A program made the translations under genes and the position numbers. A DNA stretch of 63,009 nt from Lachnospiraceae bacterium (lineage in GTDB: Bacteria > Bacillota > Clostridia > Lachnospirales > Lachnospiraceae). Location of the stretch: contig JAETQI010000023.1 in assembly GCA_021770755.1 (NCBI GenBank), positions 1 through 63,009 on the forward strand, read 5' to 3'. Below, in pieces: positions 1 through 63,009 of this stretch. The notes below the pieces were generated by a model that did not search any database, was not told the DNA's origin, and was given only the letters and a program-made list of their open reading frames with translations. Positions within the stretch are counted from its first letter, which is position 1; each line of letters starts with the position of its first letter.

Positions 1-366
1 CTCCTGCACTAATAATTCGTCTATATAGTTACTAGGTTCCAGCTTTTTCTTTTTAGCCTGTACAAACTGCGCCTGAATATCCATAAAAATCGTATCATAC
101 TGATTCATATTCCTCACAAACAGCTCGTTCTTCTCACATTTCAGCGGCGCAAACAGCTCTCTGGAATCCGCCCCTTTGCTAAAATACGCGACAAGCATGT
201 CTGCTGTCACGGATTTCCCGAACCTGCGCGCCCTGCTATTGCAGATAAATTTTTCTATTCTGTCTTTTTCCAGAAGTTTATTGACCAATTCGGTCTTATC
301 AACAAAATATTTTGATGCGACAAGCTCCGCAAATTTTCCATTTCCTTTATTTAAAAACCGTCCCAT
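1..366 (-). CDS. AAA-ATPase-like protein, N-terminal part (cut by window edge)
   Basis: Reading leftwards from an ATG at 366, 122 codons stay open to base 1, so the gene continues outside the window. The start reads MGRFLNKGNGKFAELV, then YFVDKTELV and SRARRFGKS, which is the atypical Walker A of the AAA-ATPase-like family (Pfam AAA-ATPase_like); FMDIQ further on resembles the following strand. Full members normally carry a C-terminal PD-(D/E)XK nuclease-like domain, which cannot be seen here. The complete homologue at 61062-62636 has the same order (YVDKTGLIEY, SRPRRFGKS). Cellular role is not established for the family. Confidence 0.8.
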   Translation of the reverse strand, partial: MGRFLNKGNGKFAELVASKYFVDKTELVNKLLEKDRIEKFICNSRARRFGKSVTADMLVAYFSKGADSRELFAPLKCEKNELFVRNMNQYDTIFMDIQAQFVQAKKKKLEPSNYIDELLVQE

Positions 367-490
367 GAAAACCTCTCCTAACACCACACATATTTCCCAT
401 ATCTGTCTTTCCTATTACGCTCAATGCACCCCATAGTTGATTTTTGCGTGATCAACCATCTTTGCACCTATTTTACCATGAACGCAGTGA

Positions 491-508
491 GGTACAATTC
501 ATTGTACC
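491..508. repeat. 18-bp palindrome, operator-like
   Basis: GGTACAAT, TC, ATTGTACC: perfect 8-bp arms around 2 bases. It lies about 125 bp upstream of the AAA-ATPase start at 366, so it could be an operator for that gene or a chance palindrome. Otherwise 367-720 holds no convincing gene on either strand. Confidence 0.4.
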
Positions 509-734
509 ATATAGACGGCCATATTGCCACATTTTCATTACTCATGCCAAATTTTCTGTAAAAATTTTCTATTGGCAAGCACATGTATCTGCAGCAAAAT
601 AAAGGCATACCCTTACTACAACCAAATCCCAAAACAAGTCCCTGTCACAATTGGGGTAACACTTGTCCATAACATACAAAAAATCCCGCATTTACAGGGG
701 CTTCATGTGGTTCTGTGCGCACTCTTAGAGGGGG

Positions 735-764
735 AAACCGCAAGTTCGAATCTTGTCACTCCGA
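735..764 (+). pseudogene. 3'-end remnant of a tRNA gene
   Basis: The stretch has a T-arm (GCAAG, loop TTCGAAT, CTTGT, a 5-bp stem with one G-T pair) followed by CACTCCG and an A in the discriminator position. No matching CGGAGTG acceptor 5' strand, D-arm or anticodon arm can be folded from the 80 bases upstream, so only the 3' half is present. A G/A-rich loop before the T-arm is reminiscent of the long variable arm of Leu/Ser tRNAs. Such 3' halves are typical scars of integration into tRNA genes, but no integrase is in view. Confidence 0.55.
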
Positions 765-831
765 TTCAAACCCATAACGCAAAATACCGCAGAATCAGTG
801 ATTCTGCGGTATTTTGCGTTATGGGTTTGAA
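765..831. terminator. 67-bp near-perfect palindrome, probable bidirectional terminator
   Basis: Two 33-base arms (765-797 and 799-831) are exact reverse complements around a single G at 798. The core CCGCAGAATCA/TGATTCTGCGG is flanked by AAAAT on the left and ATTTT on the right, so a terminator-like hairpin forms in either direction. It immediately follows the tRNA remnant and contains the stop codon of the leftward gene ending at 819. Confidence 0.75.
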
Positions 832-2003
832 CGGTAACGATAAACCACATATGTGACTGTGCCGTCCCCATTGAGTATAAACACATCGATGCACAGATCC
901 GCAAGCCCGCTTTCCGAATAGCTGCAGCCAAACACGGGACTGATCCCTGCCCTGCCGTCCGGAAACAGCATGTCGAACGCCTGCGCTCCGCCTCCCTCAT
1001 CGTTATCCGTCTTGTAGGAATAGTGCACCAGCCCGTCCTCGTCGACTGTGCAGGTCTGTCTTGTCGCTTCCACCGGCGCTGCATATTCATCAATATTTTC
1101 CGGCGTCAGCTTCTCCATAAAAGCCTCCACACTCAGATCCACAGCATCTTTCTCGACGGGTTCTTCTATCTGATCTGTATCGTCATCCAGTGCTTTCAGA
1201 TAAGCCTCTGCCGCCGCAGGGTCCGCCTTGCTCTCGTCAACCGGAAGCCGGAACAGTGCATTTACACCCGTGTAGCTCTCATTGCGGCGCATCTCTCCCG
1301 TCTCCGCATTGTACACATATGCCTCCGCGTCATAAAATGTCCCTGCGCTCACGCCCACATAGATCCCTCTGTCCGCAAACATCTCAATATTATCCATATC
1401 CAGGATCCGGTACTGCACACCGTTTTTGACAAACGCCGTATATCCGCCGCCCATGCGCATCACACTGTAAAGCTTCGGATCCAGCCCGCGTATATAGTGG
1501 GAAACATAAAATGCCTCGTTTCCATATTCGTCAGAGCTCGTGTCCGGCATCGGTGTCCCGTCAGCCCGCTCGATCGCCACCACGGTATAGATCCTGTCGT
1601 CCAGAACTTCCCCGTGATCATCTGTTTCCATAAAATCACTGATGCTCCTGCCAGCGACACTCCCCAGCAGCGTGACCCTGTATCCCCCGCTCTCCTGCGT
1701 CTCATTGACCAGTATCGCATCCTCGCCCAAAAACGCCTGACGCAGCGCTTTGTCGTCCACCTCTGTCGCCGCCTCCGCAGGTGTCAGATACTTGTACACT
1801 GCAAACGCCGTGCTGGAACACAGCATCAATATACACGCTGTCACCAGCGCCGCCGCGGGAATCCTTCTTCTGTTTCGCACCTGATCATTTTTCATATCCT
1901 GTCTCTCCTTTACTCTCCGAAGAATCTGGTCATTCAATTCCTGATCCGGCAGTTCCATCGGAGTCAAAGCTATTTCCAACAGCCGATCGATATCCTTTTT
2001 CAC
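819..2003 (-). CDS. putative anti-sigma factor, single-pass membrane protein
   Basis: Starts with GTG at 2003 behind GGAGGGG; the GTG overlaps the TGA of the upstream sigma-factor gene as GTGA, giving translational coupling. The 394-aa product has a cytoplasmic N-terminus of about 45 residues, one membrane segment (about residues 47-70, ending CSSTAFAVYKYL) and a roughly 320-residue outside domain rich in Asp/Glu/Tyr. Gene order and topology fit an anti-sigma partner that holds the ECF sigma at the membrane; the outside domain is not one I recognise with confidence (DUF4179-like is possible). The stop codon lies within the palindrome at 765-831. Confidence 0.7.
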   Translation of the reverse strand: MKKDIDRLLEIALTPMELPDQELNDQILRRVKERQDMKNDQVRNRRRIPAAALVTACILMLCSSTAFAVYKYLTPAEAATEVDDKALRQAFLGEDAILVNETQESGGYRVTLLGSVAGRSISDFMETDDHGEVLDDRIYTVVAIERADGTPMPDTSSDEYGNEAFYVSHYIRGLDPKLYSVMRMGGGYTAFVKNGVQYRILDMDNIEMFADRGIYVGVSAGTFYDAEAYVYNAETGEMRRNESYTGVNALFRLPVDESKADPAAAEAYLKALDDDTDQIEEPVEKDAVDLSVEAFMEKLTPENIDEYAAPVEATRQTCTVDEDGLVHYSYKTDNDEGGGAQAFDMLFPDGRAGISPVFGCSYSESGLADLCIDVFILNGDGTVTYVVYRYRSNP

Positions 2004-2518
2004 AGCATCCCCTCCAATTTCTCCTTTAATATCCGTTTTGCCCTGTGCAGCCTGGTCTTCACCGCGCTCTCCGAGATCCGCATCAGTGACGCGATGTCCG
2101 ACTGTGGCAGATCCTCCATATAATATAGAAGGACCGGTATCCTGTACTTGTCCGGCAGCTTTTCCACCGCCTTTCTGACAGTCTCGCATTCTTCCTTTGA
2201 GATCACCATATCCTCCGTATTCTTCCCCTCGAAAGGAATGCTCTCCGCAGCCTCGTCCATCGGTACGCAGACCCCCAGAATCCGCTGCCTGACTGACAGC
2301 TTTCTCCTGCCATTTCGATACAGATTCAGCGCGACTCCCATCAGAAAACTCTTCGGATTCGTTCTGATCACCATCCTCTCACCCAGCTCAAACAGTTTCA
2401 AAAACGTATCCTGGTACAGATCATCCGCCTCCTGACGGCTTCCCACCACCCAGCAGCAAAATGAATACAGATCCCTGCCGTATGTATCAATATATTTTTC
2501 CAGTTCTTCCTGTTTCAT
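2000..2518 (-). CDS. ECF-family RNA polymerase sigma factor
   Basis: 172 aa, the usual ECF length. Region 2 is visible at about residues 8-45 (YGRDLYSF, EADDLYQDTFLKLFE) and region 4 at about residues 115-165, where LPDKYRIPVLLYYMEDL leads into the helix-turn-helix ISESAVKTRLHRAKRILKE. It should direct polymerase to a small regulon, probably including its own operon (see 2631-2653). The RBS is GGAGATA, close to the ATG. It is followed without a gap by the anti-sigma-like gene. Confidence 0.92.
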   Translation of the reverse strand: MKQEELEKYIDTYGRDLYSFCCWVVGSRQEADDLYQDTFLKLFELGERMVIRTNPKSFLMGVALNLYRNGRRKLSVRQRILGVCVPMDEAAESIPFEGKNTEDMVISKEECETVRKAVEKLPDKYRIPVLLYYMEDLPQSDIASLMRISESAVKTRLHRAKRILKEKLEGML

Positions 2519-2630
2519 TGTATCTCCTCCGGTATTTTACCGCCACCCTCATGATGACAGCCGTACTTGGATATCCATGGCACTATAATGTACCGGGAAA
2601 GGGACTTCTATTTCCCTTCACTATATAGGG

Positions 2631-2653
2631 TAACCGCCCCGAAAAAGGTTTCA
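2631..2653 (-). promoter_or_regulatory. ECF-type promoter for the sigma/anti-sigma operon
   Basis: On the minus strand TGAAACC (2653-2647) is followed by TTTTT, a GC-rich spacer and CCCTATATAG (-10 region 2640-2631). TGAAAC-type -35 elements are typical of Bacillota ECF sigmas. The site is about 113 bp upstream of the sigma start, and the leader between contains a small hairpin (AAGGGA/TCCCTT). Autoregulation is inferred. Confidence 0.55.
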
Positions 2654-2754
2654 TCAGATCAGGCAAAATTCCATGGAATTCGATATGTGTTTGTGATAAA
2701 ATCATTGTATCAGTCTCTTTTAGAACTTATTATAAAAAACAGGAGGGAATCTGC

Positions 2755-3582
2755 ATGAAGGAGCCAGATATCAAAGAATACCTCTCCCAGATCGGGATCC
2801 GCAAGATCTCCGAGCTGGATACGGCATTGATCGAAACGTATGGACAGAAGGAAGGCAGCCAGCACATAGAAACACTGACGAAGTTATTTGACCAGTCCGA
2901 GGAACGATTGGTATATGGAACAGGAGACACGCCCTGTCTCCACCGCCAGGACGAGCTGGTCGATTACTGGAATCAGGATCTTCAGCTTAGTCTATTGGCA
3001 GCGTCCTTTTATGACCGCGTGTTTTTCCGAAGAGTCCTTGAGTATCTGGTCAAAAAGGATTCTTTTATTGCCGAAGATATTCTTGATATCGGGTGCGGCA
3101 ACGGGATCCTGACCTGTTTTCTCGCACTGCAGCACCCAGATGCCCGCATCACAGGTCTGGATCTCTCCGCAAAAGCTGTCTCTGTTGCGAATAAGCTCTC
3201 TCAAAGCCTTCATATAAACAACACGAATTTTGTCACTCCTGAAGAATCCCTGCAGGAAAAATATGACACACTGTTCTCCTGCCGCACAGTACACGAGAAT
3301 GTCGCCTGGAAAGCGCTCTGCAAAGAACCCAAACCAGCTCTCCTTCCGATCGGTGAGCTCACAAAGCGCCATAAAAAGTATGCAGCAAAACTTGCAGCAC
3401 TGATAAAGACGGGCGGATATCTGATCAGCATAGAACGCTACGAGGACGACAACACCTATGCCGGTCTGGTCAGCGCGCTAAGCTGTGCCGGTTTCAGTCA
3501 GGTGCGTGGGACACATATGCAGTTTTCCTGCAAAAACGGAGACGGAACGGCTGCATTTCAGGCAATGATCTTTCAGAAATAA
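2755..3582 (+). CDS. class I SAM-dependent methyltransferase
   Basis: 275 aa starting after AGGAGGGAATCTGC. SAM-binding motif I is ILDIGCGNG at about residue 115, followed by an acidic residue after the second strand (ITGLDLS). The first 100 residues form a helical extension of unknown role. No substrate can be named: there is no clear neighbour, and the sequence does not show the signature of an RNA, protein or menaquinone methylase. It is transcribed towards pnp and ends just before the 89-bp repeats. A 14-bp palindrome (AATTCCATGGAATT, 2667-2680) and an extended -10-like TGTGATAAAAT lie upstream. Confidence 0.82.
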   Translation: MKEPDIKEYLSQIGIRKISELDTALIETYGQKEGSQHIETLTKLFDQSEERLVYGTGDTPCLHRQDELVDYWNQDLQLSLLAASFYDRVFFRRVLEYLVKKDSFIAEDILDIGCGNGILTCFLALQHPDARITGLDLSAKAVSVANKLSQSLHINNTNFVTPEESLQEKYDTLFSCRTVHENVAWKALCKEPKPALLPIGELTKRHKKYAAKLAALIKTGGYLISIERYEDDNTYAGLVSALSCAGFSQVRGTHMQFSCKNGDGTAAFQAMIFQK

Positions 3583-3585
3583 TCC

Positions 3586-3852
3586 TGTGCAATCGAGTAG
3601 GGAAGAGCCTTCTTCCACTACTCGCGCGCAGAGCACCCGTCAGCGCATACTGACATTCTTCCTCTGGGTGCCCGTGTGCAATCGAGTAGGGGAACGTCCT
3701 TTTCCACTACTCGTGCGCCGGGCACCCGTCAGCCTCTGCTGACATTCTTCCTCTGGGTGCCCGTGTACAATCGAGTAGGGGAATGTCCTTCTCCACTACT
3801 CGCGCGCCGGGCACCCGTCAGCCTCTGCTGACATTCTTCCTCTGGGTGCCCG
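3586..3852. repeat. three tandem 89-bp structured repeats
   Basis: Units start at 3586, 3675 and 3764, exactly 89 bp apart, each beginning TGTGC or TGTAC then AATCGAGTAG. Every unit predicts two hairpins: CGAGTAG...CTACTCG, and a bipartite one with outer stem GGGCACCC/GGGTGCCC and inner stem GTCAGC/GCTGAC. Units 2 and 3 are nearly identical; unit 1 is more diverged. The array fills the space between the convergent methyltransferase and pnp genes. A fourth copy is at 17157-17246. No protein is encoded. Confidence 0.85.
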
Positions 3853-3865
3853 TGTACATAAAAGG

Positions 3866-3900
3866 AAGGGAGACGCCATTCCGCAAAATGTGTCTCCCTT
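3866..3900 (-). terminator. terminator after pnp
   Basis: AAGGGAGAC (3866-3874) pairs with GTCTCCCTT (3892-3900); on the minus strand the stem is followed by CCTTTTATG. It is 23 bp past the pnp stop codon. Confidence 0.65.
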
Positions 3901-3922
3901 TGCCATATAATCTTACGATATA

Positions 3923-6049
3923 TTACTGCTGTGCCACATCCTTCATCGAGAAGCTGATGCGTCCCATCTTATCCCTGCCAAGACACACGACCGTGACAAC
4001 ATCACCAAGTGTGAGCACATCCTCGACGTGGTTGATCCTCTCCTTCGCGATCTTGGAGATATGCACCATGCCCTCCTTGCCCGGAGCAAACTCGAGGAAT
4101 GCACCGAATTCCTTGATGCTGACAACCTTGCCCTTAAATACCTGGCCTGCCTCAAAGTCCGTCGTGATGATCTTGATCATCTCGCATGCCTTATCCATCA
4201 TCTTCTGATCCGTACCGCAGATGCTCACAAAACCGTCGTCTGAAATGTCAATCTTGACGCCTGTCTGCTCGATGATCGTATTGATAGTCTTGCCTCTCTG
4301 ACCAACCACATCGCCAATCTTTTCCGGATCGATCTTTGTCTGTATGATCTTAGGCGCATACTCTCCCACGGACGGTCTTGGCTGACCGATGCAGGGGATC
4401 ATGATCTCGTTCAGGATATACATTCTGGCATCTCTTGTCTTGGCAATCGCTTCCTCAACGATCGGCCTTGTCAGACCATGGATCTTGATATCCATCTGGA
4501 TCGCTGTGATACCATCTTTTGTACCAGCCACCTTAAAGTCCATATCGCCAAAGAAGTCCTCGAGTCCCTGGATATCTGTCAGTACGATATAATCATCATC
4601 TGTATCTCCTGTCACAAGCCCGCAGGAAATGCCTGCTACCGGCTTCCTGATCGGCACACCTGCCGCCATCAGCGACATGGTAGATGCACAGATCGAACCC
4701 TGCGAAGTCGAACCGTTTGACTCAAACGTCTCTGACACTGTGCGGATCGCATACGGGAAATCCTCCTCGGAAGGAAGAACCGGTATCAGCGCTTTCTCCG
4801 CCAGCGCACCGTGACCGATCTCGCGGCGTCCCGGTCCCCTTGAAGGTTTTGTCTCACCTACTGAATAGGACGGGAAATTGTAATGATGCATATATCTCTT
4901 TGCTGTCTCGTTCTCGTCAAGTCCGTCGATCTTCTGAACTTCTGACAACGGTGCCAGCGTTGTAACCGTACAGATCTGTGTCTGTCCGCGGGTAAACATT
5001 GCCGAGCCATGTACACGCGGAATGATATCGGTCTCAGCCGCAAGCGGACGGATCTGCGTGATCGCACGGCCGTCAGGACGCTTGTGATCCTTTAAGATCA
5101 TCTTGCGGACTGTCTTTTTCTGATACTGGTAGATCGCTTCTCCAAGGATCGCAAGCCACTCCTCGTTGTCTGCAAAAGCTTCCTCGAGCTTCTCGGTGAT
5201 CTTGCGGATGTTCTCTTCCCTTACCTGCTTCTCGTCTGTAAATACGGCAACTTCCATTTCCTCCGGCGGCACGATCTCTTTGATCCTTGCAAACATCTCC
5301 TCCGGAATCGCACAGCTCGTATACGCATGCTTTGCCTTGCCGACCTCAGCCACGATCTGATTGATAAATGCGATGATCGTCTGATTGATCTCGTGGCACT
5401 TGTAGATCGCCTCGATCATCCTGTCCTCCGGTACTTCATTCGCGCCAGCCTCGATCATGATGACCTTCTGGCTTGTAGAAGCTACTGTCAACTGCAGATC
5501 GCCGTTTTTCCACTGTTCCTGATTCGGGTTTACCACAAACTCACCGTCGACCAGTCCCATCTGCGTCGTCGCACACGGTCCATCAAACGGAATGTCTGAT
5601 ATGGAGGTGACGATCGCCGAACCGATCATTGCCACCAGCTCCGGGCGGCACGCCGGATCGACACTCATGACCATATTATTTAAGGTAACGTCATTTCTGT
5701 AATCTTTCGGGAACAGCGGACGCATCGGCCTGTCGATCACGCGGCTCGTAAGGATCGCGTTCTCACTCGCCTTGCCCTCCCTCTTGTTGAAGCCTCCCGG
5801 GATCTTTCCGACAGAGTAGAGCTTCTCCTCGTACTCCACAGAGAGCGGGAAGAAATCAATACCGTCTCTGGGCTTGTCAGATGCAGTGGCTGTACAGAGC
5901 ACTGTCGTATCCCCATAGTGCATCAGCGCCGCTCCGTTTGCCTGTGCTGCCACCCTGCCAATGTCAACTGTCAATGTGCGTCCTGCAAGCTCCATGCTGT
6001 AAGCTTTGTAGGACTTGTCCTTTTTTTCACTGAATGTCATGTATTCCAT
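3923..6049 (-). CDS. pnp: polyribonucleotide nucleotidyltransferase (PNPase)
   Basis: 708 aa. Phosphorolytic 3'-5' RNA degradation in the cytoplasm. Two RNase PH domains are visible, the second carrying GRREIGHGALAEKALIPVLP; they are followed by a KH domain (VVGQRGKTINTIIEQTGVKIDI) and a C-terminal S1 domain (GKVVSIKEFGAFLEF). The ATG at 6049 (MEYMTFSEKK) is chosen because AGGAG sits 11 bases upstream; codons further upstream have no RBS. It lies downstream of rpsO, the conserved bacterial arrangement, with two hairpins in the intergenic leader. Confidence 0.97.
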   Translation of the reverse strand: MEYMTFSEKKDKSYKAYSMELAGRTLTVDIGRVAAQANGAALMHYGDTTVLCTATASDKPRDGIDFFPLSVEYEEKLYSVGKIPGGFNKREGKASENAILTSRVIDRPMRPLFPKDYRNDVTLNNMVMSVDPACRPELVAMIGSAIVTSISDIPFDGPCATTQMGLVDGEFVVNPNQEQWKNGDLQLTVASTSQKVIMIEAGANEVPEDRMIEAIYKCHEINQTIIAFINQIVAEVGKAKHAYTSCAIPEEMFARIKEIVPPEEMEVAVFTDEKQVREENIRKITEKLEEAFADNEEWLAILGEAIYQYQKKTVRKMILKDHKRPDGRAITQIRPLAAETDIIPRVHGSAMFTRGQTQICTVTTLAPLSEVQKIDGLDENETAKRYMHHYNFPSYSVGETKPSRGPGRREIGHGALAEKALIPVLPSEEDFPYAIRTVSETFESNGSTSQGSICASTMSLMAAGVPIRKPVAGISCGLVTGDTDDDYIVLTDIQGLEDFFGDMDFKVAGTKDGITAIQMDIKIHGLTRPIVEEAIAKTRDARMYILNEIMIPCIGQPRPSVGEYAPKIIQTKIDPEKIGDVVGQRGKTINTIIEQTGVKIDISDDGFVSICGTDQKMMDKACEMIKIITTDFEAGQVFKGKVVSIKEFGAFLEFAPGKEGMVHISKIAKERINHVEDVLTLGDVVTVVCLGRDKMGRISFSMKDVAQQ

Positions 6050-6206
6050 ACAATACGATTCTCCTTTTCTTTTTATACTATGCGCCAGCCGCAGCCGCGA
6101 AGGGGCGTATTTTCTTATACGGCTGTATACGATCCTGATTCCCCGCACCACGCAGGCGGCAGAACCGATCCCAGACAGAATTGTGACAGAACCTGCCGAA
6201 ACTACT

Positions 6207-6236
6207 GAAAAACTTACGAAGCCTCATAAGCTTTTC
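6207..6236 (-). promoter_or_regulatory. hairpin in the rpsO-pnp intergenic leader
   Basis: A 12-bp stem (with G-T pairs) around a 6-base loop. With the hairpin at 6301-6324 it gives the pnp leader two strong stems. In Escherichia coli the equivalent leader is an RNase III target controlling pnp expression; a similar role here is inferred only. Confidence 0.5.
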
Positions 6237-6300
6237 AGCGGTCTCGAGCCAAACTCCTGTCTGCAATCCCGATCTGCAAAGGGAACACCAGATGCACATA

Positions 6301-6324
6301 AAGGAGCGGACAGCTCCGCTCCTT
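6301..6324 (-). terminator. hairpin just after rpsO
   Basis: AAGGAGCGGA (6301-6310) pairs with TCCGCTCCTT (6315-6324) around a 4-base loop. On the minus strand it is followed only by TTTATG, so it may be a leaky terminator or a processing hairpin between rpsO and pnp. Confidence 0.6.
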
Positions 6325-6346
6325 CAAATGCATAAGTATTCAAAAA

Positions 6347-6613
6347 TTACTTTCTGATACCAAGCTTCTCGATCAGAGCACGATATCCCTCGATATCAGT
6401 CTCCTTTAAGTAGTCAAGCAAACCACGTCTCTGACCAACCATCTTCAGAAGACCACGCCTTGAGTGATGATCCTTCTGATTGTTCTTTAAATGCTCAGTC
6501 AACTCCTGAATTCTTGCTGTCAGAATTGCAATCTGTACTTCCGGTGATCCGGTGTCGCCAGGCTTTCTGCCATATTTCTCGATAATAGCCTGCTTCTTTT
6601 CCTTAGAAATCAT
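6347..6613 (-). CDS. rpsO: 30S ribosomal protein S15
   Basis: 88 aa starting MISKEKKQ, with the S15 core [17 protein letters not shown] and [16 protein letters not shown]. It binds 16S rRNA helices in the platform of the small subunit. The start is set by GGAGG eight bases upstream of the ATG at 6613; an in-frame ATG slightly upstream overlaps this RBS and is rejected. Confidence 0.97.
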
Positions 6614-6686
6614 TGTTACATCCTCCATCTTGTTTCATACTATTGTAACCGCTCAATACCAAGTCTGGGCTGGAGCATCCCGACAC

Positions 6687-6717
6687 TGAGTATCAGCTAA
6701 TCTGTATACTGTACTCA
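6687..6717 (-). promoter_or_regulatory. hairpin in the rpsO leader
   Basis: TGAGTA/TACTCA can pair within the roughly 112-nt leader of rpsO. S15 leaders of several bacteria bind S15 for autogenous control; whether this leader does is not shown by a motif I can identify. Confidence 0.3.
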
Positions 6718-6731
6718 CAGCACACTCAGAT

Positions 6732-6760
6732 AGTATATCACATGCGGTCAGATATTGCAA
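6732..6760 (-). promoter_or_regulatory. promoter of rpsO
   Basis: Minus strand: TTGCAA (6760-6755), 17-bp spacer, TATACT (6737-6732), with an extended -10 TG. Predicted transcription start is near 6725. Confidence 0.7.
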
Positions 6761-6792
6761 CAAAATTTTGTCAATTAATTAGACATCTGGTT

Positions 6793-6925
6793 ACAGTTCA
6801 GCCTAGGACTTTGCACTACGCTGCAAAGTCCGTAAGAACACGTAGTGATCGAGAAGCATCAAGCCCATCGCGAAGCGATTTTGCATGGCTTGATGCCCGT
6901 AACAGGAAGCCGAAGGCTGAACTGT
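6793..6925. repeat. 133-bp branched palindromic element
   Basis: Outer arms ACAGTTCAGCCT (6793-6804) and AGGCTGAACTGT (6914-6925) enclose a hairpin GGACTTTGCA/TGCAAAGTCC (6806-6831) and a second hairpin GCATCAAGCC/GGCTTGATGC (6856-6896) that itself contains ATCGC-GAA-GCGAT. The right outer arm ends on the last base of the NlpC/P60 stop codon. The shape resembles non-coding mobile repeats; no second copy is present in this window. Confidence 0.7.
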
Positions 6926-8277
6926 TACGACAGATATCTTCTGATGCACGCCGGCGTACGGTAGTTCCAGCTTGAGATCTTGATGCCTGTCTTCGGGCTT
7001 GACGCATGGATCACCTGACCGTTGCCTATGTAGATCGCTACATGGTTGATACTGCCGTTCTTCGCATAGAATACCAGATCTCCCGGCTGCGCGGAGTTAA
7101 AATCGATCTTTGTCCCCAACTGCGCCTGCGAAGCCGCATGATGTGGAAGGCTCACACCGTATTTCTTGTAAATGCTCAATGTAAATCCAGAGCAGTCAGC
7201 GCCGCTTGTAAGGCTTGTTCCCCCCCATACATACGGATTGCCCACAAACTGCTTCGCGTACTGCACCAGGTCTACACGCACATCCGACACACCCTGTCCG
7301 TACTTAAGCTCCGTGAGTGTCACCGCTTTCTCAAGCCGCTCCTCCACATCGACATAATCACCGGAAACATACGCTTCCTCGTCATCGAGCAGAAACTTGA
7401 TCCATCCGTTTTCCATGACCTCAACGACCTCAAGCTCCTCCTCCTGCGGTATCAGCGTGATCACGATCGAATCCGTGTTTGGTTCTCCCCTTACTTTCAG
7501 CGTCTGTGTGTTGACAATGGCGATCATGGATGCTACTTCGCGTCCGCGTGCGACTGCTTCCTCCCCAAGATACAGGAACTCTGTACTGCAATAACCCTCC
7601 ACTTTGCCCGACTTGATATGTGCCCATCCGTTTTCATCGATCCCTAAGATCTCACAGGCCGCATCCTTGGACAGCTTACCGATCAGCTTGCCGTTCTCAC
7701 CCGGCTCCTCCCTGATATTCAGATGGTTGTCCACATGGGCGATACCAAGATTCGTATACCCCCAGTGAGTCTCCGGCCCGGGCTCTGGCGTCCCGGCATT
7801 TCTTGCCTGAACAGTGCTGTCCTCCGCTTCTGCAGGCTCATCTTCCGCCTGGTCGAACACAGCCCCGGCACCAGCCGAGAGTCCGATCTCCCGCTGATCC
7901 GTTGCTGTGTCAGTCTCTGCGGCGTCCTCCTCTGGCTGACTGTCCGTCCCGGATGTCTTCGTGCTGTTCTCTGTATCGCGCAGCACGTCGCCCGCGCCTG
8001 CTGAGAGCGCCACATCATTTTCCGGACTGCCCTGACCTTCCGGCTCTGCTGACTTCGCTTCTATTTCTATATCTTCTTCTATATCCAGGTCCAGATCATA
8101 TGCCTCCGTATTTTCGGACAGATCAAGCGAAAATACTTCGATCTCCGCCTCTGTCCCAGCTTCCTTTGCTGACTTTTTTGAACCTGAATCCGCATACACG
8201 CCGCTGCTGAACACAACGACTGCAAGCCCCACCCCCGCGATCACTCCAGTATACTTCAATCTGTTTATTCTATTCAT
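6925..8277 (-). CDS. secreted NlpC/P60 cell-wall hydrolase with two SH3 domains
   Basis: 450 aa from ATG 8277 (MNRINRLKYTG). A signal peptide (about residues 1-30) is followed by a long acidic, low-complexity linker with two LSAGAG repeats, two bacterial SH3 domains (NLNIREEP-like and TLKVRGEPNTDS) and a C-terminal NlpC/P60 peptidase. Predicted catalytic residues are Cys362 (ADCSGF), His412 (NHVAIYIG) and a third polar residue near His424. It should cut peptidoglycan stem peptides outside the cell. A WalR-type box precedes it, fitting control by wall metabolism. An upstream GTG at 8313 lacks a good RBS. Confidence 0.9.
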   Translation of the reverse strand: MNRINRLKYTGVIAGVGLAVVVFSSGVYADSGSKKSAKEAGTEAEIEVFSLDLSENTEAYDLDLDIEEDIEIEAKSAEPEGQGSPENDVALSAGAGDVLRDTENSTKTSGTDSQPEEDAAETDTATDQREIGLSAGAGAVFDQAEDEPAEAEDSTVQARNAGTPEPGPETHWGYTNLGIAHVDNHLNIREEPGENGKLIGKLSKDAACEILGIDENGWAHIKSGKVEGYCSTEFLYLGEEAVARGREVASMIAIVNTQTLKVRGEPNTDSIVITLIPQEEELEVVEVMENGWIKFLLDDEEAYVSGDYVDVEERLEKAVTLTELKYGQGVSDVRVDLVQYAKQFVGNPYVWGGTSLTSGADCSGFTLSIYKKYGVSLPHHAASQAQLGTKIDFNSAQPGDLVFYAKNGSINHVAIYIGNGQVIHASSPKTGIKISSWNYRTPACIRRYLS

Positions 8278-8321
8278 GCTCCTAACCAATTCCTCTTTCG
8301 ATATGCATATCACCGAATTTT

Positions 8322-8338
8322 GTTACATTTTTGTTACA
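8322..8338 (-). promoter_or_regulatory. WalR-type binding site
   Basis: Minus strand TGTAAC, AAAAA, TGTAAC: two direct hexamers 5 bases apart, matching the WalR consensus TGTWAH-N5-TGTWAH known from Bacillus and Staphylococcus wall-hydrolase promoters. It is 44 bp upstream of the NlpC/P60 start. No walRK genes are in the window. Confidence 0.65.
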
Positions 8339-8344
8339 CATAAA

Positions 8345-9337
8345 TTACAGACTTAATATACCATCTAAACACCGATCTGTCAATAACCACATCTTGTCAT
8401 GAAATTTCCTGCCGTCTGCAATGTCAGCCGCCATCTGCGCCTTTAGCGCGTCAACCCCGTCAAAGCGCATCTCCGGTCTCTTGTACTTTAGCAGCAAGAC
8501 CTCCATCTCATCACCGTACACGTCGCTGTCAAAATCATAGATATAAGTTTCCACCCCCATCACGGAACGATGATCCACCGTCGGCTTTGTGCCAATGTTG
8601 GTAATCGCCGCAAGCCGCTTTCCGTCATATGGCATGCCGCCTTCCCGGCTGTGGAGATATACCTGGGAATAGTATACGCCCTTAGGCGGCAGCAGCTTGT
8701 CCTGCGGCGGCAGCAAATTCACTGTCGGCATCCCGATCGTCCGCCCCAACTGTCTCCCGTGTATGATCTCACCGCTCACCTGATAAGGACTCCCCAGAAG
8801 CTTCGCCGCCAGTTCCATATTGCCCTTGCCCACTTCCTCACGGACATAGGTAGAACTGACCTCCCTGCCCTCATGCACAACCTTGTCGATCAGGATCACA
8901 TCATATCCGTAAGCCGGTGCCAGTTTCTGCAGAAGCCGGTAATCCCCAGCCCCATGTCTTCCATAAGAGACATCCTCCCCGGCAATCACACACTTTGCGT
9001 GCATCCTGCCCACGAGCACCTCCCTGATATACGTTTCCGGTTCCATGTCTGCGATCTCCTGGTAAAAAGGATACTCAACCAGGTAATCGACACCCGCGTT
9101 TTGAAAGATACGGCGCTTTTCTTCCAGCGTGGAAAGTTCCCGGACCATCTCCCTGCCAAAAAACGCTGCCGGGGACGGCACAAAGGTATATACCACCGAC
9201 CGCAATCCCCTCTCCTGCTGCTTTCTAAGCTGTCCGAGAAGCTTCTGATGTCCCCTGTGAAAACCGTCAAACTTGCCGATGGCAGCCGCAGTCTCCTCCT
9301 CTATATAAAAATCTGTCGTGTTCGCTATAATCTTCAT
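8345..9337 (-). CDS. ribF: bifunctional riboflavin kinase / FAD synthetase
   Basis: 330 aa. It makes FMN and then FAD from riboflavin and ATP. The N-terminal nucleotidyltransferase half has IGKFDGFHRGHQKLL; the C-terminal flavokinase half has GRTIGMPTVNLLPP and ITNIGTKPTV. Its place after truB in the nusA-infB block is common in Firmicutes. The RBS is weak (AGG, 6-7 bases before ATG). No FMN riboswitch is seen. Confidence 0.95.
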   Translation of the reverse strand: MKIIANTTDFYIEEETAAAIGKFDGFHRGHQKLLGQLRKQQERGLRSVVYTFVPSPAAFFGREMVRELSTLEEKRRIFQNAGVDYLVEYPFYQEIADMEPETYIREVLVGRMHAKCVIAGEDVSYGRHGAGDYRLLQKLAPAYGYDVILIDKVVHEGREVSSTYVREEVGKGNMELAAKLLGSPYQVSGEIIHGRQLGRTIGMPTVNLLPPQDKLLPPKGVYYSQVYLHSREGGMPYDGKRLAAITNIGTKPTVDHRSVMGVETYIYDFDSDVYGDEMEVLLLKYKRPEMRFDGVDALKAQMAADIADGRKFHDKMWLLTDRCLDGILSL

Positions 9338-9370
9338 CTTCTACCTGTCCAGTCTTCTCTCCTGCAGACC

Positions 9371-10279
9371 CTAATCTCCCAAAAACATCTTGAACGGCTT
9401 AAAAAGCCCCTCGCTCTCCACAAAAACGTACACTGCCCTGAATTCCCGCTTTCCATCGTATACGCGGAGCATATCGCCATCCACAAAAAACGTGCGGCCG
9501 TCAAAGTCAAGCTGCTGCGGATAGAGCTTATTCCCGTTCAGCAGCGCGCTCTCAGACCCGCATTTTACAACTGCCCCTTCATATTCCATAAAAACAGCGT
9601 CCGGCGCTATGATGTGATCCCCATATGTCCCAAGCCGCATCAGCTCCTCCACTTTACCGATCGTTATGGAATCCTCGATGCAGAAGCTGCCAACCCTCGT
9701 GCGCTTCAACTGTGCCATCGCCGCTCCGCATCCAAGCTTTTCCCCGATATCCGCGCACAGCGTCCTGATATAAGTGCCTTTAGAGCAGCCCACCACAAAT
9801 CTTACCTCGGGCAGATCTATGGCGAGGATCCTGATGTACGCGATATCGACATGTCTTGGCTGCCGCTCTACTTCCTTCCCTTCCCGGGCAAGCTCATACA
9901 GCTTCTTTCCATTGACTTTCAGCGCGGAATACATCGGCGGTATCTGCTCGTATCCGCCGACAAACTCCATGACCGCTCTCTCCACTTCTGGCTCGCCCAC
10001 ACTGACAGCACATTCTGTCAGGATCCTGCCGCTCATATCCTGCGTATCCGTAGTCACCCCAAGCCGCATCAGCGCTTCATATTCTTTGCTCTTATCCGTC
10101 ATCATGTCGCAAAGCTTTGTCGCACTGCCAAAACACACCGGAAGGACCCCGACCGCGTCAGGATCCAGTGTTCCCGTGTGTCCTATCTTTTTCTGTCTCA
10201 CAATACCGCGAAGCTTCGCCACCACATCGTGCGATGTGTAGCCGGCTTCCTTGTAAATATTCATTATACCGTTTATCAA
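9371..10279 (-). CDS. truB: tRNA pseudouridine-55 synthase
   Basis: 302 aa. It isomerises U55 in the T-loop of tRNAs. The catalytic block GHTGTLDPDAVGVLPVCFG carries the active Asp. The start is taken as TTG at 10279 because INGIMNIYKEAGYTSHDVV matches the family N-terminus and the TTG overlaps the TGA of nrnA (TTGA). An ATG at 10264 would remove five residues and is the alternative. Confidence 0.94.
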   Translation of the reverse strand: MINGIMNIYKEAGYTSHDVVAKLRGIVRQKKIGHTGTLDPDAVGVLPVCFGSATKLCDMMTDKSKEYEALMRLGVTTDTQDMSGRILTECAVSVGEPEVERAVMEFVGGYEQIPPMYSALKVNGKKLYELAREGKEVERQPRHVDIAYIRILAIDLPEVRFVVGCSKGTYIRTLCADIGEKLGCGAAMAQLKRTRVGSFCIEDSITIGKVEELMRLGTYGDHIIAPDAVFMEYEGAVVKCGSESALLNGNKLYPQQLDFDGRTFFVDGDMLRVYDGKREFRAVYVFVESEGLFKPFKMFLGD

Positions 10280-11274
10280 CGTTTCACCGCCAGTTTATCT
10301 TCTTCCTCATGCGCCCTCATCTGCAGCTCGATCTGCTTTGAAATATTGTTGACCACGTCATGAAAGGTTCCGTTGACCGTACAGCCAGCCGCTCTCACAT
10401 GACCGCCGCCTCCAAAAAATGCGGCAACCTTGCTCACATCCACATATCTGCAGGAACGCAGGCTCACCTTATACTCCAGATTTCCTGTTTCATACATAAA
10501 TATCGCGCACTCGGTTCCCTTTGTGATACGAAGCTGATTTACGATCCCCTCCAGATCCTTCGGTGCAGCATTGTAAAAATCAAGCGTTTTCTTGTCTATC
10601 GCACTGACAATGCAGTTTCCATTCATAAAGACAATGCTCTCCAGAAGCGCCCTGCCCAAAAGCTGGTTCTGCGCGTACGTCTTCTCATAAAAGGTCTGAT
10701 CGATGACCGCAGGAAAATCAAATCCGTATTCGATCAGCTCCGCTGCAACCCGCAATGTCTTGGGAGACGTATTCGAATATTTGAATATTCCCGTATCATG
10801 CGCGATCCCTATGTAAACAGCCTTGGCGATCTCCGCATCCACATACTGTCTGTCAAACAGGTCATACACAAGTTCCGCAGTGGAACTGTAGCCCGGAACG
10901 ACATAATTGATATCGCCGCACCCGCGCTCATTGCTGACATGGTGGTCGATGTTAATGCGCTTTCCTGCATTGTCAAAGATCTCCGCCGCAGCCCCGAGCC
11001 TCGACTTTTCACAATCAAGTGCGATAAACACATCGACGGCGCCCTCCACAGTATAGGTACTGTCGATCTCGTCAAAACCCTTGATGCACTGAAACACCTC
11101 CGACGGCGCCTCCAGCGCTACCTGCACCACAGCCGCAGGCACAGCCTTCTTCAAGTACAGGTACATAGCCAGACAGGAGCTGACACAGTCCCCATCCGGT
11201 CTGATATGACCTGATATAAAAATCCTTCCAGCATCTTTACATGCTTCCAACAAATCAAATTTTTCCATATTCAT
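10276..11274 (-). CDS. nrnA: DHH/DHHA1 bifunctional oligoribonuclease/pAp phosphatase, NrnA type
   Basis: 332 aa from ATG 11274 (MNMEKFDLL), preceded by AAGGG. DHH-family motifs: HIRPDGDCVSS, ALDCEK, NIDHHVSN, then the DHHA1 motif GGGGHVRAAG. In Bacillus NrnA degrades nanoRNAs and dephosphorylates pAp. Gene order rbfA-nrnA-truB-ribF is typical of Firmicutes. A promoter sits upstream (11339-11367), so it can be expressed apart from infB. Confidence 0.93.
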   Translation of the reverse strand: MNMEKFDLLEACKDAGRIFISGHIRPDGDCVSSCLAMYLYLKKAVPAAVVQVALEAPSEVFQCIKGFDEIDSTYTVEGAVDVFIALDCEKSRLGAAAEIFDNAGKRINIDHHVSNERGCGDINYVVPGYSSTAELVYDLFDRQYVDAEIAKAVYIGIAHDTGIFKYSNTSPKTLRVAAELIEYGFDFPAVIDQTFYEKTYAQNQLLGRALLESIVFMNGNCIVSAIDKKTLDFYNAAPKDLEGIVNQLRITKGTECAIFMYETGNLEYKVSLRSCRYVDVSKVAAFFGGGGHVRAAGCTVNGTFHDVVNNISKQIELQMRAHEEEDKLAVKR

Positions 11275-11338
11275 CACTACCCTTATCTCCTCAAAATCAA
11301 GCCTGAAAGAAACTCCCGCTCCTCTCATGCCTGTGTAC

Positions 11339-11367
11339 ATAATACACAAAAATATCTGGGAAGTCAA
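11339..11367 (-). promoter_or_regulatory. promoter for nrnA-truB-ribF, overlapping a terminator
   Basis: Minus strand TTGACT (11367-11362), 17-bp spacer, TATTAT (11344-11339). The -35 lies in the loop and right edge of the terminator hairpin 11348-11385. Confidence 0.65.
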
Positions 11368-11385
11368 ATATTCCCAGATATTTTT
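11348..11385 (-). terminator. intrinsic terminator after rbfA
   Basis: A perfect 15-bp stem (AAAAATATCTGGGAA with its complement) around an 8-base loop; the T-rich tail follows in both directions. It separates nusA-infB-rbfA transcripts from nrnA. Confidence 0.8.
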
Positions 11386-11390
11386 ACTTT

Positions 11391-11786
11391 TTATTCATGA
11401 ATGTCCTCGTCTACATGCCTCTCATCATCTGCCCGGTTGATATCCTCTATCTTTTTGGACATGGATACGCCATAGGCGATCGACTGGTCGAGGATAAAGC
11501 GGATCTCCGGCGTGTTGCGCAGATTGATCCTTTTTGCCAGCAGGCTTCTGATATAACCCTCCGCACTCTTCAACCCTTCGAGTGTAGCCCGCTGCGAATC
11601 CTCGTTTCCCAGCACACTGATCCATGCCTTGCAGGTCTTTAGATCAGGCGCCACCTCGACAGATACCACCGAGGTCATAGGATCGATCCTTGGATCTTTG
11701 ATCTCGCTGCGTATGACCTCCGCCAGAACACGATGAACTTCCCCGTTCACACGGGTGTTTTTAACGCTGTTCTTTCTCATTTTCAT
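11391..11786 (-). CDS. rbfA: ribosome-binding factor A
   Basis: 131 aa, the usual size. It helps mature the 30S subunit by binding near the 3' end of 16S rRNA. Family features: RVNGEVHRVLAEVIRSEIKD at the start and LRNTPEIRFILDQSI near the end. It starts 13 bp after the infB stop codon in the same operon. Confidence 0.95.
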   Translation of the reverse strand: MKMRKNSVKNTRVNGEVHRVLAEVIRSEIKDPRIDPMTSVVSVEVAPDLKTCKAWISVLGNEDSQRATLEGLKSAEGYIRSLLAKRINLRNTPEIRFILDQSIAYGVSMSKKIEDINRADDERHVDEDIHE

Positions 11787-11799
11787 TCTCCATTACGTT

Positions 11800-14799
11800 T
11801 TATCTCGGCACTTCCACCATGATATATGCCTCGACGATATCAAGCTCCTGCATGCTGTCAAAACCTTCAAATACCAGACCGCACTCAAAACCTGCCTTCA
11901 CTTCCTTGACATCGTCCTTAAATCTCTTGAGCGAAGCAAGACTACCCTCATAGATCTGTTCGCCCTCACGGGTGATGCGGATCTTACTGCCTCTCTGGAA
12001 TACGCCGTCAAGGACATAAGAACCTGCGATATTACCTACAGCGGATGCCTTAAAGATCTGTCTGACCTCGGCATGCCCGATCACCTTCTCCTCGAATACA
12101 GGATCCAGCATACCCTTCATCGCGGCCTCGATATCCTCGATCGCCTGATAGATCACCTTATAAAGTCTCACATCAACGCCTTCGCGCTCCGCGGTCGCCT
12201 TCGCCTGCGTGTCCGGACGCACATTAAATCCGATGATGATCGCCTTCGACGCGGACGCAAGGATAACATCCGACTCATTGATGGCACCGACACCGCCGTG
12301 AATGCACTTGACAACGACCTCCTCGTTGGAAAGCTTCATGAGGCTCTGCTTTACAGCCTCCACACTGCCCTGCACATCAGCCTTGATGATCAGGTTCAGT
12401 TCCTTTAAGTTTCCTGCCTGAATCTGCGAGAACAGATCATCGAGGGACATCTTAGCCTTAGTATCTTCAAGAAGCTTCTCTTTATTCTGCGCCACGAAAG
12501 TCTCTGCGTAATATTTTGCCTCCTTGTCGTTCTCATGCGCGATGAAGATCTCCCCGGCGTTCGGCACATCGCCAAGACCAAGGATCTCTACCGGTGTGGA
12601 AGGACCCGCTTCTTTCACGCGTCTGCCCTTGTCGTCTACCATGGCGCGCACCTTGCCGCTCGCGGCGCCCGCGGACACGAAATCACCGACATTTAATGTA
12701 CCCTTCTGTACCAGGATCGTGGCAACCGGACCGCGTCCCTTGTCAAGCTCTGCCTCGATCACGAGACCTCTTGCGCGCCTGTTCGGATTGGCTTTGAGTT
12801 CGAGCACCTCCGCGGTCAGCAGGATCATCTCAAGCAACTGTTCGATGCCCTCGCCGCTCTTTGCCGATACCGGCACAAATACCGTGCTTCCGCCCCAGTC
12901 CTCCGCGATCAGCCCATACTCTGTGAGCTCCTGCTTCACGCGCTCTATATTTGCCCCCGGCTTATCGATCTTGTTGACAGCTACGATGATCTCAATACCT
13001 GCCGCTTTCGCATGGTTGATCGCCTCCACCGTCTGAGGCATGACGCCGTCGTCCGCAGCCACAACAAGAATCGCGATATCCGTCGAATTCGCACCGCGCA
13101 TACGCATTGCCGTGAACGCCTCATGTCCCGGTGTATCAAGGAATGTGATCTTCTGTCCGTTGACATTAACCGTGTACGCACCGATGTGCTGCGTGATGCC
13201 GCCCGCCTCTTTGTCCGTCACATTTGTCTTTCTGATCGCATCAAGCAATGATGTCTTACCGTGGTCAACATGCCCCATTACACAGATGACAGGCGATCTT
13301 GGAACCATATCCTCCTGCTTCTCATCTTCCTCTTTCAGAAGCTCCTCGATGACATCCACCTTCACTTCCTGCTCGCAGATGATATCGTACTCGATCGCGA
13401 TATTCTCCGCCGTCTCATACGAGATCTCCTGATTGACTGTCACGATCTGTCCCTGCAGGAAAAGCTTCTTGACGATAGCGGACGGCTGTACTTTCATCTT
13501 GTCAGCGAGATCCTTGATGGTGAGCGTCTCGGGAAGCGTGATCGTCTTGATCTGCTCCTCAACTTCCTCAACCGCTTTCTTCTCGGGCTTGATGAATTTA
13601 CCAGGCTTATTCTTGCCCTTGATGTTCTTGATGTTTTCGCTGTCCTCCTCATAGATCAGGTCCTTGCGGTTTCTCTTGTCCTTCTCCTGACTGATACGGC
13701 GCTTTTCCTCATCTCTATGCTTCTCAGCATCCTTGATCGGACTCTCCGGCACAAATCCGCCGCTCTTGCCGGAATTTTTGCCGCCAAAACCGCCTCTGTT
13801 ATCACGGCCGCGGTCATTGTCCCGACCGCCTCCAAAGCCCTGTCCGGGTCTTCCACCCTGACGCTGTCCGTCTCCCCTGTTGCTGTCATAGCCTCTCTGA
13901 CCGTCGCGGCGCTGTCCGTCTCCCCTGTTGCCGCCCTGGCGCTGTCCATCGCCCCTGTTGCTGTCATAGCCTCTCTGACCGTCGCGGCGCTGTCCGTCTC
14001 CTCTGTTGCCGCCCTGGCGCTGTCCGTCTCCCCTGTTGCTGTCATAGCCTCTCTGACCGTCGCGGCGCTGTCCATCGCCCCTGTTGCTGTCACGGTGCTG
14101 TCCGTCTCCTCTGTTATTGCCGCTGCCATTGCCATTATTCCGGCGCTGTCCATCGCCCTTATTGTTATCGCGGCTTTCATTCTTTTGTACAGCCCTGGAT
14201 TCCTCTGCTTTGACATCGGCTGCCTTTGCCGGTTCCTCAGCCTTGACAACTGTCTCCGGCTTCACGACAGGCTGTGTCTTTGCCGCCTCCTCATTTTTAG
14301 GCTGCTCTGTTCTGACCTCAGCCGCATTTGCAACTTCTGCCGCCTTTGGTACTGGCTTCTCGACAGCCGGCTCTGCTTTTGCAGCGGCAGCCGGTTTTAC
14401 GGCCTCTGTATGCTCTGTCTTTGCCTGCGGTGCTGCTTTCTTCTCCGCGCGCGCGGGCTTTCTGGGAATCTGCGCGCCTCCCGGCATCTTCGAATTGTGA
14501 GGATTGCTCACAAATATAATGCTCTTTTTCTTCTTTACGACTCCTTCCCCAGTCTTGGCAGGCGCCTTCGTCTCCCCCGTTGCCGCGGCCTTTGACGGCT
14601 CACTCTTCTCTGTTGTCTTAGGTGCCTCTTCTGACTTAGCAGGTGTTTTCATCGTCTTCCTTACGTCCTCTACCTGTCCGTCCTCTAATACACTCATGTG
14701 GCTTTTTACCTCTATACCTTTATTTTTTAATAATGCAAGGACCTCTGCGCTCTTTACGCCGATCTCCTGTGCCAGTTCATACACTTTCATTTTCGCCAT
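11800..14799 (-). CDS. infB: translation initiation factor IF-2
   Basis: 999 aa; GTPase that places initiator tRNA on the 30S subunit. Order: IF2_N domain (1-50), Ala/Lys/Pro/Glu-rich linker, Arg-Gly-Asp-Gln-rich repeats (about 218-330), second IF2_N (about 420-475), G domain from about 509 ([32 protein letters not shown]), then domains II-IV. The ATG at 14799 is chosen because GAGGAG is 4 bases upstream and overlaps the end of ylxQ. Longer than many IF-2 proteins because of the repeat linker. Confidence 0.97.
13827..14142 (-). repeat. tandem 78-bp coding repeats in infB
   Basis: A 26-residue unit (begins [14 protein letters not shown]) is repeated two full times and part of a third, within a longer RGDGQR-rich stretch. 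The repeat encodes a disordered, Arg/Gly-rich linker in IF-2 and is in frame throughout. Confidence 0.85.
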
Positions 14800-14800
14800 A

Positions 14801-15136
14801 TTACTCCTCCTCACCCTCACTCTTCACAGACCGTTCCAACTGCTCCCTTATTGATTTTGCGAAGTTTTCATCTGTAATTGCAAGAGATGAACGCATAGCC
14901 TTACCGATCGCATGCCCAAGTTCCTCTTTTGTTCCGAAAAAATATCTTGGTACTTCGTAAAACTCACACATATTGGAAAACATCTTCCTGGTATTCTCCG
15001 ATGCATCCTCTGACACAATGACAAGCCATGCCTTGCCGCCCTTGACACTCTTGTCGGTTGCAAACTCTCCACTTTCTACCTTGCCTGCTTTCATCGCAAG
15101 CCCCAGCGTGGAATATACCTTATCTACACTATTCAA
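14801..15136 (-). CDS. ylxQ: L7Ae/L30e-family RNA-binding protein YlxQ
   Basis: 111 aa. L7Ae-like fold: [17 protein letters not shown], then [17 protein letters not shown] and [18 protein letters not shown]. It lies between ylxR and infB as in Bacillus. The start is a TTG at 15136 (LNSVDKV), overlapping the last codons of ylxR, with GGAG about 10 bases upstream. Kink-turn RNA binding is known for the family, but its own target is unclear. Confidence 0.88.
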
Positions 15137-15395
15137 ATAACTCGATCTCCTTTGTCAGACTGTCATATATTTCATCAGGTACCGGCATCTTGAACGCCCT
15201 GTCAAGCCCTCTTGACTTTCTGGCACTCTTCATGCACTCCGGATTCGGGCATATGTATGCGCCCCTGCCATTTTTTCTGCCTGTCGTATCCAGGATGATG
15301 CCCTGATCTTCTGTGCGCAGAACCCGCAGCATCTCCTTCTTGCTCTTCATCTCTCCACAGCCGATACACTGTCTAAGCGGAATCTTTTTTGCCAT
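15129..15395 (-). CDS. rnpM: YlxR family RNA-binding protein (RnpM)
   Basis: 88 aa, DUF448. Motifs PLRQCIGCGEMKSKKEMLR and GRGAYICPNPEC give four cysteines in a small basic protein. The Bacillus homologue has been reported to bind and modulate RNase P RNA. ATG directly follows the nusA stop (TAAATG), so the two are coupled. Confidence 0.9.
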   Translation of the reverse strand: MAKKIPLRQCIGCGEMKSKKEMLRVLRTEDQGIILDTTGRKNGRGAYICPNPECMKSARKSRGLDRAFKMPVPDEIYDSLTKEIELFE

Positions 15396-16607
15396 TTATA
15401 CCTCTGTCTCCTCCTCATATGAAGTATCGTCAGCTTCATCCGGTTCAGCGTACTCAGAGTCGTCATATTCTTCTTCCTCATATTCGCCCTCCTCGTACTC
15501 TTCCTCATAATAGACGTCTCCGTCCTCGTCAAACATGTAGTCCTCATACCGGAACCCTTCCGCGTCCTTTGCCTGCGTCTCCGACTTGATGTCGATCTTG
15601 TATCCGGTGAGCCTTGCCGCCAGTCTGGCATTCTGTCCCTCTTTGCCGATCGCGAGCGAGAGCTGGTAGTCTGGCACGACAACCTTTGCCGTCTTCTCAT
15701 CCGGATCTGCGAACACTGCTACGATCTTTGCCGGAGAGAGCGCATTCTGTATAAAGTTTCCGGGATTTTCGTCCCAATTGACGATATCGATCTTCTCACC
15801 GCGAAGCTCCTCGACGATCGCGTTCACCCTGGCACCGTTCATGCCGACACATGCGCCCACCGCATCGACATTGGGATTGTTCGTCCTGACCGCAAGTTTG
15901 GTACGGCTTCCTGCCTCCCTGGCAATGCTCATGATCTCAACCGTTCCGTCCTTGATCTCTGTCACCTCCGCCTCAAAGAGCCTCTTGACAAGCTCCGGAT
16001 GCGTTCTGCTGACGAGGATCCTTGGCCCCTTGGGTGTATTCTTCACCTCCAGGATATATACCTTGATGCGCTCTGTCGGTTTAAACTCCTCACCCTTTAC
16101 CTGCTCCGCCTCGTTGAGCACCGCATCTGCCTTCCCGAGATTGATACTGATATTTCTGCCGATGTAACGCTGTACGATACCTGTGACTACATCCTTCTCC
16201 TTCTCAAAGAACTGGTTATATACAACGCTCCGCTCCTCCTCGCGTATCTTCTGCAGGATCACATTTTTGGCATTCTGCGTCGCGATGCGCCCGAATTCCT
16301 TTGACTTGATCTCTATATTGATCGTATCTCCGATCACTGCGTTCTTTGAAAGCTGAATGGCATCGTCAATACAGATCTGGGTAACCTCATCCTCGACCTC
16401 ATCGTAAGTCGCCACAATATCCTTCGTGGCATATACCATGAAATCGCAGGTCTCCCTGTCGATCTGGACAGTGATATTGTCTGCCTTTCCAAAATGATTC
16501 TTGCAGGCTGTCAAAAGGGAATTTTCAATCGCCTCAAAGAGAGTCTCCTTACTGATCTCCTTCTCCTTCTCAAGAATATTAAGCGCTTCCATTAATTCCT
16601 TATTCAT
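15396..16607 (-). CDS. nusA: transcription termination/antitermination protein NusA
   Basis: 403 aa. N-terminal polymerase-binding domain (MNKELMEALNILEKEKEIS), S1 domain (VVTGIVQRYIGRNISINLG) and KH domains (VGACVGMNGARVNAIVEEL; LAIGKEGQNARLAARLTGYKIDI). It affects pausing, termination and antitermination. The last about 45 residues are almost all Asp, Glu and Tyr, a natural acidic tail that replaces the repeats found in proteobacterial NusA. Confidence 0.97.
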   Translation of the reverse strand: MNKELMEALNILEKEKEISKETLFEAIENSLLTACKNHFGKADNITVQIDRETCDFMVYATKDIVATYDEVEDEVTQICIDDAIQLSKNAVIGDTINIEIKSKEFGRIATQNAKNVILQKIREEERSVVYNQFFEKEKDVVTGIVQRYIGRNISINLGKADAVLNEAEQVKGEEFKPTERIKVYILEVKNTPKGPRILVSRTHPELVKRLFEAEVTEIKDGTVEIMSIAREAGSRTKLAVRTNNPNVDAVGACVGMNGARVNAIVEELRGEKIDIVNWDENPGNFIQNALSPAKIVAVFADPDEKTAKVVVPDYQLSLAIGKEGQNARLAARLTGYKIDIKSETQAKDAEGFRYEDYMFDEDGDVYYEEEYEEGEYEEEEYDDSEYAEPDEADDTSYEEETEV

Positions 16608-16622
16608 TTTTCCTTTACCCTC

Positions 16623-17099
16623 CTAAAAATCCAATGTTAATCTGATGATCGCTATGTCGGATCTGGCAAAGACCATATCCTTTGTCTCTGAATCATTTTC
16701 TGTCTGTATCGTGACAGTATCCCTGTCAAATGCCTTGAGGATACCGATAAATTCTTTCTGCCGCCCGATCGGCTTGTAGGTCTTGACCTCCACTTCTTCG
16801 CCCAGGCTCTTCTCCAGATGCCGGTCCTTCCGAAGCGCCCTGCCAAGCCCCGGGCTGGATACCTCCAGTATATAGGCATCCGCTATAAAATCTTCCTCGT
16901 CCAGTTTTTCCGAAAAAGCGCGGCTGACATTCTCACAGTCAACGATGCTCACACCCTCCGGCTTGTCGATATAAGCCCTCAGATACCAGTCGCTCCCTTC
17001 CTTGACATACTCGACATCGTAAATACTGCAGCCGTTTGCTGCAACAATCGGCGCAAGCAGTGCTTCTGCGCGCTCCTCGTACGAATTCTTTTTCGCCAT
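16623..17099 (-). CDS. rimP: ribosome maturation factor RimP
   Basis: 158 aa. Needed for 30S assembly. Motifs IYDVEYVKEG, LRAYIDKPEGVSIVDCENVSR and LEVSSPGLGR are characteristic. ATG 17099 (MAKKNSYEE) has GGTGAAGGA just upstream; an upstream in-frame ATG adds five residues but overlaps this RBS. First gene of the nusA-infB operon. Confidence 0.95.
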   Translation of the reverse strand: MAKKNSYEERAEALLAPIVAANGCSIYDVEYVKEGSDWYLRAYIDKPEGVSIVDCENVSRAFSEKLDEEDFIADAYILEVSSPGLGRALRKDRHLEKSLGEEVEVKTYKPIGRQKEFIGILKAFDRDTVTIQTENDSETKDMVFARSDIAIIRLTLDF

Positions 17100-17156
17100 T
17101 CCTTCACCTCGCACTAATATAACTTTACCTGCCGGCAGATTTCCTCTGCACGGGTC

Positions 17157-17246
17157 TGTGCAATCGAGCAGGGAAGAATCCTCTTCCCCCTACTCGCCGC
17201 ACCGGGCGTCCGTCAGCGCATGCTGACATTTTCCTCTGGACACCCG
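17157..17246. repeat. fourth, diverged copy of the 89-bp structured repeat
   Basis: 90 bp beginning TGTGCAATCGAG. It keeps both hairpins although the sequence differs: outer stem GGGCGTCC/GGACACCC replaces GGGCACCC/GGGTGCCC with two paired changes and one mismatch, and inner stem GTCAGC/GCTGAC is unchanged. It lies upstream of rimP and downstream of the citrate synthase gene. Confidence 0.8.
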
Positions 17247-17257
17247 TGTGCATATAG

Positions 17258-17285
17258 AAAGAGTGGACTCGCAAGTCCACTCTTT
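17258..17285. terminator. terminator after citrate synthase
   Basis: Perfect 12-bp stem AAAGAGTGGACT/AGTCCACTCTTT around CGCA, T-rich on both sides, about 80 bp past the citrate synthase stop. Confidence 0.75.
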
Positions 17286-17363
17286 ATCATCTAGCATCAT
17301 TTAACTTATAATCATTCTAACACTGCAGCGCACAAATTGCAATAACTTTTTAGAATTTTTTTC

Positions 17364-18785
17364 CTATTCGTTCATAGGAAGTTTATATACCTTTTGATCC
17401 TGCCCGTCCAACTTGGGTGTCGATCTGTCTTTCAATGTCTCATACGGCCGCAGCACTGCGATACTCTTGTACGCAGGTCTGATGATCTTGTCGACATTGA
17501 TCAGCTCCTCCATGCGGTGCGCACTCCATCCGACAATACGTGCGATCGCGAAGATCGGCGTGAACAGTTCCATCGGGATATCCAGCATACTGTACACGAA
17601 TCCGCTGTAAAAATCGACATTTGCGCTGACACCTTTGTAGATCCTGCACTTCTCGGCTATAACCTCCGGCGCCAGCCGCTCGATCATGGAGTACAGTTCG
17701 AAATCCTTGCGGTGCTTCTTCTCGTTGGCAAGCTTCTCCACGAATGACTTGAACACCTTTGCCCTCGGATCCGAGATCGAATACACAGCATGTCCCATTC
17801 CATAGATCAGACCGGCACGGTCAAACGCCTCTTTGTTCAGAAGGCGGTACAGATATTGCCGCACCTGATCCTCGTCTGTCGTATCGTCCACATTTCTCCG
17901 CAGGTCTTCCATCATCTGCACGACCTTGATGTTGGCGCCGCCGTGCTTTGGTCCTTTCAGGGATGACAGTGCCGCCGCGATGACAGAATACGTGTCCGAA
18001 CCTGCGCTGGTGACAACCCTGGTCGTAAATGTCGAGTTGTTCCCGCCGCCGTGTTCCATGTGAAGCACAAGCGCCGCATCGAGAACTTTGGCCTCCGTCG
18101 GCGTGTACGACATATCCGGCCGCAGCATTCTCAGCAGGTTCTCCGCCGTGGAAAGCCTCGGGTCCGGTCTATGTATGTACAGGCTCTCGTCGCATTCATA
18201 GTGATTGTACGCATGATATCCGTATACGGATAACATCGGAAATACACTGATCAGCATCAGACTCTGTCTGAGCACGTTGTCTAGCGACATGTCTGTCACG
18301 CTGTCATCATAAGACGCAAGTGTCAGCACACTCTTCGTCAGCGAATTCATAATGTCATGGCTTGGCGCCTTCATGATGACATCCCGCACGAAATTCGTGG
18401 GCAGCGTCATGCTGTAGCCCAAAGTCTTCTTAAACTCCATCAGTTGGCTCGTATTCGGAAGGCTTCCAAACAACAGCAGATACGCGCACTCGTCAAAGCC
18501 GAACCGCTCATCATTCTGGAACCCCCTCACCAGATCATAAATATTGTATCCCCTGTAGTAAAGCTGACCATCGCAGGGGATACTCTTTCCGTCTATCTCT
18601 TCCGAGGATTTTATCAATGAAATATTGGTAAGTCCGGAAAGAACACCCTTTCCATTCTTATCACGCAAACCTCTCTTTACGCCGTATTCATCAAACAGAT
18701 CCGGATCGATGGCGTTGTTGTCTACACACACTTTTGAATATTTATGCGTAAACTCCTTTATACTCTCGTCACTCTTTAATCCCAT
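17364..18785 (-). CDS. gltA: citrate synthase
   Basis: 473 aa. Condenses oxaloacetate and acetyl-CoA, first step towards 2-oxoglutarate and glutamate. Catalytic motifs: His in GPKHGGAN, His in GMGHAVYS and Asp in ANVDFYSGFVY. It is longer than the usual 370-430 aa, with about 40 extra residues at the N-terminus, as in other Clostridia. Single-gene unit with its own promoter and terminator. The product may serve glutamate synthesis; no other TCA genes are nearby. Confidence 0.93.
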   Translation of the reverse strand: MGLKSDESIKEFTHKYSKVCVDNNAIDPDLFDEYGVKRGLRDKNGKGVLSGLTNISLIKSSEEIDGKSIPCDGQLYYRGYNIYDLVRGFQNDERFGFDECAYLLLFGSLPNTSQLMEFKKTLGYSMTLPTNFVRDVIMKAPSHDIMNSLTKSVLTLASYDDSVTDMSLDNVLRQSLMLISVFPMLSVYGYHAYNHYECDESLYIHRPDPRLSTAENLLRMLRPDMSYTPTEAKVLDAALVLHMEHGGGNNSTFTTRVVTSAGSDTYSVIAAALSSLKGPKHGGANIKVVQMMEDLRRNVDDTTDEDQVRQYLYRLLNKEAFDRAGLIYGMGHAVYSISDPRAKVFKSFVEKLANEKKHRKDFELYSMIERLAPEVIAEKCRIYKGVSANVDFYSGFVYSMLDIPMELFTPIFAIARIVGWSAHRMEELINVDKIIRPAYKSIAVLRPYETLKDRSTPKLDGQDQKVYKLPMNE

Positions 18786-18838
18786 TTACAACACCCTTTC
18801 TTATTTATTTTTCTTAACTTTTGTCATGCCTCTCTTCT

Positions 18839-18867
18839 ATTATACTGTATATCGAACCACATAACAA
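18839..18867 (-). promoter_or_regulatory. promoter of citrate synthase gene
   Basis: Minus strand TTGTTA (18867-18862), 17-bp spacer, TATAAT (18844-18839), about 50 bp before the start codon. Confidence 0.65.
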
Positions 18868-18891
18868 GCGCATAAAAGTGAAAAAAATGTG

Positions 18892-18931
18892 AAAAAAACA
18901 CCGCAACACCAAATATTCGGTATTTGCAGCG
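18892..18931 (-). terminator. terminator of the tRNA-Glu pair
   Basis: On the minus strand an imperfect GC-rich hairpin (arms 18931-18919 and 18910-18899, with one bulge and G-T pairs) is followed by seven T residues. Confidence 0.7.
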
Positions 18932-18964
18932 TTCTTATTGGGTTGGGCTGTCTAAAACAGTCAA

Positions 18965-19036
18965 CAGCTCGTAGGGGAATCGAACCCCTGTTTTCGCCGT
19001 GAGAGGGCGACGTCTTAACCGCTTGACCAACGAGCC
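18965..19036 (-). tRNA. tRNA-Glu (anticodon CTC)
   Basis: 72 nt folding as a standard cloverleaf: acceptor GGCTCGT/ACGAGCT with G73, D-arm GGTCAAGCGGTTAAGAC, anticodon loop CTCTCAC and T-arm CAGGGGTTCGAATCCCCTA. Anticodon CTC reads GAG. CCA is not encoded. Identical in sequence to the upstream copy at 19069-19140. Confidence 0.95.
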
Positions 19037-19068
19037 TTAATGTGTATTATCAATATAAAGTTGTAAAA

Positions 19069-19140
19069 CAGCTCGTAGGGGAATCGAACCCCTGTTTTCG
19101 CCGTGAGAGGGCGACGTCTTAACCGCTTGACCAACGAGCC
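19069..19140 (-). tRNA. tRNA-Glu (anticodon CTC), second copy
   Basis: Base-for-base identical to the tRNA at 18965-19036 and 32 bp upstream of it in the direction of transcription, so the pair is probably one transcript. Confidence 0.95.
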
Positions 19141-19169
19141 TTAACTGTTGTATTGCTGACAACTATTAA

Positions 19170-19198
19170 ATCATACAACAGTTTTTTCAAAAAAGCAA
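19170..19198 (-). promoter_or_regulatory. promoter of the tRNA-Glu pair
   Basis: Minus strand TTGCTT (19198-19193), 17-bp spacer, TATGAT (19175-19170), about 30 bp before the first tRNA. Confidence 0.6.
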
Positions 19199-19239
19199 GT
19201 ACTTTTTTTAATTTTTTTTACTTTTTCGTTTTCGCGCCC

Positions 19240-19545
19240 TCAGACCTTAAAATCCATGCAGATCCGCGTCTTTGTGTACGGACGGACCCTGCCATCCGCC
19301 ACCGCCACATGCTCCGGATGCACTGCATAGCCTTTCAATGCCTCCTCATCCTCAAATAAAGAGTCGAGCATCACGTCCGCATTGGATGACGCGAGCGGAT
19401 CAGTCTCCACTTTGATGTCGGCCAGACCAGGAATCTTCCCCTGGAGCGATTCAAGCCCCGCCTTGATCCCGGCTTTCACTTCTGCCCGCTCACTGTCGGA
19501 CAGCTCGTCCTTTAACTGCCATAATATCACATGTTTTACCATCAT
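19240..19545 (-). CDS. Dabb (stress-responsive A/B barrel) domain protein
   Basis: 101 aa. The pattern VKHVILWQLKDELSDSE, a central Leu-rich helix and HPEHVAVADGRVRPY near the end fit the Dabb dimeric alpha-beta barrel family. Function in bacteria is mostly unknown. It begins ATGATG after AAGGAGGG. Stands alone between the tRNAs and acyP. Confidence 0.82.
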   Translation of the reverse strand: MMVKHVILWQLKDELSDSERAEVKAGIKAGLESLQGKIPGLADIKVETDPLASSNADVMLDSLFEDEEALKGYAVHPEHVAVADGRVRPYTKTRICMDFKV

Positions 19546-19613
19546 ATACCCTCCTTTTCAAAGATCTGTAAGAAAATGATCGATGCAGCTCCTGACAATT
19601 CAAAAAATCTTCC

Positions 19614-19886
19614 TCACCGCACATAAAAAGAGCGCTCATCTTCCTCAAGCGGTATTACTTCTGTCTCGATGGAGTCGATCACGATATAGTCGCTTTTGTT
19701 GATCATCACCAGCATCTGGTTGATCGCCTCCTCCGTTCCCTGCGCCTCCATCTCAACCGAACCGTCATATTCATTTTTTGCCCAGCCAGTGATCCCCATA
19801 CCGTTTGCGGCATACTTTGCCCGGTAGCGGAATCCGACGCCCTGCACCCTTCCTGTGAACCTAAAATGTTTCCTAACCAAAATCAT
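19614..19886 (-). CDS. acyP: acylphosphatase
   Basis: 90 aa from ATG 19886 (MILVRKHFRF), the normal family length. Hydrolyses carboxyl-phosphate bonds such as acetyl phosphate. Signature GRVQGVGFRYRAKYAANGMGITGWAKN contains the catalytic Arg and Asn; GSVEMEAQG follows. It overlaps the end of the PAS gene by 14 bases. Confidence 0.92.
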   Translation of the reverse strand: MILVRKHFRFTGRVQGVGFRYRAKYAANGMGITGWAKNEYDGSVEMEAQGTEEAINQMLVMINKSDYIVIDSIETEVIPLEEDERSFYVR

Positions 19887-20256
19887 ACCTTTTTGCTTTC
19901 TCGATTTCCCGGTACTCATGTTTCTCATAATAGCCGATCAGCGCTCCGCCTTCGTCGCGCAGCGCGACCATGTACACGTCCTTGTTTTCTTTTTCATTCC
20001 GCGAAGTGTAGATCCTGTTATGTTCCACGCTCTCTGCGAACCACGAAACGACTTTGCTGATCATCTCCCGCGACTGTGGATCGTGGCAGTCCAGCAGGCT
20101 TTTCCCCACGAGCGCCTGCCCGCCCCTCTTGCCATACCGGGTCACTGCCGCCGGATTCATGTAGATGATCTCATGATCCAGACCGCAGATCACAACTGCA
20201 CATTGATCCTGATCGACGATACTCTTAAAATATGCTGCCAGTTCTATTTTCATCAT
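19873..20256 (-). CDS. single PAS-domain protein
   Basis: 127 aa with nothing but one PAS fold: VVICGLDHEIIYMNPAAVTRYG is the typical N-terminal strand-helix, and the later strands include DVYMVALRDEGGALIGYYEK. No attached kinase, cyclase or DNA-binding domain. Such proteins act as free-standing sensors or partners, but the partner here is unknown. It overlaps acyP. Confidence 0.75.
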   Translation of the reverse strand: MMKIELAAYFKSIVDQDQCAVVICGLDHEIIYMNPAAVTRYGKRGGQALVGKSLLDCHDPQSREMISKVVSWFAESVEHNRIYTSRNEKENKDVYMVALRDEGGALIGYYEKHEYREIEKAKRYDFG

Positions 20257-20264
20257 TATATCTC

Positions 20265-21122
20265 CTATACAAATTCCTTTTCATATTTTTTGAAAAATTC
20301 ATAGTACGCCCGCACATTGCCAAGCTCCGTCCAGCGCTTTACATCCGCCACTTCCTCGTCCAGATCATAAATCTTGGCGCCTCTCATAGAGAGCAGGAAC
20401 GGCGAGTGTGTAGCGATCACGAACTGACAGTGGAAAAAACGGACAAAATCCTCCAGGAAGCGCAGCAGCTCCTGCTGCTTCTCCGGCGACAGGCTGTTCT
20501 CCGGCTCATCGAGCAGGTACAGTCCGTTTTCCTTGATCTTATCTGCAAAATAAAGAAATGCGCTCTCCCCGTTGGAGTGCTCCCTCACATTGTCCTGCAG
20601 ATGGTTCCGGACAAACTTTGACTTTGTGTTGCGGCGCGCCGAATTCACCTTTTTCAGCCGCTCGTAATCCTCCAGGGAATGCATCTGGAAACGGGTATTT
20701 TTTGCTTCCTGATACTCCTCGAACAACTCCTCCCGCTTTCGGTCGATCCCCTCATTGATGCTCCGCAGATCCAGCATGAAATCAAACACATCATCGCTTG
20801 TGATGATCCTGCTGTGCTTTGGGATCTCCCCCACCGCATCATAAGCGCACATAGCCGTATAATCGCCAAAGAAATTCGACCGGTTGTACAGCGTATCCCG
20901 CCCAAGCCCCAGCTTCTCCGCGATCACATTCAGCGCGGTCGTCTTTCCCGATCCGTTCCCGCCGTACAGGATCGTCACTTCCTCAAAATCAAGCATCCTT
21001 AACCGATGCTCTGACAACACCAGGAAAGGATACACAGTATCATAGCAGGTATATTTCTGCCCCATGGTAAAATCGTATTCCCTTTCCCGGCCAGGAAATT
21101 CAAAATGAGATAAATAGATCAT
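20265..21122 (-). CDS. AAA/ABC-type ATPase of the AAA_21 kind
   Basis: 285 aa from ATG 21122 (MIYLSHFEFPG). Walker A GGNGSGKTT near residue 57, Walker B LYLLDEPENSLSP and the following His of IATHSPFL. Small soluble ATPases of this type often serve as sensors or nuclease partners, but no nuclease domain is fused or adjacent. It lies 1 base after the MGMT-family stop, so the two genes share a transcript. Confidence 0.78.
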   Translation of the reverse strand: MIYLSHFEFPGREREYDFTMGQKYTCYDTVYPFLVLSEHRLRMLDFEEVTILYGGNGSGKTTALNVIAEKLGLGRDTLYNRSNFFGDYTAMCAYDAVGEIPKHSRIITSDDVFDFMLDLRSINEGIDRKREELFEEYQEAKNTRFQMHSLEDYERLKKVNSARRNTKSKFVRNHLQDNVREHSNGESAFLYFADKIKENGLYLLDEPENSLSPEKQQELLRFLEDFVRFFHCQFVIATHSPFLLSMRGAKIYDLDEEVADVKRWTELGNVRAYYEFFKKYEKEFV

Positions 21123-21123
21123 A

Positions 21124-21441
21124 TCAATACACCGGTCTTTCCCACTGATACTGCGCCATGTCCACACAGTCCCCCACAAACTTCACACCCTCTGCCTGCA
21201 ATAATTCCACCTGGCGGTTGCCGCCGCCAAAGGCAAACGCATCCGATACCCTGCCTTCCTTGTTGACAACCCGGTAGCAGGGGATATGGCCGGGATCCGG
21301 ATTGGCATGCAGCGCATAACCGACCACCCTCGCCCACCGTTTATTCCCTGCAAGCGCGGCAACCTGTCCGTAAGTCGCCACACGCCCATACGGGATCTGC
21401 TTTACCACTTCATATATCTTATCAAACGCAGACTGTCCCAC
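21124..21441 (-). CDS. MGMT-family DNA repair protein, short form
   Basis: 105 aa; only the C-terminal DNA-binding/active-site domain of methylguanine methyltransferase is present. The active-site Cys55 is in IPCYRVV, where classical MGMT has PCHRV; VATYGQVA and the ARVVGYALHANP winged helix are conserved. The retained Cys argues against the alkyltransferase-like (Cys to Trp) group, but the His to Tyr change leaves activity uncertain. Confidence 0.82.
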   Translation of the reverse strand: MGQSAFDKIYEVVKQIPYGRVATYGQVAALAGNKRWARVVGYALHANPDPGHIPCYRVVNKEGRVSDAFAFGGGNRQVELLQAEGVKFVGDCVDMAQYQWERPVY

Positions 21442-21453
21442 ACGATCCCTCCC

Positions 21454-23022
21454 TCAGACAACCGCTTCCACAATAGTCTTATCACCATAGGTCAGTGTCT
21501 TTACGCCCGTCTCCTTTTTCCTGTTAAAGTTAAAGCTCAGCATGTAGCCCTTTTTCTGGTGAAAGTGATCCAGATAATCCGTCAACTGGCGTTCGCCGCG
21601 TTCATTGTACTCGTTTCCGCGCCAGATCTTCATCTCTATGATGAACTGTTCTCCCGCGTAGTCCACGATCACATCCGTGCGGCGCTCATTCCTCGTCTGC
21701 GCCTCGATATAATAGTTGCCTGTCCCGTTGATGATCGGTCTAAGATACAGCAGGAAGAATTTGCGCCCGTCATTTTCCAGAAATCTCTTGTCGTCACTGC
21801 CATAGATCTCCTGAAAATGCTCCACAAACTTTTTCAGTACACGCTCCATGTCAAGCCTGCCGTCCATGACAAACTGATTCCTGTCCTGCTTTGCCTCCCT
21901 GCTCATCGCATTCGACAGCTCTTCCTCGGACAGAAAGAGATTGTACAAACGTGTTTCGAAAATACGGTTTGCCACCTTGACTTCTATTCCATCATCTACA
22001 ACATACCCAAACATGCACGCCAATTCTATCGTATGATTATCCAGATTGTACGTCACTTGTTCTCCCTCGAACAACATCATGTACAGCATCTGCTTTAACT
22101 CCGGATATTCACTGATGTGTTTGATCATGCTGTCAAACAGGGTTGTCCTTGCCTTTAGGATGATCCGGACTGCCTCCCTGACACCTTCCCTTGTCCAGAT
22201 ATGATCACGATCCAGCTTTTCATCCATTGTCTTGCAGATCGCGGATACCAGATATGGATACCCCGAGGTGTACTGTGCGATCTCATCTGCGACCGCGCCG
22301 ACGTCCATGCCGGTGTGATGATCCGCCTCATACGCTGTCAGCATCGCAGCGATCTGCGCTGCGGAAAAACTCATATCGACCTCAAAATCGGCAGCGATGT
22401 TCCATGGACTGTTGTACTGATGTTCCGATTCCGCGCGTATCTTTAATTTCAGATTCTTGATATCATATACGCCGGCGAGGATCACGGAATGAAAGATCGG
22501 CCGCCTCTCCCTTGCGAGATAATATCCCCTGAGCTGCGCGAGAAAATCAATAAATACCTGATTGTTTGAAGCGCTGTCCACCTCATCGATCATCAGTACG
22601 ATCGGCCGGTCTGCCCGTCTGCATATCCCGCTCAATACGAGGAACAACTCACGGAGGCTTCCGCTGACTGTATTTTGGGCAAAATCCTCCAATGGCCGCA
22701 TCAATTCTTTCGCATCTGGCGCTCCTTCCGCAAAGGAAAGAAGAAACTCCTCTGCAAAGGCGTGCACAAAAGTTTCCGCATTGACAAACTCCTCACTTCC
22801 GATACTCTGAAAATCCATGGAAACCACAAAATACGCTGCCCTCAGATACTCCGCCAACGCCATGAGCGTCGTTGTCTTGCCGTACTGGCGTCCCCTGTTG
22901 ATGACAAAATACTTCTCCCTGTCCACAAACTGCTCCTTGATCACCGACAGCCGTTCGTCAAGCGGCACCATGTAATGCCGGTCCGGTCTGCAGCATCCCT
23001 CTGTATTGAAAAAGCGCGTCAT
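21454..23022 (-). CDS. AAA-ATPase with C-terminal PD-(D/E)XK-like domain
   Basis: 522 aa. Walker A-like NRGRQYGKTTT (about 42-52), Walker B IVLMIDEVDSA (about 140-150), then a helical lid and winged-helix-like part. The last 120 residues contain a nuclease-like core: RRTDVIVDYAGEQFIIEMKIWRG, fitting D-Xn-ExK. No signal peptide or membrane segment. Same broad architecture as 61062-62636, though distant in sequence. The genomic role of these proteins is unknown. Confidence 0.75.
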   Translation of the reverse strand: MTRFFNTEGCCRPDRHYMVPLDERLSVIKEQFVDREKYFVINRGRQYGKTTTLMALAEYLRAAYFVVSMDFQSIGSEEFVNAETFVHAFAEEFLLSFAEGAPDAKELMRPLEDFAQNTVSGSLRELFLVLSGICRRADRPIVLMIDEVDSASNNQVFIDFLAQLRGYYLARERRPIFHSVILAGVYDIKNLKLKIRAESEHQYNSPWNIAADFEVDMSFSAAQIAAMLTAYEADHHTGMDVGAVADEIAQYTSGYPYLVSAICKTMDEKLDRDHIWTREGVREAVRIILKARTTLFDSMIKHISEYPELKQMLYMMLFEGEQVTYNLDNHTIELACMFGYVVDDGIEVKVANRIFETRLYNLFLSEEELSNAMSREAKQDRNQFVMDGRLDMERVLKKFVEHFQEIYGSDDKRFLENDGRKFFLLYLRPIINGTGNYYIEAQTRNERRTDVIVDYAGEQFIIEMKIWRGNEYNERGERQLTDYLDHFHQKKGYMLSFNFNRKKETGVKTLTYGDKTIVEAVV

Positions 23023-23077
23023 TCTTCCCCTCCCTTCCTGTTTCCATCAGTATAACATAATCCATTGGCAAAAGCTA

Positions 23078-24469
23078 TCAATAAATATAGGAACCGATCG
23101 TCAGCGTGACCACAGCCCCGTTTCCGTCCTCCCGGTTTGCAGTCACCAGGCTGCCGCCGTGCTGCCCTGCCGCTCTTGCCGCAATGAACAGCCCCAGTCC
23201 ATAGTGCTTTCCCGACCGCTCTTCGCACTCTGTATAAAACTGCCTGGCAGCATATTTTAAGGCACTGTCCGAAAAACCCGTCCCGCTGTCCGTCACCCTG
23301 AACACAAGCTTATCGACATCGGCTGTAACGGACAATTCAACCGCACCCTGCCTCGGCGTGTGTTCGACCGCATTATCAAGAATATCAGAAACCGCGCGGA
23401 CGATAAGCTCCCGATCCCCATAAAATATTTCTGAGCTCCCCGCCTTTCTGACCGTCAGCGCGATCTCCTTCGAACGGCACAGAGATAATGCCTGCTGTTC
23501 GATCTCCCCGACACACGTCTCCACAGAAAAATCCTCCGCAGTCATTGCCTGCGCATCTTCGGTCCTGACAGCATCGCTTAACAGCCCGAGATACTTTTCG
23601 ATCCTGGAAACGCCTGCACAGATCCCCTCCGTCAGATCCCTTTCCTCGCCGGACAGCTCTCCCTCCAGCAGCAGCTCCGCATTCCCCCTTATGACCGTCA
23701 ACGGGATCTTAATGTCGTGTGCGACAGACGATATCTGCATCCGCCGGTCCTGCTCCAGCTCCCACTGTTCTTTCAGTGATCTCTCCAGCGCATCCCCCAT
23801 ATCCTGTATCGAGCGCAGCACTGTATTGAATTCCCCAATGCCTGTCACAGTGACGCCCAGATCCAGCTCCTGCCCCGCGATCCGGTCAACAGCAGTAACG
23901 ATCGGCTCCAGCTCCCTCTTTAATCTTCGCCCGAACCGCACCGCCGTCACAAACGCATCCAGCAGAAAAAAAGCCAGCAGAATAAGCATGGCAAGCAATT
24001 CCGGCCTCGGAAGCCACTGATCCAGGATCGGCGACGCAAAATGCACATACATGTCATAACAGACTACGCAGACCGAATCCGCCCTCTCGATCAGCGCATA
24101 CTGGTGCATGGCATCCCGCGGCGCATTGCTTAACAACGCCCTGATCTGCCCCAGCGCACGATCGATCTCTCCAGAAGCCATATCGCTCTCCACGACCGTC
24201 CCATCCCGATCGATCAGTATATACGTGCACGGGAACGGAATCAACGCCCTGTCAAAGGGCTCACTCCGGGCAATCCTGTCTCTCGCTTCCCCGACAGCCC
24301 TCTCCGCATAATTTGCCTGCAGCACAAATCCGCTCTGAAACCCAGCGCTCGCACACAGGATCACCACCCCCGCAAACAGGATCGTAGTCAGACAGAACAC
24401 CGCAAGATAACGCAGGAACAACTTATACAGACTGACCGTCCTCCTGTTCAAAGTCCTGCTCACTGCCAT
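23078..24469 (-). CDS. sensor histidine kinase of an antimicrobial-peptide-response system
   Basis: 463 aa from ATG 24469, overlapping the regulator stop as ATGGCAGTGA. Two membrane segments (about 20-42 and 180-200) frame a short outside loop. HAMP-like linker, H-box VAHDIKIPLTVIRG, N-box ILDNAVEH and G-boxes DSGTGFSD and HYGLGLFIA follow. Last gene of the ABC transporter-regulator-kinase cluster, an order like the Clostridioides CprABC-CprRK system. Confidence 0.9.
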   Translation of the reverse strand: MAVSRTLNRRTVSLYKLFLRYLAVFCLTTILFAGVVILCASAGFQSGFVLQANYAERAVGEARDRIARSEPFDRALIPFPCTYILIDRDGTVVESDMASGEIDRALGQIRALLSNAPRDAMHQYALIERADSVCVVCYDMYVHFASPILDQWLPRPELLAMLILLAFFLLDAFVTAVRFGRRLKRELEPIVTAVDRIAGQELDLGVTVTGIGEFNTVLRSIQDMGDALERSLKEQWELEQDRRMQISSVAHDIKIPLTVIRGNAELLLEGELSGEERDLTEGICAGVSRIEKYLGLLSDAVRTEDAQAMTAEDFSVETCVGEIEQQALSLCRSKEIALTVRKAGSSEIFYGDRELIVRAVSDILDNAVEHTPRQGAVELSVTADVDKLVFRVTDSGTGFSDSALKYAARQFYTECEERSGKHYGLGLFIAARAAGQHGGSLVTANREDGNGAVVTLTIGSYIY

Positions 24470-25155
24470 TTGTACCCCACTCCCCACACGGTGCTGATCG
24501 GACATGCCGACTGTTCCGAATACTTTGAAAATTTACCGCGGATATTTTTGATATGCATGCGGATCGCGGAGGCATCACTCTCCGAATCATAGCCCAGCAC
24601 AGCCTCCAGTATGCTCTCCAGCGAAAAGACCTGCCCTTTGTTGCGCACCAGATATTCACAGATCTGATACTCGCTTCTGGTCAGCGGGATCTTCTCAAAC
24701 TCCGTATCCGCGCCAGGGACGGAAAGCCTGATATGCACCTCCCGGGCAGACAGATCGAAATAATATCTGCCGCTTGTGATCGTCTGATGGTGCTGCCTGC
24801 CCTCCCGCCGCAGATGTGCTGTCACTCTGGCACGCAGCTCCGCGACGCCAAAAGGCTTCCTGATATAATCATCCCCTCCCATTGCAAACCCCTCGACAAT
24901 GTCCTGCTCCATCGTCTTTGCAGTCAGAAACAGGATCGGACAGTCCACCGCCCTGCGTACCTGATAGCAAAAGGAAAAGCCGTCCACCTCCGGCATCATG
25001 ACATCCAGGATCAGCAGGTCATACGGCTTCAGATCCGACGCCTCCAGCCCCGCCGCGCTGTTTCTCGCCGTCACCGTATGTCCGTCCCTGCCAAGCACCT
25101 TCTCGATCAGACGGCAGATATCCTGTTCGTCATCGATCACCAATATATGTGCCAT
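24460..25155 (-). CDS. OmpR-family response regulator
   Basis: 231 aa. Receiver domain with acidic pair IDDEQD, phosphorylated Asp in LLILDVMMPEVDG and Lys in YIRKPF; C-terminal winged helix (LTRSEYQICEYLVRNKGQVFSLESILEAVLGY, VWGVGYKW). Probably binds the repeats at 27481-27511 to turn on the transporter genes. Confidence 0.93.
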   Translation of the reverse strand: MAHILVIDDEQDICRLIEKVLGRDGHTVTARNSAAGLEASDLKPYDLLILDVMMPEVDGFSFCYQVRRAVDCPILFLTAKTMEQDIVEGFAMGGDDYIRKPFGVAELRARVTAHLRREGRQHHQTITSGRYYFDLSAREVHIRLSVPGADTEFEKIPLTRSEYQICEYLVRNKGQVFSLESILEAVLGYDSESDASAIRMHIKNIRGKFSKYSEQSACPISTVWGVGYKWQ

Positions 25156-25165
25156 ACGACTGATC

Positions 25166-25921
25166 CTACTCCTCTCCCGCCGCTTTTGTCTCCCACGTTT
25201 TTCCCCAGCATATCAGCAGGATCAGCAGCAGCGCTCCAGATACCACCATAAATATACCACTTTTCACCGCTTCTGTACAGTACATGCGGTACGAATCCCC
25301 CGACTGACTCATCGCATACATGCTGCACCAGCGCACGGATATCCCACAGGGCACATAGTACCAGACCGCATCGCCAAGCCCCGTCTGCATCAGTGCCGCG
25401 ACCAGGCTGCCGACGATACCGATCCCCACACCCTTCGCGTTCGAAAACTGAAAACTGGCAAGATAACTGATCCCATACCATGTGATGTTCCCGCCAAACA
25501 GCAATACTGCAGCTCCTGCATAAAATGCCAGTGAAAAACCGCTGTTTCCCATCGCGCGGAACACTGCACCAAAGCCAAGGACTGCCAGCAGTGAGGACAG
25601 CAGACCGCACATGAGTAGAACAGCCAGCTTGACAAGATGGACAATACTCCTGTCACAGGGTACCGTCAGCACTAACTGGCAATTTCCAGCCCGCGTCTCA
25701 AGCTCCGACAAGATCGTCGTAACCAGAGCGATCATGAAAGGATACGCGATCGACAGGACCTGCAGATATCCCACCACCTTCGCCAGCTCACTCCACGCGT
25801 TAAACCGGTAATAGGCCAGAAACACACCCATTGCAAAAAGCGGCGCGAATATGTGGATCCATATCAGACCTGAATGGGATACCTTATACAGCTCCGCTTT
25901 TATATGACCTTTGATGTTCAT
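25166..25921 (-). CDS. ABC transporter permease, lantibiotic-immunity MutG type
   Basis: 251 aa with six predicted membrane helices and a start MNIKGHIKAELYKVSHSGLIWIH typical of the immunity/self-protection permeases. It pairs with the permease 11 bp upstream and the ATPase at 26656-27414. Members move lanthionine or other antimicrobial peptides away from the membrane; substrate here unknown. Confidence 0.85.
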   Translation of the reverse strand: MNIKGHIKAELYKVSHSGLIWIHIFAPLFAMGVFLAYYRFNAWSELAKVVGYLQVLSIAYPFMIALVTTILSELETRAGNCQLVLTVPCDRSIVHLVKLAVLLMCGLLSSLLAVLGFGAVFRAMGNSGFSLAFYAGAAVLLFGGNITWYGISYLASFQFSNAKGVGIGIVGSLVAALMQTGLGDAVWYYVPCGISVRWCSMYAMSQSGDSYRMYCTEAVKSGIFMVVSGALLLILLICWGKTWETKAAGEE

Positions 25922-25932
25922 ACTGATCCCCC

Positions 25933-26655
25933 CTATACTTCACGTTTCTCGAACCATAACGCTGTAACCGTCAGGATCCCTGCATACCAGAGCACTGCGA
26001 TACAGATTGCCCAAACAGCGACCGCGCCATCTGCCAGGGGATTTCCAGCCTCCATCGGCAGACCGTTCGGCAGCACATGGATACAGACACACATCATCCG
26101 CGCCGGGATCGCAAATGGGATCCACCAGCAGCTCTTCCCCGCAAAGAGAATGGCAGAGAAATTATTGCAGAGCAGACTGACAAAGACCGTGAACGCGACA
26201 CCCGTGTGATCCGCCAGGAACATCCACAGCGGGATCTGCCACGCATAGGTGGCAAACAGTACGATACCCGCAGTCAGACTCTGCGCCGGCGACAGATCTC
26301 CCCCAAACAGCAGGCCCTCCACAATGATGAGCACAGAAAACAAAATACAGGTGAACAGAAGATAAAACGTACAGACCAAAATCTGCGCCGCCCAGAGCTT
26401 CTTTTTCTGAACAGCGACACCGAACAATCCATGTCTGTTCTTCCTGCGCTCCTTCACCGCCATAAATGCCGCAATCATGGTAAAGCTTCCCGGCAGTATC
26501 AGCATATACCACCAGTTGTACGCTCCGATCTGCAGAAACCGCCCGCGCATCAGCGCCACTGAAAGCAGGATCGTGACCAGCGGCGCCAGCCATATCAATA
26601 TCTTGTTGAAGGTTCGCTTTTGTTTTAACAGCTCCGCCCTAAGATACCTGACCAT
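25933..26655 (-). CDS. ABC transporter permease, lantibiotic-immunity MutE type
   Basis: 240 aa, six membrane helices, beginning MVRYLRAELLKQKRTFNK. Its ATG touches the ATPase stop codon (TAGATG). Paired with the MutG-type permease, it forms the two-permease form of immunity transporter. Confidence 0.86.
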   Translation of the reverse strand: MVRYLRAELLKQKRTFNKILIWLAPLVTILLSVALMRGRFLQIGAYNWWYMLILPGSFTMIAAFMAVKERRKNRHGLFGVAVQKKKLWAAQILVCTFYLLFTCILFSVLIIVEGLLFGGDLSPAQSLTAGIVLFATYAWQIPLWMFLADHTGVAFTVFVSLLCNNFSAILFAGKSCWWIPFAIPARMMCVCIHVLPNGLPMEAGNPLADGAVAVWAICIAVLWYAGILTVTALWFEKREV

Positions 26656-27414
26656 CTAAACCACCTGCCCTTTCAAACATGACTTCATCTCAGAAGTCTT
26701 CATCTCAGAAGTCTTCATCTCAGAAGTCTTTTTTACCACCTCCAGAAACAGCGTCTCGAGGTCCTCCGATCCACAGACCGGTGCCTCGTACCACAACCTT
26801 CCATCCGCAATGATCCCGATCTCGTCCGCCGTCTGCTGTACCTCCGATAACATATGGCTTGACAGGATCACAGTGATGCCCTGCTCCGGAAAAGAGCGTA
26901 TCAGCTTCCGCAGATCGCTGATCCCGATGGGATCAAGCCCGTTGGTCGGCTCATCGAGGATCAAAAGCTTCGGGTGATTGATCAGTGCGGCGGCAATGCC
27001 AAGCCGCTGCTTCATTCCCATCGAGAAATGCCCTGCCTTCTTTTTTCCGGTATCTGTGAGCGCCGCCATCTCCAGCACCTCATCGATCCTGCTCTCCGGC
27101 AGACCATACAACAATGTGCGCACTTTCAGGTTTTCACGCGCCGTCAGGTTGTCGTACAGCGGCGGCGACTCGATCAGAGCCCCGATCGCGGCAAGATCCC
27201 TCCGGCTCCACTGCCTGCCTTCAAAGATGATCATGCCGGAACTAGGAACGATCATGCCCGTCAGCGCCTTCAGCAGCGTCGACTTGCCCGCCCCGTTCGG
27301 CCCCAGCAGCCCATAGACTGTATTTCTCTTTACCGCGATCGAGATGTCCTGATTCGCATACTGTTTTCTGTACTTCTTGCTCAGATGAACCGTCTCCAGA
27401 ATATTTTCCATCAT
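26656..27414 (-). CDS. ABC transporter ATP-binding protein, bacitracin/lantibiotic type
   Basis: 252 aa. Walker A LLGPNGAGKSTL, signature FSMGMKQRLGIA, Walker B LLILDEPTNGLDP. The ATG at 27414 follows AAAGGAAAGGGA. The C-terminus ends in KTSEM repeated three times, from a tandem 15-bp DNA repeat, and is unlike the ordinary family tail. First gene of the five-gene cluster. Confidence 0.92.
   Translation of the reverse strand: MMENILETVHLSKKYRKQYANQDISIAVKRNTVYGLLGPNGAGKSTLLKALTGMIVPSSGMIIFEGRQWSRRDLAAIGALIESPPLYDNLTARENLKVRTLLYGLPESRIDEVLEMAALTDTGKKKAGHFSMGMKQRLGIAAALINHPKLLILDEPTNGLDPIGISDLRKLIRSFPEQGITVILSSHMLSEVQQTADEIGIIADGRLWYEAPVCGSEDLETLFLEVVKKTSEMKTSEMKTSEMKSCLKGQVV
26681..26725 (-). 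repeat. 15-bp tandem repeat inside the ATPase gene
   Basis: Three copies of a 15-bp unit (GTCTTCATCTCAGAA on the plus strand; the first copy has one mismatch), each adding KTSEM to the protein C-terminus. In frame, so copy number can change without breaking the gene. Confidence 0.85.
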
Positions 27415-27480
27415 AAAATGTCCCTTTCCTTTCGTCATTAAACTCGAGAACTATTTCTCATAACAAAAGGATAAGGGACA

Positions 27481-27511
27481 TTTATAAAGATTTTATAAGG
27501 TTTTACAGAAA
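27481..27511 (-). promoter_or_regulatory. direct repeats upstream of the peptide-resistance transporter
   Basis: TTTATAAAGAT and TTTATAAGGTT lie 11 bp apart, followed by a weaker TTACAGAAAG: one helical turn spacing, as expected for OmpR-family dimers. They sit about 70 bp before the ATPase start. Binding by the cluster regulator is inferred. Confidence 0.45.
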
Positions 27512-27514
27512 GTC

Positions 27515-28072
27515 TTACCGGATCACCCGGACTTCAAAGGCTGTCGTCTGCGGCGGGATACTCATCGTCATAAAATTGGCGTGGCGCACACGAACCCGCA
27601 GACCCGGAACAAGGTTCTCAAAGTTCATCGGCCTGCCCATCGGATTCAGGATCTGCGCATCATCCGCCAAATTGAACCGCATGACGGAGGACAGATTGCT
27701 GTCGCTGACTGTCGTGAAGCTCCTGCCCCGTCTGTCCACATCGACGATCCTGCCGACTGTCACATCGTCATTGCGCGGCCGCCCCACCACCTGTATGACA
27801 TACGCTGCCGCCTGCGGCGGGATACTCCTCGTCGTCGCATTGGAAAACGCTGCGTTCACCGTCATTCCCGTTCTCAGATCCCTGAGCGGTATCCGTTCGC
27901 TGCTCTCGTCCATGATCACTGTGTTATTGCTGACATTGAGACGTATGGTCTGATCCTGCCTGCCGCAGTTCGGACAATCCCTGTAGGATACGAGCACGAA
28001 GGAACCGTTCCTGCCTGTCTCGACCTCCTCAATGGTCCCGTTTGTGATCTGTGTCAAAAAAGTATTATCCAT
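27515..28072 (-). CDS. uncharacterised protein with a duplicated domain
   Basis: 185 aa, not recognised. The second half repeats the first: GMTVNAAFSNATTRSIPPQ aligns with GLRVRVRHANFMTMSIPPQ, both near the end of a beta-rich unit. CPNCGR near residue 35 could bind metal but occurs once. No signal peptide or membrane segment. It lies 45 bp after luxS on the same strand. Confidence 0.7.
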   Translation of the reverse strand: MDNTFLTQITNGTIEEVETGRNGSFVLVSYRDCPNCGRQDQTIRLNVSNNTVIMDESSERIPLRDLRTGMTVNAAFSNATTRSIPPQAAAYVIQVVGRPRNDDVTVGRIVDVDRRGRSFTTVSDSNLSSVMRFNLADDAQILNPMGRPMNFENLVPGLRVRVRHANFMTMSIPPQTTAFEVRVIR

Positions 28073-28117
28073 CGGTATCTCACCCGTAAGGTTTTAGTAT
28101 ACTATATGCACGCGCCC

Positions 28118-28597
28118 CTACTCGGGGTACACAAGTCTCGACGCGTCGATCTGGTACAGCACATTGTCCAGATAGCGTTTCGCGAGGTAATTTGCCATAC
28201 CCAGATTCATGTCGAGATAGTTCCCGCAGTCCTTCGGGCTGGCTCCCGGCACCTCGTCCTTGTAATCCCTGATAAACTCGTACAGCTCGATCATCAGCGG
28301 CACGATGTCTTTCGACTCGTAATCGCCCGCAAGCAGCAGATAAAATCCGGTGCGGCAGCCCATCGGTCCGAAATAGATCGTCTTTTCCCCAAACTCCTTA
28401 TGGTTTCTCAGAAAAGTCGCCGCCAGATGTTCGATCGTGTGCACCTCCGCCGTGTTCATGACCGGCTCCTCATTGGGGGACGTCATCCGCAGGTCAAACG
28501 TCGTGATCGTGCTCCCGCCAACCTTGTCCTTTCTCGAGACATACACGCCCGGCTGCAGCCTGATATGGTCGATCGTAAAACTTGTTATTTTTTCCAC
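28118..28597 (-). CDS. luxS: S-ribosylhomocysteine lyase
   Basis: 159 aa from a GTG at 28597 (family start MEKITSFTIDH) with AAGGAGG nine to ten bases upstream. Splits S-ribosylhomocysteine into homocysteine and the AI-2 precursor DPD. Metal site: His53, His57 (HTIEH) and Cys124 (PKDCGNY); Cys81 is the other conserved catalytic-type Cys. It starts 14 bp after the hydrolase-like gene, so they are probably cotranscribed. Confidence 0.95.
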   Translation of the reverse strand: MEKITSFTIDHIRLQPGVYVSRKDKVGGSTITTFDLRMTSPNEEPVMNTAEVHTIEHLAATFLRNHKEFGEKTIYFGPMGCRTGFYLLLAGDYESKDIVPLMIELYEFIRDYKDEVPGASPKDCGNYLDMNLGMANYLAKRYLDNVLYQIDASRLVYPE

Positions 28598-28611
28598 TAT
28601 CAAAATCCTCC

Positions 28612-29298
28612 TTAATATCTCGTCATGATATAGCTTGACGGGTCGATCAGCCGCGATTTTGGGATCTCGCGTCCCCAGTGGATCGAGGAATTGTAATTGC
28701 CTTCCGCCACGACGACGGAATCCGCCCTCACCTCGAGCACGATGACAGAGTGCGTGTCATTCTCCACCCTGAGAATATCGCCGACCTTTATATTGTTGTA
28801 ATCCTTATGAACCGTTGCCCTCGCGTTGCCAAAAGCCGCATCACTCACCGCAAATGCAAAACCCGCGCATCCAAAACCGCCCGTGTAGGTTCCGCCCTTC
28901 CAGCCGTAATAATTGTCGTTCGTCCAGTGCATCCCCTCCGGAAAGACAGCCTTCTGCGCCATGATCGTCTCATAGATCTGGTTTGACGCCGCACTCGCCG
29001 TGTCCGCAGCGCTCAGGCCGATCCCATGGATATAAAAAGTCTGTCCATCCAGGCTGATCTGAAAATAACCGTTGCTCGTGACACCCGTCACCTGGATCGG
29101 CAAGTCTGCAGCCACCTCGGGAAGCACTACTGTGCTGTCGTCCGCATCTGCCAGTATCACCGTATTCTCATTTGTATACAGGACTGCCTCCGCCGGCGCC
29201 ACCGTGTACTCCGCGGCAGCCACATCCACCGCGGGCACGCCCAGCAGCAATGCCGCCCCAAACACAAAGCCTACAATACTCTTCCACATTTTCTTCAT
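28612..29298 (-). CDS. secreted SH3/NlpC-P60-like wall protein
   Basis: 228 aa with a signal peptide cleaved after about residue 30 (VPAVDVAAAEYT). An SH3-like region follows; the second half looks like a papain-fold amidase (NlpC/P60 or CHAP): Cys in GGFGCAGFAF, His in DTHSVIVLEV. Catalytic function is inferred from this Cys/His spacing. The ATG overlaps the cyclase stop (ATGA). Confidence 0.7.
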   Translation of the reverse strand: MKKMWKSIVGFVFGAALLLGVPAVDVAAAEYTVAPAEAVLYTNENTVILADADDSTVVLPEVAADLPIQVTGVTSNGYFQISLDGQTFYIHGIGLSAADTASAASNQIYETIMAQKAVFPEGMHWTNDNYYGWKGGTYTGGFGCAGFAFAVSDAAFGNARATVHKDYNNIKVGDILRVENDTHSVIVLEVRADSVVVAEGNYNSSIHWGREIPKSRLIDPSSYIMTRY

Positions 29299-31175
29299 TT
29301 CTTCCTAAGTCCACCTTTCTCTTTTTTTGCCACTTTTACCCTGTACATCTCATCGTCGGCGGTCTTCATATAGTCGTCGAACACCCTGTCCGATGACGGA
29401 TCTGTTACCGCCTGACCGATACTGACACTAATGTCATCTTTTCCAAGCTGTGCGATCACCTCATCCCGGAACTGTCCCGCCTCAGCCTCCTCGTCGATCG
29501 GAAAGAACGCAATAAACTCGTCCCCGCCATACCGGTATACAAATCCTCCTTCCGGACACTTGTCGACGAGCACGCCCGCGATCTTTTTTAAGATCCCATC
29601 TCCGGTCTCATGTCCGTATGTATCGTTGACCTGCTTAAAATTATCAGCGTCCACAAAGTTGACCACGCACTTCTTTCCGCTCTCGCGGTGCCTGCGGTAT
29701 TCCGGGTCGATCATCTCTGCATACGCGATGCGGTTGTACAGCCCGGTAAGCTGGTCCCTGTTGTAGATCTCCCGCATTTTCCTGTTCGCGATCTCAAGCT
29801 GCAGCTTCTTGTACAGGTTCTCGATCGTCCTGGTGATCGTGCTGTGAATATCATAAAAATAAGGATTGTCATACAAAAAACGTCCGTTTTTTAAGATGCT
29901 GTACCCGACTGCCTTCTCCCTGAAATGGATCGGGGTGAACATATATGCATTCCTGGCTCCCGTCTTCCCGTAATACCTCTTAAGCTCGTCCGGATCCTTG
30001 ATCCCAAGAACCTCTCTGCCCTCTGTCGCATACGCCACCACCAGATTATCCTTGTCATAGCCGTCTGTCACAAGCTCGCTCTCAGCCACCCCCTCGTAAA
30101 GCCTCTTGTCGATCACGATCACAAAACCGTCACACGCCAGACTCATGAAGTATTCGGCGATCTGTTCAAAGACATCATCGTATGTACTGCACTTCACGAT
30201 ATCGCTCTCAAGCTTTGTGAGCAGTTCCTCCCTCTCCAGCTTGTCCACCTCGGCGATCACCTGCCCTCTCGCATATTTCCTGTAGTCGAGAAGTCCGCTG
30301 TTCGGACAGCCGCAGCTCTCGGAAAAGATGCACTTCGACGGCATAAAATGATTTCTGGGCACCTCCTTTCCCGCCCACACATCCGCCAGGATCTCCATCG
30401 TCCGGTTCCCTATGTTTTCCCGCATGTGCCCCACTGTGGTGATCTGCGGATCGAAATAAACTGCCTTGTCGAGATTGTCAAACCCTGTGACCCTGAAATC
30501 TCCCGGTATGTGATACCCGCTTAGCTGCGCCTTATAGCAGAGTCCCGCCGCAATGTTGTCATTCGCACAGACAAACACATCCGGAAACGCTGCCCTGCTG
30601 CCGTGAAAGCCTTTGATATACTGTTCAAAATACCCCACTCCGGTAGAAAAATCATAGTCGCCATACCACACAGGGTTGTCCTCTTTGGAAAGGCCAAGCC
30701 GGTCAAGGCTCTCGAGATAGGACTGCACCCTGAGCGAATTCTCGTAATTTTCCTCCGGTCCGCCCGCAAAAATATACTTCCGGCAGTGATGTTCATGATA
30801 CAAATGATCCATGAGATCCGCGATCGGTTTTTTATTGTCTATGCCTGCATAGTAGAAACCCTCTATGTCACTTCCGATGCTCACGGTGGGCTTGTCGCTC
30901 TTTCGGATCATATCAACCAGCCAGTCAAAATAATGTCTGTCTGAAATATTGGTACAGTCCATGATGATGCCGTCAAACGCCGACAGATCCGGCAGCGTAT
31001 AGATATTGTACTCACCATGATTGTGCTTTTCATCACGGCTCCAGTTCCCATGGCAGTTGTACTGTGCCAGACAGATCTCCTCATCGCTGTCCGATATGAA
31101 CTTCATCATCCCGTCCACCCAGGCGTAAGTGATCAGCCGCTTCCATCCGTCTGAAAATAGCGCTACTTTCTTCAT
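29295..31175 (-). CDS. LacI-like sensor fused to a diguanylate cyclase
   Basis: 626 aa without signal peptide or membrane helix, so cytoplasmic. Residues 1-280 resemble a LacI/GalR periplasmic-binding-protein fold (DGIIMDCTN, PDVFVCANDNIAAGL, RVTGFDNLD). A middle section of about 150 residues may be GAF-like. The GGDEF domain starts with RDQLTGLYNR and has an intact RYGGDEF, so c-di-GMP synthesis is expected; no RxxD inhibitory site precedes it. It shares an overlap with the secreted hydrolase gene and lies upstream of luxS. Confidence 0.88.
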   Translation of the reverse strand: MKKVALFSDGWKRLITYAWVDGMMKFISDSDEEICLAQYNCHGNWSRDEKHNHGEYNIYTLPDLSAFDGIIMDCTNISDRHYFDWLVDMIRKSDKPTVSIGSDIEGFYYAGIDNKKPIADLMDHLYHEHHCRKYIFAGGPEENYENSLRVQSYLESLDRLGLSKEDNPVWYGDYDFSTGVGYFEQYIKGFHGSRAAFPDVFVCANDNIAAGLCYKAQLSGYHIPGDFRVTGFDNLDKAVYFDPQITTVGHMRENIGNRTMEILADVWAGKEVPRNHFMPSKCIFSESCGCPNSGLLDYRKYARGQVIAEVDKLEREELLTKLESDIVKCSTYDDVFEQIAEYFMSLACDGFVIVIDKRLYEGVAESELVTDGYDKDNLVVAYATEGREVLGIKDPDELKRYYGKTGARNAYMFTPIHFREKAVGYSILKNGRFLYDNPYFYDIHSTITRTIENLYKKLQLEIANRKMREIYNRDQLTGLYNRIAYAEMIDPEYRRHRESGKKCVVNFVDADNFKQVNDTYGHETGDGILKKIAGVLVDKCPEGGFVYRYGGDEFIAFFPIDEEAEAGQFRDEVIAQLGKDDISVSIGQAVTDPSSDRVFDDYMKTADDEMYRVKVAKKEKGGLRKK

Positions 31176-31224
31176 AATTCAATATCTCCGTTTCCTACAG
31201 ATCCGACCCTTATCTCTTCTATAC

Positions 31225-31253
31225 ATTATACGCAATACTGTATACAAAAACAA
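31225..31253 (-). promoter_or_regulatory. promoter of the cyclase gene
   Basis: Minus strand TTGTTT (31253-31248), 17 bp, TATAAT (31230-31225), about 50 bp before the start at 31175. Confidence 0.6.
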
Positions 31254-31269
31254 GTCCAATCTTAATTCA

Positions 31270-31298
31270 TTGACGGATTTGCCTTTATCTTATATAAT
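31270..31298 (+). promoter_or_regulatory. promoter of the plsC-like gene
   Basis: TTGACG (31270-31275), 17 bp, TATAAT (31293-31298). The -10 is duplicated 11 bp later as CTTATATAATG, giving a second possible start. Confidence 0.65.
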
Positions 31299-31362
31299 GC
31301 TTATATAATGATACCAGACACAGAACAACCATGTAACAGCTTTTAAGAAATCGGTGATTCCT

Positions 31363-32103
31363 ATGTTTTCAAGATTCTTTCATGTGATATTTCGCAATCT
31401 GCACCACATTTATATGATCCCACAGATGGAGTACGTGTCACGCCACCCTGAAAAGTATTCAGAGGAGCAGATGTATGCACTCGACCGCCTCTGCATCAAA
31501 CGCATGATCAAACCCGGCCGTATCACAACAGAAGGCTACGGCATCCACAATCTGCCCGACGCGGGCGGTTACATCATGTGCCCCAACCACCAGGGGAAAT
31601 ATGATGCGCTTGGCATCATGCTCACCCACGACAAGCCCTGCTCCGTCGTCATGGATATCGAGAAGTCGAACACGCCTCTGGTAAAACAGTTTATCAACTT
31701 GGTACACGGCAAGAGAATGGACAGGACCGACGCGCGGCAGTCCATAAGGATCATACGCGAGATGGCTGACGAGGCAAAACAGGGGCGGCGTTTTATCATT
31801 TTCCCGGAAGGCGGATACCATCACAACGGCAACTCTACCACGGAGTTCAAACCGGGGGCTTTCAAGAGTGCCGTGTGGTCAAAGGTTCCGATCGTGCCTG
31901 TCGTGCTGATTGATTCCTACCGCGTGTTTGAGGAGCGGACGCTCAGACCGATTAAGACATTTGTGTACTATCTGAAACCGCTCTACTACGACGATTACAA
32001 GAATATGACCACGGTCGAGATCGCCCAGACCGTACAGCGGCGCATACAGGAGATCTTAAACCGCTATCTCACAGGTGCCACGCCTGCTTCCCTTGAGGAA
32101 TAG
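31363..32103 (+). CDS. plsC: 1-acyl-sn-glycerol-3-phosphate acyltransferase-like
   Basis: 246 aa from ATG 31363 (GGTGA six bases upstream; GTG at 31354 is the alternative). Lysophosphatidate acyltransferase motifs: NHQGKYD in place of NHxxxxD and FPEGG in place of FPEGT. Adds the second acyl chain in phospholipid synthesis. Its last 35 bases overlap the convergent Nudix gene. Confidence 0.86.
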   Translation: MFSRFFHVIFRNLHHIYMIPQMEYVSRHPEKYSEEQMYALDRLCIKRMIKPGRITTEGYGIHNLPDAGGYIMCPNHQGKYDALGIMLTHDKPCSVVMDIEKSNTPLVKQFINLVHGKRMDRTDARQSIRIIREMADEAKQGRRFIIFPEGGYHHNGNSTTEFKPGAFKSAVWSKVPIVPVVLIDSYRVFEERTLRPIKTFVYYLKPLYYDDYKNMTTVEIAQTVQRRIQEILNRYLTGATPASLEE

Positions 32104-32608
32104 TCTGCATATCAAACGCTTCCTTGATACTGTCATAGTGAAGGAAGACTCCCTGGGCGGCAAACGCCCGGATCTCATCCGGTGTCGCAAGCAGATATCC
32201 GTCTGTCTCCTCTTCCTGCAGACGGATATCCTTCTCGTCAAAATCCGCCGCAAAGCGGTAGATATCCACAAAATAATTGTCCCCTTCACCGGGGTTCTCC
32301 CGCTTGTAACTAAACAGGTACCCTCCGTCCCATCCGGACACGTCAAGTCCTGTCTCCTCCCTGATCTCCCGCAGCACTGCCGTTTCTGAGTCCTCGCCCG
32401 CCTGCACCGCACCGCCGGAAACCTCCCACCAGCCCGGCGCCCAGGCTTTTGTCATCACCCGTTTGGTGATCAGGAACCTGCCGTCCTGATGCGCTATCAC
32501 GCCGAGCACTGTCAGATGATATTCCCCGTCCCTGAGACACCAGTCATTCTTTTTCATCGTCCTTCCCGTGCGCTTCTTATCCGAATCATAGATATCCCAC
32601 ATTTCCAT
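32069..32608 (-). CDS. Nudix hydrolase
   Basis: 179 aa. A full Nudix box is present from GGAVQAGEDSE to LREIREETGLD. Substrate cannot be told; the N-terminus (MEMWDIYDSDKKRTGR) is like the isopentenyl-diphosphate isomerase-type/YfcD subgroup. Last gene of the operon that starts with the YgjP-type protease. Confidence 0.88.
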   Translation of the reverse strand: MEMWDIYDSDKKRTGRTMKKNDWCLRDGEYHLTVLGVIAHQDGRFLITKRVMTKAWAPGWWEVSGGAVQAGEDSETAVLREIREETGLDVSGWDGGYLFSYKRENPGEGDNYFVDIYRFAADFDEKDIRLQEEETDGYLLATPDEIRAFAAQGVFLHYDSIKEAFDMQTIPQGKQAWHL

Positions 32609-32623
32609 AGACCGTCCACTCCT

Positions 32624-33070
32624 TTATTCTTTATCCAAATGACATTTATCTGTCTTTGTCCGGCATTCCGCACACACGCCCATCAGCACGGAGCCTGAAC
32701 ACTCCAGCGCAAACTTATGATGATCATACAGGTGTCTGACGATCTCCTCCATAAAGTCACACTCGAGATGAAGGATCTTACCGCACGTCCTGCACTGCAT
32801 GTGAATGTGTTCATGACATTGCGCGTGAGGTCTGGCGCACTGATAACGGCAGCACTCATCCTCCGCCGTCTTGTACCTCATGATCACACCGCTCTCTGTG
32901 AGCTTGTCCAGATTGCGGTAGATCGTGGTCAGATTGACCTGTATGCCATGCTCCTGCATATACGCGTTGATGTCCTGCGCACTAAAGCTGTGCTCCCTGT
33001 GCATGTCCAGATAGGTCATGATCGCGTCCTTGTTCTTCGTGCGGTACTTTTTCTGCTGGTCGCTCTTCAC
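32624..33070 (-). CDS. Fur-family transcription regulator
   Basis: 148 aa. Winged helix (FSAQDINAYMQEHGIQVNLTTIYRNLDKL), then HEHIHMQCRTCGK and a second Cys pair CAECRTKTDKC, the structural zinc site. Zur and PerR/Fur cannot be separated by eye. No target box was identified nearby. Confidence 0.9.
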   Translation of the reverse strand: MKSDQQKKYRTKNKDAIMTYLDMHREHSFSAQDINAYMQEHGIQVNLTTIYRNLDKLTESGVIMRYKTAEDECCRYQCARPHAQCHEHIHMQCRTCGKILHLECDFMEEIVRHLYDHHKFALECSGSVLMGVCAECRTKTDKCHLDKE

Positions 33071-33090
33071 GATTGCCTACACCTCTTTCC

Positions 33091-33624
33091 TTATTTCACC
33101 TGCCGTTCACACATTCGATCCAGGATCTCACAGTAGCTCTTGACTGCCGTGACGAGCAGCACCAGTGTATTGTAGATACACTCCGGCTCAAAGATCGTCC
33201 TTAGCTCATCTTCAATATCGGAAAGATCAATATCCAGGCTGTCCAGTACCTTTCCGCACGCTTTCGAAAAGCGCGGCAGGCGTTTTACCTGTTCTGTCTC
33301 CTGCACCCGGCAGACGGCATCGACCAGATTCGTTTTCCACTTGTTAAACGACGTGTCCTCGAGTCCTGCACAGATCACATCCACCATCGCTTCCTGCGCG
33401 CGCCAGAACGGGCCGCCATCGGTATCACCCTTCTCCTCCTGAACCGCCGTGTACTTCGCATAGGCGGACATCATCTGCTCCGATTCGTGATGCAGCAGCG
33501 ACCTTGCCACAAGTACCTTCTCCTGCCGCGCTTTCTGCTCCCCGTCTGATATTTCCGCTATTTTCTTTCTCTGTTCCTGGCAATATTCATTGAATCCATC
33601 GATTGCCTCCGCTTCATACTTCAT
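33091..33624 (-). CDS. uncharacterised helical protein
   Basis: 177 aa, not recognised. Mostly helical, no membrane segment, high in Glu and Lys; HHESEQMMSAYAKY and LEDTSFNKWKTNLVDAV may be core segments. ATGA overlap with the upstream glycosylase gene means tight coexpression with DNA repair. Confidence 0.75.
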   Translation of the reverse strand: MKYEAEAIDGFNEYCQEQRKKIAEISDGEQKARQEKVLVARSLLHHESEQMMSAYAKYTAVQEEKGDTDGGPFWRAQEAMVDVICAGLEDTSFNKWKTNLVDAVCRVQETEQVKRLPRFSKACGKVLDSLDIDLSDIEDELRTIFEPECIYNTLVLLVTAVKSYCEILDRMCERQVK

Positions 33625-34169
33625 AACACACTGATACCCTTTCTGTTCCTGACTGCCTCCCGCCAGGCTTCTGTCAGCCTGTCAAGCGACCACGCAGCGT
33701 TGGCGGGACTTGTGGAGGGCAGCTTCACGATCATGGGCTTATCCTCATGAACATATTTTCTACAATATTTCATAAAAAGTTCGTATGCTTTCCCGCCATT
33801 TAAAAATATCGTGCTGACATCTGCCGCAGACAAGATCACGCCCATGTCGTTTGCCCTGACATTTCTGATGCTGCTGTCCGACGAACCCACGATATCGCAG
33901 GACGCGATCACATCCCAGAGCGCGACATGATTTCTCAGCAGAAAATCTGTCTTCCCCGCGATCGTATCCGGAACCTGCTCCCCATAGACTGCCGCGAGCA
34001 CTTTCCAGAACCGGTTCTGCGGATGTCCGTAATAAAACTGCTGCTCCCGCGACTTCACGGACGGCATGGAACCCAATATTAAGATCTTCGAATCTTGGTC
34101 ATATACCGGTCCAAACGTATGCGTGACATGTTCATAACCGGTTATATCTGTTGTCTCTTTCCTGCTCAT
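33621..34169 (-). CDS. DNA-deoxyinosine (hypoxanthine) glycosylase, UDG superfamily
   Basis: 182 aa. Uracil-DNA glycosylase superfamily family 6: ILGSMPSVKSREQQFYYGHPQNRFW near the start and LPSTSPANAAWS near the end. Removes deaminated adenine from DNA. Same operon as the YgjP-type protease and Fur regulator. Confidence 0.86.
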   Translation of the reverse strand: MSRKETTDITGYEHVTHTFGPVYDQDSKILILGSMPSVKSREQQFYYGHPQNRFWKVLAAVYGEQVPDTIAGKTDFLLRNHVALWDVIASCDIVGSSDSSIRNVRANDMGVILSAADVSTIFLNGGKAYELFMKYCRKYVHEDKPMIVKLPSTSPANAAWSLDRLTEAWREAVRNRKGISVL

Positions 34170-34184
34170 CGATATGATATCCCC

Positions 34185-34940
34185 CTAATTCCACTCCGAT
34201 ATGGAATTGAGCTGCTGTTTTCTTATTTTCCAATCCGGCATCAGTCTCGTCATGAGCGCATGAAATGCCTTGGAATGATCCGGGTGTATAAAATGGCAGA
34301 ACTCATGCGTCACCACATACTCGATGCAACATGCCGGCGTCTCGATCAGTCTGCTGTTCAACGTGACAACGCCTTTATACGGCTGGCAGGAACCCCATCT
34401 CGAAGTCATGCGCCGTATCCTGATCTCCGGATAATCCACGCCCCACTGCCGGAACCTGCCGTGAACCTGACGCGCGGTCTCCTCATAGATCTCACGCTGA
34501 TACGCTTTCAGCCACTTTTCATACATGAGTTCCTTATGACGCGTATCCTGCGGATCCTTTACCCTGAAACAAATGGTATCCTCCTCAAGCACAACGCACT
34601 CCGGTCTCCCCTGCAGCACCCTGACAGCACGCTTTTTTCCCAGGATCGCAAGCTGCTCCCCGTCCACGTACTGACGTTCTGCCTGCATCCTGCGTTCCTG
34701 CTGCCTGCGGCTGTTCTCCGCCGCCCTGCTGACTGCCGTGACGATCAGCGCCTGCTTGCGCCGCATGAATCCTTCTATATGATCCACCGGCACCCGACGG
34801 GATGCGGAGACTTTGACATTCCCTGCGGCATCGATCCGCAGGTTTACATTCTTCACAGACTTTCTTGTCAGCTCATATCTGATCTCCATATCACCCAGTA
34901 CGATGACCCGCATCTCACTGCCATATACCCTTGCCGCCAT
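34185..34940 (-). CDS. YgjP/SprT-like zinc metalloprotease
   Basis: 251 aa. DUF45 family: RMTSRWGSCQPYKG, then the zinc motif HEFCHFIHPDHSKAFH. The N-terminal 100 residues (VKNVNLRI, VKVSASRRVP) are the usual YgjP beta-rich part. GGAGGG is 8 bases before the ATG. First gene of a five-gene operon running to the Nudix gene. Confidence 0.88.
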   Translation of the reverse strand: MAARVYGSEMRVIVLGDMEIRYELTRKSVKNVNLRIDAAGNVKVSASRRVPVDHIEGFMRRKQALIVTAVSRAAENSRRQQERRMQAERQYVDGEQLAILGKKRAVRVLQGRPECVVLEEDTICFRVKDPQDTRHKELMYEKWLKAYQREIYEETARQVHGRFRQWGVDYPEIRIRRMTSRWGSCQPYKGVVTLNSRLIETPACCIEYVVTHEFCHFIHPDHSKAFHALMTRLMPDWKIRKQQLNSISEWN

Positions 34941-34985
34941 ATCCGCACCCTCCGGAACTGTCCGCCTCGCCGTTACAATGGTTCA

Positions 34986-35014
34986 ATTTTATCGTAAATA
35001 TTCCCAAAATGCAA
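34986..35014 (-). promoter_or_regulatory. promoter of the YgjP-UDG-Fur-Nudix operon
   Basis: Minus strand TTGCAT (35014-35009), 17 bp, TAAAAT (34991-34986), about 50 bp before the start codon. Confidence 0.65.
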
Positions 35015-35053
35015 TTACTTATGACAAATAACTGTGACATTCCTGCAAAATAG

Positions 35054-35082
35054 TTGAAAATCTGGTAAATATCCACTATAAT
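35054..35082 (+). promoter_or_regulatory. promoter of the DHH phosphoesterase gene
   Basis: TTGAAA (35054-35059), 17 bp, TATAAT (35077-35082), about 55 bp before the ATG. Confidence 0.7.
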
Positions 35083-35138
35083 ATATTCACTACCACTTTT
35101 TTACGCACAATACGATACAAACGAACAAGGAGGATAAC

Positions 35139-36059
35139 ATGAGATTAATAACACGTTCTGACTTTGATGGTCTTGCCTGCGGTGCACTTCTGAAAGATGC
35201 CGGAATCATTGATCATTGGAAATTTGCACATCCGAAGGATCTGCAGGACGGATTGGTGGAAGTGACAGAAGATGACTGCCTTGCCAATGTACCTTATGTG
35301 GAAGGCTGCGGTCTGTGGTTCGACCACCATTCCAGCGAGTATGAGAGACTAAAGCTAGAAGGAAAATATAAGGGCGAGAGCCGTATCACCCCCTCCTGTG
35401 CACGCATCATCTATGAATACTATGGCGGAAGAGAACGTTTCCCCCAGTTTGATGATATGATGGAGGCTGTCGACAAGGTGGATTCCGGCAATCTCACCAT
35501 CGATGAGATCCAGAATCCCAAAGGCTGGATCCTGGTCGGATTTCTGATGGATCCCCGCACAGGTCTTGGCCGCTGGCGAAATTTCACGATCTCCAACTAT
35601 CAGCTAATGGAAAAACTGATCGACGCCTGCCGCACCCTGACGACAGACGAGATCCTCGCACTCCCCGACGTGCAGGAGCGCATCGAGGTCTATCTCGAGC
35701 AGAATGAGAAATTCATGGAGATGGTCAAAAAATATACGCGCGTGGACGGCAACCTCATTATCTCTGACCTGCGGGGCGTTGATCCGATCTATTCCGGAAA
35801 CCGTTTCCTGATCTACAGCATGTACCCCGAACAGAATATCTCCGCATGGATCGTAAGCGGGCGCGGCGGTGCCGGCTGCAGTGCCGCATGCGGCTACAGC
35901 ATCCTCAACAGGACTTCAACCGTCGATGTCGGAAGCCTGATGCTCAAATATGGCGGCGGCGGTCACAAGAAAGTCGGAACGTGCCAGTTCAGCGATGACA
36001 ACATGGCGGAAGAACTGCCAAAGCTGCTCGCCGAACTCTCCGCGCTGGCAAATGCATAG
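35139..36059 (+). CDS. DHH-family phosphoesterase
   Basis: 306 aa with AAGGAGG before ATG. Starts RSDFDGLACGALL; WFDHHSSEY gives the DHH triad and GGGGHKKVGTCQ is the DHHA1-type end. It resembles exopolyphosphatase-like DHH proteins, but the substrate is not settled by sequence. Distinct from the nrnA gene at 10276-11274. Confidence 0.85.
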   Translation: MRLITRSDFDGLACGALLKDAGIIDHWKFAHPKDLQDGLVEVTEDDCLANVPYVEGCGLWFDHHSSEYERLKLEGKYKGESRITPSCARIIYEYYGGRERFPQFDDMMEAVDKVDSGNLTIDEIQNPKGWILVGFLMDPRTGLGRWRNFTISNYQLMEKLIDACRTLTTDEILALPDVQERIEVYLEQNEKFMEMVKKYTRVDGNLIISDLRGVDPIYSGNRFLIYSMYPEQNISAWIVSGRGGAGCSAACGYSILNRTSTVDVGSLMLKYGGGGHKKVGTCQFSDDNMAEELPKLLAELSALANA

Positions 36060-36080
36060 TTCTATGTTCGTATACATAAT

Positions 36081-36109
36081 AAAAATCGAGTGCTGCGCAC
36101 TCGATTTTT
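36081..36109. terminator. bidirectional terminator
   Basis: Perfect 13-bp stem AAAAATCGAGTGC/GCACTCGATTTTT around TGC. Ends both the rightward DHH gene and the leftward response-regulator gene. Confidence 0.88.
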
Positions 36110-36110
36110 A

Positions 36111-36881
36111 TTATATATGAAGATTGTGTATCGCCTTGCGTTTCTCAAAGAAAGCATCCACTGATTTCTTGATCTGCTCGGGCGGCATCGTCTTGAGCAG
36201 ATATCCGTCCGGCTTGAGCTCCATGACCTGCATGACGCTCTCCTTATCCCCCTTGCTGGTGAGGAACATGACGGGTATATCCGCAAACTCGATCTCACTC
36301 CGGATCATACCGAGCACCTGCTTACCGTCAACGATCGGCATCTCATAGTCGAGCAGCACCAGATCCGGTCTGTTCGTTGAGAGATATTTGATCGCCATGG
36401 CGCCGGAATTGGCAAGGATCACCTGGTACTTGTCTTCCAGCCATCCCTTTACATTCCGCAGCATCGCACCGGAATCGTCCACCACGAGGATCTTCTTTTT
36501 ATTCTGCTTTCCAAATATTTTAAGATACGAATCGATCGCCTCCGCGACCTCATTGACATTGATCGGACGCGGAAATTCCTTCTGGATCAGATGCAGCGGA
36601 ATAACCTTGACAACCTCCGCGATCTCCTGGGGATCGCCCGTGACAAATATCGGGATATCTTTCTCCACCGCCTGATCTTTCAGATATGTAAGTCCCTGAT
36701 TCAGCCTCATAAGCTCCTCGTCCGCAAAGATAAAGATCAGATCTATATTCTCCTTTATTTTGCTGAGCACATCCGGATGCGCATGCGTGTTCATCACGCT
36801 GCAGTCCGCTTCCTCAAGCCTTTCCTGGAGTGATACGAGCAGGTAACTCTGTACCTCCGATACTATCAATACTTTTTGCAT
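36111..36881 (-). CDS. two-receiver response regulator
   Basis: 256 aa from ATG 36881 (GGAGG, 6-base spacing). Residues 1-125 form a receiver-like fold where no phosphorylatable Asp is evident (NIDLIFIFADE); the second receiver is complete (VVDDSGAM, Asp in LVLLDYEMP, Lys in LLKTMPP). No output domain. It likely takes phosphate from the hybrid kinase whose gene ends 16 bp upstream. Confidence 0.88.
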   Translation of the reverse strand: MQKVLIVSEVQSYLLVSLQERLEEADCSVMNTHAHPDVLSKIKENIDLIFIFADEELMRLNQGLTYLKDQAVEKDIPIFVTGDPQEIAEVVKVIPLHLIQKEFPRPINVNEVAEAIDSYLKIFGKQNKKKILVVDDSGAMLRNVKGWLEDKYQVILANSGAMAIKYLSTNRPDLVLLDYEMPIVDGKQVLGMIRSEIEFADIPVMFLTSKGDKESVMQVMELKPDGYLLKTMPPEQIKKSVDAFFEKRKAIHNLHI

Positions 36882-36897
36882 AATAAACCTCCACTTT

Positions 36898-39800
36898 TTA
36901 TTCTGTGAGCCCTTCAAGTACTTCTATCATCTTTTTCCCTGTATTCATGACGTCTTCCATTGCCACATCAGCCACAAAAGCCCTCAGCTCTTCCATATAA
37001 GGACCGAGCGCCTCGGGAAGCCGGTACTCCTCAAGCTCCGAAAGCGCTGCATCCGCCCCGTCGAGATCAAAACTGTCCATGGCAGCATTGATCCCGTCAA
37101 GCGCCTCTATGATCTTTGCCCTGGGGACTTCCTTCTTATCCTGCTCGTTTGCTTTTCCGTACGGCTCCAATATCGGCTTATAACTCCTGTACAACTCCAT
37201 GACGGCAGGATTTTCCCTGGTGATCGTCTCTATATCCTCTGCATTTCCACACTGCTCCATCTTGTAAAACAGCTCTGAAAGCTCCAGCGCCCCGATCATG
37301 CGCGCCGTATTTTTCAGTGCATGTACCTCTATAGTATAATCGCGAATCATTCCGTCTGCAAGACATTTTTCAATTTTTGTCGACTTCAGGTCGATTAATT
37401 TGTAAAAATCGCCCAATAGATTCGTAAACAGTTCCAGGCTGCCAGAATTCTTAACGCCCTCCGAGACATTAAGTCCCTCTATGACAGGAAGCTCCTGCTG
37501 CGGTATCTGCTCCTGCACTGCGGCAGGCGCTGACAATTTATGCACCAGCTCGTTGGGAAGCCATGCGCGGATCTTGCTGCAGATATCCTTTAGCTCGATC
37601 GGTTTTGCCACAAAATCATTCATTCCCGCTTCCTTAAAAATCTCCCGCGCACCCATGACCGCGTTGGCTGTCAGCGCGATGATCGGCATGTTCTGAATGT
37701 ATTCGTCCGCAAGCTTCCGGATATTCTGCGTCGTCTCCACACCGTCCATCACGGGCATCATGTGATCCATAAAGACGATATGATACCGTTTCTCCTGCAC
37801 CATCTCGATCGCCTGCTTTCCGGAGCTGGCTGTGTCGATGTTCATCTGCAGCGGCTGCAGCAGCCCCCTTGCCACCTTGAGGTTCATCTCGTTGTCGTCC
37901 ACGATCAGGATCTGTGCCTGCGGCGCGACAAAGTTCATCACATTGTCTGTCTCGACGAAGACTGCCGTGGTCTCATGGTTGATCACCTGGCAGAAATTGA
38001 GTGTATACAGGGGCTTATTGACAACCGTAACCTGTTCGTTCCACACATTCTCCCTCATGGGATTCTGCAGCACGCAAAGCTCTGTACCGTTCGCGACAAA
38101 GTGCTTCTCGATATTTTCTTTCAGATCCCGATAGACACCTTCGTCCACAAAGAAGAAGTCTACCTTGTCGCCGTTATCCCTCGCCTGATAGCAGTCCACA
38201 TACCGCAGGCCGTAGTCTTCCGCCATATGTTTCATCTGTTCCAGAAGGCACTGATCCCCCATAAGGCCGCTCACGACCATCGGCTCATGGATAATCGCCT
38301 CCTCCTTGATGACCGCCGCGATCTGACTGCCGATCACCCTCTGCGGAATATTGAAATAAAATTCGCTTCCTTTGCCGTACTCACTCTTCACGCCGATCTG
38401 TCCGCCCATGTTTTCAACGAGCTGTTTTGATATCGCAAGTCCCAGCCCCGTTCCCTCCTTGTTCCTGTTCTTCTTCGTGTCAACCTGCTGGAAGGAACCA
38501 AACAACTTTTTCAGATCGTCCGGCTTGATCCCCTGGCCGGAGTCCCGGATCGAGATCGCCAGATCCACCATGTCCGCCTCTGCCATCCGCGTCATCTTTA
38601 TCGTGAGTCTGACATACCCCGCCTCTGTAAACTTGATCGCGTTATTGGCGATGTTGATGATAACCTGTCTGATCCGGATCGAATCCCCGTACAGCCTGTT
38701 TGGCAGATCCTTGTCAATATCAAATATCAGTTCTATCGGTTTGTCGCCAATCCTGTTGAGGAATATCATGCTGAGGTCGCTCAGTATGGACATCGGCTCG
38801 TACTCCTCCTCTATGATCTCGAGCTTGCCCGACTCGATCTTGGAAAAATCAAGGATATCATTGATGATCGTGAGCAGCGAAGCGCCGGAGTTTTTAATAT
38901 TCATCAGATATCCCCTGTCCTGCTCACTCAAGTCGCTTCTCAGAAGGATCTCCGTCATTCCCACGATCGCGTTCATCGGTGTGCGAATCTCATGCGACAT
39001 GTTTGACAGGAAATTGGATTTGGACTCATTCGCCTCCTCCGCACGCAGCTTTGCTTCCTTTAACTGCTCCATCATATTGTAGTTCTCTGTCAGATCAACG
39101 AGGATCATCGCATGGCCCCTGATCTTATTCTTCACGTTCAGATCCCTGATATACTTCTTGTAATGCCGGTCTTCAATGACGATCTCCTCCTCCTCGGACT
39201 TAAACAGACGTTCCAACCGGTCTGAGAGCTTTTCGCCCTTATGGATCCCTGAAAGCTCCTCAAAATTTTTCTTTGCATATTTGTTGGAGTCGAGATAGCC
39301 GTAGGATTTGTCCGCAACCAGGAACATGGCGTCAAAATTCTCCACCATCCAGCCCCGCCCAAGATCGAGTATGTTAAAGATATCCCCCTCGATAACACTC
39401 AGTATGATCAGCAGCACCGCCACTGCGGAGAAGAGCGGAACGACCTCAAAGTTAAATTTGAACAGGAGCTCCAGCGCGAGCGGTATAATGACGACGAACT
39501 TCGCAATGATCAGATGCGACAGGTTCTGCTTTTCCGTCCCGCCCTGATTGCGTAGCTGTATCCTCCTCACGATCATGTAGCCGATCAGCGCCAGCAGAAA
39601 GGCTGTCAGAAAACCGTAGCGGATCGCATAGACGATGCCGCCCTCCTGACTTAAGAAGTGATATCCGTATCGGACATCTTCCACATAGTCCAGCTCTCCG
39701 AATGCCATCTCACGCCTCTTGTCATCCCACATGATGAGCAGGGCAAATGCCTCGAACACCAGCCATATTTTTGAAAATACCCTGATCGTCTTATGCCGCG

Positions 39801-40089
39801 TGTCGAGCTGCATATACGCCAGGATAAATTTGATAAAGAAATAATAAAACAAAAAATTTCCGAGATACTCCATCTTCAACGCCAGTGTCGCCTCGGAAGG
39901 GTTGTTTGTCCGAAGCATCAGACAGTACGCGCCGTTCATGATCAGGCAGCCGATGTTTGCCACCATCAGATTTGTCGAAGAGCTGTTTTGCTCCTTACTC
40001 ATGAGGACAAAGATACCCACCAACGGTATCACCGCTCCGATCAATGGTATGATGCTGAACGCTGTCCTCAGACTCATTTCCAACGTCAT
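36898..40089 (-). CDS. hybrid histidine kinase with receiver and Hpt domains
   Basis: 1063 aa. Seven-helix membrane part (about 1-240), PAS-like segment (about 250-335), HisKA with His near 366 (SHEIRTPMN), ATPase domain (N-box IANNAIKF, GTGLGLAISKQL), a degenerate inserted segment, receiver near 750-870 (Asp in HIVFMDHMMP) and Hpt (EVHALKNTARMIGA). All relay modules are in one chain, and the partner two-receiver protein is next. RBS AAGGAGTGGG precedes the ATG. Stimulus unknown. Confidence 0.93.
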   Translation of the reverse strand: MTLEMSLRTAFSIIPLIGAVIPLVGIFVLMSKEQNSSSTNLMVANIGCLIMNGAYCLMLRTNNPSEATLALKMEYLGNFLFYYFFIKFILAYMQLDTRHKTIRVFSKIWLVFEAFALLIMWDDKRREMAFGELDYVEDVRYGYHFLSQEGGIVYAIRYGFLTAFLLALIGYMIVRRIQLRNQGGTEKQNLSHLIIAKFVVIIPLALELLFKFNFEVVPLFSAVAVLLIILSVIEGDIFNILDLGRGWMVENFDAMFLVADKSYGYLDSNKYAKKNFEELSGIHKGEKLSDRLERLFKSEEEEIVIEDRHYKKYIRDLNVKNKIRGHAMILVDLTENYNMMEQLKEAKLRAEEANESKSNFLSNMSHEIRTPMNAIVGMTEILLRSDLSEQDRGYLMNIKNSGASLLTIINDILDFSKIESGKLEIIEEEYEPMSILSDLSMIFLNRIGDKPIELIFDIDKDLPNRLYGDSIRIRQVIINIANNAIKFTEAGYVRLTIKMTRMAEADMVDLAISIRDSGQGIKPDDLKKLFGSFQQVDTKKNRNKEGTGLGLAISKQLVENMGGQIGVKSEYGKGSEFYFNIPQRVIGSQIAAVIKEEAIIHEPMVVSGLMGDQCLLEQMKHMAEDYGLRYVDCYQARDNGDKVDFFFVDEGVYRDLKENIEKHFVANGTELCVLQNPMRENVWNEQVTVVNKPLYTLNFCQVINHETTAVFVETDNVMNFVAPQAQILIVDDNEMNLKVARGLLQPLQMNIDTASSGKQAIEMVQEKRYHIVFMDHMMPVMDGVETTQNIRKLADEYIQNMPIIALTANAVMGAREIFKEAGMNDFVAKPIELKDICSKIRAWLPNELVHKLSAPAAVQEQIPQQELPVIEGLNVSEGVKNSGSLELFTNLLGDFYKLIDLKSTKIEKCLADGMIRDYTIEVHALKNTARMIGALELSELFYKMEQCGNAEDIETITRENPAVMELYRSYKPILEPYGKANEQDKKEVPRAKIIEALDGINAAMDSFDLDGADAALSELEEYRLPEALGPYMEELRAFVADVAMEDVMNTGKKMIEVLEGLTE

Positions 40090-40248
40090 TTTAATCCCAC
40101 TCCTTTAACAGTTCTTATTACATAGATAATTATATTTTATACTGTTTTGCGTTTCCTGTCCATTGTTTTTATCCCAAAACGCAAAACACCGCCCTTGCGG
40201 GCGGTGTCTGCCAATGGAATTTTACAAAATATGATAGATCGTCAAAAA

Positions 40249-40488
40249 CTAAATTGCCTCGTGGAACGTTCTGGAGATAACGTCCGCCTGCTGCTCCGGT
40301 GTCAGCTTGATAAAGTTTACGGCATATCCCGAAACCCTGATCGTGAGCTGCGGATAGTTCTCCGGGTGCTTCTGCGCGTCCAGCAATGTATCCCTGTTGA
40401 GAACATTGACATTGAGATGATGGCCGCCCTTTGTTGCGTATCCATCCAAAAGATTGACTAAGTTGCTTACCTGTGCGTTATCTGTCAT
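40249..40488 (-). CDS. grcA: free-standing glycyl-radical domain protein, GrcA type
   Basis: 79 aa from ATG 40488 (GGAGG, 7-base spacing). Corresponds to the C-terminal piece of pyruvate formate-lyase: [35 protein letters not shown], with the radical Gly at residue 54. In E. coli GrcA (YfiD) replaces oxygen-cleaved parts of formate-lyase; the same job is inferred. The complete lyase is not in the window. Confidence 0.88.
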
Positions 40489-40563
40489 GATAATTCCTCC
40501 TTTTATAAAATAAACTGATTGTTCCTGTGCTTTGTTTATTATGCGCTGTTCTTTTGTGATTTT

Positions 40564-40606
40564 AGTATATTGAATTTCAGGAGAAATTTCTGTAACAATT
40601 GTTACA
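40564..40606 (-). promoter_or_regulatory. Crp/Fnr-type site and promoter of the glycyl-radical gene
   Basis: A 16-bp palindrome TGTAACAATTGTTACA (40591-40606) lies upstream of the -10 TATACT (40569-40564). With a start at 40557 the palindrome is centred at -41.5, the class II activator position. No good -35 element is needed or seen. Confidence 0.7.
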
Positions 40607-40657
40607 TTTTTAAAAAATATATGTTTTTTTGCAGGTACAATTTTTCTTTCAATATGT

Positions 40658-41347
40658 TTAATACAACGTCTCCAGCGCATGCCGATCCACAATCCTGATC
40701 GTATTCCTGTCTGCTTCGATCAGATGTTCCTGCTGCATCTTCATCAGCTCCCTCGACAGCGACGGTCTGGTCGTACCCAGATAATCCGCCAGCTCCTCCC
40801 TGTTCATGGCGAGCCTGACAGTATCCGCCCCGGCGGCGGCGTCCGTCTGCTCGATCAGCCACAGGGCAATGCGCTCGCGCAGCGTCGTTCCCGACAGCAG
40901 ATGGAGCTTCCTCGTCATCGTAAAATTTTTCTCCGACTGTATCTCAAGCATGTTTCTGGTGATCATGCGGTGATGCTCGCAGGCATTGCTGCAAAAACAG
41001 TAAAAAAACTGCCACGGGATCTCGAGCACCTTCACTCTCCCCTGCGCGATGGCATCGTACCAGTACGCCTTGGTGTCCGCAAAGAGAAACATCTCCCCAA
41101 AGACGTCACCCTGCCCTACCATAAAAAGCACATCCCGCTTTCCCGACGCGAAATCCTTTGAGATCATGACTGTGCCCTCGAGCACCAGGAACAGATTCCT
41201 CGGCGTCTCGCCCTGGCGGAAGATGTAGCTTCCCTCCTCAAAGGAGCGCTCGACGGTTTTCGAACAGCGGAACATCTTCTCGATCTCCTCCCTGCTGATG
41301 TCCCGGAACAGATGGATCTGGTCACAGTCCTTGATGTTTTCTACCAT
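40658..41347 (-). CDS. Crp/Fnr-family transcription regulator
   Basis: 229 aa. Cyclic-nucleotide-type sensor barrel ([31 protein letters not shown]) and winged helix ([24 protein letters not shown]). Five Cys are in the first half (C8, C27 and three in FYCFCSNAC), so an Fe-S or redox sensor is possible. The palindrome in front of the next gene is its likely operator. Confidence 0.9.
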
Positions 41348-41386
41348 ATCGTCCTCACTCCTGTTTGTTTTATTTCCATACCGGCG

Positions 41387-42150
41387 TCATTTTTTCCTGC
41401 TGGCTAGTATTCTGTCTTTTATCATTTCGATGGCTGCATTCTTGACCACCTCTTTATACGCGTCATATTCCTCCGGAGTTGTATCCATCAGTCCGCAGGC
41501 ATCCTCTTTTGACATGCCGAGTTTTTTCATGGCGTTCTCGATCGCCTCGACTTTATTTCTGGCTGTCGTCACGAACTCCGTCTCGCTCACCGCTTCACTT
41601 ACTGCCACGCTCACCGCCTCGTCAATCTCTGGCTGCATTAATTCCACAAATGCACGATACATATTTTCATCCTCCTTCTTGACCTCGTCAAATAGTTCCC
41701 TGTTTGCCTTCGAAACGATCTGCAGCACTGCATCCACATACCCTGCCTCGGGTCTGTCGATCAGCTCCCTCGACCTGTTAATCAGATTCTCTGCCTGCCG
41801 CCTGTCCATCGTATCTGTAAGCGATTTAATCCATATATGGTTCGCCTCGTCAAGCTCTTTTGCCACGATAACCTGCGTCAGGAAAAATCCTGCGTCTTCT
41901 ATATAATATTGTGGCGCCGGAAAATCCTGCCCATCTCGTTCTCTATAACCGTGTCATCAGCTTTTTTGATGATCAGCAGATCGATCTCCAGGGCATTTGT
42001 ATTCAGCAGATACCCGGTATCATAGTCCAGTATCTGACTGTACTCCATAAATTCAAGCTTTATCGCCGGGGTGACTGCCATATGCCACTGCGTTTTGTGA
42101 TCTTCAAGCCTGTGACTGCGTTTTGCTGTTTCTGTTTCATTTGACATCAA
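41387..42150 (-). pseudogene. broken Rpn/PD-(D/E)XK nuclease-like gene
   Basis: Two fragments on one strand. 41899-42150 encodes a normal start (VTPAIKLEFMEYSQILDYDTGY and IDLLIIKKADDTVIENEMG) ending at a premature TAG after RRHNII. In another frame, 41387-41896 continues with the family tail (AKELDEANHIWIKSLTD, RSRELIDRPEAGYVDAVL, LMDTTPEEYDAYKE). About 100 or more codons of the nuclease core are missing at the junction, so the gene has an internal deletion plus a frame change. The intact family is common in Lachnospiraceae. Confidence 0.78.
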
Positions 42151-42334
42151 TCTTCTCCTTTAGTATAGCAAGTATGCGCATATTTTACAATACGCTTTTT
42201 CCAAACGTATATTCCAGAACTATTGTACGTTATCTGTAGGAGAATGTCAAGTACAATCAAGAAAATATGTTCTTACATATTTGAGCAGGTGGAAAAATAC
42301 ACCTCTTCCCCCGCTCACATGTCAGACGCACTGT

Positions 42335-42364
42335 AAAAATGGGGAACGCACTTCTGCGTTCCCC
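42335..42364 (-). terminator. terminator of groES-groEL
   Basis: GGGGAACGCA (42341-42350) pairs with TGCGTTCCCC (42355-42364); the minus strand continues ATTTTTA. Confidence 0.85.
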
Positions 42365-42382
42365 ACAAATTGATTCCTTTTA

Positions 42383-44029
<1,647 letters not shown>

Positions 44030-44070
44030 TTATTATGATATCATTTTTTTCAATTCCACAGTTCCGAAGC

Positions 44071-44148
44071 GGAGAACGCTGCCCTTAGCGTTCTCCCAAT
44101 AACTTAGAAAATCTTATGCTGCGTATTTTGCAGCATTTTAGATTTTCT
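44071..44148 (-). promoter_or_regulatory. two hairpins between groES and groEL
   Basis: GGAGAACGCT/AGCGTTCTCC (44071-44096) and a longer stem made of AGAAAATCT + ATGCTGC with complements (44106-44148). They may set mRNA processing or stability between the two chaperonin cistrons. A direct repeat CTTAGTTATTTATT follows at 44149-44175. Confidence 0.55.
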
Positions 44149-44175
44149 TAGTTATTTATTTTCTTAGTTATTTAT

Positions 44176-44460
44176 TTACTGGATAACCGCCAAGATGTCA
44201 TTCTGCTTTACGATGATGTACTCTTCCTCGTCGATCTTTACTTCTGTTCCGGAATACTTGGAGAAGATCACGTTATCCCCAACCTTGACTTCCATCTTGA
44301 TCTCTTTCCCATCAACGACTCCGCCCGGTCCTACAGCGATCACCTCTGCCTGCTGCGGTTTCTCCTTGTTCTGTCCCGGCAACACGATGCCAGATTTTGT
44401 TGTCTCCTCTGCAACCAACTGCTTCAATACGACTCTGTCTCCTAATGGTACTAATTTCAT
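44176..44460 (-). CDS. groS: 10 kDa co-chaperonin GroES
   Basis: 94 aa from ATG 44460 (MKLVPLGDRVVLKQL) with AGGAGG upstream. Heptameric lid of the GroEL cage. Mobile-loop region VAEETTKSGIVLPGQNKEKPQQAEV is visible, and the C-terminus EEYIIVKQNDILAVIQ is standard. First gene of the operon, under CIRCE. Confidence 0.97.
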   Translation of the reverse strand: MKLVPLGDRVVLKQLVAEETTKSGIVLPGQNKEKPQQAEVIAVGPGGVVDGKEIKMEVKVGDNVIFSKYSGTEVKIDEEEYIIVKQNDILAVIQ

Positions 44461-44505
44461 GTGAAATGCCTCCTTATGATTAATCAAAATAATTTGCTTT
44501 TTTGA

Positions 44506-44532
44506 TTAGCACTCTTGCCTATTGAGTGCTAA
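44506..44532. promoter_or_regulatory. CIRCE operator
   Basis: TTAGCACTC-N9-GAGTGCTAA, perfect consensus, within the 5' leader of groES. The heat-shock repressor HrcA binds such sites; hrcA is not in the window. Confidence 0.97.
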
Positions 44533-44540
44533 CAAAACAT

Positions 44541-44569
44541 ATAATAGTTTTTTGGTGAGCGTTCTGCAA
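44541..44569 (-). promoter_or_regulatory. promoter of groES-groEL
   Basis: Minus strand TTGCAG (44569-44564), 17 bp, TATTAT (44546-44541), just upstream of CIRCE. Confidence 0.75.
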
Positions 44570-44672
44570 GCGGATCTAGGTTTTATTATCTCCCATTTTC
44601 TTCCATTTACTCATGTTTTCTTATATTTTCTTCTGTTTTTAAACTTTATGGTACTTAATAATTATTTTAGAT

Positions 44673-45620
44673 TTAGGCATTTTTCAAACCTTTTTCGAGT
44701 CTTTCCCGGTATCCCGGCGCATTCTTGATTGCAAACTTATTCTCCAACATAGCATACTCCGCATCCGAGAGAATATTCTTAAAACTTTCCTCCACGTTTG
44801 TCCGCATCACGCATCCTACTGCAATGCTGGGAGCAAGCTTCTCGTCCTCGAAGCTGTCGCACGCCTGCTGGATGGCATCGCAGTACGCCTTTGCCTCATC
44901 CTCCTCCGTCAGCGGCAGAAGGACATGGAACACATCACCCTCTACCCTGCCGATCACAGCATGCTCCAGTCCGCTTTCTTCCGCCCTGGCTTTGAGGATC
45001 TCTGCCACTGTCACGATCAGGCGGTCGCTCTCCTCCTCACCGAAATTGTTGTCCACAAACCGCCAGTCGTTGATGTTGACACAGATCGCCGCTGTGGGGA
45101 CGACTTCGCGCTCCGCAAGTTCCTTCATCTGGCTGATGAAATGATTTCTGTTCAGCACGCCGGTGAGCGGATCGTTCTGCCCGGAATACTGCGCCTGAGC
45201 AGTCTCCCGCTCCAACTGCTGTTCCAGCTCCTCGATATAGACAGCCTGCTCGCTTGCCAGATAGGACATCTCGCTGTGCTTTTCCAGCGTCTCAATGTAT
45301 GCGTCAAGGAACCTGCGCACGGTCTCAAGCTTCTCCTGTGCCACATGGTCATACTTTGCATAGATATGGCACACCGTCCTGCCCTTCACGCGGATCTTAT
45401 TGCCGGGTTTGTTGACTACATCCGGCTTAAAATCGCCAAAATCACCGATCGTCATCAGTACATTTCCATGTCTGTCTGTCATCAGCGTATCCAGTCCGAA
45501 ACATTCGTTGAACTGTGTCAGCATAGTCTCTGCCGGCTTTAGGTCAAACAGATCCTTGGGAAAATAATTTTTGCTGTTCTGCTCGATCCTCTGTGCAAAT
45601 GCCGTTCTCTTCTCGTTCAT
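44673..45620 (-). CDS. GGDEF-fold protein with degenerate active site
   Basis: 315 aa. N-terminal about 130 residues form a sensor-like region, followed by a coiled-coil-like helix (EELEQQLERETAQ). The GGDEF domain begins NDPLTGVLNRNHF, but the signature loop reads RVEGDVFH instead of GGDEF, so cyclase activity is doubtful; it may bind GTP or c-di-GMP instead. GGAGGGG before the ATG. Confidence 0.82.
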   Translation of the reverse strand: MNEKRTAFAQRIEQNSKNYFPKDLFDLKPAETMLTQFNECFGLDTLMTDRHGNVLMTIGDFGDFKPDVVNKPGNKIRVKGRTVCHIYAKYDHVAQEKLETVRRFLDAYIETLEKHSEMSYLASEQAVYIEELEQQLERETAQAQYSGQNDPLTGVLNRNHFISQMKELAEREVVPTAAICVNINDWRFVDNNFGEEESDRLIVTVAEILKARAEESGLEHAVIGRVEGDVFHVLLPLTEEDEAKAYCDAIQQACDSFEDEKLAPSIAVGCVMRTNVEESFKNILSDAEYAMLENKFAIKNAPGYRERLEKGLKNA

Positions 45621-45716
45621 TTTCTCTTTCCCCTCCGTTATCTTCTTTTCATTTTTCAGTAATTCAAGTATACCGTTTTATCCGATCCCTGTCCATCTCT
45701 AATTATATAAATATCC

Positions 45717-47378
45717 TTATAACACAAACCGGTCGATGACCTCCACGATCCCGTCATGGTCATTGTCCTTTTCCGTGACGACATCCGCACATTCCTTCAC
45801 GACCTCTCTGCCGTTTGCCATGCACACGCCAACCGCTGCAGCCTCGATCATCGTGATGTCGTTTTCCTCGTCCCCCGCTGCGACGGAATTTTTGATATGG
45901 ACGTGAACCGCACTGCACAGATTTCTCAGCGCATTTCCTTTTCCAGCCTTTTTATGATAAAATTCAAGATAACGGGCGCACGAAAATGCACAGGTGATCT
46001 CCTCCGCAAAACCGGACGCCTCCACCTCCCTGCGCAGTTCCTCCAGACGCGACCTGTCGTCAAGATCGATCGCAAGCAACTTAAACGGCGCATGTGCCAG
46101 TTCCTTTTCCAGCTCCGTGCCTACTTTGTAGGGCGATCTGATCGCTCTCTTATAATAGGCAAGTTCCCTGTCCTCGGCGCAGCTTACAATGTGCGTGTCC
46201 GTGTATGTCTGTATATGGATCCCTCTTTTCATCGCCATGTCAAAGATCGCCTGCGCTGTCGGGATCGGGACATCGTACTGCTCTATGACAGCATTGTCCA
46301 CACAGTCATAGAGTACCGCGCCGTTGTACGCCGCCATATAGATCTTCCCGCTGGTATCCCTTCCCTGAATGTCGAGTTCCTCCAGCACATCCTGGATACT
46401 GTCCACGGATCTGCCGCTTGCGAGTACCAGATGATTTCCTTTTGACAGCATCTCGATGATCTTATTTCTCGTCCGCTCCGATATCGTTTTTTCCGAATTG
46501 AGGAGCGTGTCATCGAGATCTGTGAACAATATCTTTGTCTCCAGAGACTTTTTCAGATCCGCGAGAACCCTGTCCGGCACATAGAGCTTTCCGTATCCGA
46601 CAGCTAGTTCCAGCCCCGGTTTATTGGCACCGTGAAAATCCGATCCGCCGCTTGGCAGCAGGTCAAATTTTTCCGCCAGTGCTTTCATCTGCTTCTCCTC
46701 CGCCGGCGAATACGTACTGTAATAGCACTCGATTCCCATCAGACCTGCATTTTTCAGACGGCTCACCAGCACGTCAAGCTGCTCGCGCCCAAGCTTGTAC
46801 AGGGTAGGGTGCGCCAGGATCGGTATGCCCCCGGCTTTCAGCGTCACCTCGATCACTTCCTCCGGCGTCACTTTCTCGCGGTGCACAAAGTATGGCGTAT
46901 TATCGCCAAGATAGCGCTCGAACGCCTCCGCCCTGCTCTTCACATACCCATTGTCGAGCAGATATGCGGCGTAGTGCGCCCTCGTGATCACGGCTCCCGG
47001 AAACGCCTCCACAAGCGCCTCGTAAGTGATATCGATGCCCGCCCCGCGCAGATTTGCGCACAGCTTATAATTCCTGTCCGTCCTCGACTGCTTGAAGCGC
47101 GCCAGATATTCCAGAAAGACCGGCGCCTTGTGATCAATATACAATCCCACGATATGCACATCGCGGTTGTTGTACTCCGTGGAATATTCGATCCCCGGGA
47201 TCACCTCGACCTGCTTTCCCTTCGCGTACTCCATCAGTTCATCCAGTCCGTCCACCGTGTCATGATCCGTGAGCGCCACCGCGTCCAGACCTTTCTCGAT
47301 CGCATGATCCACCAGCCCGCCCGGTGTGAGCGTGCCGTCCGAACAGCACGAGTGCGTATGCAAATCTACAAATCCCAT
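45717..47378 (-). CDS. PHP phosphoesterase fused to a Cof-type HAD phosphatase
   Basis: 553 aa from ATG 47378 (MGFVDLHTHSCCSDG). Residues 1-275: PHP domain of the TrpH/YciV kind, with HTH, DHD and HPTLYK metal motifs. Residues about 290-553: HAD-IIB phosphatase, motif I FTDLDDTLLNS, motif II ASGRS, and GDEENDITMIEAA at the end. Two hydrolase activities in one chain suggest handling of a nucleotide or sugar phosphate; substrate unknown. Confidence 0.9.
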   Translation of the reverse strand: MGFVDLHTHSCCSDGTLTPGGLVDHAIEKGLDAVALTDHDTVDGLDELMEYAKGKQVEVIPGIEYSTEYNNRDVHIVGLYIDHKAPVFLEYLARFKQSRTDRNYKLCANLRGAGIDITYEALVEAFPGAVITRAHYAAYLLDNGYVKSRAEAFERYLGDNTPYFVHREKVTPEEVIEVTLKAGGIPILAHPTLYKLGREQLDVLVSRLKNAGLMGIECYYSTYSPAEEKQMKALAEKFDLLPSGGSDFHGANKPGLELAVGYGKLYVPDRVLADLKKSLETKILFTDLDDTLLNSEKTISERTRNKIIEMLSKGNHLVLASGRSVDSIQDVLEELDIQGRDTSGKIYMAAYNGAVLYDCVDNAVIEQYDVPIPTAQAIFDMAMKRGIHIQTYTDTHIVSCAEDRELAYYKRAIRSPYKVGTELEKELAHAPFKLLAIDLDDRSRLEELRREVEASGFAEEITCAFSCARYLEFYHKKAGKGNALRNLCSAVHVHIKNSVAAGDEENDITMIEAAAVGVCMANGREVVKECADVVTEKDNDHDGIVEVIDRFVL

Positions 47379-47457
47379 CTTCAACTCTCCTTCTTTTTAC
47401 AATAATGAAAAAAGACAGCCGAACTGCCTCTTTTCACAAACATCATACAATAAAGGA

Positions 47458-49104
47458 CTACTCCTCGCCGCTCTCGTCCTCCGCCTCTGCCGTGTACACG
47501 GAAGTCCTCTTTCTCGCCATCTCATCGCTCGCAAGATACTCGTCATACGTCGTGATCTTATCGATCAGTGTGCCGTCCGGCAGGATCTCCATGATACGGT
47601 TTGCCGTCGTCTCCACAAACTGGTGGTCGTGGCAGGCAAACATCGCCATACCCGGGAACTTGATCAGTCCGTTGTTGAGCGCCGTGATGGACTCCATGTC
47701 GAGATGGTTCGTCGGCTCGTCGAGGATCAGGCAGTTCGCGCCGCTGATCATCATCTTGCTCAGCAGACAGCGCACCTTCTCTCCGCCGGAGAGCACCTTG
47801 ACCTTCTTCACGCCGTCCTCGCCCGCAAAGAGCATGCGCCCCAGAAAACCGCGCACATATGTGATATCATCCACCGGCGAATAACCCATCAGCCAGTCCG
47901 CGATCGTGTAATCGTTATTAAACTCATTGGTCGGATCCTTTGGAAAATAAGCCTGCGAGGTCGTGACGCCCCACTTGTACGTGCCCTCGTCCGGCTCGAT
48001 CTCCCCCATCAGGATCCGGAAAAGCGTCGTCTTGGCATGCTCGTTTGCACCTACAAACGCAACCTTGTCCTCGCGCCCTAAAATAAAGGAAATATTGTCG
48101 AGCACCTTCTCGCCGTTGATCGTCTTGGAGAGATTCTCAACCGTGAGCACCTCGTTTCCGATCTCGCGGTCAGGCCGGAAATCGATATACGGATACTTGC
48201 GGCTCGACGGCTTGATGTCGTCCAGCTCGATCTTCTCCAGCGCGCGCTTTCTCGATGTCGCCTGTTTGGACTTGGAAGCGTTGGCGGAGAAGCGTGAGAT
48301 GAACTCCTGCAGTTCCTTGATCTTCTCCTCTTTCTTCTTGTTCGCTTCCTTCATCTGCTTGACGAGTAGCTGGCTCGACTCATACCAGAAGTCATAGTTT
48401 CCGGCGTAGAGCTGGATCTTGCCGTAATCGATATCCGCGATCTGGGTACATACTTTATTCAGGAAATAGCGGTCATGCGACACGACGATCACTGTATTCT
48501 CAAAATTGATCAGAAATTCCTCAAGCCACGCGATCGCATCGAGATCCAGGTGGTTGGTCGGCTCGTCGAGCAGCAGGATATCCGGATTGCCAAAGAGCGC
48601 CTTTGCCAGCAAGACCTTCACCTTCTCGCTGCCGTTCAAATCCTTCATGATAGAATAGTGTATATCTGTGTCGATCCCCAGACCGTTCAGCATCTGCGCC
48701 GCATTGGATTCCGCTTCCCAGCCGTCCATCTCGGCAAACTCGCCCTCAAGCTCGCTGGCGCGGATCCCGTCCTCGTCCGTGAAATCCTCCTTGGCATAGA
48801 TGGCGTCCTTCTCCTTCATGATCTCATAGAGACGCGCATTGCCCATGATCACGACGTCCATGACCGGGTATTCGTCATACTTGAAGTGATCCTGCTCCAG
48901 CACGGAAAGGCGCTGTCCCGGCGTGATCGCGATATCGCCCTTTGTCGTCTCGAGCTTTCCCGACAGGATCTTTAAAAAGGTGGACTTGCCGGCTCCGTTC
49001 GCACCGATCAGTCCATAGCAGTTCCCTTCTGTGAACTTGATGTTGACGTCCTCAAATAACGCTTTTTTCCCAACTCTATAGGTTACATTGTTTGCACTTA
49101 TCAT
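47458..49104 (-). CDS. ABC-F family ATPase
   Basis: 548 aa with two ABC domains and no membrane part. Site 1: GANGAGKST, LLLDEPTNHLD; its signature is LNGSE rather than LSGGE. Site 2: GANEHAKTT in place of GxxGxGKT, LSGGEKVRC, LILDEPTNHLD. The altered second Walker A matches the YkpA/YbiT subgroup. ABC-F proteins act on the ribosome E site; whether this one protects from antibiotics is unknown. Confidence 0.93.
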   Translation of the reverse strand: MISANNVTYRVGKKALFEDVNIKFTEGNCYGLIGANGAGKSTFLKILSGKLETTKGDIAITPGQRLSVLEQDHFKYDEYPVMDVVIMGNARLYEIMKEKDAIYAKEDFTDEDGIRASELEGEFAEMDGWEAESNAAQMLNGLGIDTDIHYSIMKDLNGSEKVKVLLAKALFGNPDILLLDEPTNHLDLDAIAWLEEFLINFENTVIVVSHDRYFLNKVCTQIADIDYGKIQLYAGNYDFWYESSQLLVKQMKEANKKKEEKIKELQEFISRFSANASKSKQATSRKRALEKIELDDIKPSSRKYPYIDFRPDREIGNEVLTVENLSKTINGEKVLDNISFILGREDKVAFVGANEHAKTTLFRILMGEIEPDEGTYKWGVTTSQAYFPKDPTNEFNNDYTIADWLMGYSPVDDITYVRGFLGRMLFAGEDGVKKVKVLSGGEKVRCLLSKMMISGANCLILDEPTNHLDMESITALNNGLIKFPGMAMFACHDHQFVETTANRIMEILPDGTLIDKITTYDEYLASDEMARKRTSVYTAEAEDESGEE

Positions 49105-49201
49105 GATAAATTCCTCTTTATAATACTAATCTTACATATTTTGGTTACACACTCTTACTATTATACATAAAAAGAGTGGTTTTTCAAGGAGAATTTATCA
49201 T

Positions 49202-51343
49202 CTATTTCTTAAACAGCTTCCCAAAAAGCCCCTTCTTCCCGGAATCGTCGGCATCTCCGGGATCACTGTCCTGACTGTCCGCCGCACGGTCGCCGTCCGC
49301 AGCCTCCGCTCCCTGATACTTCTTTGCGTTTGCAGGGTCCTCCTTGACCGAGAGCAGCGCATCATACGCCTGCAGCATATTAAAACCATGCGCATCGGCA
49401 AGCCCCTGCGCGGTGAGGCCCTCGATCGTGAGCATTCCGATCTCCGGATATGCCCCGTCTCTGACAGCGGAGACAAACTCGATAAAGATATTGTTCTCCG
49501 TCCGCAGTCTCCGGTAATAATATCCGGCTTCGGTGTAAGAGAGGCCGCAGCCCTGCGTCATGTAGATCATCAGCTCCTCCCGGAGCGGCTGTGCGGTCTT
49601 CCACTGCTTTGCCACTTCGCTCATCAGTTTGGTATCCATCATACACAGCGCGCTCGGTCCGTCTGTCAGAACCGCAACCTTGCTGGTCTCGCACAGCTTT
49701 TCCATAAACTGCGGGTTGTCGATCCCCGCAGGCGTGAGTCTGCCCTCGCCCTTCCTGCCTGTCTCATAGCGGTTCGTTATGATCAGATACGCAATGCCGT
49801 TCTTGAGAACAAAATCACCGTTCTCTTCCCGCAGGGTATATATATATGGTTTCTCACACAGCGCCTCTGTCAGAAAGACCGTGATCCTGTTCATCAGGCG
49901 GACATATTTCTCCGTCTCCGCCTCGTCTGCCGCCTTTCTCGCGGCATCAAAACGCACTTCCGCCTCCTGCATCATCGCCATCATCTCGATGACAGTGCAG
50001 CCTGCCATGTACGCAAAGCCCTGATCAGTGTCGTTGTCCATGTGTGCAGTCAGCTCCGCCCTCCGCTCTTCGCTCAGATGGAACTCATTTTCCCTGTCAC
50101 AAAACGGAATGACCGGCATACGGTATTTCTTTCCGTCTTCCTCCTCGCGCATGACATGTGACAGCTCCTCCGCGGACAGAAATTCTTCCACGCCGCGCTG
50201 ATACCCTGTCACCTCCCTGAGATATTCCATTTTGCAGCCGATCGCGTGCACGGTGTCAAAGTCGAGATTCACTCCGGTGACACCAAGTTCTGCGGCGAGC
50301 GCAAGCACAGTCTCCAGGCAGAACAGCTTCTGCTTCTGGTCAAGCACACCGATCGGAAACGTGCTGTCAAATATGGGCATCGTCATGGGATTCTGCAGCA
50401 CGTAGCTGACAGCATCGTCATATTTTTCAAATAAATACATCAGGATGTTTTTATTGTCCGGCTTCACCAGCAAAGGATTGCCGCATAACGCCCGATAGTC
50501 GCTGTGTATCGACGCCAGAATGATATAGATCTGATCCATCTGCGTGTACTGACGGATCCTTGCCCGCACCATCTCCTCATCGTAGCGCGGTATATCCAGA
50601 TGTCCCGAAAGATCGATCGCGGCAGGATCATATTCCAGCCCGTAATTCCTGTGCGGTTCTATGATCACCTGCAGTTTTCCCCTGACAAGCTGCGACAGCA
50701 TGGCAAGTTTATATTTGTTGACCGGTTTTTTATCCGGGTTGAAATGCATGGCGCTGTCCATCGTCAAAAATACTTTCAGCGATTCGTAATCGTACTCATC
50801 CGCCGTGACCTTGCCGCCATCCCGCTTCCGCTTCATCGTCATGAGCTCAAACACCGGCTTCTCGCCTTCCTTTGGCACGATCCTTGGATCCGGGATCTGT
50901 CCTATGATATAGACGCTCTTGGTCCACAGCCGCGCAACCGCCTCTTCCCTGCTGCATCTGTCGATCGCAGCAGTGTAGAGAAAGTGATAGCTGTCCGCTA
51001 CGTCTTTTAATCCCAGAAGCTCCCTCGACGCGATATATTTCTCATCGCAGAGCATGTTTTTCGGCGCTTTCTCATCTGCGCTGATATGGAGCACCAGTCC
51101 GGGGATCTCCTCGTCAAAGATCTGGTTAATGACCTCGCCAAGTTTGTCCTCATGGTATGCATACCGATGTCCGCTGTACTTCACGGCACTTGCGACATAG
51201 GCATCATAGTACTCCTTCTCAAAAAACACATGGATCGCATCGTCAAAGACTTCCTCCTCGTCGCGCTGCATGACCATGACATCCTTGTCAAACCCGTCAA
51301 ATAACCGCAACTGCCACACTGAAATATTTGTTTTTCTCTTCAC
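49202..51343 (-). CDS. large uncharacterised cytoplasmic protein
   Basis: 713 aa from a GTG at 51343, not recognised. Mixed alpha/beta content, no signal peptide or clear membrane helix. A section near residues 510-620 (YLIITNRYETGRKGE, AVLTDGPSALCMMDTKLM) is followed by an acidic linker and a basic amphipathic end KKGLFGKLFKK, perhaps a membrane or protein contact. Probably cotranscribed with the 87-aa gene 33 bp upstream. Confidence 0.65.
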   Translation of the reverse strand: MKRKTNISVWQLRLFDGFDKDVMVMQRDEEEVFDDAIHVFFEKEYYDAYVASAVKYSGHRYAYHEDKLGEVINQIFDEEIPGLVLHISADEKAPKNMLCDEKYIASRELLGLKDVADSYHFLYTAAIDRCSREEAVARLWTKSVYIIGQIPDPRIVPKEGEKPVFELMTMKRKRDGGKVTADEYDYESLKVFLTMDSAMHFNPDKKPVNKYKLAMLSQLVRGKLQVIIEPHRNYGLEYDPAAIDLSGHLDIPRYDEEMVRARIRQYTQMDQIYIILASIHSDYRALCGNPLLVKPDNKNILMYLFEKYDDAVSYVLQNPMTMPIFDSTFPIGVLDQKQKLFCLETVLALAAELGVTGVNLDFDTVHAIGCKMEYLREVTGYQRGVEEFLSAEELSHVMREEEDGKKYRMPVIPFCDRENEFHLSEERRAELTAHMDNDTDQGFAYMAGCTVIEMMAMMQEAEVRFDAARKAADEAETEKYVRLMNRITVFLTEALCEKPYIYTLREENGDFVLKNGIAYLIITNRYETGRKGEGRLTPAGIDNPQFMEKLCETSKVAVLTDGPSALCMMDTKLMSEVAKQWKTAQPLREELMIYMTQGCGLSYTEAGYYYRRLRTENNIFIEFVSAVRDGAYPEIGMLTIEGLTAQGLADAHGFNMLQAYDALLSVKEDPANAKKYQGAEAADGDRAADSQDSDPGDADDSGKKGLFGKLFKK

Positions 51344-51375
51344 CTTGTCTACCTTTTCCTACCTTTTCCTACTTA

Positions 51376-51639
51376 TTAGCTCTCCACGATCAGGTATCTT
51401 CCATCCCCGATGTCAAATACCTCAGGCGCATCCACGATCTCTTCTTTTTCCTGTCCATCCAGATCGATCCCCTCCTCGTCGAAGTAATCCCACACCTCGT
51501 CGATGGAATCGACAACCACCGCCATACATTCCTCAAGGAATGCTTCTGCCTCGTCAATGTTTTCCGCTACCTTTTCCGGTACTAACTGAAGCTGGTTTTC
51601 CAAAAAACAGTTCAGTACCGCCTCATCATACTCGTGCAT
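51376..51639 (-). CDS. small acidic conserved-type protein
   Basis: 87 aa; about one quarter Glu/Asp. AVVVDSIDEVWDYFDEEGIDLDG and DIGDGRYLIVES look like conserved segments of short Lachnospiraceae proteins sometimes mislabelled glyoxalase. No metal motif. GGAGATC precedes the ATG. Function unknown. Confidence 0.7.
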   Translation of the reverse strand: MHEYDEAVLNCFLENQLQLVPEKVAENIDEAEAFLEECMAVVVDSIDEVWDYFDEEGIDLDGQEKEEIVDAPEVFDIGDGRYLIVES

Positions 51640-51757
51640 AATTCATGATCTCCTTTTATTTATTGATATAATTTTATTGATGGATCTGACCGCATTTATA
51701 AATGCCCAATAACACTGTAACAGTATCTATGCCATTTTGTAAACCCTTTTTCAGCAA

Positions 51758-52363
51758 TCAGACCCATTGTCTTTCAAAAAATTCATGCATCAGCCTCGCG
51801 AGGGGCAGTCCAACCACGTTATTGTAGTCTCCGTTGATGCCTTTGATATAGACTGCGCACTTCCCCTGGATCGCGTAGGCTCCCGCCTTGTCCATCGGTT
51901 CCCCGGTCGCCACATACGCCGCGATCTGTTCCGGCGTCATCGGATACATGGCAACATCGGTCTTCTCATGGAAAGTTATGACTTGCCGCTTTCGCTCCTT
52001 CTGTCCGTGTTCCAGTGCGATCAGTGTCACGCCCGTGTACACCTGGTGGGTGTCGCCCTGCAGCTTCGTGAGCATCGCTACGGCATCCGCCGCATCCCTG
52101 GGCTTCCCCATGACCTCGCCTGCGTATGTCACGATCGTATCCGCGCCGATTATGACAACTGTGTCATTTTTATATTTTTCCAGATACCGCTGCGCCACCT
52201 CGTCCGCCTTTTTGTATGAGAGTTCCTCCACGACGTCCGCGGGCGTGTCCTTCGTGCTGATCTCCTCTCCCCGCGCCTGGGAAACTTCAAAGTGGATCCC
52301 CGCCTGTTCCAAGAGCTCCCACCGTCTCGGGGAACCCGATGCAAGTATATATCTTATCATCAT
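51758..52363 (-). CDS. maf: Maf-family nucleoside triphosphate pyrophosphatase
   Basis: 201 aa. ILASGSPRRWELL at the start, IGADTIV, GKPRD and the late GAYAIQGKCAVYIKGINGDYNNVVGLPL are Maf signatures. Hydrolyses dTTP/UTP or modified NTPs, limiting their use and septum effects. First codons ATGATG after GGAGTAGGG; 14 bp after the ppk stop, so in one operon. Confidence 0.92.
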   Translation of the reverse strand: MMIRYILASGSPRRWELLEQAGIHFEVSQARGEEISTKDTPADVVEELSYKKADEVAQRYLEKYKNDTVVIIGADTIVTYAGEVMGKPRDAADAVAMLTKLQGDTHQVYTGVTLIALEHGQKERKRQVITFHEKTDVAMYPMTPEQIAAYVATGEPMDKAGAYAIQGKCAVYIKGINGDYNNVVGLPLARLMHEFFERQWV

Positions 52364-52377
52364 ATGCCCTACTCCTG

Positions 52378-54591
52378 TCAGTTTTGTATCGCCTGATTGT
52401 ACTCCGGCTTGAAGGTCCGCGCCTGCTGCCCTTCCTTCTCCTTTTTCGCCGCCAGTGCCACGTATTCTTTGCAGAATAGCTCCTGTGCGTTGACAGCGCT
52501 CTTTTCCTTGCCCTCCTGCCTGCTGTCGATCTTGCGGTAGCTTCCGTCAGCCTGCAGGAACTGTGCTTTCTGCGTATCCCGTAGCTGCACCTCGAGGACG
52601 TGCCACACTTTTTCTTTCAGATCGGCATTGAGCACCGGGAAGAGGATCTCCACCCTCCGCTCCAGATTTCTTGGCATCCAGTCCGCGCTTGCCATATACA
52701 GCTCCGGATCCCCCGCATTCTCAAAATAAAAGATCCTCGCGTGTTCCAGGAAATTGCCCACGATGGAGCGCACCTCGATATTGTCGTTCGTCCCTTCCAC
52801 ACCCGTTCTCAGACAGCAGATCCCGCGGACGATCAGTTGGATCTTCACTCCTTTGGACGCCGCTTCGTACAGCGCCTTGATGACGTCCGGATCACACAGG
52901 GAGTTCATCTTTGCCACGATCTTTGCCGGACGCTTCTCCATCGCGTTCTCCTTCTCCCGGTTGATCAGATACAGGAATCTGTCTTTCAGCCACAGCGGCG
53001 CCAGCGCCAGATGATTCCAGCCAAGCGGCTCCGAGTAGCCGGACAGCATATTGAAGACTGCCGTCGCATCCTCGCCGATCGCCTCGTTGCAGGTGAGGAT
53101 ACCAAGATCGGTGTAGAGCTTCGCCGTGGCATCATTATAGTTTCCTGTGCCAAGATGCACATAGCGCCGGATACCTTCCTCCTCCCGCCTGACCACCAGC
53201 GTGATCTTGCAGTGCGTCTTTAGCCCCACCAGTCCATAGATCACATGGCACCCCGCCTGCTCGAGCTTCTTTGCCCACACGATATTGTTCTCCTCGTCAA
53301 ACCGCGCTTTCAGCTCAACCAGCACGGATACCTGCTTGCCGTTCTCCGCCGCCTGCGCGAGCGCCGCGATGATCGGGGAATTGCCGCTGACACGATACAG
53401 CGTCTGTTTGATGGCAAGCACCTGCGGATCCTTTGCCGCCTGCTTGATAAAGTCGACGACAGGCGCAAAGGTCTGGTACGGGTGGTGCAGAAGGATATCC
53501 TGCTCCCTGATCCGCTCAAAGATATCGTCATCCGGCTCGATCTCCGGAACGGGCTGCGGTGTATACGGACTGTATCTGAGATGCTCAAATCCTTCCAGCC
53601 CATACATCTTCATCAGGAAAGTGAGATCGAGCGGCCCGGGGATACTGTAGATATCCCGCTCGTCGATCATCAGTTCTTTTCTGATGATGTCGAGCAGCCG
53701 CCTGTCGATCCCCTCCTCGACCTCGAGCCGGATCGCCTGCCCCCACTGGCGCTTCTTGAGCTGCTTTTCGATCTCCTTGAGCAGATCCTCCGTCTCATCC
53801 TCATCAAACGAGAAATCGGCATTTCTCATGATCCGGAAAGGAAAAGAGCATTCTATGTTGTAGTTCAAAAACAGCTTATCCATGTTCCGCTCGATGATCT
53901 GCTCGAGCAGGATCACGCGCTTTGTCCCGTCCGCCGCCTCCGGGAGCTGTATGATACGCGGAAGCACACTCGGCACCTGCACGGTGGCAAACTCCAGTTC
54001 TTTACCCTGGGAGGACTTTTTGTTAAACAGATGCCGCCTGCTCTTTACTGTTTTTCTCGACACCAGCGCACCCAGATTCAGGGATTTGTTCCGGATCAGC
54101 GGAAACGGTCTCGACGAATCCACCGCCATCGGTGTGAGCACCGGATACACATAGTCCTGAAAATACCGGTCGACAAAGGCGCAGTCCTTCCTCACAAGAT
54201 CCTCATGGCTCTCGATCATCGTAAGCCCGTTCTGCGCAAGCAGCGGCAGCAGGGACTTGTTGTAGACCGAATACTGCAGGCCGACAAGCTCATGCGTCGC
54301 CCTGTTCACCACTTCCAACTGCTCTGCCGGCGTCATGCCGGCGATGTCCTTCTTCGTATAGCCGGCGTTCACCATATCCTTCAACGACGCGACGCGCACC
54401 ATAAAGAATTCATCCAGATTGGACGCCGTGATGCCCAAAAACTTGAGCCGCTCAAACAGCGGGATCTCCTTGTCCCTCGCCTCGCCCAGCACACGGTTAT
54501 TAAAGGCGAGCCAGCTCAATTCCCTGTTATAATAATATTCAGACCTGCCATAGTCATACTTATTGTCCGATTTACTATTTTTATCGCCCAT
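52378..54591 (-). CDS. ppk1: polyphosphate kinase 1
   Basis: 737 aa. Makes long-chain polyphosphate from ATP. NRELSWLAFNNRVL at the start; catalytic phosphohistidine region YVHLGTGNYNDATAKLYTD; ASADWMPRNLERRVEILFPV near the end. Adjacent to the Ppx-like gene (16 bp), so opposing activities are coexpressed. Confidence 0.96.
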   Translation of the reverse strand: MGDKNSKSDNKYDYGRSEYYYNRELSWLAFNNRVLGEARDKEIPLFERLKFLGITASNLDEFFMVRVASLKDMVNAGYTKKDIAGMTPAEQLEVVNRATHELVGLQYSVYNKSLLPLLAQNGLTMIESHEDLVRKDCAFVDRYFQDYVYPVLTPMAVDSSRPFPLIRNKSLNLGALVSRKTVKSRRHLFNKKSSQGKELEFATVQVPSVLPRIIQLPEAADGTKRVILLEQIIERNMDKLFLNYNIECSFPFRIMRNADFSFDEDETEDLLKEIEKQLKKRQWGQAIRLEVEEGIDRRLLDIIRKELMIDERDIYSIPGPLDLTFLMKMYGLEGFEHLRYSPYTPQPVPEIEPDDDIFERIREQDILLHHPYQTFAPVVDFIKQAAKDPQVLAIKQTLYRVSGNSPIIAALAQAAENGKQVSVLVELKARFDEENNIVWAKKLEQAGCHVIYGLVGLKTHCKITLVVRREEEGIRRYVHLGTGNYNDATAKLYTDLGILTCNEAIGEDATAVFNMLSGYSEPLGWNHLALAPLWLKDRFLYLINREKENAMEKRPAKIVAKMNSLCDPDVIKALYEAASKGVKIQLIVRGICCLRTGVEGTNDNIEVRSIVGNFLEHARIFYFENAGDPELYMASADWMPRNLERRVEILFPVLNADLKEKVWHVLEVQLRDTQKAQFLQADGSYRKIDSRQEGKEKSAVNAQELFCKEYVALAAKKEKEGQQARTFKPEYNQAIQN

Positions 54592-54607
54592 CTCTATTCC
54601 CCCATCA

Positions 54608-56170
54608 CTAAATATTACTCTTTTTCTGTCTCAGAACCGGTTTGATGTTGTACACTTCCGCAAAGAAGGATGCATACTTGTCAAACAATCCGAACTCCAG
54701 CGTCATATCCGCATTTGTCTCGACGGTGAGCACCAGCTCGTCATTTTTATTCACAACTTTCAGTTTGCTGCATTTTCCCCTGTTACTTAAGTCCATACCG
54801 TCCGAAAGCCTGATAATGGCTGTCAGCTTCGCGATCTTGAGATACGCCTCCTTGTCAAGCGACGCATTGTCGTCCATGATATGGTAGTAATCAAATTTTT
54901 CCGTTGCGTACTTTACCACGCTGGCGACGACCTCGCGCTCCACGTGGGACAGCCCGATGATCTCCGTCGCAGTGATGATGTTGTAGGAGTTCTCGCCGAC
55001 ACTCGCCAGACTGATGAACCTGCCGCAGTCACCCAGTATCGCCGCCAGTTGCAGAAGCACCCTGTCGCGCCTGGACAGACCGTGGATCTCCTTCATGCTG
55101 TCAAAGATCGTGAGCGCGATCATCTCCCGCTCGCGGGTGCGGTACTCGCCGCTGTGGTAGCGCCTGTTGATGTCGCGTGCACAGTCGAGAATGTCCTGCT
55201 CAAAATCATGCGGCATGCCGTCGGCATCCGACGACAGCAGACAGTTCTGCTCCGCGTACTCATATGCGATGCCGTCACACAGCGATACGCCCGGCGCCCA
55301 CAGCATCTCCGCTCCCAGCAGTTTGATCATGTATTTGATCATCAGGGCAGAGAGGTGCAGCAGGGCGATGTTCTCCTGCGCCAGTCCCAGCGACATCGCG
55401 ATCTCCCTCGCCTTTTTCTTTTTCAGGGAATCCACAAACTCCAGAAAATGCTCCGTGCTGACCTGCCCTTTCTTGATCGTCTTGATGTAGTTTCTCTGTA
55501 CGATCTGCGACACATAGTCGTCGACCAGGATCACATTCTGGATCTTCTTGTCTCCCACAAACATCTCGCGGAAGCTGTCCAGGCTGTCACAGACCATCTC
55601 CTCCACGATATCCTCGAGCTGATAGCTCCGGTAAGATACCCGCGCCAGCTCCTCCCGCATGCGGAGCACACCCGGTCTGATATTCTGCGATGTGACAAGG
55701 CTGTCCTCATCAAAAAGGGAGATCTGCACGCTCCCCCCGCCGATGTCGATGAAAGCTGTGCTTTTTTCGATAATACTCTGAAAATCCTTCACTCTCGACG
55801 CCACGGACTTGTAGTCGAGAAAGCGCTGCTCGGAGTTGCTCAGAGCATCAATATGGATCCCTGTCCATGTCTCGATCTGGTCTAACAGGATCAGCCTGTT
55901 CTGGGACTCCCGGATGGCGCTTGTCCCGTACGCCTTATAATCGTCCACCTTGTACGATCTCATGATCGCCATAAATTCATTCAGCATCCTGCACAGCTCG
56001 TCAACCCGGTCATTGTTGATCTTCCCCATAAAATACGAGTCCGTTCCAAGCTCGATCCGGTGTCTGATATGGTCGATCTCCTTGATACCGTTCTTGTTCG
56101 AGATCTCGTATATCTTCATCGCAAGCTCATAAGAACCCACATCGATCGCCGCAAATGTCTTGTATGCCAT
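54608..56170 (-). CDS. ppx: Ppx/GppA-type phosphatase with altered HD region
   Basis: 520 aa. Residues 1-300 are an actin-like ASKHA fold (AAIDVGSYELAMKIYEI, FIDIGGGSVQISLF). Residues about 310-520 match the helical HD part of long Ppx/GppA proteins, but LAAILGDCGRFI has GD where the metal-binding HD pair is expected. Exopolyphosphate or pppGpp hydrolysis is expected from the first half; the second half may be inactive. Confidence 0.9.
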   Translation of the reverse strand: MAYKTFAAIDVGSYELAMKIYEISNKNGIKEIDHIRHRIELGTDSYFMGKINNDRVDELCRMLNEFMAIMRSYKVDDYKAYGTSAIRESQNRLILLDQIETWTGIHIDALSNSEQRFLDYKSVASRVKDFQSIIEKSTAFIDIGGGSVQISLFDEDSLVTSQNIRPGVLRMREELARVSYRSYQLEDIVEEMVCDSLDSFREMFVGDKKIQNVILVDDYVSQIVQRNYIKTIKKGQVSTEHFLEFVDSLKKKKAREIAMSLGLAQENIALLHLSALMIKYMIKLLGAEMLWAPGVSLCDGIAYEYAEQNCLLSSDADGMPHDFEQDILDCARDINRRYHSGEYRTREREMIALTIFDSMKEIHGLSRRDRVLLQLAAILGDCGRFISLASVGENSYNIITATEIIGLSHVEREVVASVVKYATEKFDYYHIMDDNASLDKEAYLKIAKLTAIIRLSDGMDLSNRGKCSKLKVVNKNDELVLTVETNADMTLEFGLFDKYASFFAEVYNIKPVLRQKKSNI

Positions 56171-56213
56171 AGTTACACCTCTTCCCCCTAAAAAGTATCC
56201 CTATCCAAATATC

Positions 56214-57338
56214 CTAATAATTTCCAAGTACCTTCATATTGTGTGTCTCCTCGCGCAGTCCCCGGAGCGCATTGCGCACCGCGCTGTCCGTGAGTTTTCC
56301 CTCAAAATCCAGAAAGAATCTGTACTCCCAGTTTCTTCCCGCGATCGGTCTTGACTCGATCTTTGTCACGTTCAGACTGTTGTACATCAGATGGGAGAGC
56401 GCGTGGTACAGCGCGCCGCTCTCGTGGCTGACCTCAAAGCACAGGCTGATCTTGGCAGCGTTCTTCGCATACACTTTCTGGTTCGTGATGATGATAAAAC
56501 GCGTCGAGTTTTCCTTCAGATCGTTCACGCCCCTCTTTAGAATGTCCAGTCCGTAGATCCTGGCAGCCGCCTCGCCCGCGATCGCCGCCTGCGTCCTGTC
56601 CCCGTCGTCCGCGACCTTCTTCGCCGCAAAGGCATTGTTCTTCATGCTGATCTGCTGCCATCCAGTCTCAAGCAGGTAGTGCGAGCTCTGCATCAGGGAC
56701 TGCGGATGCGAGTACACCGTCCTGATATCCTCAATCTTCGTCCCCGGCGATGCCATCAGGCAGTGTTCGATCCTGATAATCTGCTCCCCCACGATATAAT
56801 TTTCAAACTCCACAAGCAGATCGTAGATCTCACTCACGATCCCTGCCGACGAGTTCTCGATCGGAAGCACCGCAAAATCCGCACTCCCCTCATCGATCGC
56901 AAGCATCGCGTCGCGGAATGTATTGACGTTGAAGCTGTCCACTTCCTCGCCGAAATACTCCATCATGGCAGCCTGCGAGTACGCGCCCTCTGCCCCCTGA
57001 AATACGACACGGCACTTTCTACAGTCGATCTCTCCCATCTCGATGAACGAAAGGCGTCCCCCTCCGTTGTGCTCTGTGATCTTCTGGTACTGGAGCTTCC
57101 TGCTCATCGACATGATCTGCTCAAACAGATCCCTGATACCGTGCGCGTTAAATTCGTTATGTGTCATCCCGCTGACGGTCTTGAGTTTCTGCTGTTCCCT
57201 CTCCTTGTCAAATACCCGCTTTCCCGTCTCGATCTTGTAGTCCGCCACCTGGGCACAAATCTCCATCCGTTTCTCGTAGAGCGCTACGATCTGGCTGTCA
57301 ATACCGTCGAGCTTATCCCTGAGTTCCGATAAATCCAT
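56214..57338 (-). CDS. pheA: chorismate mutase / prephenate dehydratase
   Basis: 374 aa. AroQ chorismate mutase (1-90: LRDKLDGIDSQIVALYEKRM), prephenate dehydratase (about 105-285: VFQGAEGAYSQAA, FAVLPIENSSAGIV, ENSTRF) and a C-terminal ACT domain with ESRP. Two steps of phenylalanine synthesis with Phe feedback. GGAGGA before the ATG. Unlinked in function to the polyphosphate genes. Confidence 0.96.
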   Translation of the reverse strand: MDLSELRDKLDGIDSQIVALYEKRMEICAQVADYKIETGKRVFDKEREQQKLKTVSGMTHNEFNAHGIRDLFEQIMSMSRKLQYQKITEHNGGGRLSFIEMGEIDCRKCRVVFQGAEGAYSQAAMMEYFGEEVDSFNVNTFRDAMLAIDEGSADFAVLPIENSSAGIVSEIYDLLVEFENYIVGEQIIRIEHCLMASPGTKIEDIRTVYSHPQSLMQSSHYLLETGWQQISMKNNAFAAKKVADDGDRTQAAIAGEAAARIYGLDILKRGVNDLKENSTRFIIITNQKVYAKNAAKISLCFEVSHESGALYHALSHLMYNSLNVTKIESRPIAGRNWEYRFFLDFEGKLTDSAVRNALRGLREETHNMKVLGNY

Positions 57339-57523
57339 CTGACCTGTCCTCCTGTATATTCGTCTATGCGCTTTTGTTTTATTTAGTATAACACACCCGA
57401 TAAAGTTTGTAAAAAAATTATGCAGAAATCTTTCATTTTTCGCAGAAATTATTTATAATGTTATTATACGGTAAGCTGTGCACCTGCACGGCTGATATCA
57501 TTACAATCACACAGGGGGAAAAT

Positions 57524-58567
57524 ATGATGAAAAAAAAGGTTATCATCACAGTCTGCGTCATCTGTGCAGTGCTGTTGGCCGCCGGCCTGGCAGTCTTTCA
57601 GTATCTCTCCGGCAGAGTTCCGCAGAATCCAGCCGGAACAGTCGGAAACACTGCCGGAAATCTCTATAACAACGGGCTTTTCTGTGAAAACGACGGATAT
57701 GTCTACTTTGCAAACGCATATGATTCGTCCTCACTTTACCGCATGCGCTCCGACGAATCCGAGATGGAAAAGATCGCGTACACAGAAGTGGCGAGCATCA
57801 ATGCGGACGGCAAATACCTATATTACTATCAGGGCGGAAGCGGGAGCGGCACAGGGCTTGGATTTGTCCTGAGCACAACCGGCATCTACCGCATGAACAA
57901 GAACAAGGCAAACGATGCGCTCTGCCTTGACCGCGTAAACGGAAAATACGTCCTTCTCGCGGACAACGATGTGTATTATACCTGCTCTTCCGATGCAGTG
58001 TCCCTGAAAAAAGTGTCGACAGACGGAAAATCCAAGGAAACGCTCCTGGAACTTGACATCCTCCCGGTAAGCGTGCAGAACTCTACCTTCTACTATCTGA
58101 ACAACGAAGAGAATCTGCATCTGATGGCGCTCGATCTGACTACCAACACCTCGCGGCAGGTACTCGCCGAAGATGTGTATATGCCGATCATCGAGGGCAA
58201 TACCGTCTATGGCATCGACATCCACGACAACTACTCGCTGATCAGTCTCAATACCCTGGATGGCAGCAAGATCCGGCTGGACACGGGCAGGATCGACCTG
58301 ATCAATGTGACCGACAGCTACATCTATTATCAGACCTCCGGCAATACGCCCCAGTTAAAGCGCGTCCGCCGCGACGGTTCTGACATGGAGGTCGTCGTCG
58401 ACGGCTCCTACAGCAACATCAATGCGACCTCGCAGTACGTGTACTTCACACAGTTTGGCAGTGCCACGCCCGTGTACAAGACACCCGTTTCCGGTCCCGT
58501 GAATGTCACAACCTTTGACCGGGCATCGCAGGCGGCGATGGCAGAGCTCAACAAAAATATTAAATAA
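57524..58567 (+). CDS. DUF5050-like repeat protein, membrane-anchored or secreted
   Basis: 347 aa from ATG 57524 (GGGGGAAAAT before). One N-terminal hydrophobic segment (about 5-27), then repeating strands with the pattern YVYFANAYDSSSLYRM, YLYYYQGG, YIYYQTSGN, YVYFTQFG, as in beta-propeller DUF5050 repeats. Probably faces the outside; partner unknown. Confidence 0.82.
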   Translation: MMKKKVIITVCVICAVLLAAGLAVFQYLSGRVPQNPAGTVGNTAGNLYNNGLFCENDGYVYFANAYDSSSLYRMRSDESEMEKIAYTEVASINADGKYLYYYQGGSGSGTGLGFVLSTTGIYRMNKNKANDALCLDRVNGKYVLLADNDVYYTCSSDAVSLKKVSTDGKSKETLLELDILPVSVQNSTFYYLNNEENLHLMALDLTTNTSRQVLAEDVYMPIIEGNTVYGIDIHDNYSLISLNTLDGSKIRLDTGRIDLINVTDSYIYYQTSGNTPQLKRVRRDGSDMEVVVDGSYSNINATSQYVYFTQFGSATPVYKTPVSGPVNVTTFDRASQAAMAELNKNIK

Positions 58568-58627
58568 TATACTGGAAAAATTTTCTGGAAATGAATAAGG
58601 TAAAGGAAATCTGGTTATGCTGACAGC

Positions 58628-59083
58628 ATGAAAAAAACGAAGATTCCTTTACCTTTTATCAATAGTATAAAAAATTTTATCACATGCGGTACGGTCGGCT
58701 GGTGTATGGAGATCACCTTCACCGCTCTTGGCGCACTCAGGCGGCGCGAACTGCCGCTTGTCGGGCAGACATCCCTGTGGATGTTTCCGATCTATGGCTG
58801 CGCGGCTTTCTTTAAGCCAGTGTTTTCCCTGTTGGGACACTGCGGGCTTTTTCTGCGCGGCACTGTCTACGCCCTGTCGATATTCGGCGCAGAATATGCC
58901 AGCGGGCGCTTCCTCTCGGCACATGGGCTGTGTCCATGGAACTATGGCCGCCACCACTGGCACATAAACGGACTGATCCGCATCGACTACTTTCCGTTCT
59001 GGTTCCTCGCGGGACTCCTGTTTGAGCGCATTTTGACAAATAACAGCCATCCTGTGGCTGGATCCGGATCAGGAAATACCTGA
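58628..59083 (+). CDS. small polytopic membrane protein, CmpB-like
   Basis: 151 aa with four predicted membrane helices and Trp/His-rich CPWNYGRHHWHINGLIRIDYFPFWFL, a signature of the putative ABC transporter permease CmpB group. RBS is weak. Its final 15 bases overlap the convergent carboxypeptidase gene. Confidence 0.7.
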   Translation: MKKTKIPLPFINSIKNFITCGTVGWCMEITFTALGALRRRELPLVGQTSLWMFPIYGCAAFFKPVFSLLGHCGLFLRGTVYALSIFGAEYASGRFLSAHGLCPWNYGRHHWHINGLIRIDYFPFWFLAGLLFERILTNNSHPVAGSGSGNT

Positions 59084-60622
59084 CAGACTCCTCTGACCGG
59101 ACAAAAACTGCTGGTACAGCGCCACATGATCGCGCAAACATTGCCATGTGTCGCTGGAATGCGCCGTCACACAGATGTATATCTTTCCATTATTTCCCAC
59201 CTGCAGACTCGCCGCGCAGTTTCCGGACTGATCCACATACCCGGTCTTGGCACAGACCACCTCCCCGTATGTATCCCTGTCCTCGATCCTTCTGAGAAAC
59301 AGATTTGACAGATCGATCCCTTCGGGATGCTGCTGCGTGACAGAAGTCTTGTAAGTGCGCACGCCAAGCACTTCCCGGCAGTAGGTATTGTCATAGGCAG
59401 CCTTCAATATGACAGCAATGTCATAAACCGTGCTGTAGTGGTTATCATCGTAGATCCCCACGCAGTTCGTGAAATGCGTCGTCGCGGACAAGCCAAGCTC
59501 GTCGAGCTTCTCGTTCATCAGCTCGACAAACGCCTCCTGCGAACCGGACACATAGACAGCCAGTGCCACCGCCGCCTCTCCCCCGGACGGAAGCACCGTA
59601 CCATAAAAAAGGTCATTGACCGTGACTTTCTCTCCGACCTCAAAACCGGCATTGGAACAGCGGTTCACAAAGCTGTAATCAATGATATCCTGTGTGATCT
59701 CAAAGGTATCATCGGGATCCGTGATATGCTCCGCAGCGACGAGCACCGTGAGGATCTTCGTCATCGACGCCGGAGGAATACGGTTCTGGGCGCCTCTCTG
59801 TCCCATGATCAGCCCTGCCTCCACATCGATAAAGACGGCATTCTCACTCACAACGTCGCTGTTTGGCGACGCAGTCGCACCGTCCTCGGAGGCGGTCAGC
59901 ACCGGCTCCGTGCTCCGCCCGCCCAGCGTCCTGACGATGCGTGTCTCCGCCTGCGCAAGCTCCTCCGATATGGTATCCGCGACGATACTGCCGACATAAC
60001 AGCCTGCAATGCTCAGATCGCTGGCGTATGTGATCTCCTGATCCGAATCCTTTTGATCCGGCACTTTCGGATCTGATGTTTCCGAATCCAAAATCTCTGG
60101 ATCTGATGTTTTCTGATCCGACGTTTCCGGATCCGATGTTTCCTCCGAGCTGTCTTCACCCTGCTTGTCCGCGCCATCTCCATTCAGGACAAACTCTCCT
60201 GTCTCTCTGGGCGGCAGGGTATTTTGTTGATTCCCATGCTTTCTGACCAGTCTGCTGATCCCCAGCCCTGCTACGATCAAGAAGACAACCACAGCGACAG
60301 TACAGGGCAGCAGCAGCCTGCGCATCTGCTCCTGCCGTCTCTTGCGGCGGCGCATTTCCTGTACACGCTGGCGTCTGCGGGCTTCACGCTCTTTCTCTGC
60401 CGTTTCCAGCTCCTCCACGCTGCGGCTGTCTGTGTCTTCCTGCCCTTCGATCTCTGTCCTGCTGACAACCCTGCCCCCCAGATACGACTCTGCGAGCAGG
60501 GCTGCGATCTCCTCCGCGCTGAGCTGTACCTTCTGCGCACCCTCACTGTCTCCGCCGCGCTGCGCAGGATCCCCGGACTTTGGTCCGTCTGCATACTGAT
60601 CCCTGTTATATTTACTCGACAT
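59069..60622 (-). CDS. D-alanyl-D-alanine carboxypeptidase with cytoplasmic N-terminus
   Basis: 517 aa. Residues 1-100 are charged and cytoplasmic (LSAEEIAALLAESYLGG, then an Arg-rich helix); TM at 103-124; an Asp/Ser/Glu/Pro repeat linker (about 150-195, SDPETSDQ type); then the PBP-type domain: SxxK in PASMTKIL (Ser near 286), SGG in LPSGGEAA and KTG in VCAKTGYVDQSG. The typical family member has a cleavable signal peptide, not a cytoplasmic arm. Overlaps the end of the PH-domain gene (ATGTCGAGTAA). Confidence 0.88.
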   Translation of the reverse strand: MSSKYNRDQYADGPKSGDPAQRGGDSEGAQKVQLSAEEIAALLAESYLGGRVVSRTEIEGQEDTDSRSVEELETAEKEREARRRQRVQEMRRRKRRQEQMRRLLLPCTVAVVVFLIVAGLGISRLVRKHGNQQNTLPPRETGEFVLNGDGADKQGEDSSEETSDPETSDQKTSDPEILDSETSDPKVPDQKDSDQEITYASDLSIAGCYVGSIVADTISEELAQAETRIVRTLGGRSTEPVLTASEDGATASPNSDVVSENAVFIDVEAGLIMGQRGAQNRIPPASMTKILTVLVAAEHITDPDDTFEITQDIIDYSFVNRCSNAGFEVGEKVTVNDLFYGTVLPSGGEAAVALAVYVSGSQEAFVELMNEKLDELGLSATTHFTNCVGIYDDNHYSTVYDIAVILKAAYDNTYCREVLGVRTYKTSVTQQHPEGIDLSNLFLRRIEDRDTYGEVVCAKTGYVDQSGNCAASLQVGNNGKIYICVTAHSSDTWQCLRDHVALYQQFLSGQRSLSGIS

Positions 60623-60977
60623 CGTCTACCTCAACTGCGCCGATGTCAAGTGTGTTCAGCGTGCGGCGCCTTCTCCTGTCCTCCTCGGACTTTTCCAGGA
60701 TAAACTGCTTCACAGCCTTCGCGTTCCTGACGTGCTGGATCAGCAGCAGCGGACTTGTGACATCTCCTGTATGGCACACGATCGTACCAAGTCCAAACAT
60801 CCTCTCGATCAGCGAACTTTTGAGTGTCACATCCTGCACCTTGTACATATAACAGTCATTCTCCTCCCTGTTGAAAAAACCTGTGTTGACTGTAATGACA
60901 TCCTCTTTGACCGTATATACTGTAAAAGTAAATGGCAGTCCAAAGAACAGCCATCTTTTTCTCTCTTTAAATTCCAT
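60612..60977 (-). CDS. PH-like domain protein (bPH2 type)
   Basis: 121 aa from ATG 60977 (MEFKERKRWLFFG, GAGGAGAGA upstream). Bacterial PH fold: TVYTVKEDVITVNTGFFNREENDCYMYKVQDVTL and SLIERMFGLGTIVCHTGD. C-terminus is Arg-rich then acidic. Lies in one operon with the carboxypeptidase, suggesting a membrane or envelope role. Confidence 0.82.
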   Translation of the reverse strand: MEFKERKRWLFFGLPFTFTVYTVKEDVITVNTGFFNREENDCYMYKVQDVTLKSSLIERMFGLGTIVCHTGDVTSPLLLIQHVRNAKAVKQFILEKSEEDRRRRRTLNTLDIGAVEVDDVE

Positions 60978-61061
60978 CGTATCTCTCCTCATCTATTGCA
61001 AATTGTAGAAGCTATCCTTATATTATAACAGCTTTCCCAGCTTTTTCAAGCCGTGAACTTC

Positions 61062-62636
61062 TCATTTTGCCGCCCGCTCGATCACGTAGTCGTGCGGCTT
61101 GCTTCCCTTATCCCTGTCATAACTGATCCCGACCAGCAGGATCTCACCCGCATAGTTTTCAAGTGCCTGCACATACTGTCTGTCCCTGATCTGCTGTATG
61201 GCAGCGCCTGGCGTTTTTGCGTACTTTAATTCTACCACCAGCGCGGGCTTGTCCGTGTGCGGCAGCGGCAGGAATACGATATCGGCAAATCCCTTTCCGG
61301 ACGGAAATTCACGGATCAGCACATAATCCTTTCTTGCACTGTAATACGCAAGACCGATCGCACACGCCATTGAGTTTTCGTCATTGTATGTCAATACGGA
61401 TGCGATCTCTGTATGAGCCCTGTCAAGCGCCTCCGCGACTTTCCCCGCATCACCGCGGACTGTATCTTCAAGAAGTCTTTCGGATGCCCTCAGCACCCGC
61501 ATGACCTCGGACCATCCGCTGACGCTCATGGCATTTTCAAACTCCTGGATGATCTCCTTATTCGGGATAAATACTTCCTTCGTTTCAAAATGATAGCCCA
61601 GATAGCCCAGATGCACCAGCAGCGTCAGCACATCATCCTTCACTTCGAAATTCTTCATGTCATTCCGGAAGCTGCCCGTATTGATCCTGACACGCCCGCC
61701 GCCCAGCATATGCACGATGTCCGGCCTAAGCCCGTCAAAATCCATTTCGATATAAATTTTCAGCGCGTCGTAGACCTCCGTGGATGTCCAGTAATTAGAA
61801 AATCTGCGGCGGCGCATCGATTCCACCACGGATTTCGGATTATAGATATGCTGATATCTGATAAACGTATACTCGTCATACCAACTGCCCGTCTCCTCAA
61901 AATCCATATCATACTGCCTGCACAGCTCCCTTACTTCTTCCTCTGTGAAACCTGTATATTCCTCAAACACATCCTGATCTGTCATCGCGTATTCGGTAAA
62001 CATGTTCAGCGCGGAGTGCTCGCCGTATTTTTTCACGGGCAGGATTCCCGTCATATAGACCAGCGCGACAAAGGGCTGGTCTTTTAAGAGATTCCTGACA
62101 AAGTCCAGATACTGTTTCTGCATCGCTTCCGAATCCTGCCGCTCGCGCATCACACAGTCCCATTCGTCGATCAGAAATACAAACTGCCTGTCTGTTTCCA
62201 CATAGATCTTTCTCAATGCTGCCGCAAGCCCCATACTGCGTCCGCCTAAGATCTCCGCGTATTCCGCACGGAGCTCCTCCGTCACCTCCTGCTCCAGATA
62301 TGCTGTCACTTTCCCGTCAGGCGCCTCGATCAGAAACTGCTGCATATTCAGACAGATCACATCATACTGGTTCAGGTGTTCCTTAAAACCCTTTTTCCTC
62401 CAGATCTTCCGCCCCTTAAAAAGCTCCTGCGAATCGCAGCCGCGGCTGTAATAGGCAGCAAGCATCTTTAGCGCCATTGATTTTCCAAAACGCCTCGGTC
62501 TGCTGACACAGATATACTTTTGCTCTGTGTTCATATATTTATTGGTATATTCGATCAATCCTGTCTTATCTACATATATTTCGGATCGGACCGCCTCCCG
62601 AAACCCTGCATTCTTTGGATTCAGATAAATTCCCAT
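61062..62636 (-). CDS. AAA-ATPase with C-terminal PD-(D/E)XK domain (DUF1703 type)
   Basis: 524 aa from ATG 62636 (MGIYLNPKNAGF; GGGAGGGAG upstream). AAA-ATPase_like domain 1-280: YVDKTGLIEY, Walker A SRPRRFGKSMAL, FLIDEWDCVM, IYNPKSV. C-terminal nuclease-like domain from about 400: ADIVFLPLPHTDKPALVVELKYAKTP has the D...E-x-K pattern, followed by YAGEILLVGISYDRDKGSKPHDYVIE. A full relative of the fragment at 1-366. Role of the family is unknown. Confidence 0.88.
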   Translation of the reverse strand: MGIYLNPKNAGFREAVRSEIYVDKTGLIEYTNKYMNTEQKYICVSRPRRFGKSMALKMLAAYYSRGCDSQELFKGRKIWRKKGFKEHLNQYDVICLNMQQFLIEAPDGKVTAYLEQEVTEELRAEYAEILGGRSMGLAAALRKIYVETDRQFVFLIDEWDCVMRERQDSEAMQKQYLDFVRNLLKDQPFVALVYMTGILPVKKYGEHSALNMFTEYAMTDQDVFEEYTGFTEEEVRELCRQYDMDFEETGSWYDEYTFIRYQHIYNPKSVVESMRRRRFSNYWTSTEVYDALKIYIEMDFDGLRPDIVHMLGGGRVRINTGSFRNDMKNFEVKDDVLTLLVHLGYLGYHFETKEVFIPNKEIIQEFENAMSVSGWSEVMRVLRASERLLEDTVRGDAGKVAEALDRAHTEIASVLTYNDENSMACAIGLAYYSARKDYVLIREFPSGKGFADIVFLPLPHTDKPALVVELKYAKTPGAAIQQIRDRQYVQALENYAGEILLVGISYDRDKGSKPHDYVIERAAK

Positions 62637-62705
62637 GAACTCCCTCCCCTTTGTTTTCAGTATACACGTTACCGCAAAGCAAGTCAAAAAAATTTGCATT
62701 TTTTC

Positions 62706-62734
62706 TTGAAAGCTTCTCTCAGATATGGTACGAT
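62706..62734 (+). promoter_or_regulatory. promoter of the right-end mini-gene
   Basis: TTGAAA (62706-62711), 17 bp, TACGAT (62729-62734); transcription would begin near 62741. Confidence 0.6.
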
Positions 62735-62770
62735 AGCAAAAGGATATATAAGAAAACGGAGGGAATGGTT

Positions 62771-62845
62771 ATGTTGGATACTTCTTGCAATGCTCAGTCT
62801 GGTTTTAGATTTATTTGTCATTTCCATTTTCATATATTTCATTGA
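62771..62845 (+). CDS. possible 24-aa peptide gene
   Basis: GGAGGG at 62758-62763 is 7 bases before this ATG; an ATG at 62765 is too close. The 24-codon frame ends TGA one base before the terminator at 62847. The peptide begins MLDTSCNAQSGF and ends HFHFHIFH, with two Cys. Another frame of the same DNA encodes a hydrophobic helix (WILLAMLSLVLDLFVISIF) without a start, so the region could instead be a decayed membrane gene. Confidence 0.35.
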   Translation: MLDTSCNAQSGFRFICHFHFHIFH

Positions 62846-62846
62846 T

Positions 62847-62870
62847 GGAGAATTTATTTCTCCTTTTTTT
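62847..62870 (+). terminator. terminator of the right-end mini-gene
   Basis: GGAGAA (62847-62852), loop TTTAT, TTCTCC (62858-62863), then seven T. Confidence 0.8.
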
Positions 62871-62981
62871 ATGCACACGGCACCCATTATCCAAAGAGTG
62901 GTCTCGGAAACTCACTCCAAAAATGAAAAAACATTAGTTGCAAAATTGTAATTGCATTAGGGAGAGGGAGAAATTGATTGG

Positions 62982-63009
62982 ATGAAAGCTGTTCAAATGG
63001 AGTGGATGA
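62982..63009 (+). CDS. possible gene start cut by the window edge
   Basis: ATG after a purine-rich GGGAGAGGGAG stretch opens MKAVQMEWM to the edge. Too short to judge; the spacing to the RBS-like stretch is longer than usual. Confidence 0.25.

What the first reader, a model, noticed from the sequence alone, without database searches (positions are those of the whole stretch)
3586..3852. 89-bp tandem repeats with two hairpins, conserved by compensatory change in a distant copy
Three copies at exact 89-bp spacing, plus a diverged copy at 17157-17246, do not match any repeat I know. Between unit 2 and the fourth copy the outer stem changes from GGGCACCC/GGGTGCCC to GGGCGTCC/GGACACCC: at two positions both partners change (A-T to G-C, C-G to T-A), with one mismatch. 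That suggests the fold, not the sequence, is kept. The two sites bracket the pnp-to-rimP block. Every copy is bounded by TGTRC. It may be a small RNA, a protein-binding array, or a non-coding mobile element.
Basis: partly seen in the sequence, partly recalled or inferred. Interest (0 to 1): 0.72.

Follow-up and report, generated by a model that had tools for sequence, protein, structure and literature searches.

The report
Tiny intron-like jumping repeats after terminators
The repeats are copies of an 89-base mobile element, present about a hundred times or more in this gut bacterium, that inserts just after gene terminators and appears to be a stripped-down hitch-hiker of a self-splicing intron, much as short human repeats hitch-hike on longer ones.

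Summary
Three 89-bp two-hairpin units lie at 3586-3857 and a fourth at 17157-17251, with the stated paired changes. They belong to a dispersed family: 128 model matches in this genome, matches in 28 of 36 same-genus genomes (own included), and related units in two further genera. Empty orthologous sites, and different units at one terminator in different species, show that it moves. Read on the minus strand, each unit starts directly after a T-tract (TTTTTAT|G), usually a terminator's, carries covarying hairpin B, and ends in hairpin A, which resembles domain VI of the genus's own group II introns and shares their terminus CCTACTCGATT. Those introns insert at the same kind of place in the same orientation; in two genera a full intron directly abuts a unit. 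I conclude that the units are about 89-nt non-autonomous satellites of class-C-like group II introns, without domain V or a recognisable domain I, mobilised in trans. Mobility is shown, intron kinship well supported, trans-mobilisation inferred. Against it: weak co-occurrence with introns, a putative branch A that is paired and in 15 of 86 hairpins a G, and truncations on the domain-VI side. My paper searches listed no such bacterial element.

The parts
3591..3679 (-). unit 1, farthest from the pnp terminator
3680..3768 (-). unit 2
3769..3857 (-). unit 3, next to the terminator T-tract
3770..3802 (-). hairpin A of unit 3, resembling group II intron domain VI; the unit ends CCTACTCGATT
   Evidence: DVI profile hit at 3794-3769, E 0.075
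3804..3857 (-). hairpin B of unit 3: outer stem, inner stem and an 11-nt purine-rich one-sided bulge
   Evidence: the structure was counted on 77 copies including window 3626-3679
3858..3863 (-). T-tract target (ATAAAA on +; TTTTAT on -) directly 5' of unit 3 in intron orientation
3868..3898 (-). terminator hairpin of pnp (GGGAGAC...GTCTCCC)
   Evidence: read
3923..6151 (-). pnp, the gene whose terminator is the insertion site
2755..3582 (+). methyltransferase-domain gene convergent with pnp; 3 bp lie between its stop and position 3586
17131..17161 (-). remnant of another unit, type B2
17162..17251 (-). fourth unit, with the changed outer stem
17252..17286 (-). T-tract and terminator hairpin of the citrate synthase gene; no unit at this site in G014, G017, G005 and G002
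17364..18785 (-). citrate synthase gene, owner of the terminator at site 2
16623..17114 (-). rimP, downstream of site 2

Best explanation
Each unit is a short (about 85-90 nt) non-autonomous mobile element, read on the window's minus strand as 5'-G(C/T)RCA - hairpin B - GCGC - hairpin A (domain-VI-like) - CCTACTCGATT-3'. It inserts directly 3' of a T-tract (TTTTAT|G), usually that of an intrinsic terminator, with no visible target duplication. The 3' hairpin and terminus, the target and the orientation are those of class-C-like group II introns in the same genomes. The most likely mechanism: unit RNA is recognised through its DVI-like 3' hairpin by the RT/maturase RNP of such an intron, is placed at a terminator T-tract, and is copied into DNA. 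Because the T-tract stays beside the newest insert, later units and full introns can land at the same spot; same-type arrays also grow by local tandem duplication. Shown: dispersal, target and orientation, fold conservation, empty sites, shared terminus, intron-unit adjacency. Inferred: RNA intermediate, trans-acting RNP, descent from an intron.
For: (1) Dispersal: 128 matches in the own genome; matches in 28 of 36 same-genus genomes, own included, and 1 of 24 genomes of other families. (2) Mobility: at the citrate-synthase terminator 9 of 13 fetched relatives lack a unit, 3 carry another unit or remnant, 1 fetch was not the site; pnp site: 7 of 7 lack it, no module hit; at the L018 site G003, G012 and G017 keep a matching terminator without a unit. 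(3) Recurrent targeting: different unit types at one terminator in different species at 2 of 6 compared sites and at window site 2. (4) Target: of 86 right ends 78 continue with A and 55 with ATAA after TGTGC; upstream 46-nt folds have median -16.8 kcal/mol (85 copies) against -5.8 at 333 control TTTTAT sites. (5) For 17 of the 24 RF02001 intron matches I saw the 5' junction: the 46 nt before it fold at -11.9 to -26.9 kcal/mol, most with a T-rich tail, e.g. L133 CCTTTTTAT|GTATG. (6) A profile of seven intron DVIs run on 309 kb (E < 5) hits 65 of 97 A hairpins in intron orientation and 24 in reverse (19 are in both sets), and no B; other rows are the true intron DVI (two) and one at E 2.2 in a unit remnant; the reversed decoy gave 1 hit. 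(7) A full intron directly abuts a unit in the own genome (L134) and in another genus (L313). (8) The intron domain-I model occurs in 16 of 28 unit-bearing and 1 of 8 unit-free genomes, one-sided p 0.031. (9) Units with different stems but the same ends, after stem-loops and T-tracts, in genera g38 and g36.
Against: No domain V: Rfam finds no group II match in the window units at gathering score, nor with a permissive scan of site 1. Individual DVI hits to units are weak (best E 0.0036). The position of the branch A faces a pairing base in the unit consensus, and in 86 full A hairpins it is A in 66, G in 15 and otherwise in 5. Unit 5' ends are not the group II GUGYG (recalled). B shows no similarity to domain I that I could see. 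12 of 28 unit-bearing genomes lack the domain-I model, G019 has it without units, and G032 (91 matches) has no RVT_1 hit. Truncations fall on the DVI side in 42 of 90 arrays against 4 with an incomplete other end, opposite to incomplete cDNA; five introns show the same polarity by eye and one unit truncation looks like a later deletion. 23 of 84 upstream flanks fold weaker than -10 kcal/mol, and a few copies lie before a ribosome-binding site. One printed intron of another type (L136) is not after a terminator. No transcript data.
Confidence: 0.66

Rival explanations
1. A REP/PATE-like DNA element moved by a Y1 (IS200/IS605 or RAYT) transposase that cuts hairpins in single-stranded DNA; the units are its end hairpins and TTTTAT is the cleavage target.
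For: No visible target duplication, a fixed target on one side, two hairpins and insertion 3' of a short motif would fit. Y1_Tnp matches occur in 20 of 38 genus genomes.
Against: Y1 presence does not track units (16 of 28 against 3 of 8, p 0.28). G034 (100% complete), G012, G006, G014 and G030 have units and no Y1 match. No unit module was found in the 14 Y1 loci fetched, of 50 matches. It does not explain the DVI-like end or the intron adjacency.
Confidence: 0.13
2. An unrelated element that merely shares the target: introns and units independently favour T-tracts after terminators, and hairpin A resembles domain VI by convergence or by capture of an intron 3' end without functional dependence.
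For: Weak co-occurrence, no domain V, paired and sometimes G at the branch position.
Against: The 11-nt terminus lies at the same position, the A hairpins match the DVI profile with an orientation bias, and both borders correspond.
Confidence: 0.15
3. A host-selected regulatory or RNA-stability element (3'-end protection, backup terminator, small RNA) that spread because it is useful.
For: Strong covarying folds and placement at gene ends.
Against: Patchy presence (no match in 8 of 36 genus genomes), empty sites, variable copy number, truncated tandem copies, and a position 3' of the terminator, so mostly outside the mRNA that ends there.
Confidence: 0.06

Closest known systems
Bacterial class C (group IIC) introns
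   Same: Insertion just 3' of intrinsic terminators (PMC4424553 and PMC8919778, passages), same orientation; 3' end CCTACTCGATT in a terminal hairpin, as in several introns of this genus.
   Different: Units are about 89 nt, with no ORF, no domain V and no recognisable domain I; the branch position is paired and not always A.
Euglena chloroplast group III introns
   Same: About 90-120 nt, sometimes only domain I and VI motifs, no domain V, thought to depend on trans-acting parts (PMC4424553, passages).
   Different: Those are spliced from genes; the units lie after terminators in bacteria, and nothing shows that they splice.
SINEs that share a 3' stem-loop with a partner LINE
   Same: Short, non-autonomous, many copies, 3' end shared with an autonomous retroelement (analogy; PMC5135761 seen only as the start of its abstract in a search listing).
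   Different: Bacterial; the target is a terminator T-tract.
ORF-less bacterial group II introns
   Same: Nearly always in genomes with related introns whose protein may act in trans (PMC4424553, passages). L268 here is an ORF-less derivative of about 530 nt.
   Different: They keep domain V and the ribozyme.
REP/BIME, PATE and BOX-type repeats (recalled)
   Same: Small palindromic intergenic repeats, often in arrays.
   Different: No matching Y1/RAYT pattern here; a fixed T-tract junction and a DVI-like end.

Membership tests
Group II intron, class C | insertion 3' of an intrinsic terminator, co-oriented | tested here: met
   most copies: (23 of 84 flanks fold weaker than -10)
Group II intron, class C | domain VI hairpin at the 3' end with the terminus of the local introns | tested here: met
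Group II intron, class C | bulged branch-point adenosine in domain VI | tested here: not met
   paired in the unit consensus; A in 66 and G in 15 of 86
Group II intron, class C | catalytic domain V | tested here: not met
Group II intron, class C | 5' end GUGYG (recalled consensus) | tested here: not met
   5' ends GCACA, GCGCA, GTACA; the local introns also vary, e.g. GTGCG, GCGCG, GTATG
Group II intron, class C | intron-encoded RT/maturase | tested here: not met
   89-nt unit; RT only in separate full introns
Group II intron, class C | splicing or reverse splicing | not testable with these tools
   needs biochemistry
Group III intron (Euglena type) | only domain I and VI motifs, about 90-120 nt | tested here: inconclusive
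   VI-like hairpin found; hairpin B not shown to be domain I
REP/RAYT or IS200/IS605 derivative | partner Y1 transposase in genomes with the repeat | tested here: not met
MITE of a DDE transposon | terminal inverted repeats and target-site duplication | tested here: not met
   by eye, in 48 left junctions and at the empty sites
Known Rfam RNA family | match at gathering score | tested here: not met
   (whole window)

The most novel reading that the evidence does not exclude
Bacteria possess SINE-like, group-III-like mini-introns: roughly 89-nt elements without domain V that parasitise class C group II intron RNPs in trans, have multiplied to about a hundred copies or more per genome in Lachnospiraceae, occur in at least three genera, and were overlooked because group II surveys look for domain V and the RT. 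They would be a living bacterial counterpart of the split between catalytic core and substrate intron proposed for spliceosome origins.
Probability: 0.45. Interest if true: 0.92.

Novelty: new variant of a known kind. Interest (0 to 1): 0.82.

Why it matters
The most reduced group II derivatives described in PMC4424553 (passages) are the domain-V-less group III introns of Euglena chloroplasts; ORF-less bacterial introns are called rare there, and surveys rely on domain V or the RT (PMC4424553, PMC8919778, passages). A bacterial family of domain-V-less satellites would show how a group II intron can be divided into trans-acting machinery and short dependent substrates, an open step in models of spliceosomal-intron and SINE origins. 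It would also explain structured repeats after terminators in gut Lachnospiraceae, and it predicts testable biochemistry: maturase binding and joining or copying at a T-tract.

Tried and rejected
Y1/RAYT transposase as mobiliser: presence does not track units, no unit module in the 14 Y1 loci fetched. RT presence alone (RVT_1): 21 of 28 against 3 of 8, p 0.06; G032 and G014 lack it. Copying with truncation at birth: I first read left-truncated arrays so, but the truncated side is the DVI side, and at the L045 site the relative L163 carries two units, so that truncation looks like a later deletion. Polar growth by age: not demonstrated; scores of same-type full modules rose towards the terminator in 6 arrays, fell in 2, tied in 3 (my count). 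Within-array copies are more alike than between-array copies (A p 6e-7, B1 p 5e-4, B2 p 0.06), pointing to local duplication. Pairing of the purine bulge with the T-tract (an EBS1-like role) was not tested. A viral scan with one exact pattern found 0 stretches. The strict stem test (43 of 85 against 56 of 333) missed stems that run into the T-tract, so I rely on folding energies. The ORF-overlap count (44 of 85) uses crude ORF calls. The covariance model used only part of the helices.

Full report
THE OBSERVATION. The tandem array is real: three 89-bp copies at 3586-3855, a fourth at 17157-17251 and a remnant before it at 17131. The copies fold into hairpins with z-scores of -4.5 to -6.8. Rfam has no match in the units (permissive scan of site 1 only).

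A DISPERSED FAMILY. A covariance model of 40 units gives 128 matches at E <= 0.001 in the own genome, a lower bound because 150 of 2231 candidates were scored. In 60 genomes (own included), 28 of 36 of the genus have matches, against 1 of 24 genomes of other families (G042, one match). A scan of named genomes for one exact pattern in hairpin B gave 57 stretches, mostly labelled Lachnospiraceae, a few Hungatella, Roseburia, Clostridiaceae, Clostridia or just bacterium. In 80 own sources (79 stretches and the window) I counted 97 A, 90 B1 and 41 B2 modules, partial ones included. B1 and B2 share the architecture (9-bp outer stem, inner stem, 11-nt one-sided bulge) but have different stem sequences. 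On 77 distinct B hairpins, chosen from 130, 96.2% of cells pair and 284 cells carry changes on both sides (shuffle mean 100); the number of pairs with such changes does not exceed shuffles, and much of the signal comes from a few subfamilies.

IT MOVES. At the citrate-synthase terminator (window site 2), 13 relatives were fetched: 9 lack a unit, 3 carry a different unit or remnant, and 1 was not the site. At the pnp terminator 7 of 7 relatives lack it. At the L018 site, G003, G012 and G017 have a matching terminator directly after the gene end without a unit; the gene-side flank there is too diverged to fix that junction to the base. At 2 of 6 compared sites different unit types sit at one terminator in different species (L096/L164/L219 and L024/L184); the L095/L240 insertion looks inherited. 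A and B1 modules within an array are more alike than those in different arrays, so arrays also grow by local duplication.

WHERE IT INSERTS. Of 86 right ends, 78 continue with A and 55 with ATAA after TGTGC. On the other strand this reads T-tract TTTTAT followed by G, i.e. the unit starts right after a T-tract. The 46 nt before the junction fold with median -16.8 kcal/mol in 85 copies against -5.8 at 333 other TTTTAT sites. The gene on the T-tract side runs towards the unit in 61 of 77 arrays with a gene call. 23 of 84 flanks fold weaker than -10, and a few units lie, by eye, before a ribosome-binding site, so the T-tract may matter more than the hairpin.

THE INTRON CONNECTION. Searching the fetched reverse-transcriptase loci for unit modules gave one striking place: L134, a group II intron of the own genome (Rfam D1D4-3 and D1D4-1; RT/maturase TIGR04416, E 2.2e-129) whose 3' end directly abuts one complete and one partial unit in the same orientation. 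Other introns of the genus end in CCTACTCGATT or CCTACTTGATT; the window units end in CCTACTCGATT or CCCTACTCGATT-like variants of it. I saw the 5' junction of 17 of the 24 RF02001 matches: the 46 nt before it fold at -11.9 to -26.9 kcal/mol, mostly with a T-rich tail (short in L262 and L264). L136, an intron of another type (RF02012), does not follow a terminator. A profile from seven intron domain-VI hairpins, scanned over 309 kb at E < 5, finds 65 of 97 A hairpins in intron orientation and 24 in reverse (19 in both, as expected of a near-palindrome); other rows are the true intron DVI and one unit remnant, and reversed sequence gives one hit; single hits are weak, the best at E 0.0036. By eye, five introns are 3'-truncated with the 5' end at the tract, the same polarity as truncated units, and L268 is an ORF-less derivative of about 530 nt. 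I call the introns class-C-like because of target, Rfam models and the short protein; I did not place them on a tree.

OTHER GENERA. The pattern TTTATG-N60..90-CCTACTCGATT in 295 genomes of the order gives 29 matches in the own genome, 4 in G217 and 1 in G179, which belong to other genera of the family; three further single matches (G155, G255, G209) are chance-like or an intron fragment, and the backward control gives 5 single matches. The G217 and G179 matches are units by layout: same ends, purine-rich bulge, stem-loop upstream, different stems; across three genera 12 of 27 pairs show double changes (shuffle mean 7.5). G217 also has such an intron, and its 3' end directly abuts a unit ending CTGCTCGATT.

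CO-OCCURRENCE. The intron domain-I model is found in 16 of 28 unit-bearing and 1 of 8 unit-free genomes (one-sided p 0.031); RVT_1 21 of 28 against 3 of 8 (p 0.06); Y1 transposase 16 of 28 against 3 of 8 (p 0.28). These tests ignore phylogeny, MAG incompleteness and multiple testing, and are only supportive.

MECHANISM. Shown: dispersal, target, orientation, shared terminus, conserved fold. Inferred: the unit RNA uses the intron's RNP in trans through its DVI-like end. PMC7161350 (passages) predicts a DVI-binding face on class C maturases and describes a mobility assay on a DNA hairpin plus IBS1 target. Problems: the branch position is paired and is A in 66 but G in 15 of 86 hairpins, so a normal lariat route is doubtful; there is no domain V; and truncation is on the 3' side of the unit.

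KNOWN OR NEW. PMC4424553 (passages) describes terminator insertion by class C introns, the rarity of ORF-less bacterial introns, reliance on domain V or the RT in surveys, and Euglena group III introns of 90-120 nt without domain V. PMC8919778 (passages) used a pipeline that requires domain V. The listings of my nine paper searches showed no paper on bacterial mini-introns of this kind; subscription journals are mostly not held, so this is weak evidence of absence.

Noticed in passing
L268 (G034:C217), about 1428-1954: ORF-less deletion derivative of a class-C-like group II intron, about 530 nt, with domain I, V and VI ends.
   Followed up: partly
L180:654-718: A hairpin-B copy in which the one-sided bulge has become fully paired, giving a long perfect palindrome.
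   Followed up: no
L262, about 1380-1430 (G032): A 3'-truncated group II intron whose upstream hairpin is itself a unit hairpin A.
   Followed up: no
window 18965-19140: Two tRNA genes 104 bp apart with identical Rfam scores, part of a 97% tandem repeat.
   Followed up: no
window 13856-14151: 78-bp tandem repeats inside the long minus-strand ORF 11800-14820.
   Followed up: no
L312/L313 (G217:C65): A class-C-like intron that appears to lie next to another group II intron's 3' region.
   Followed up: partly
L043:1551-1638, L082, L095, L097, L099: Units that, by eye, lie directly upstream of a ribosome-binding site and start codon and could affect translation.
   Followed up: no
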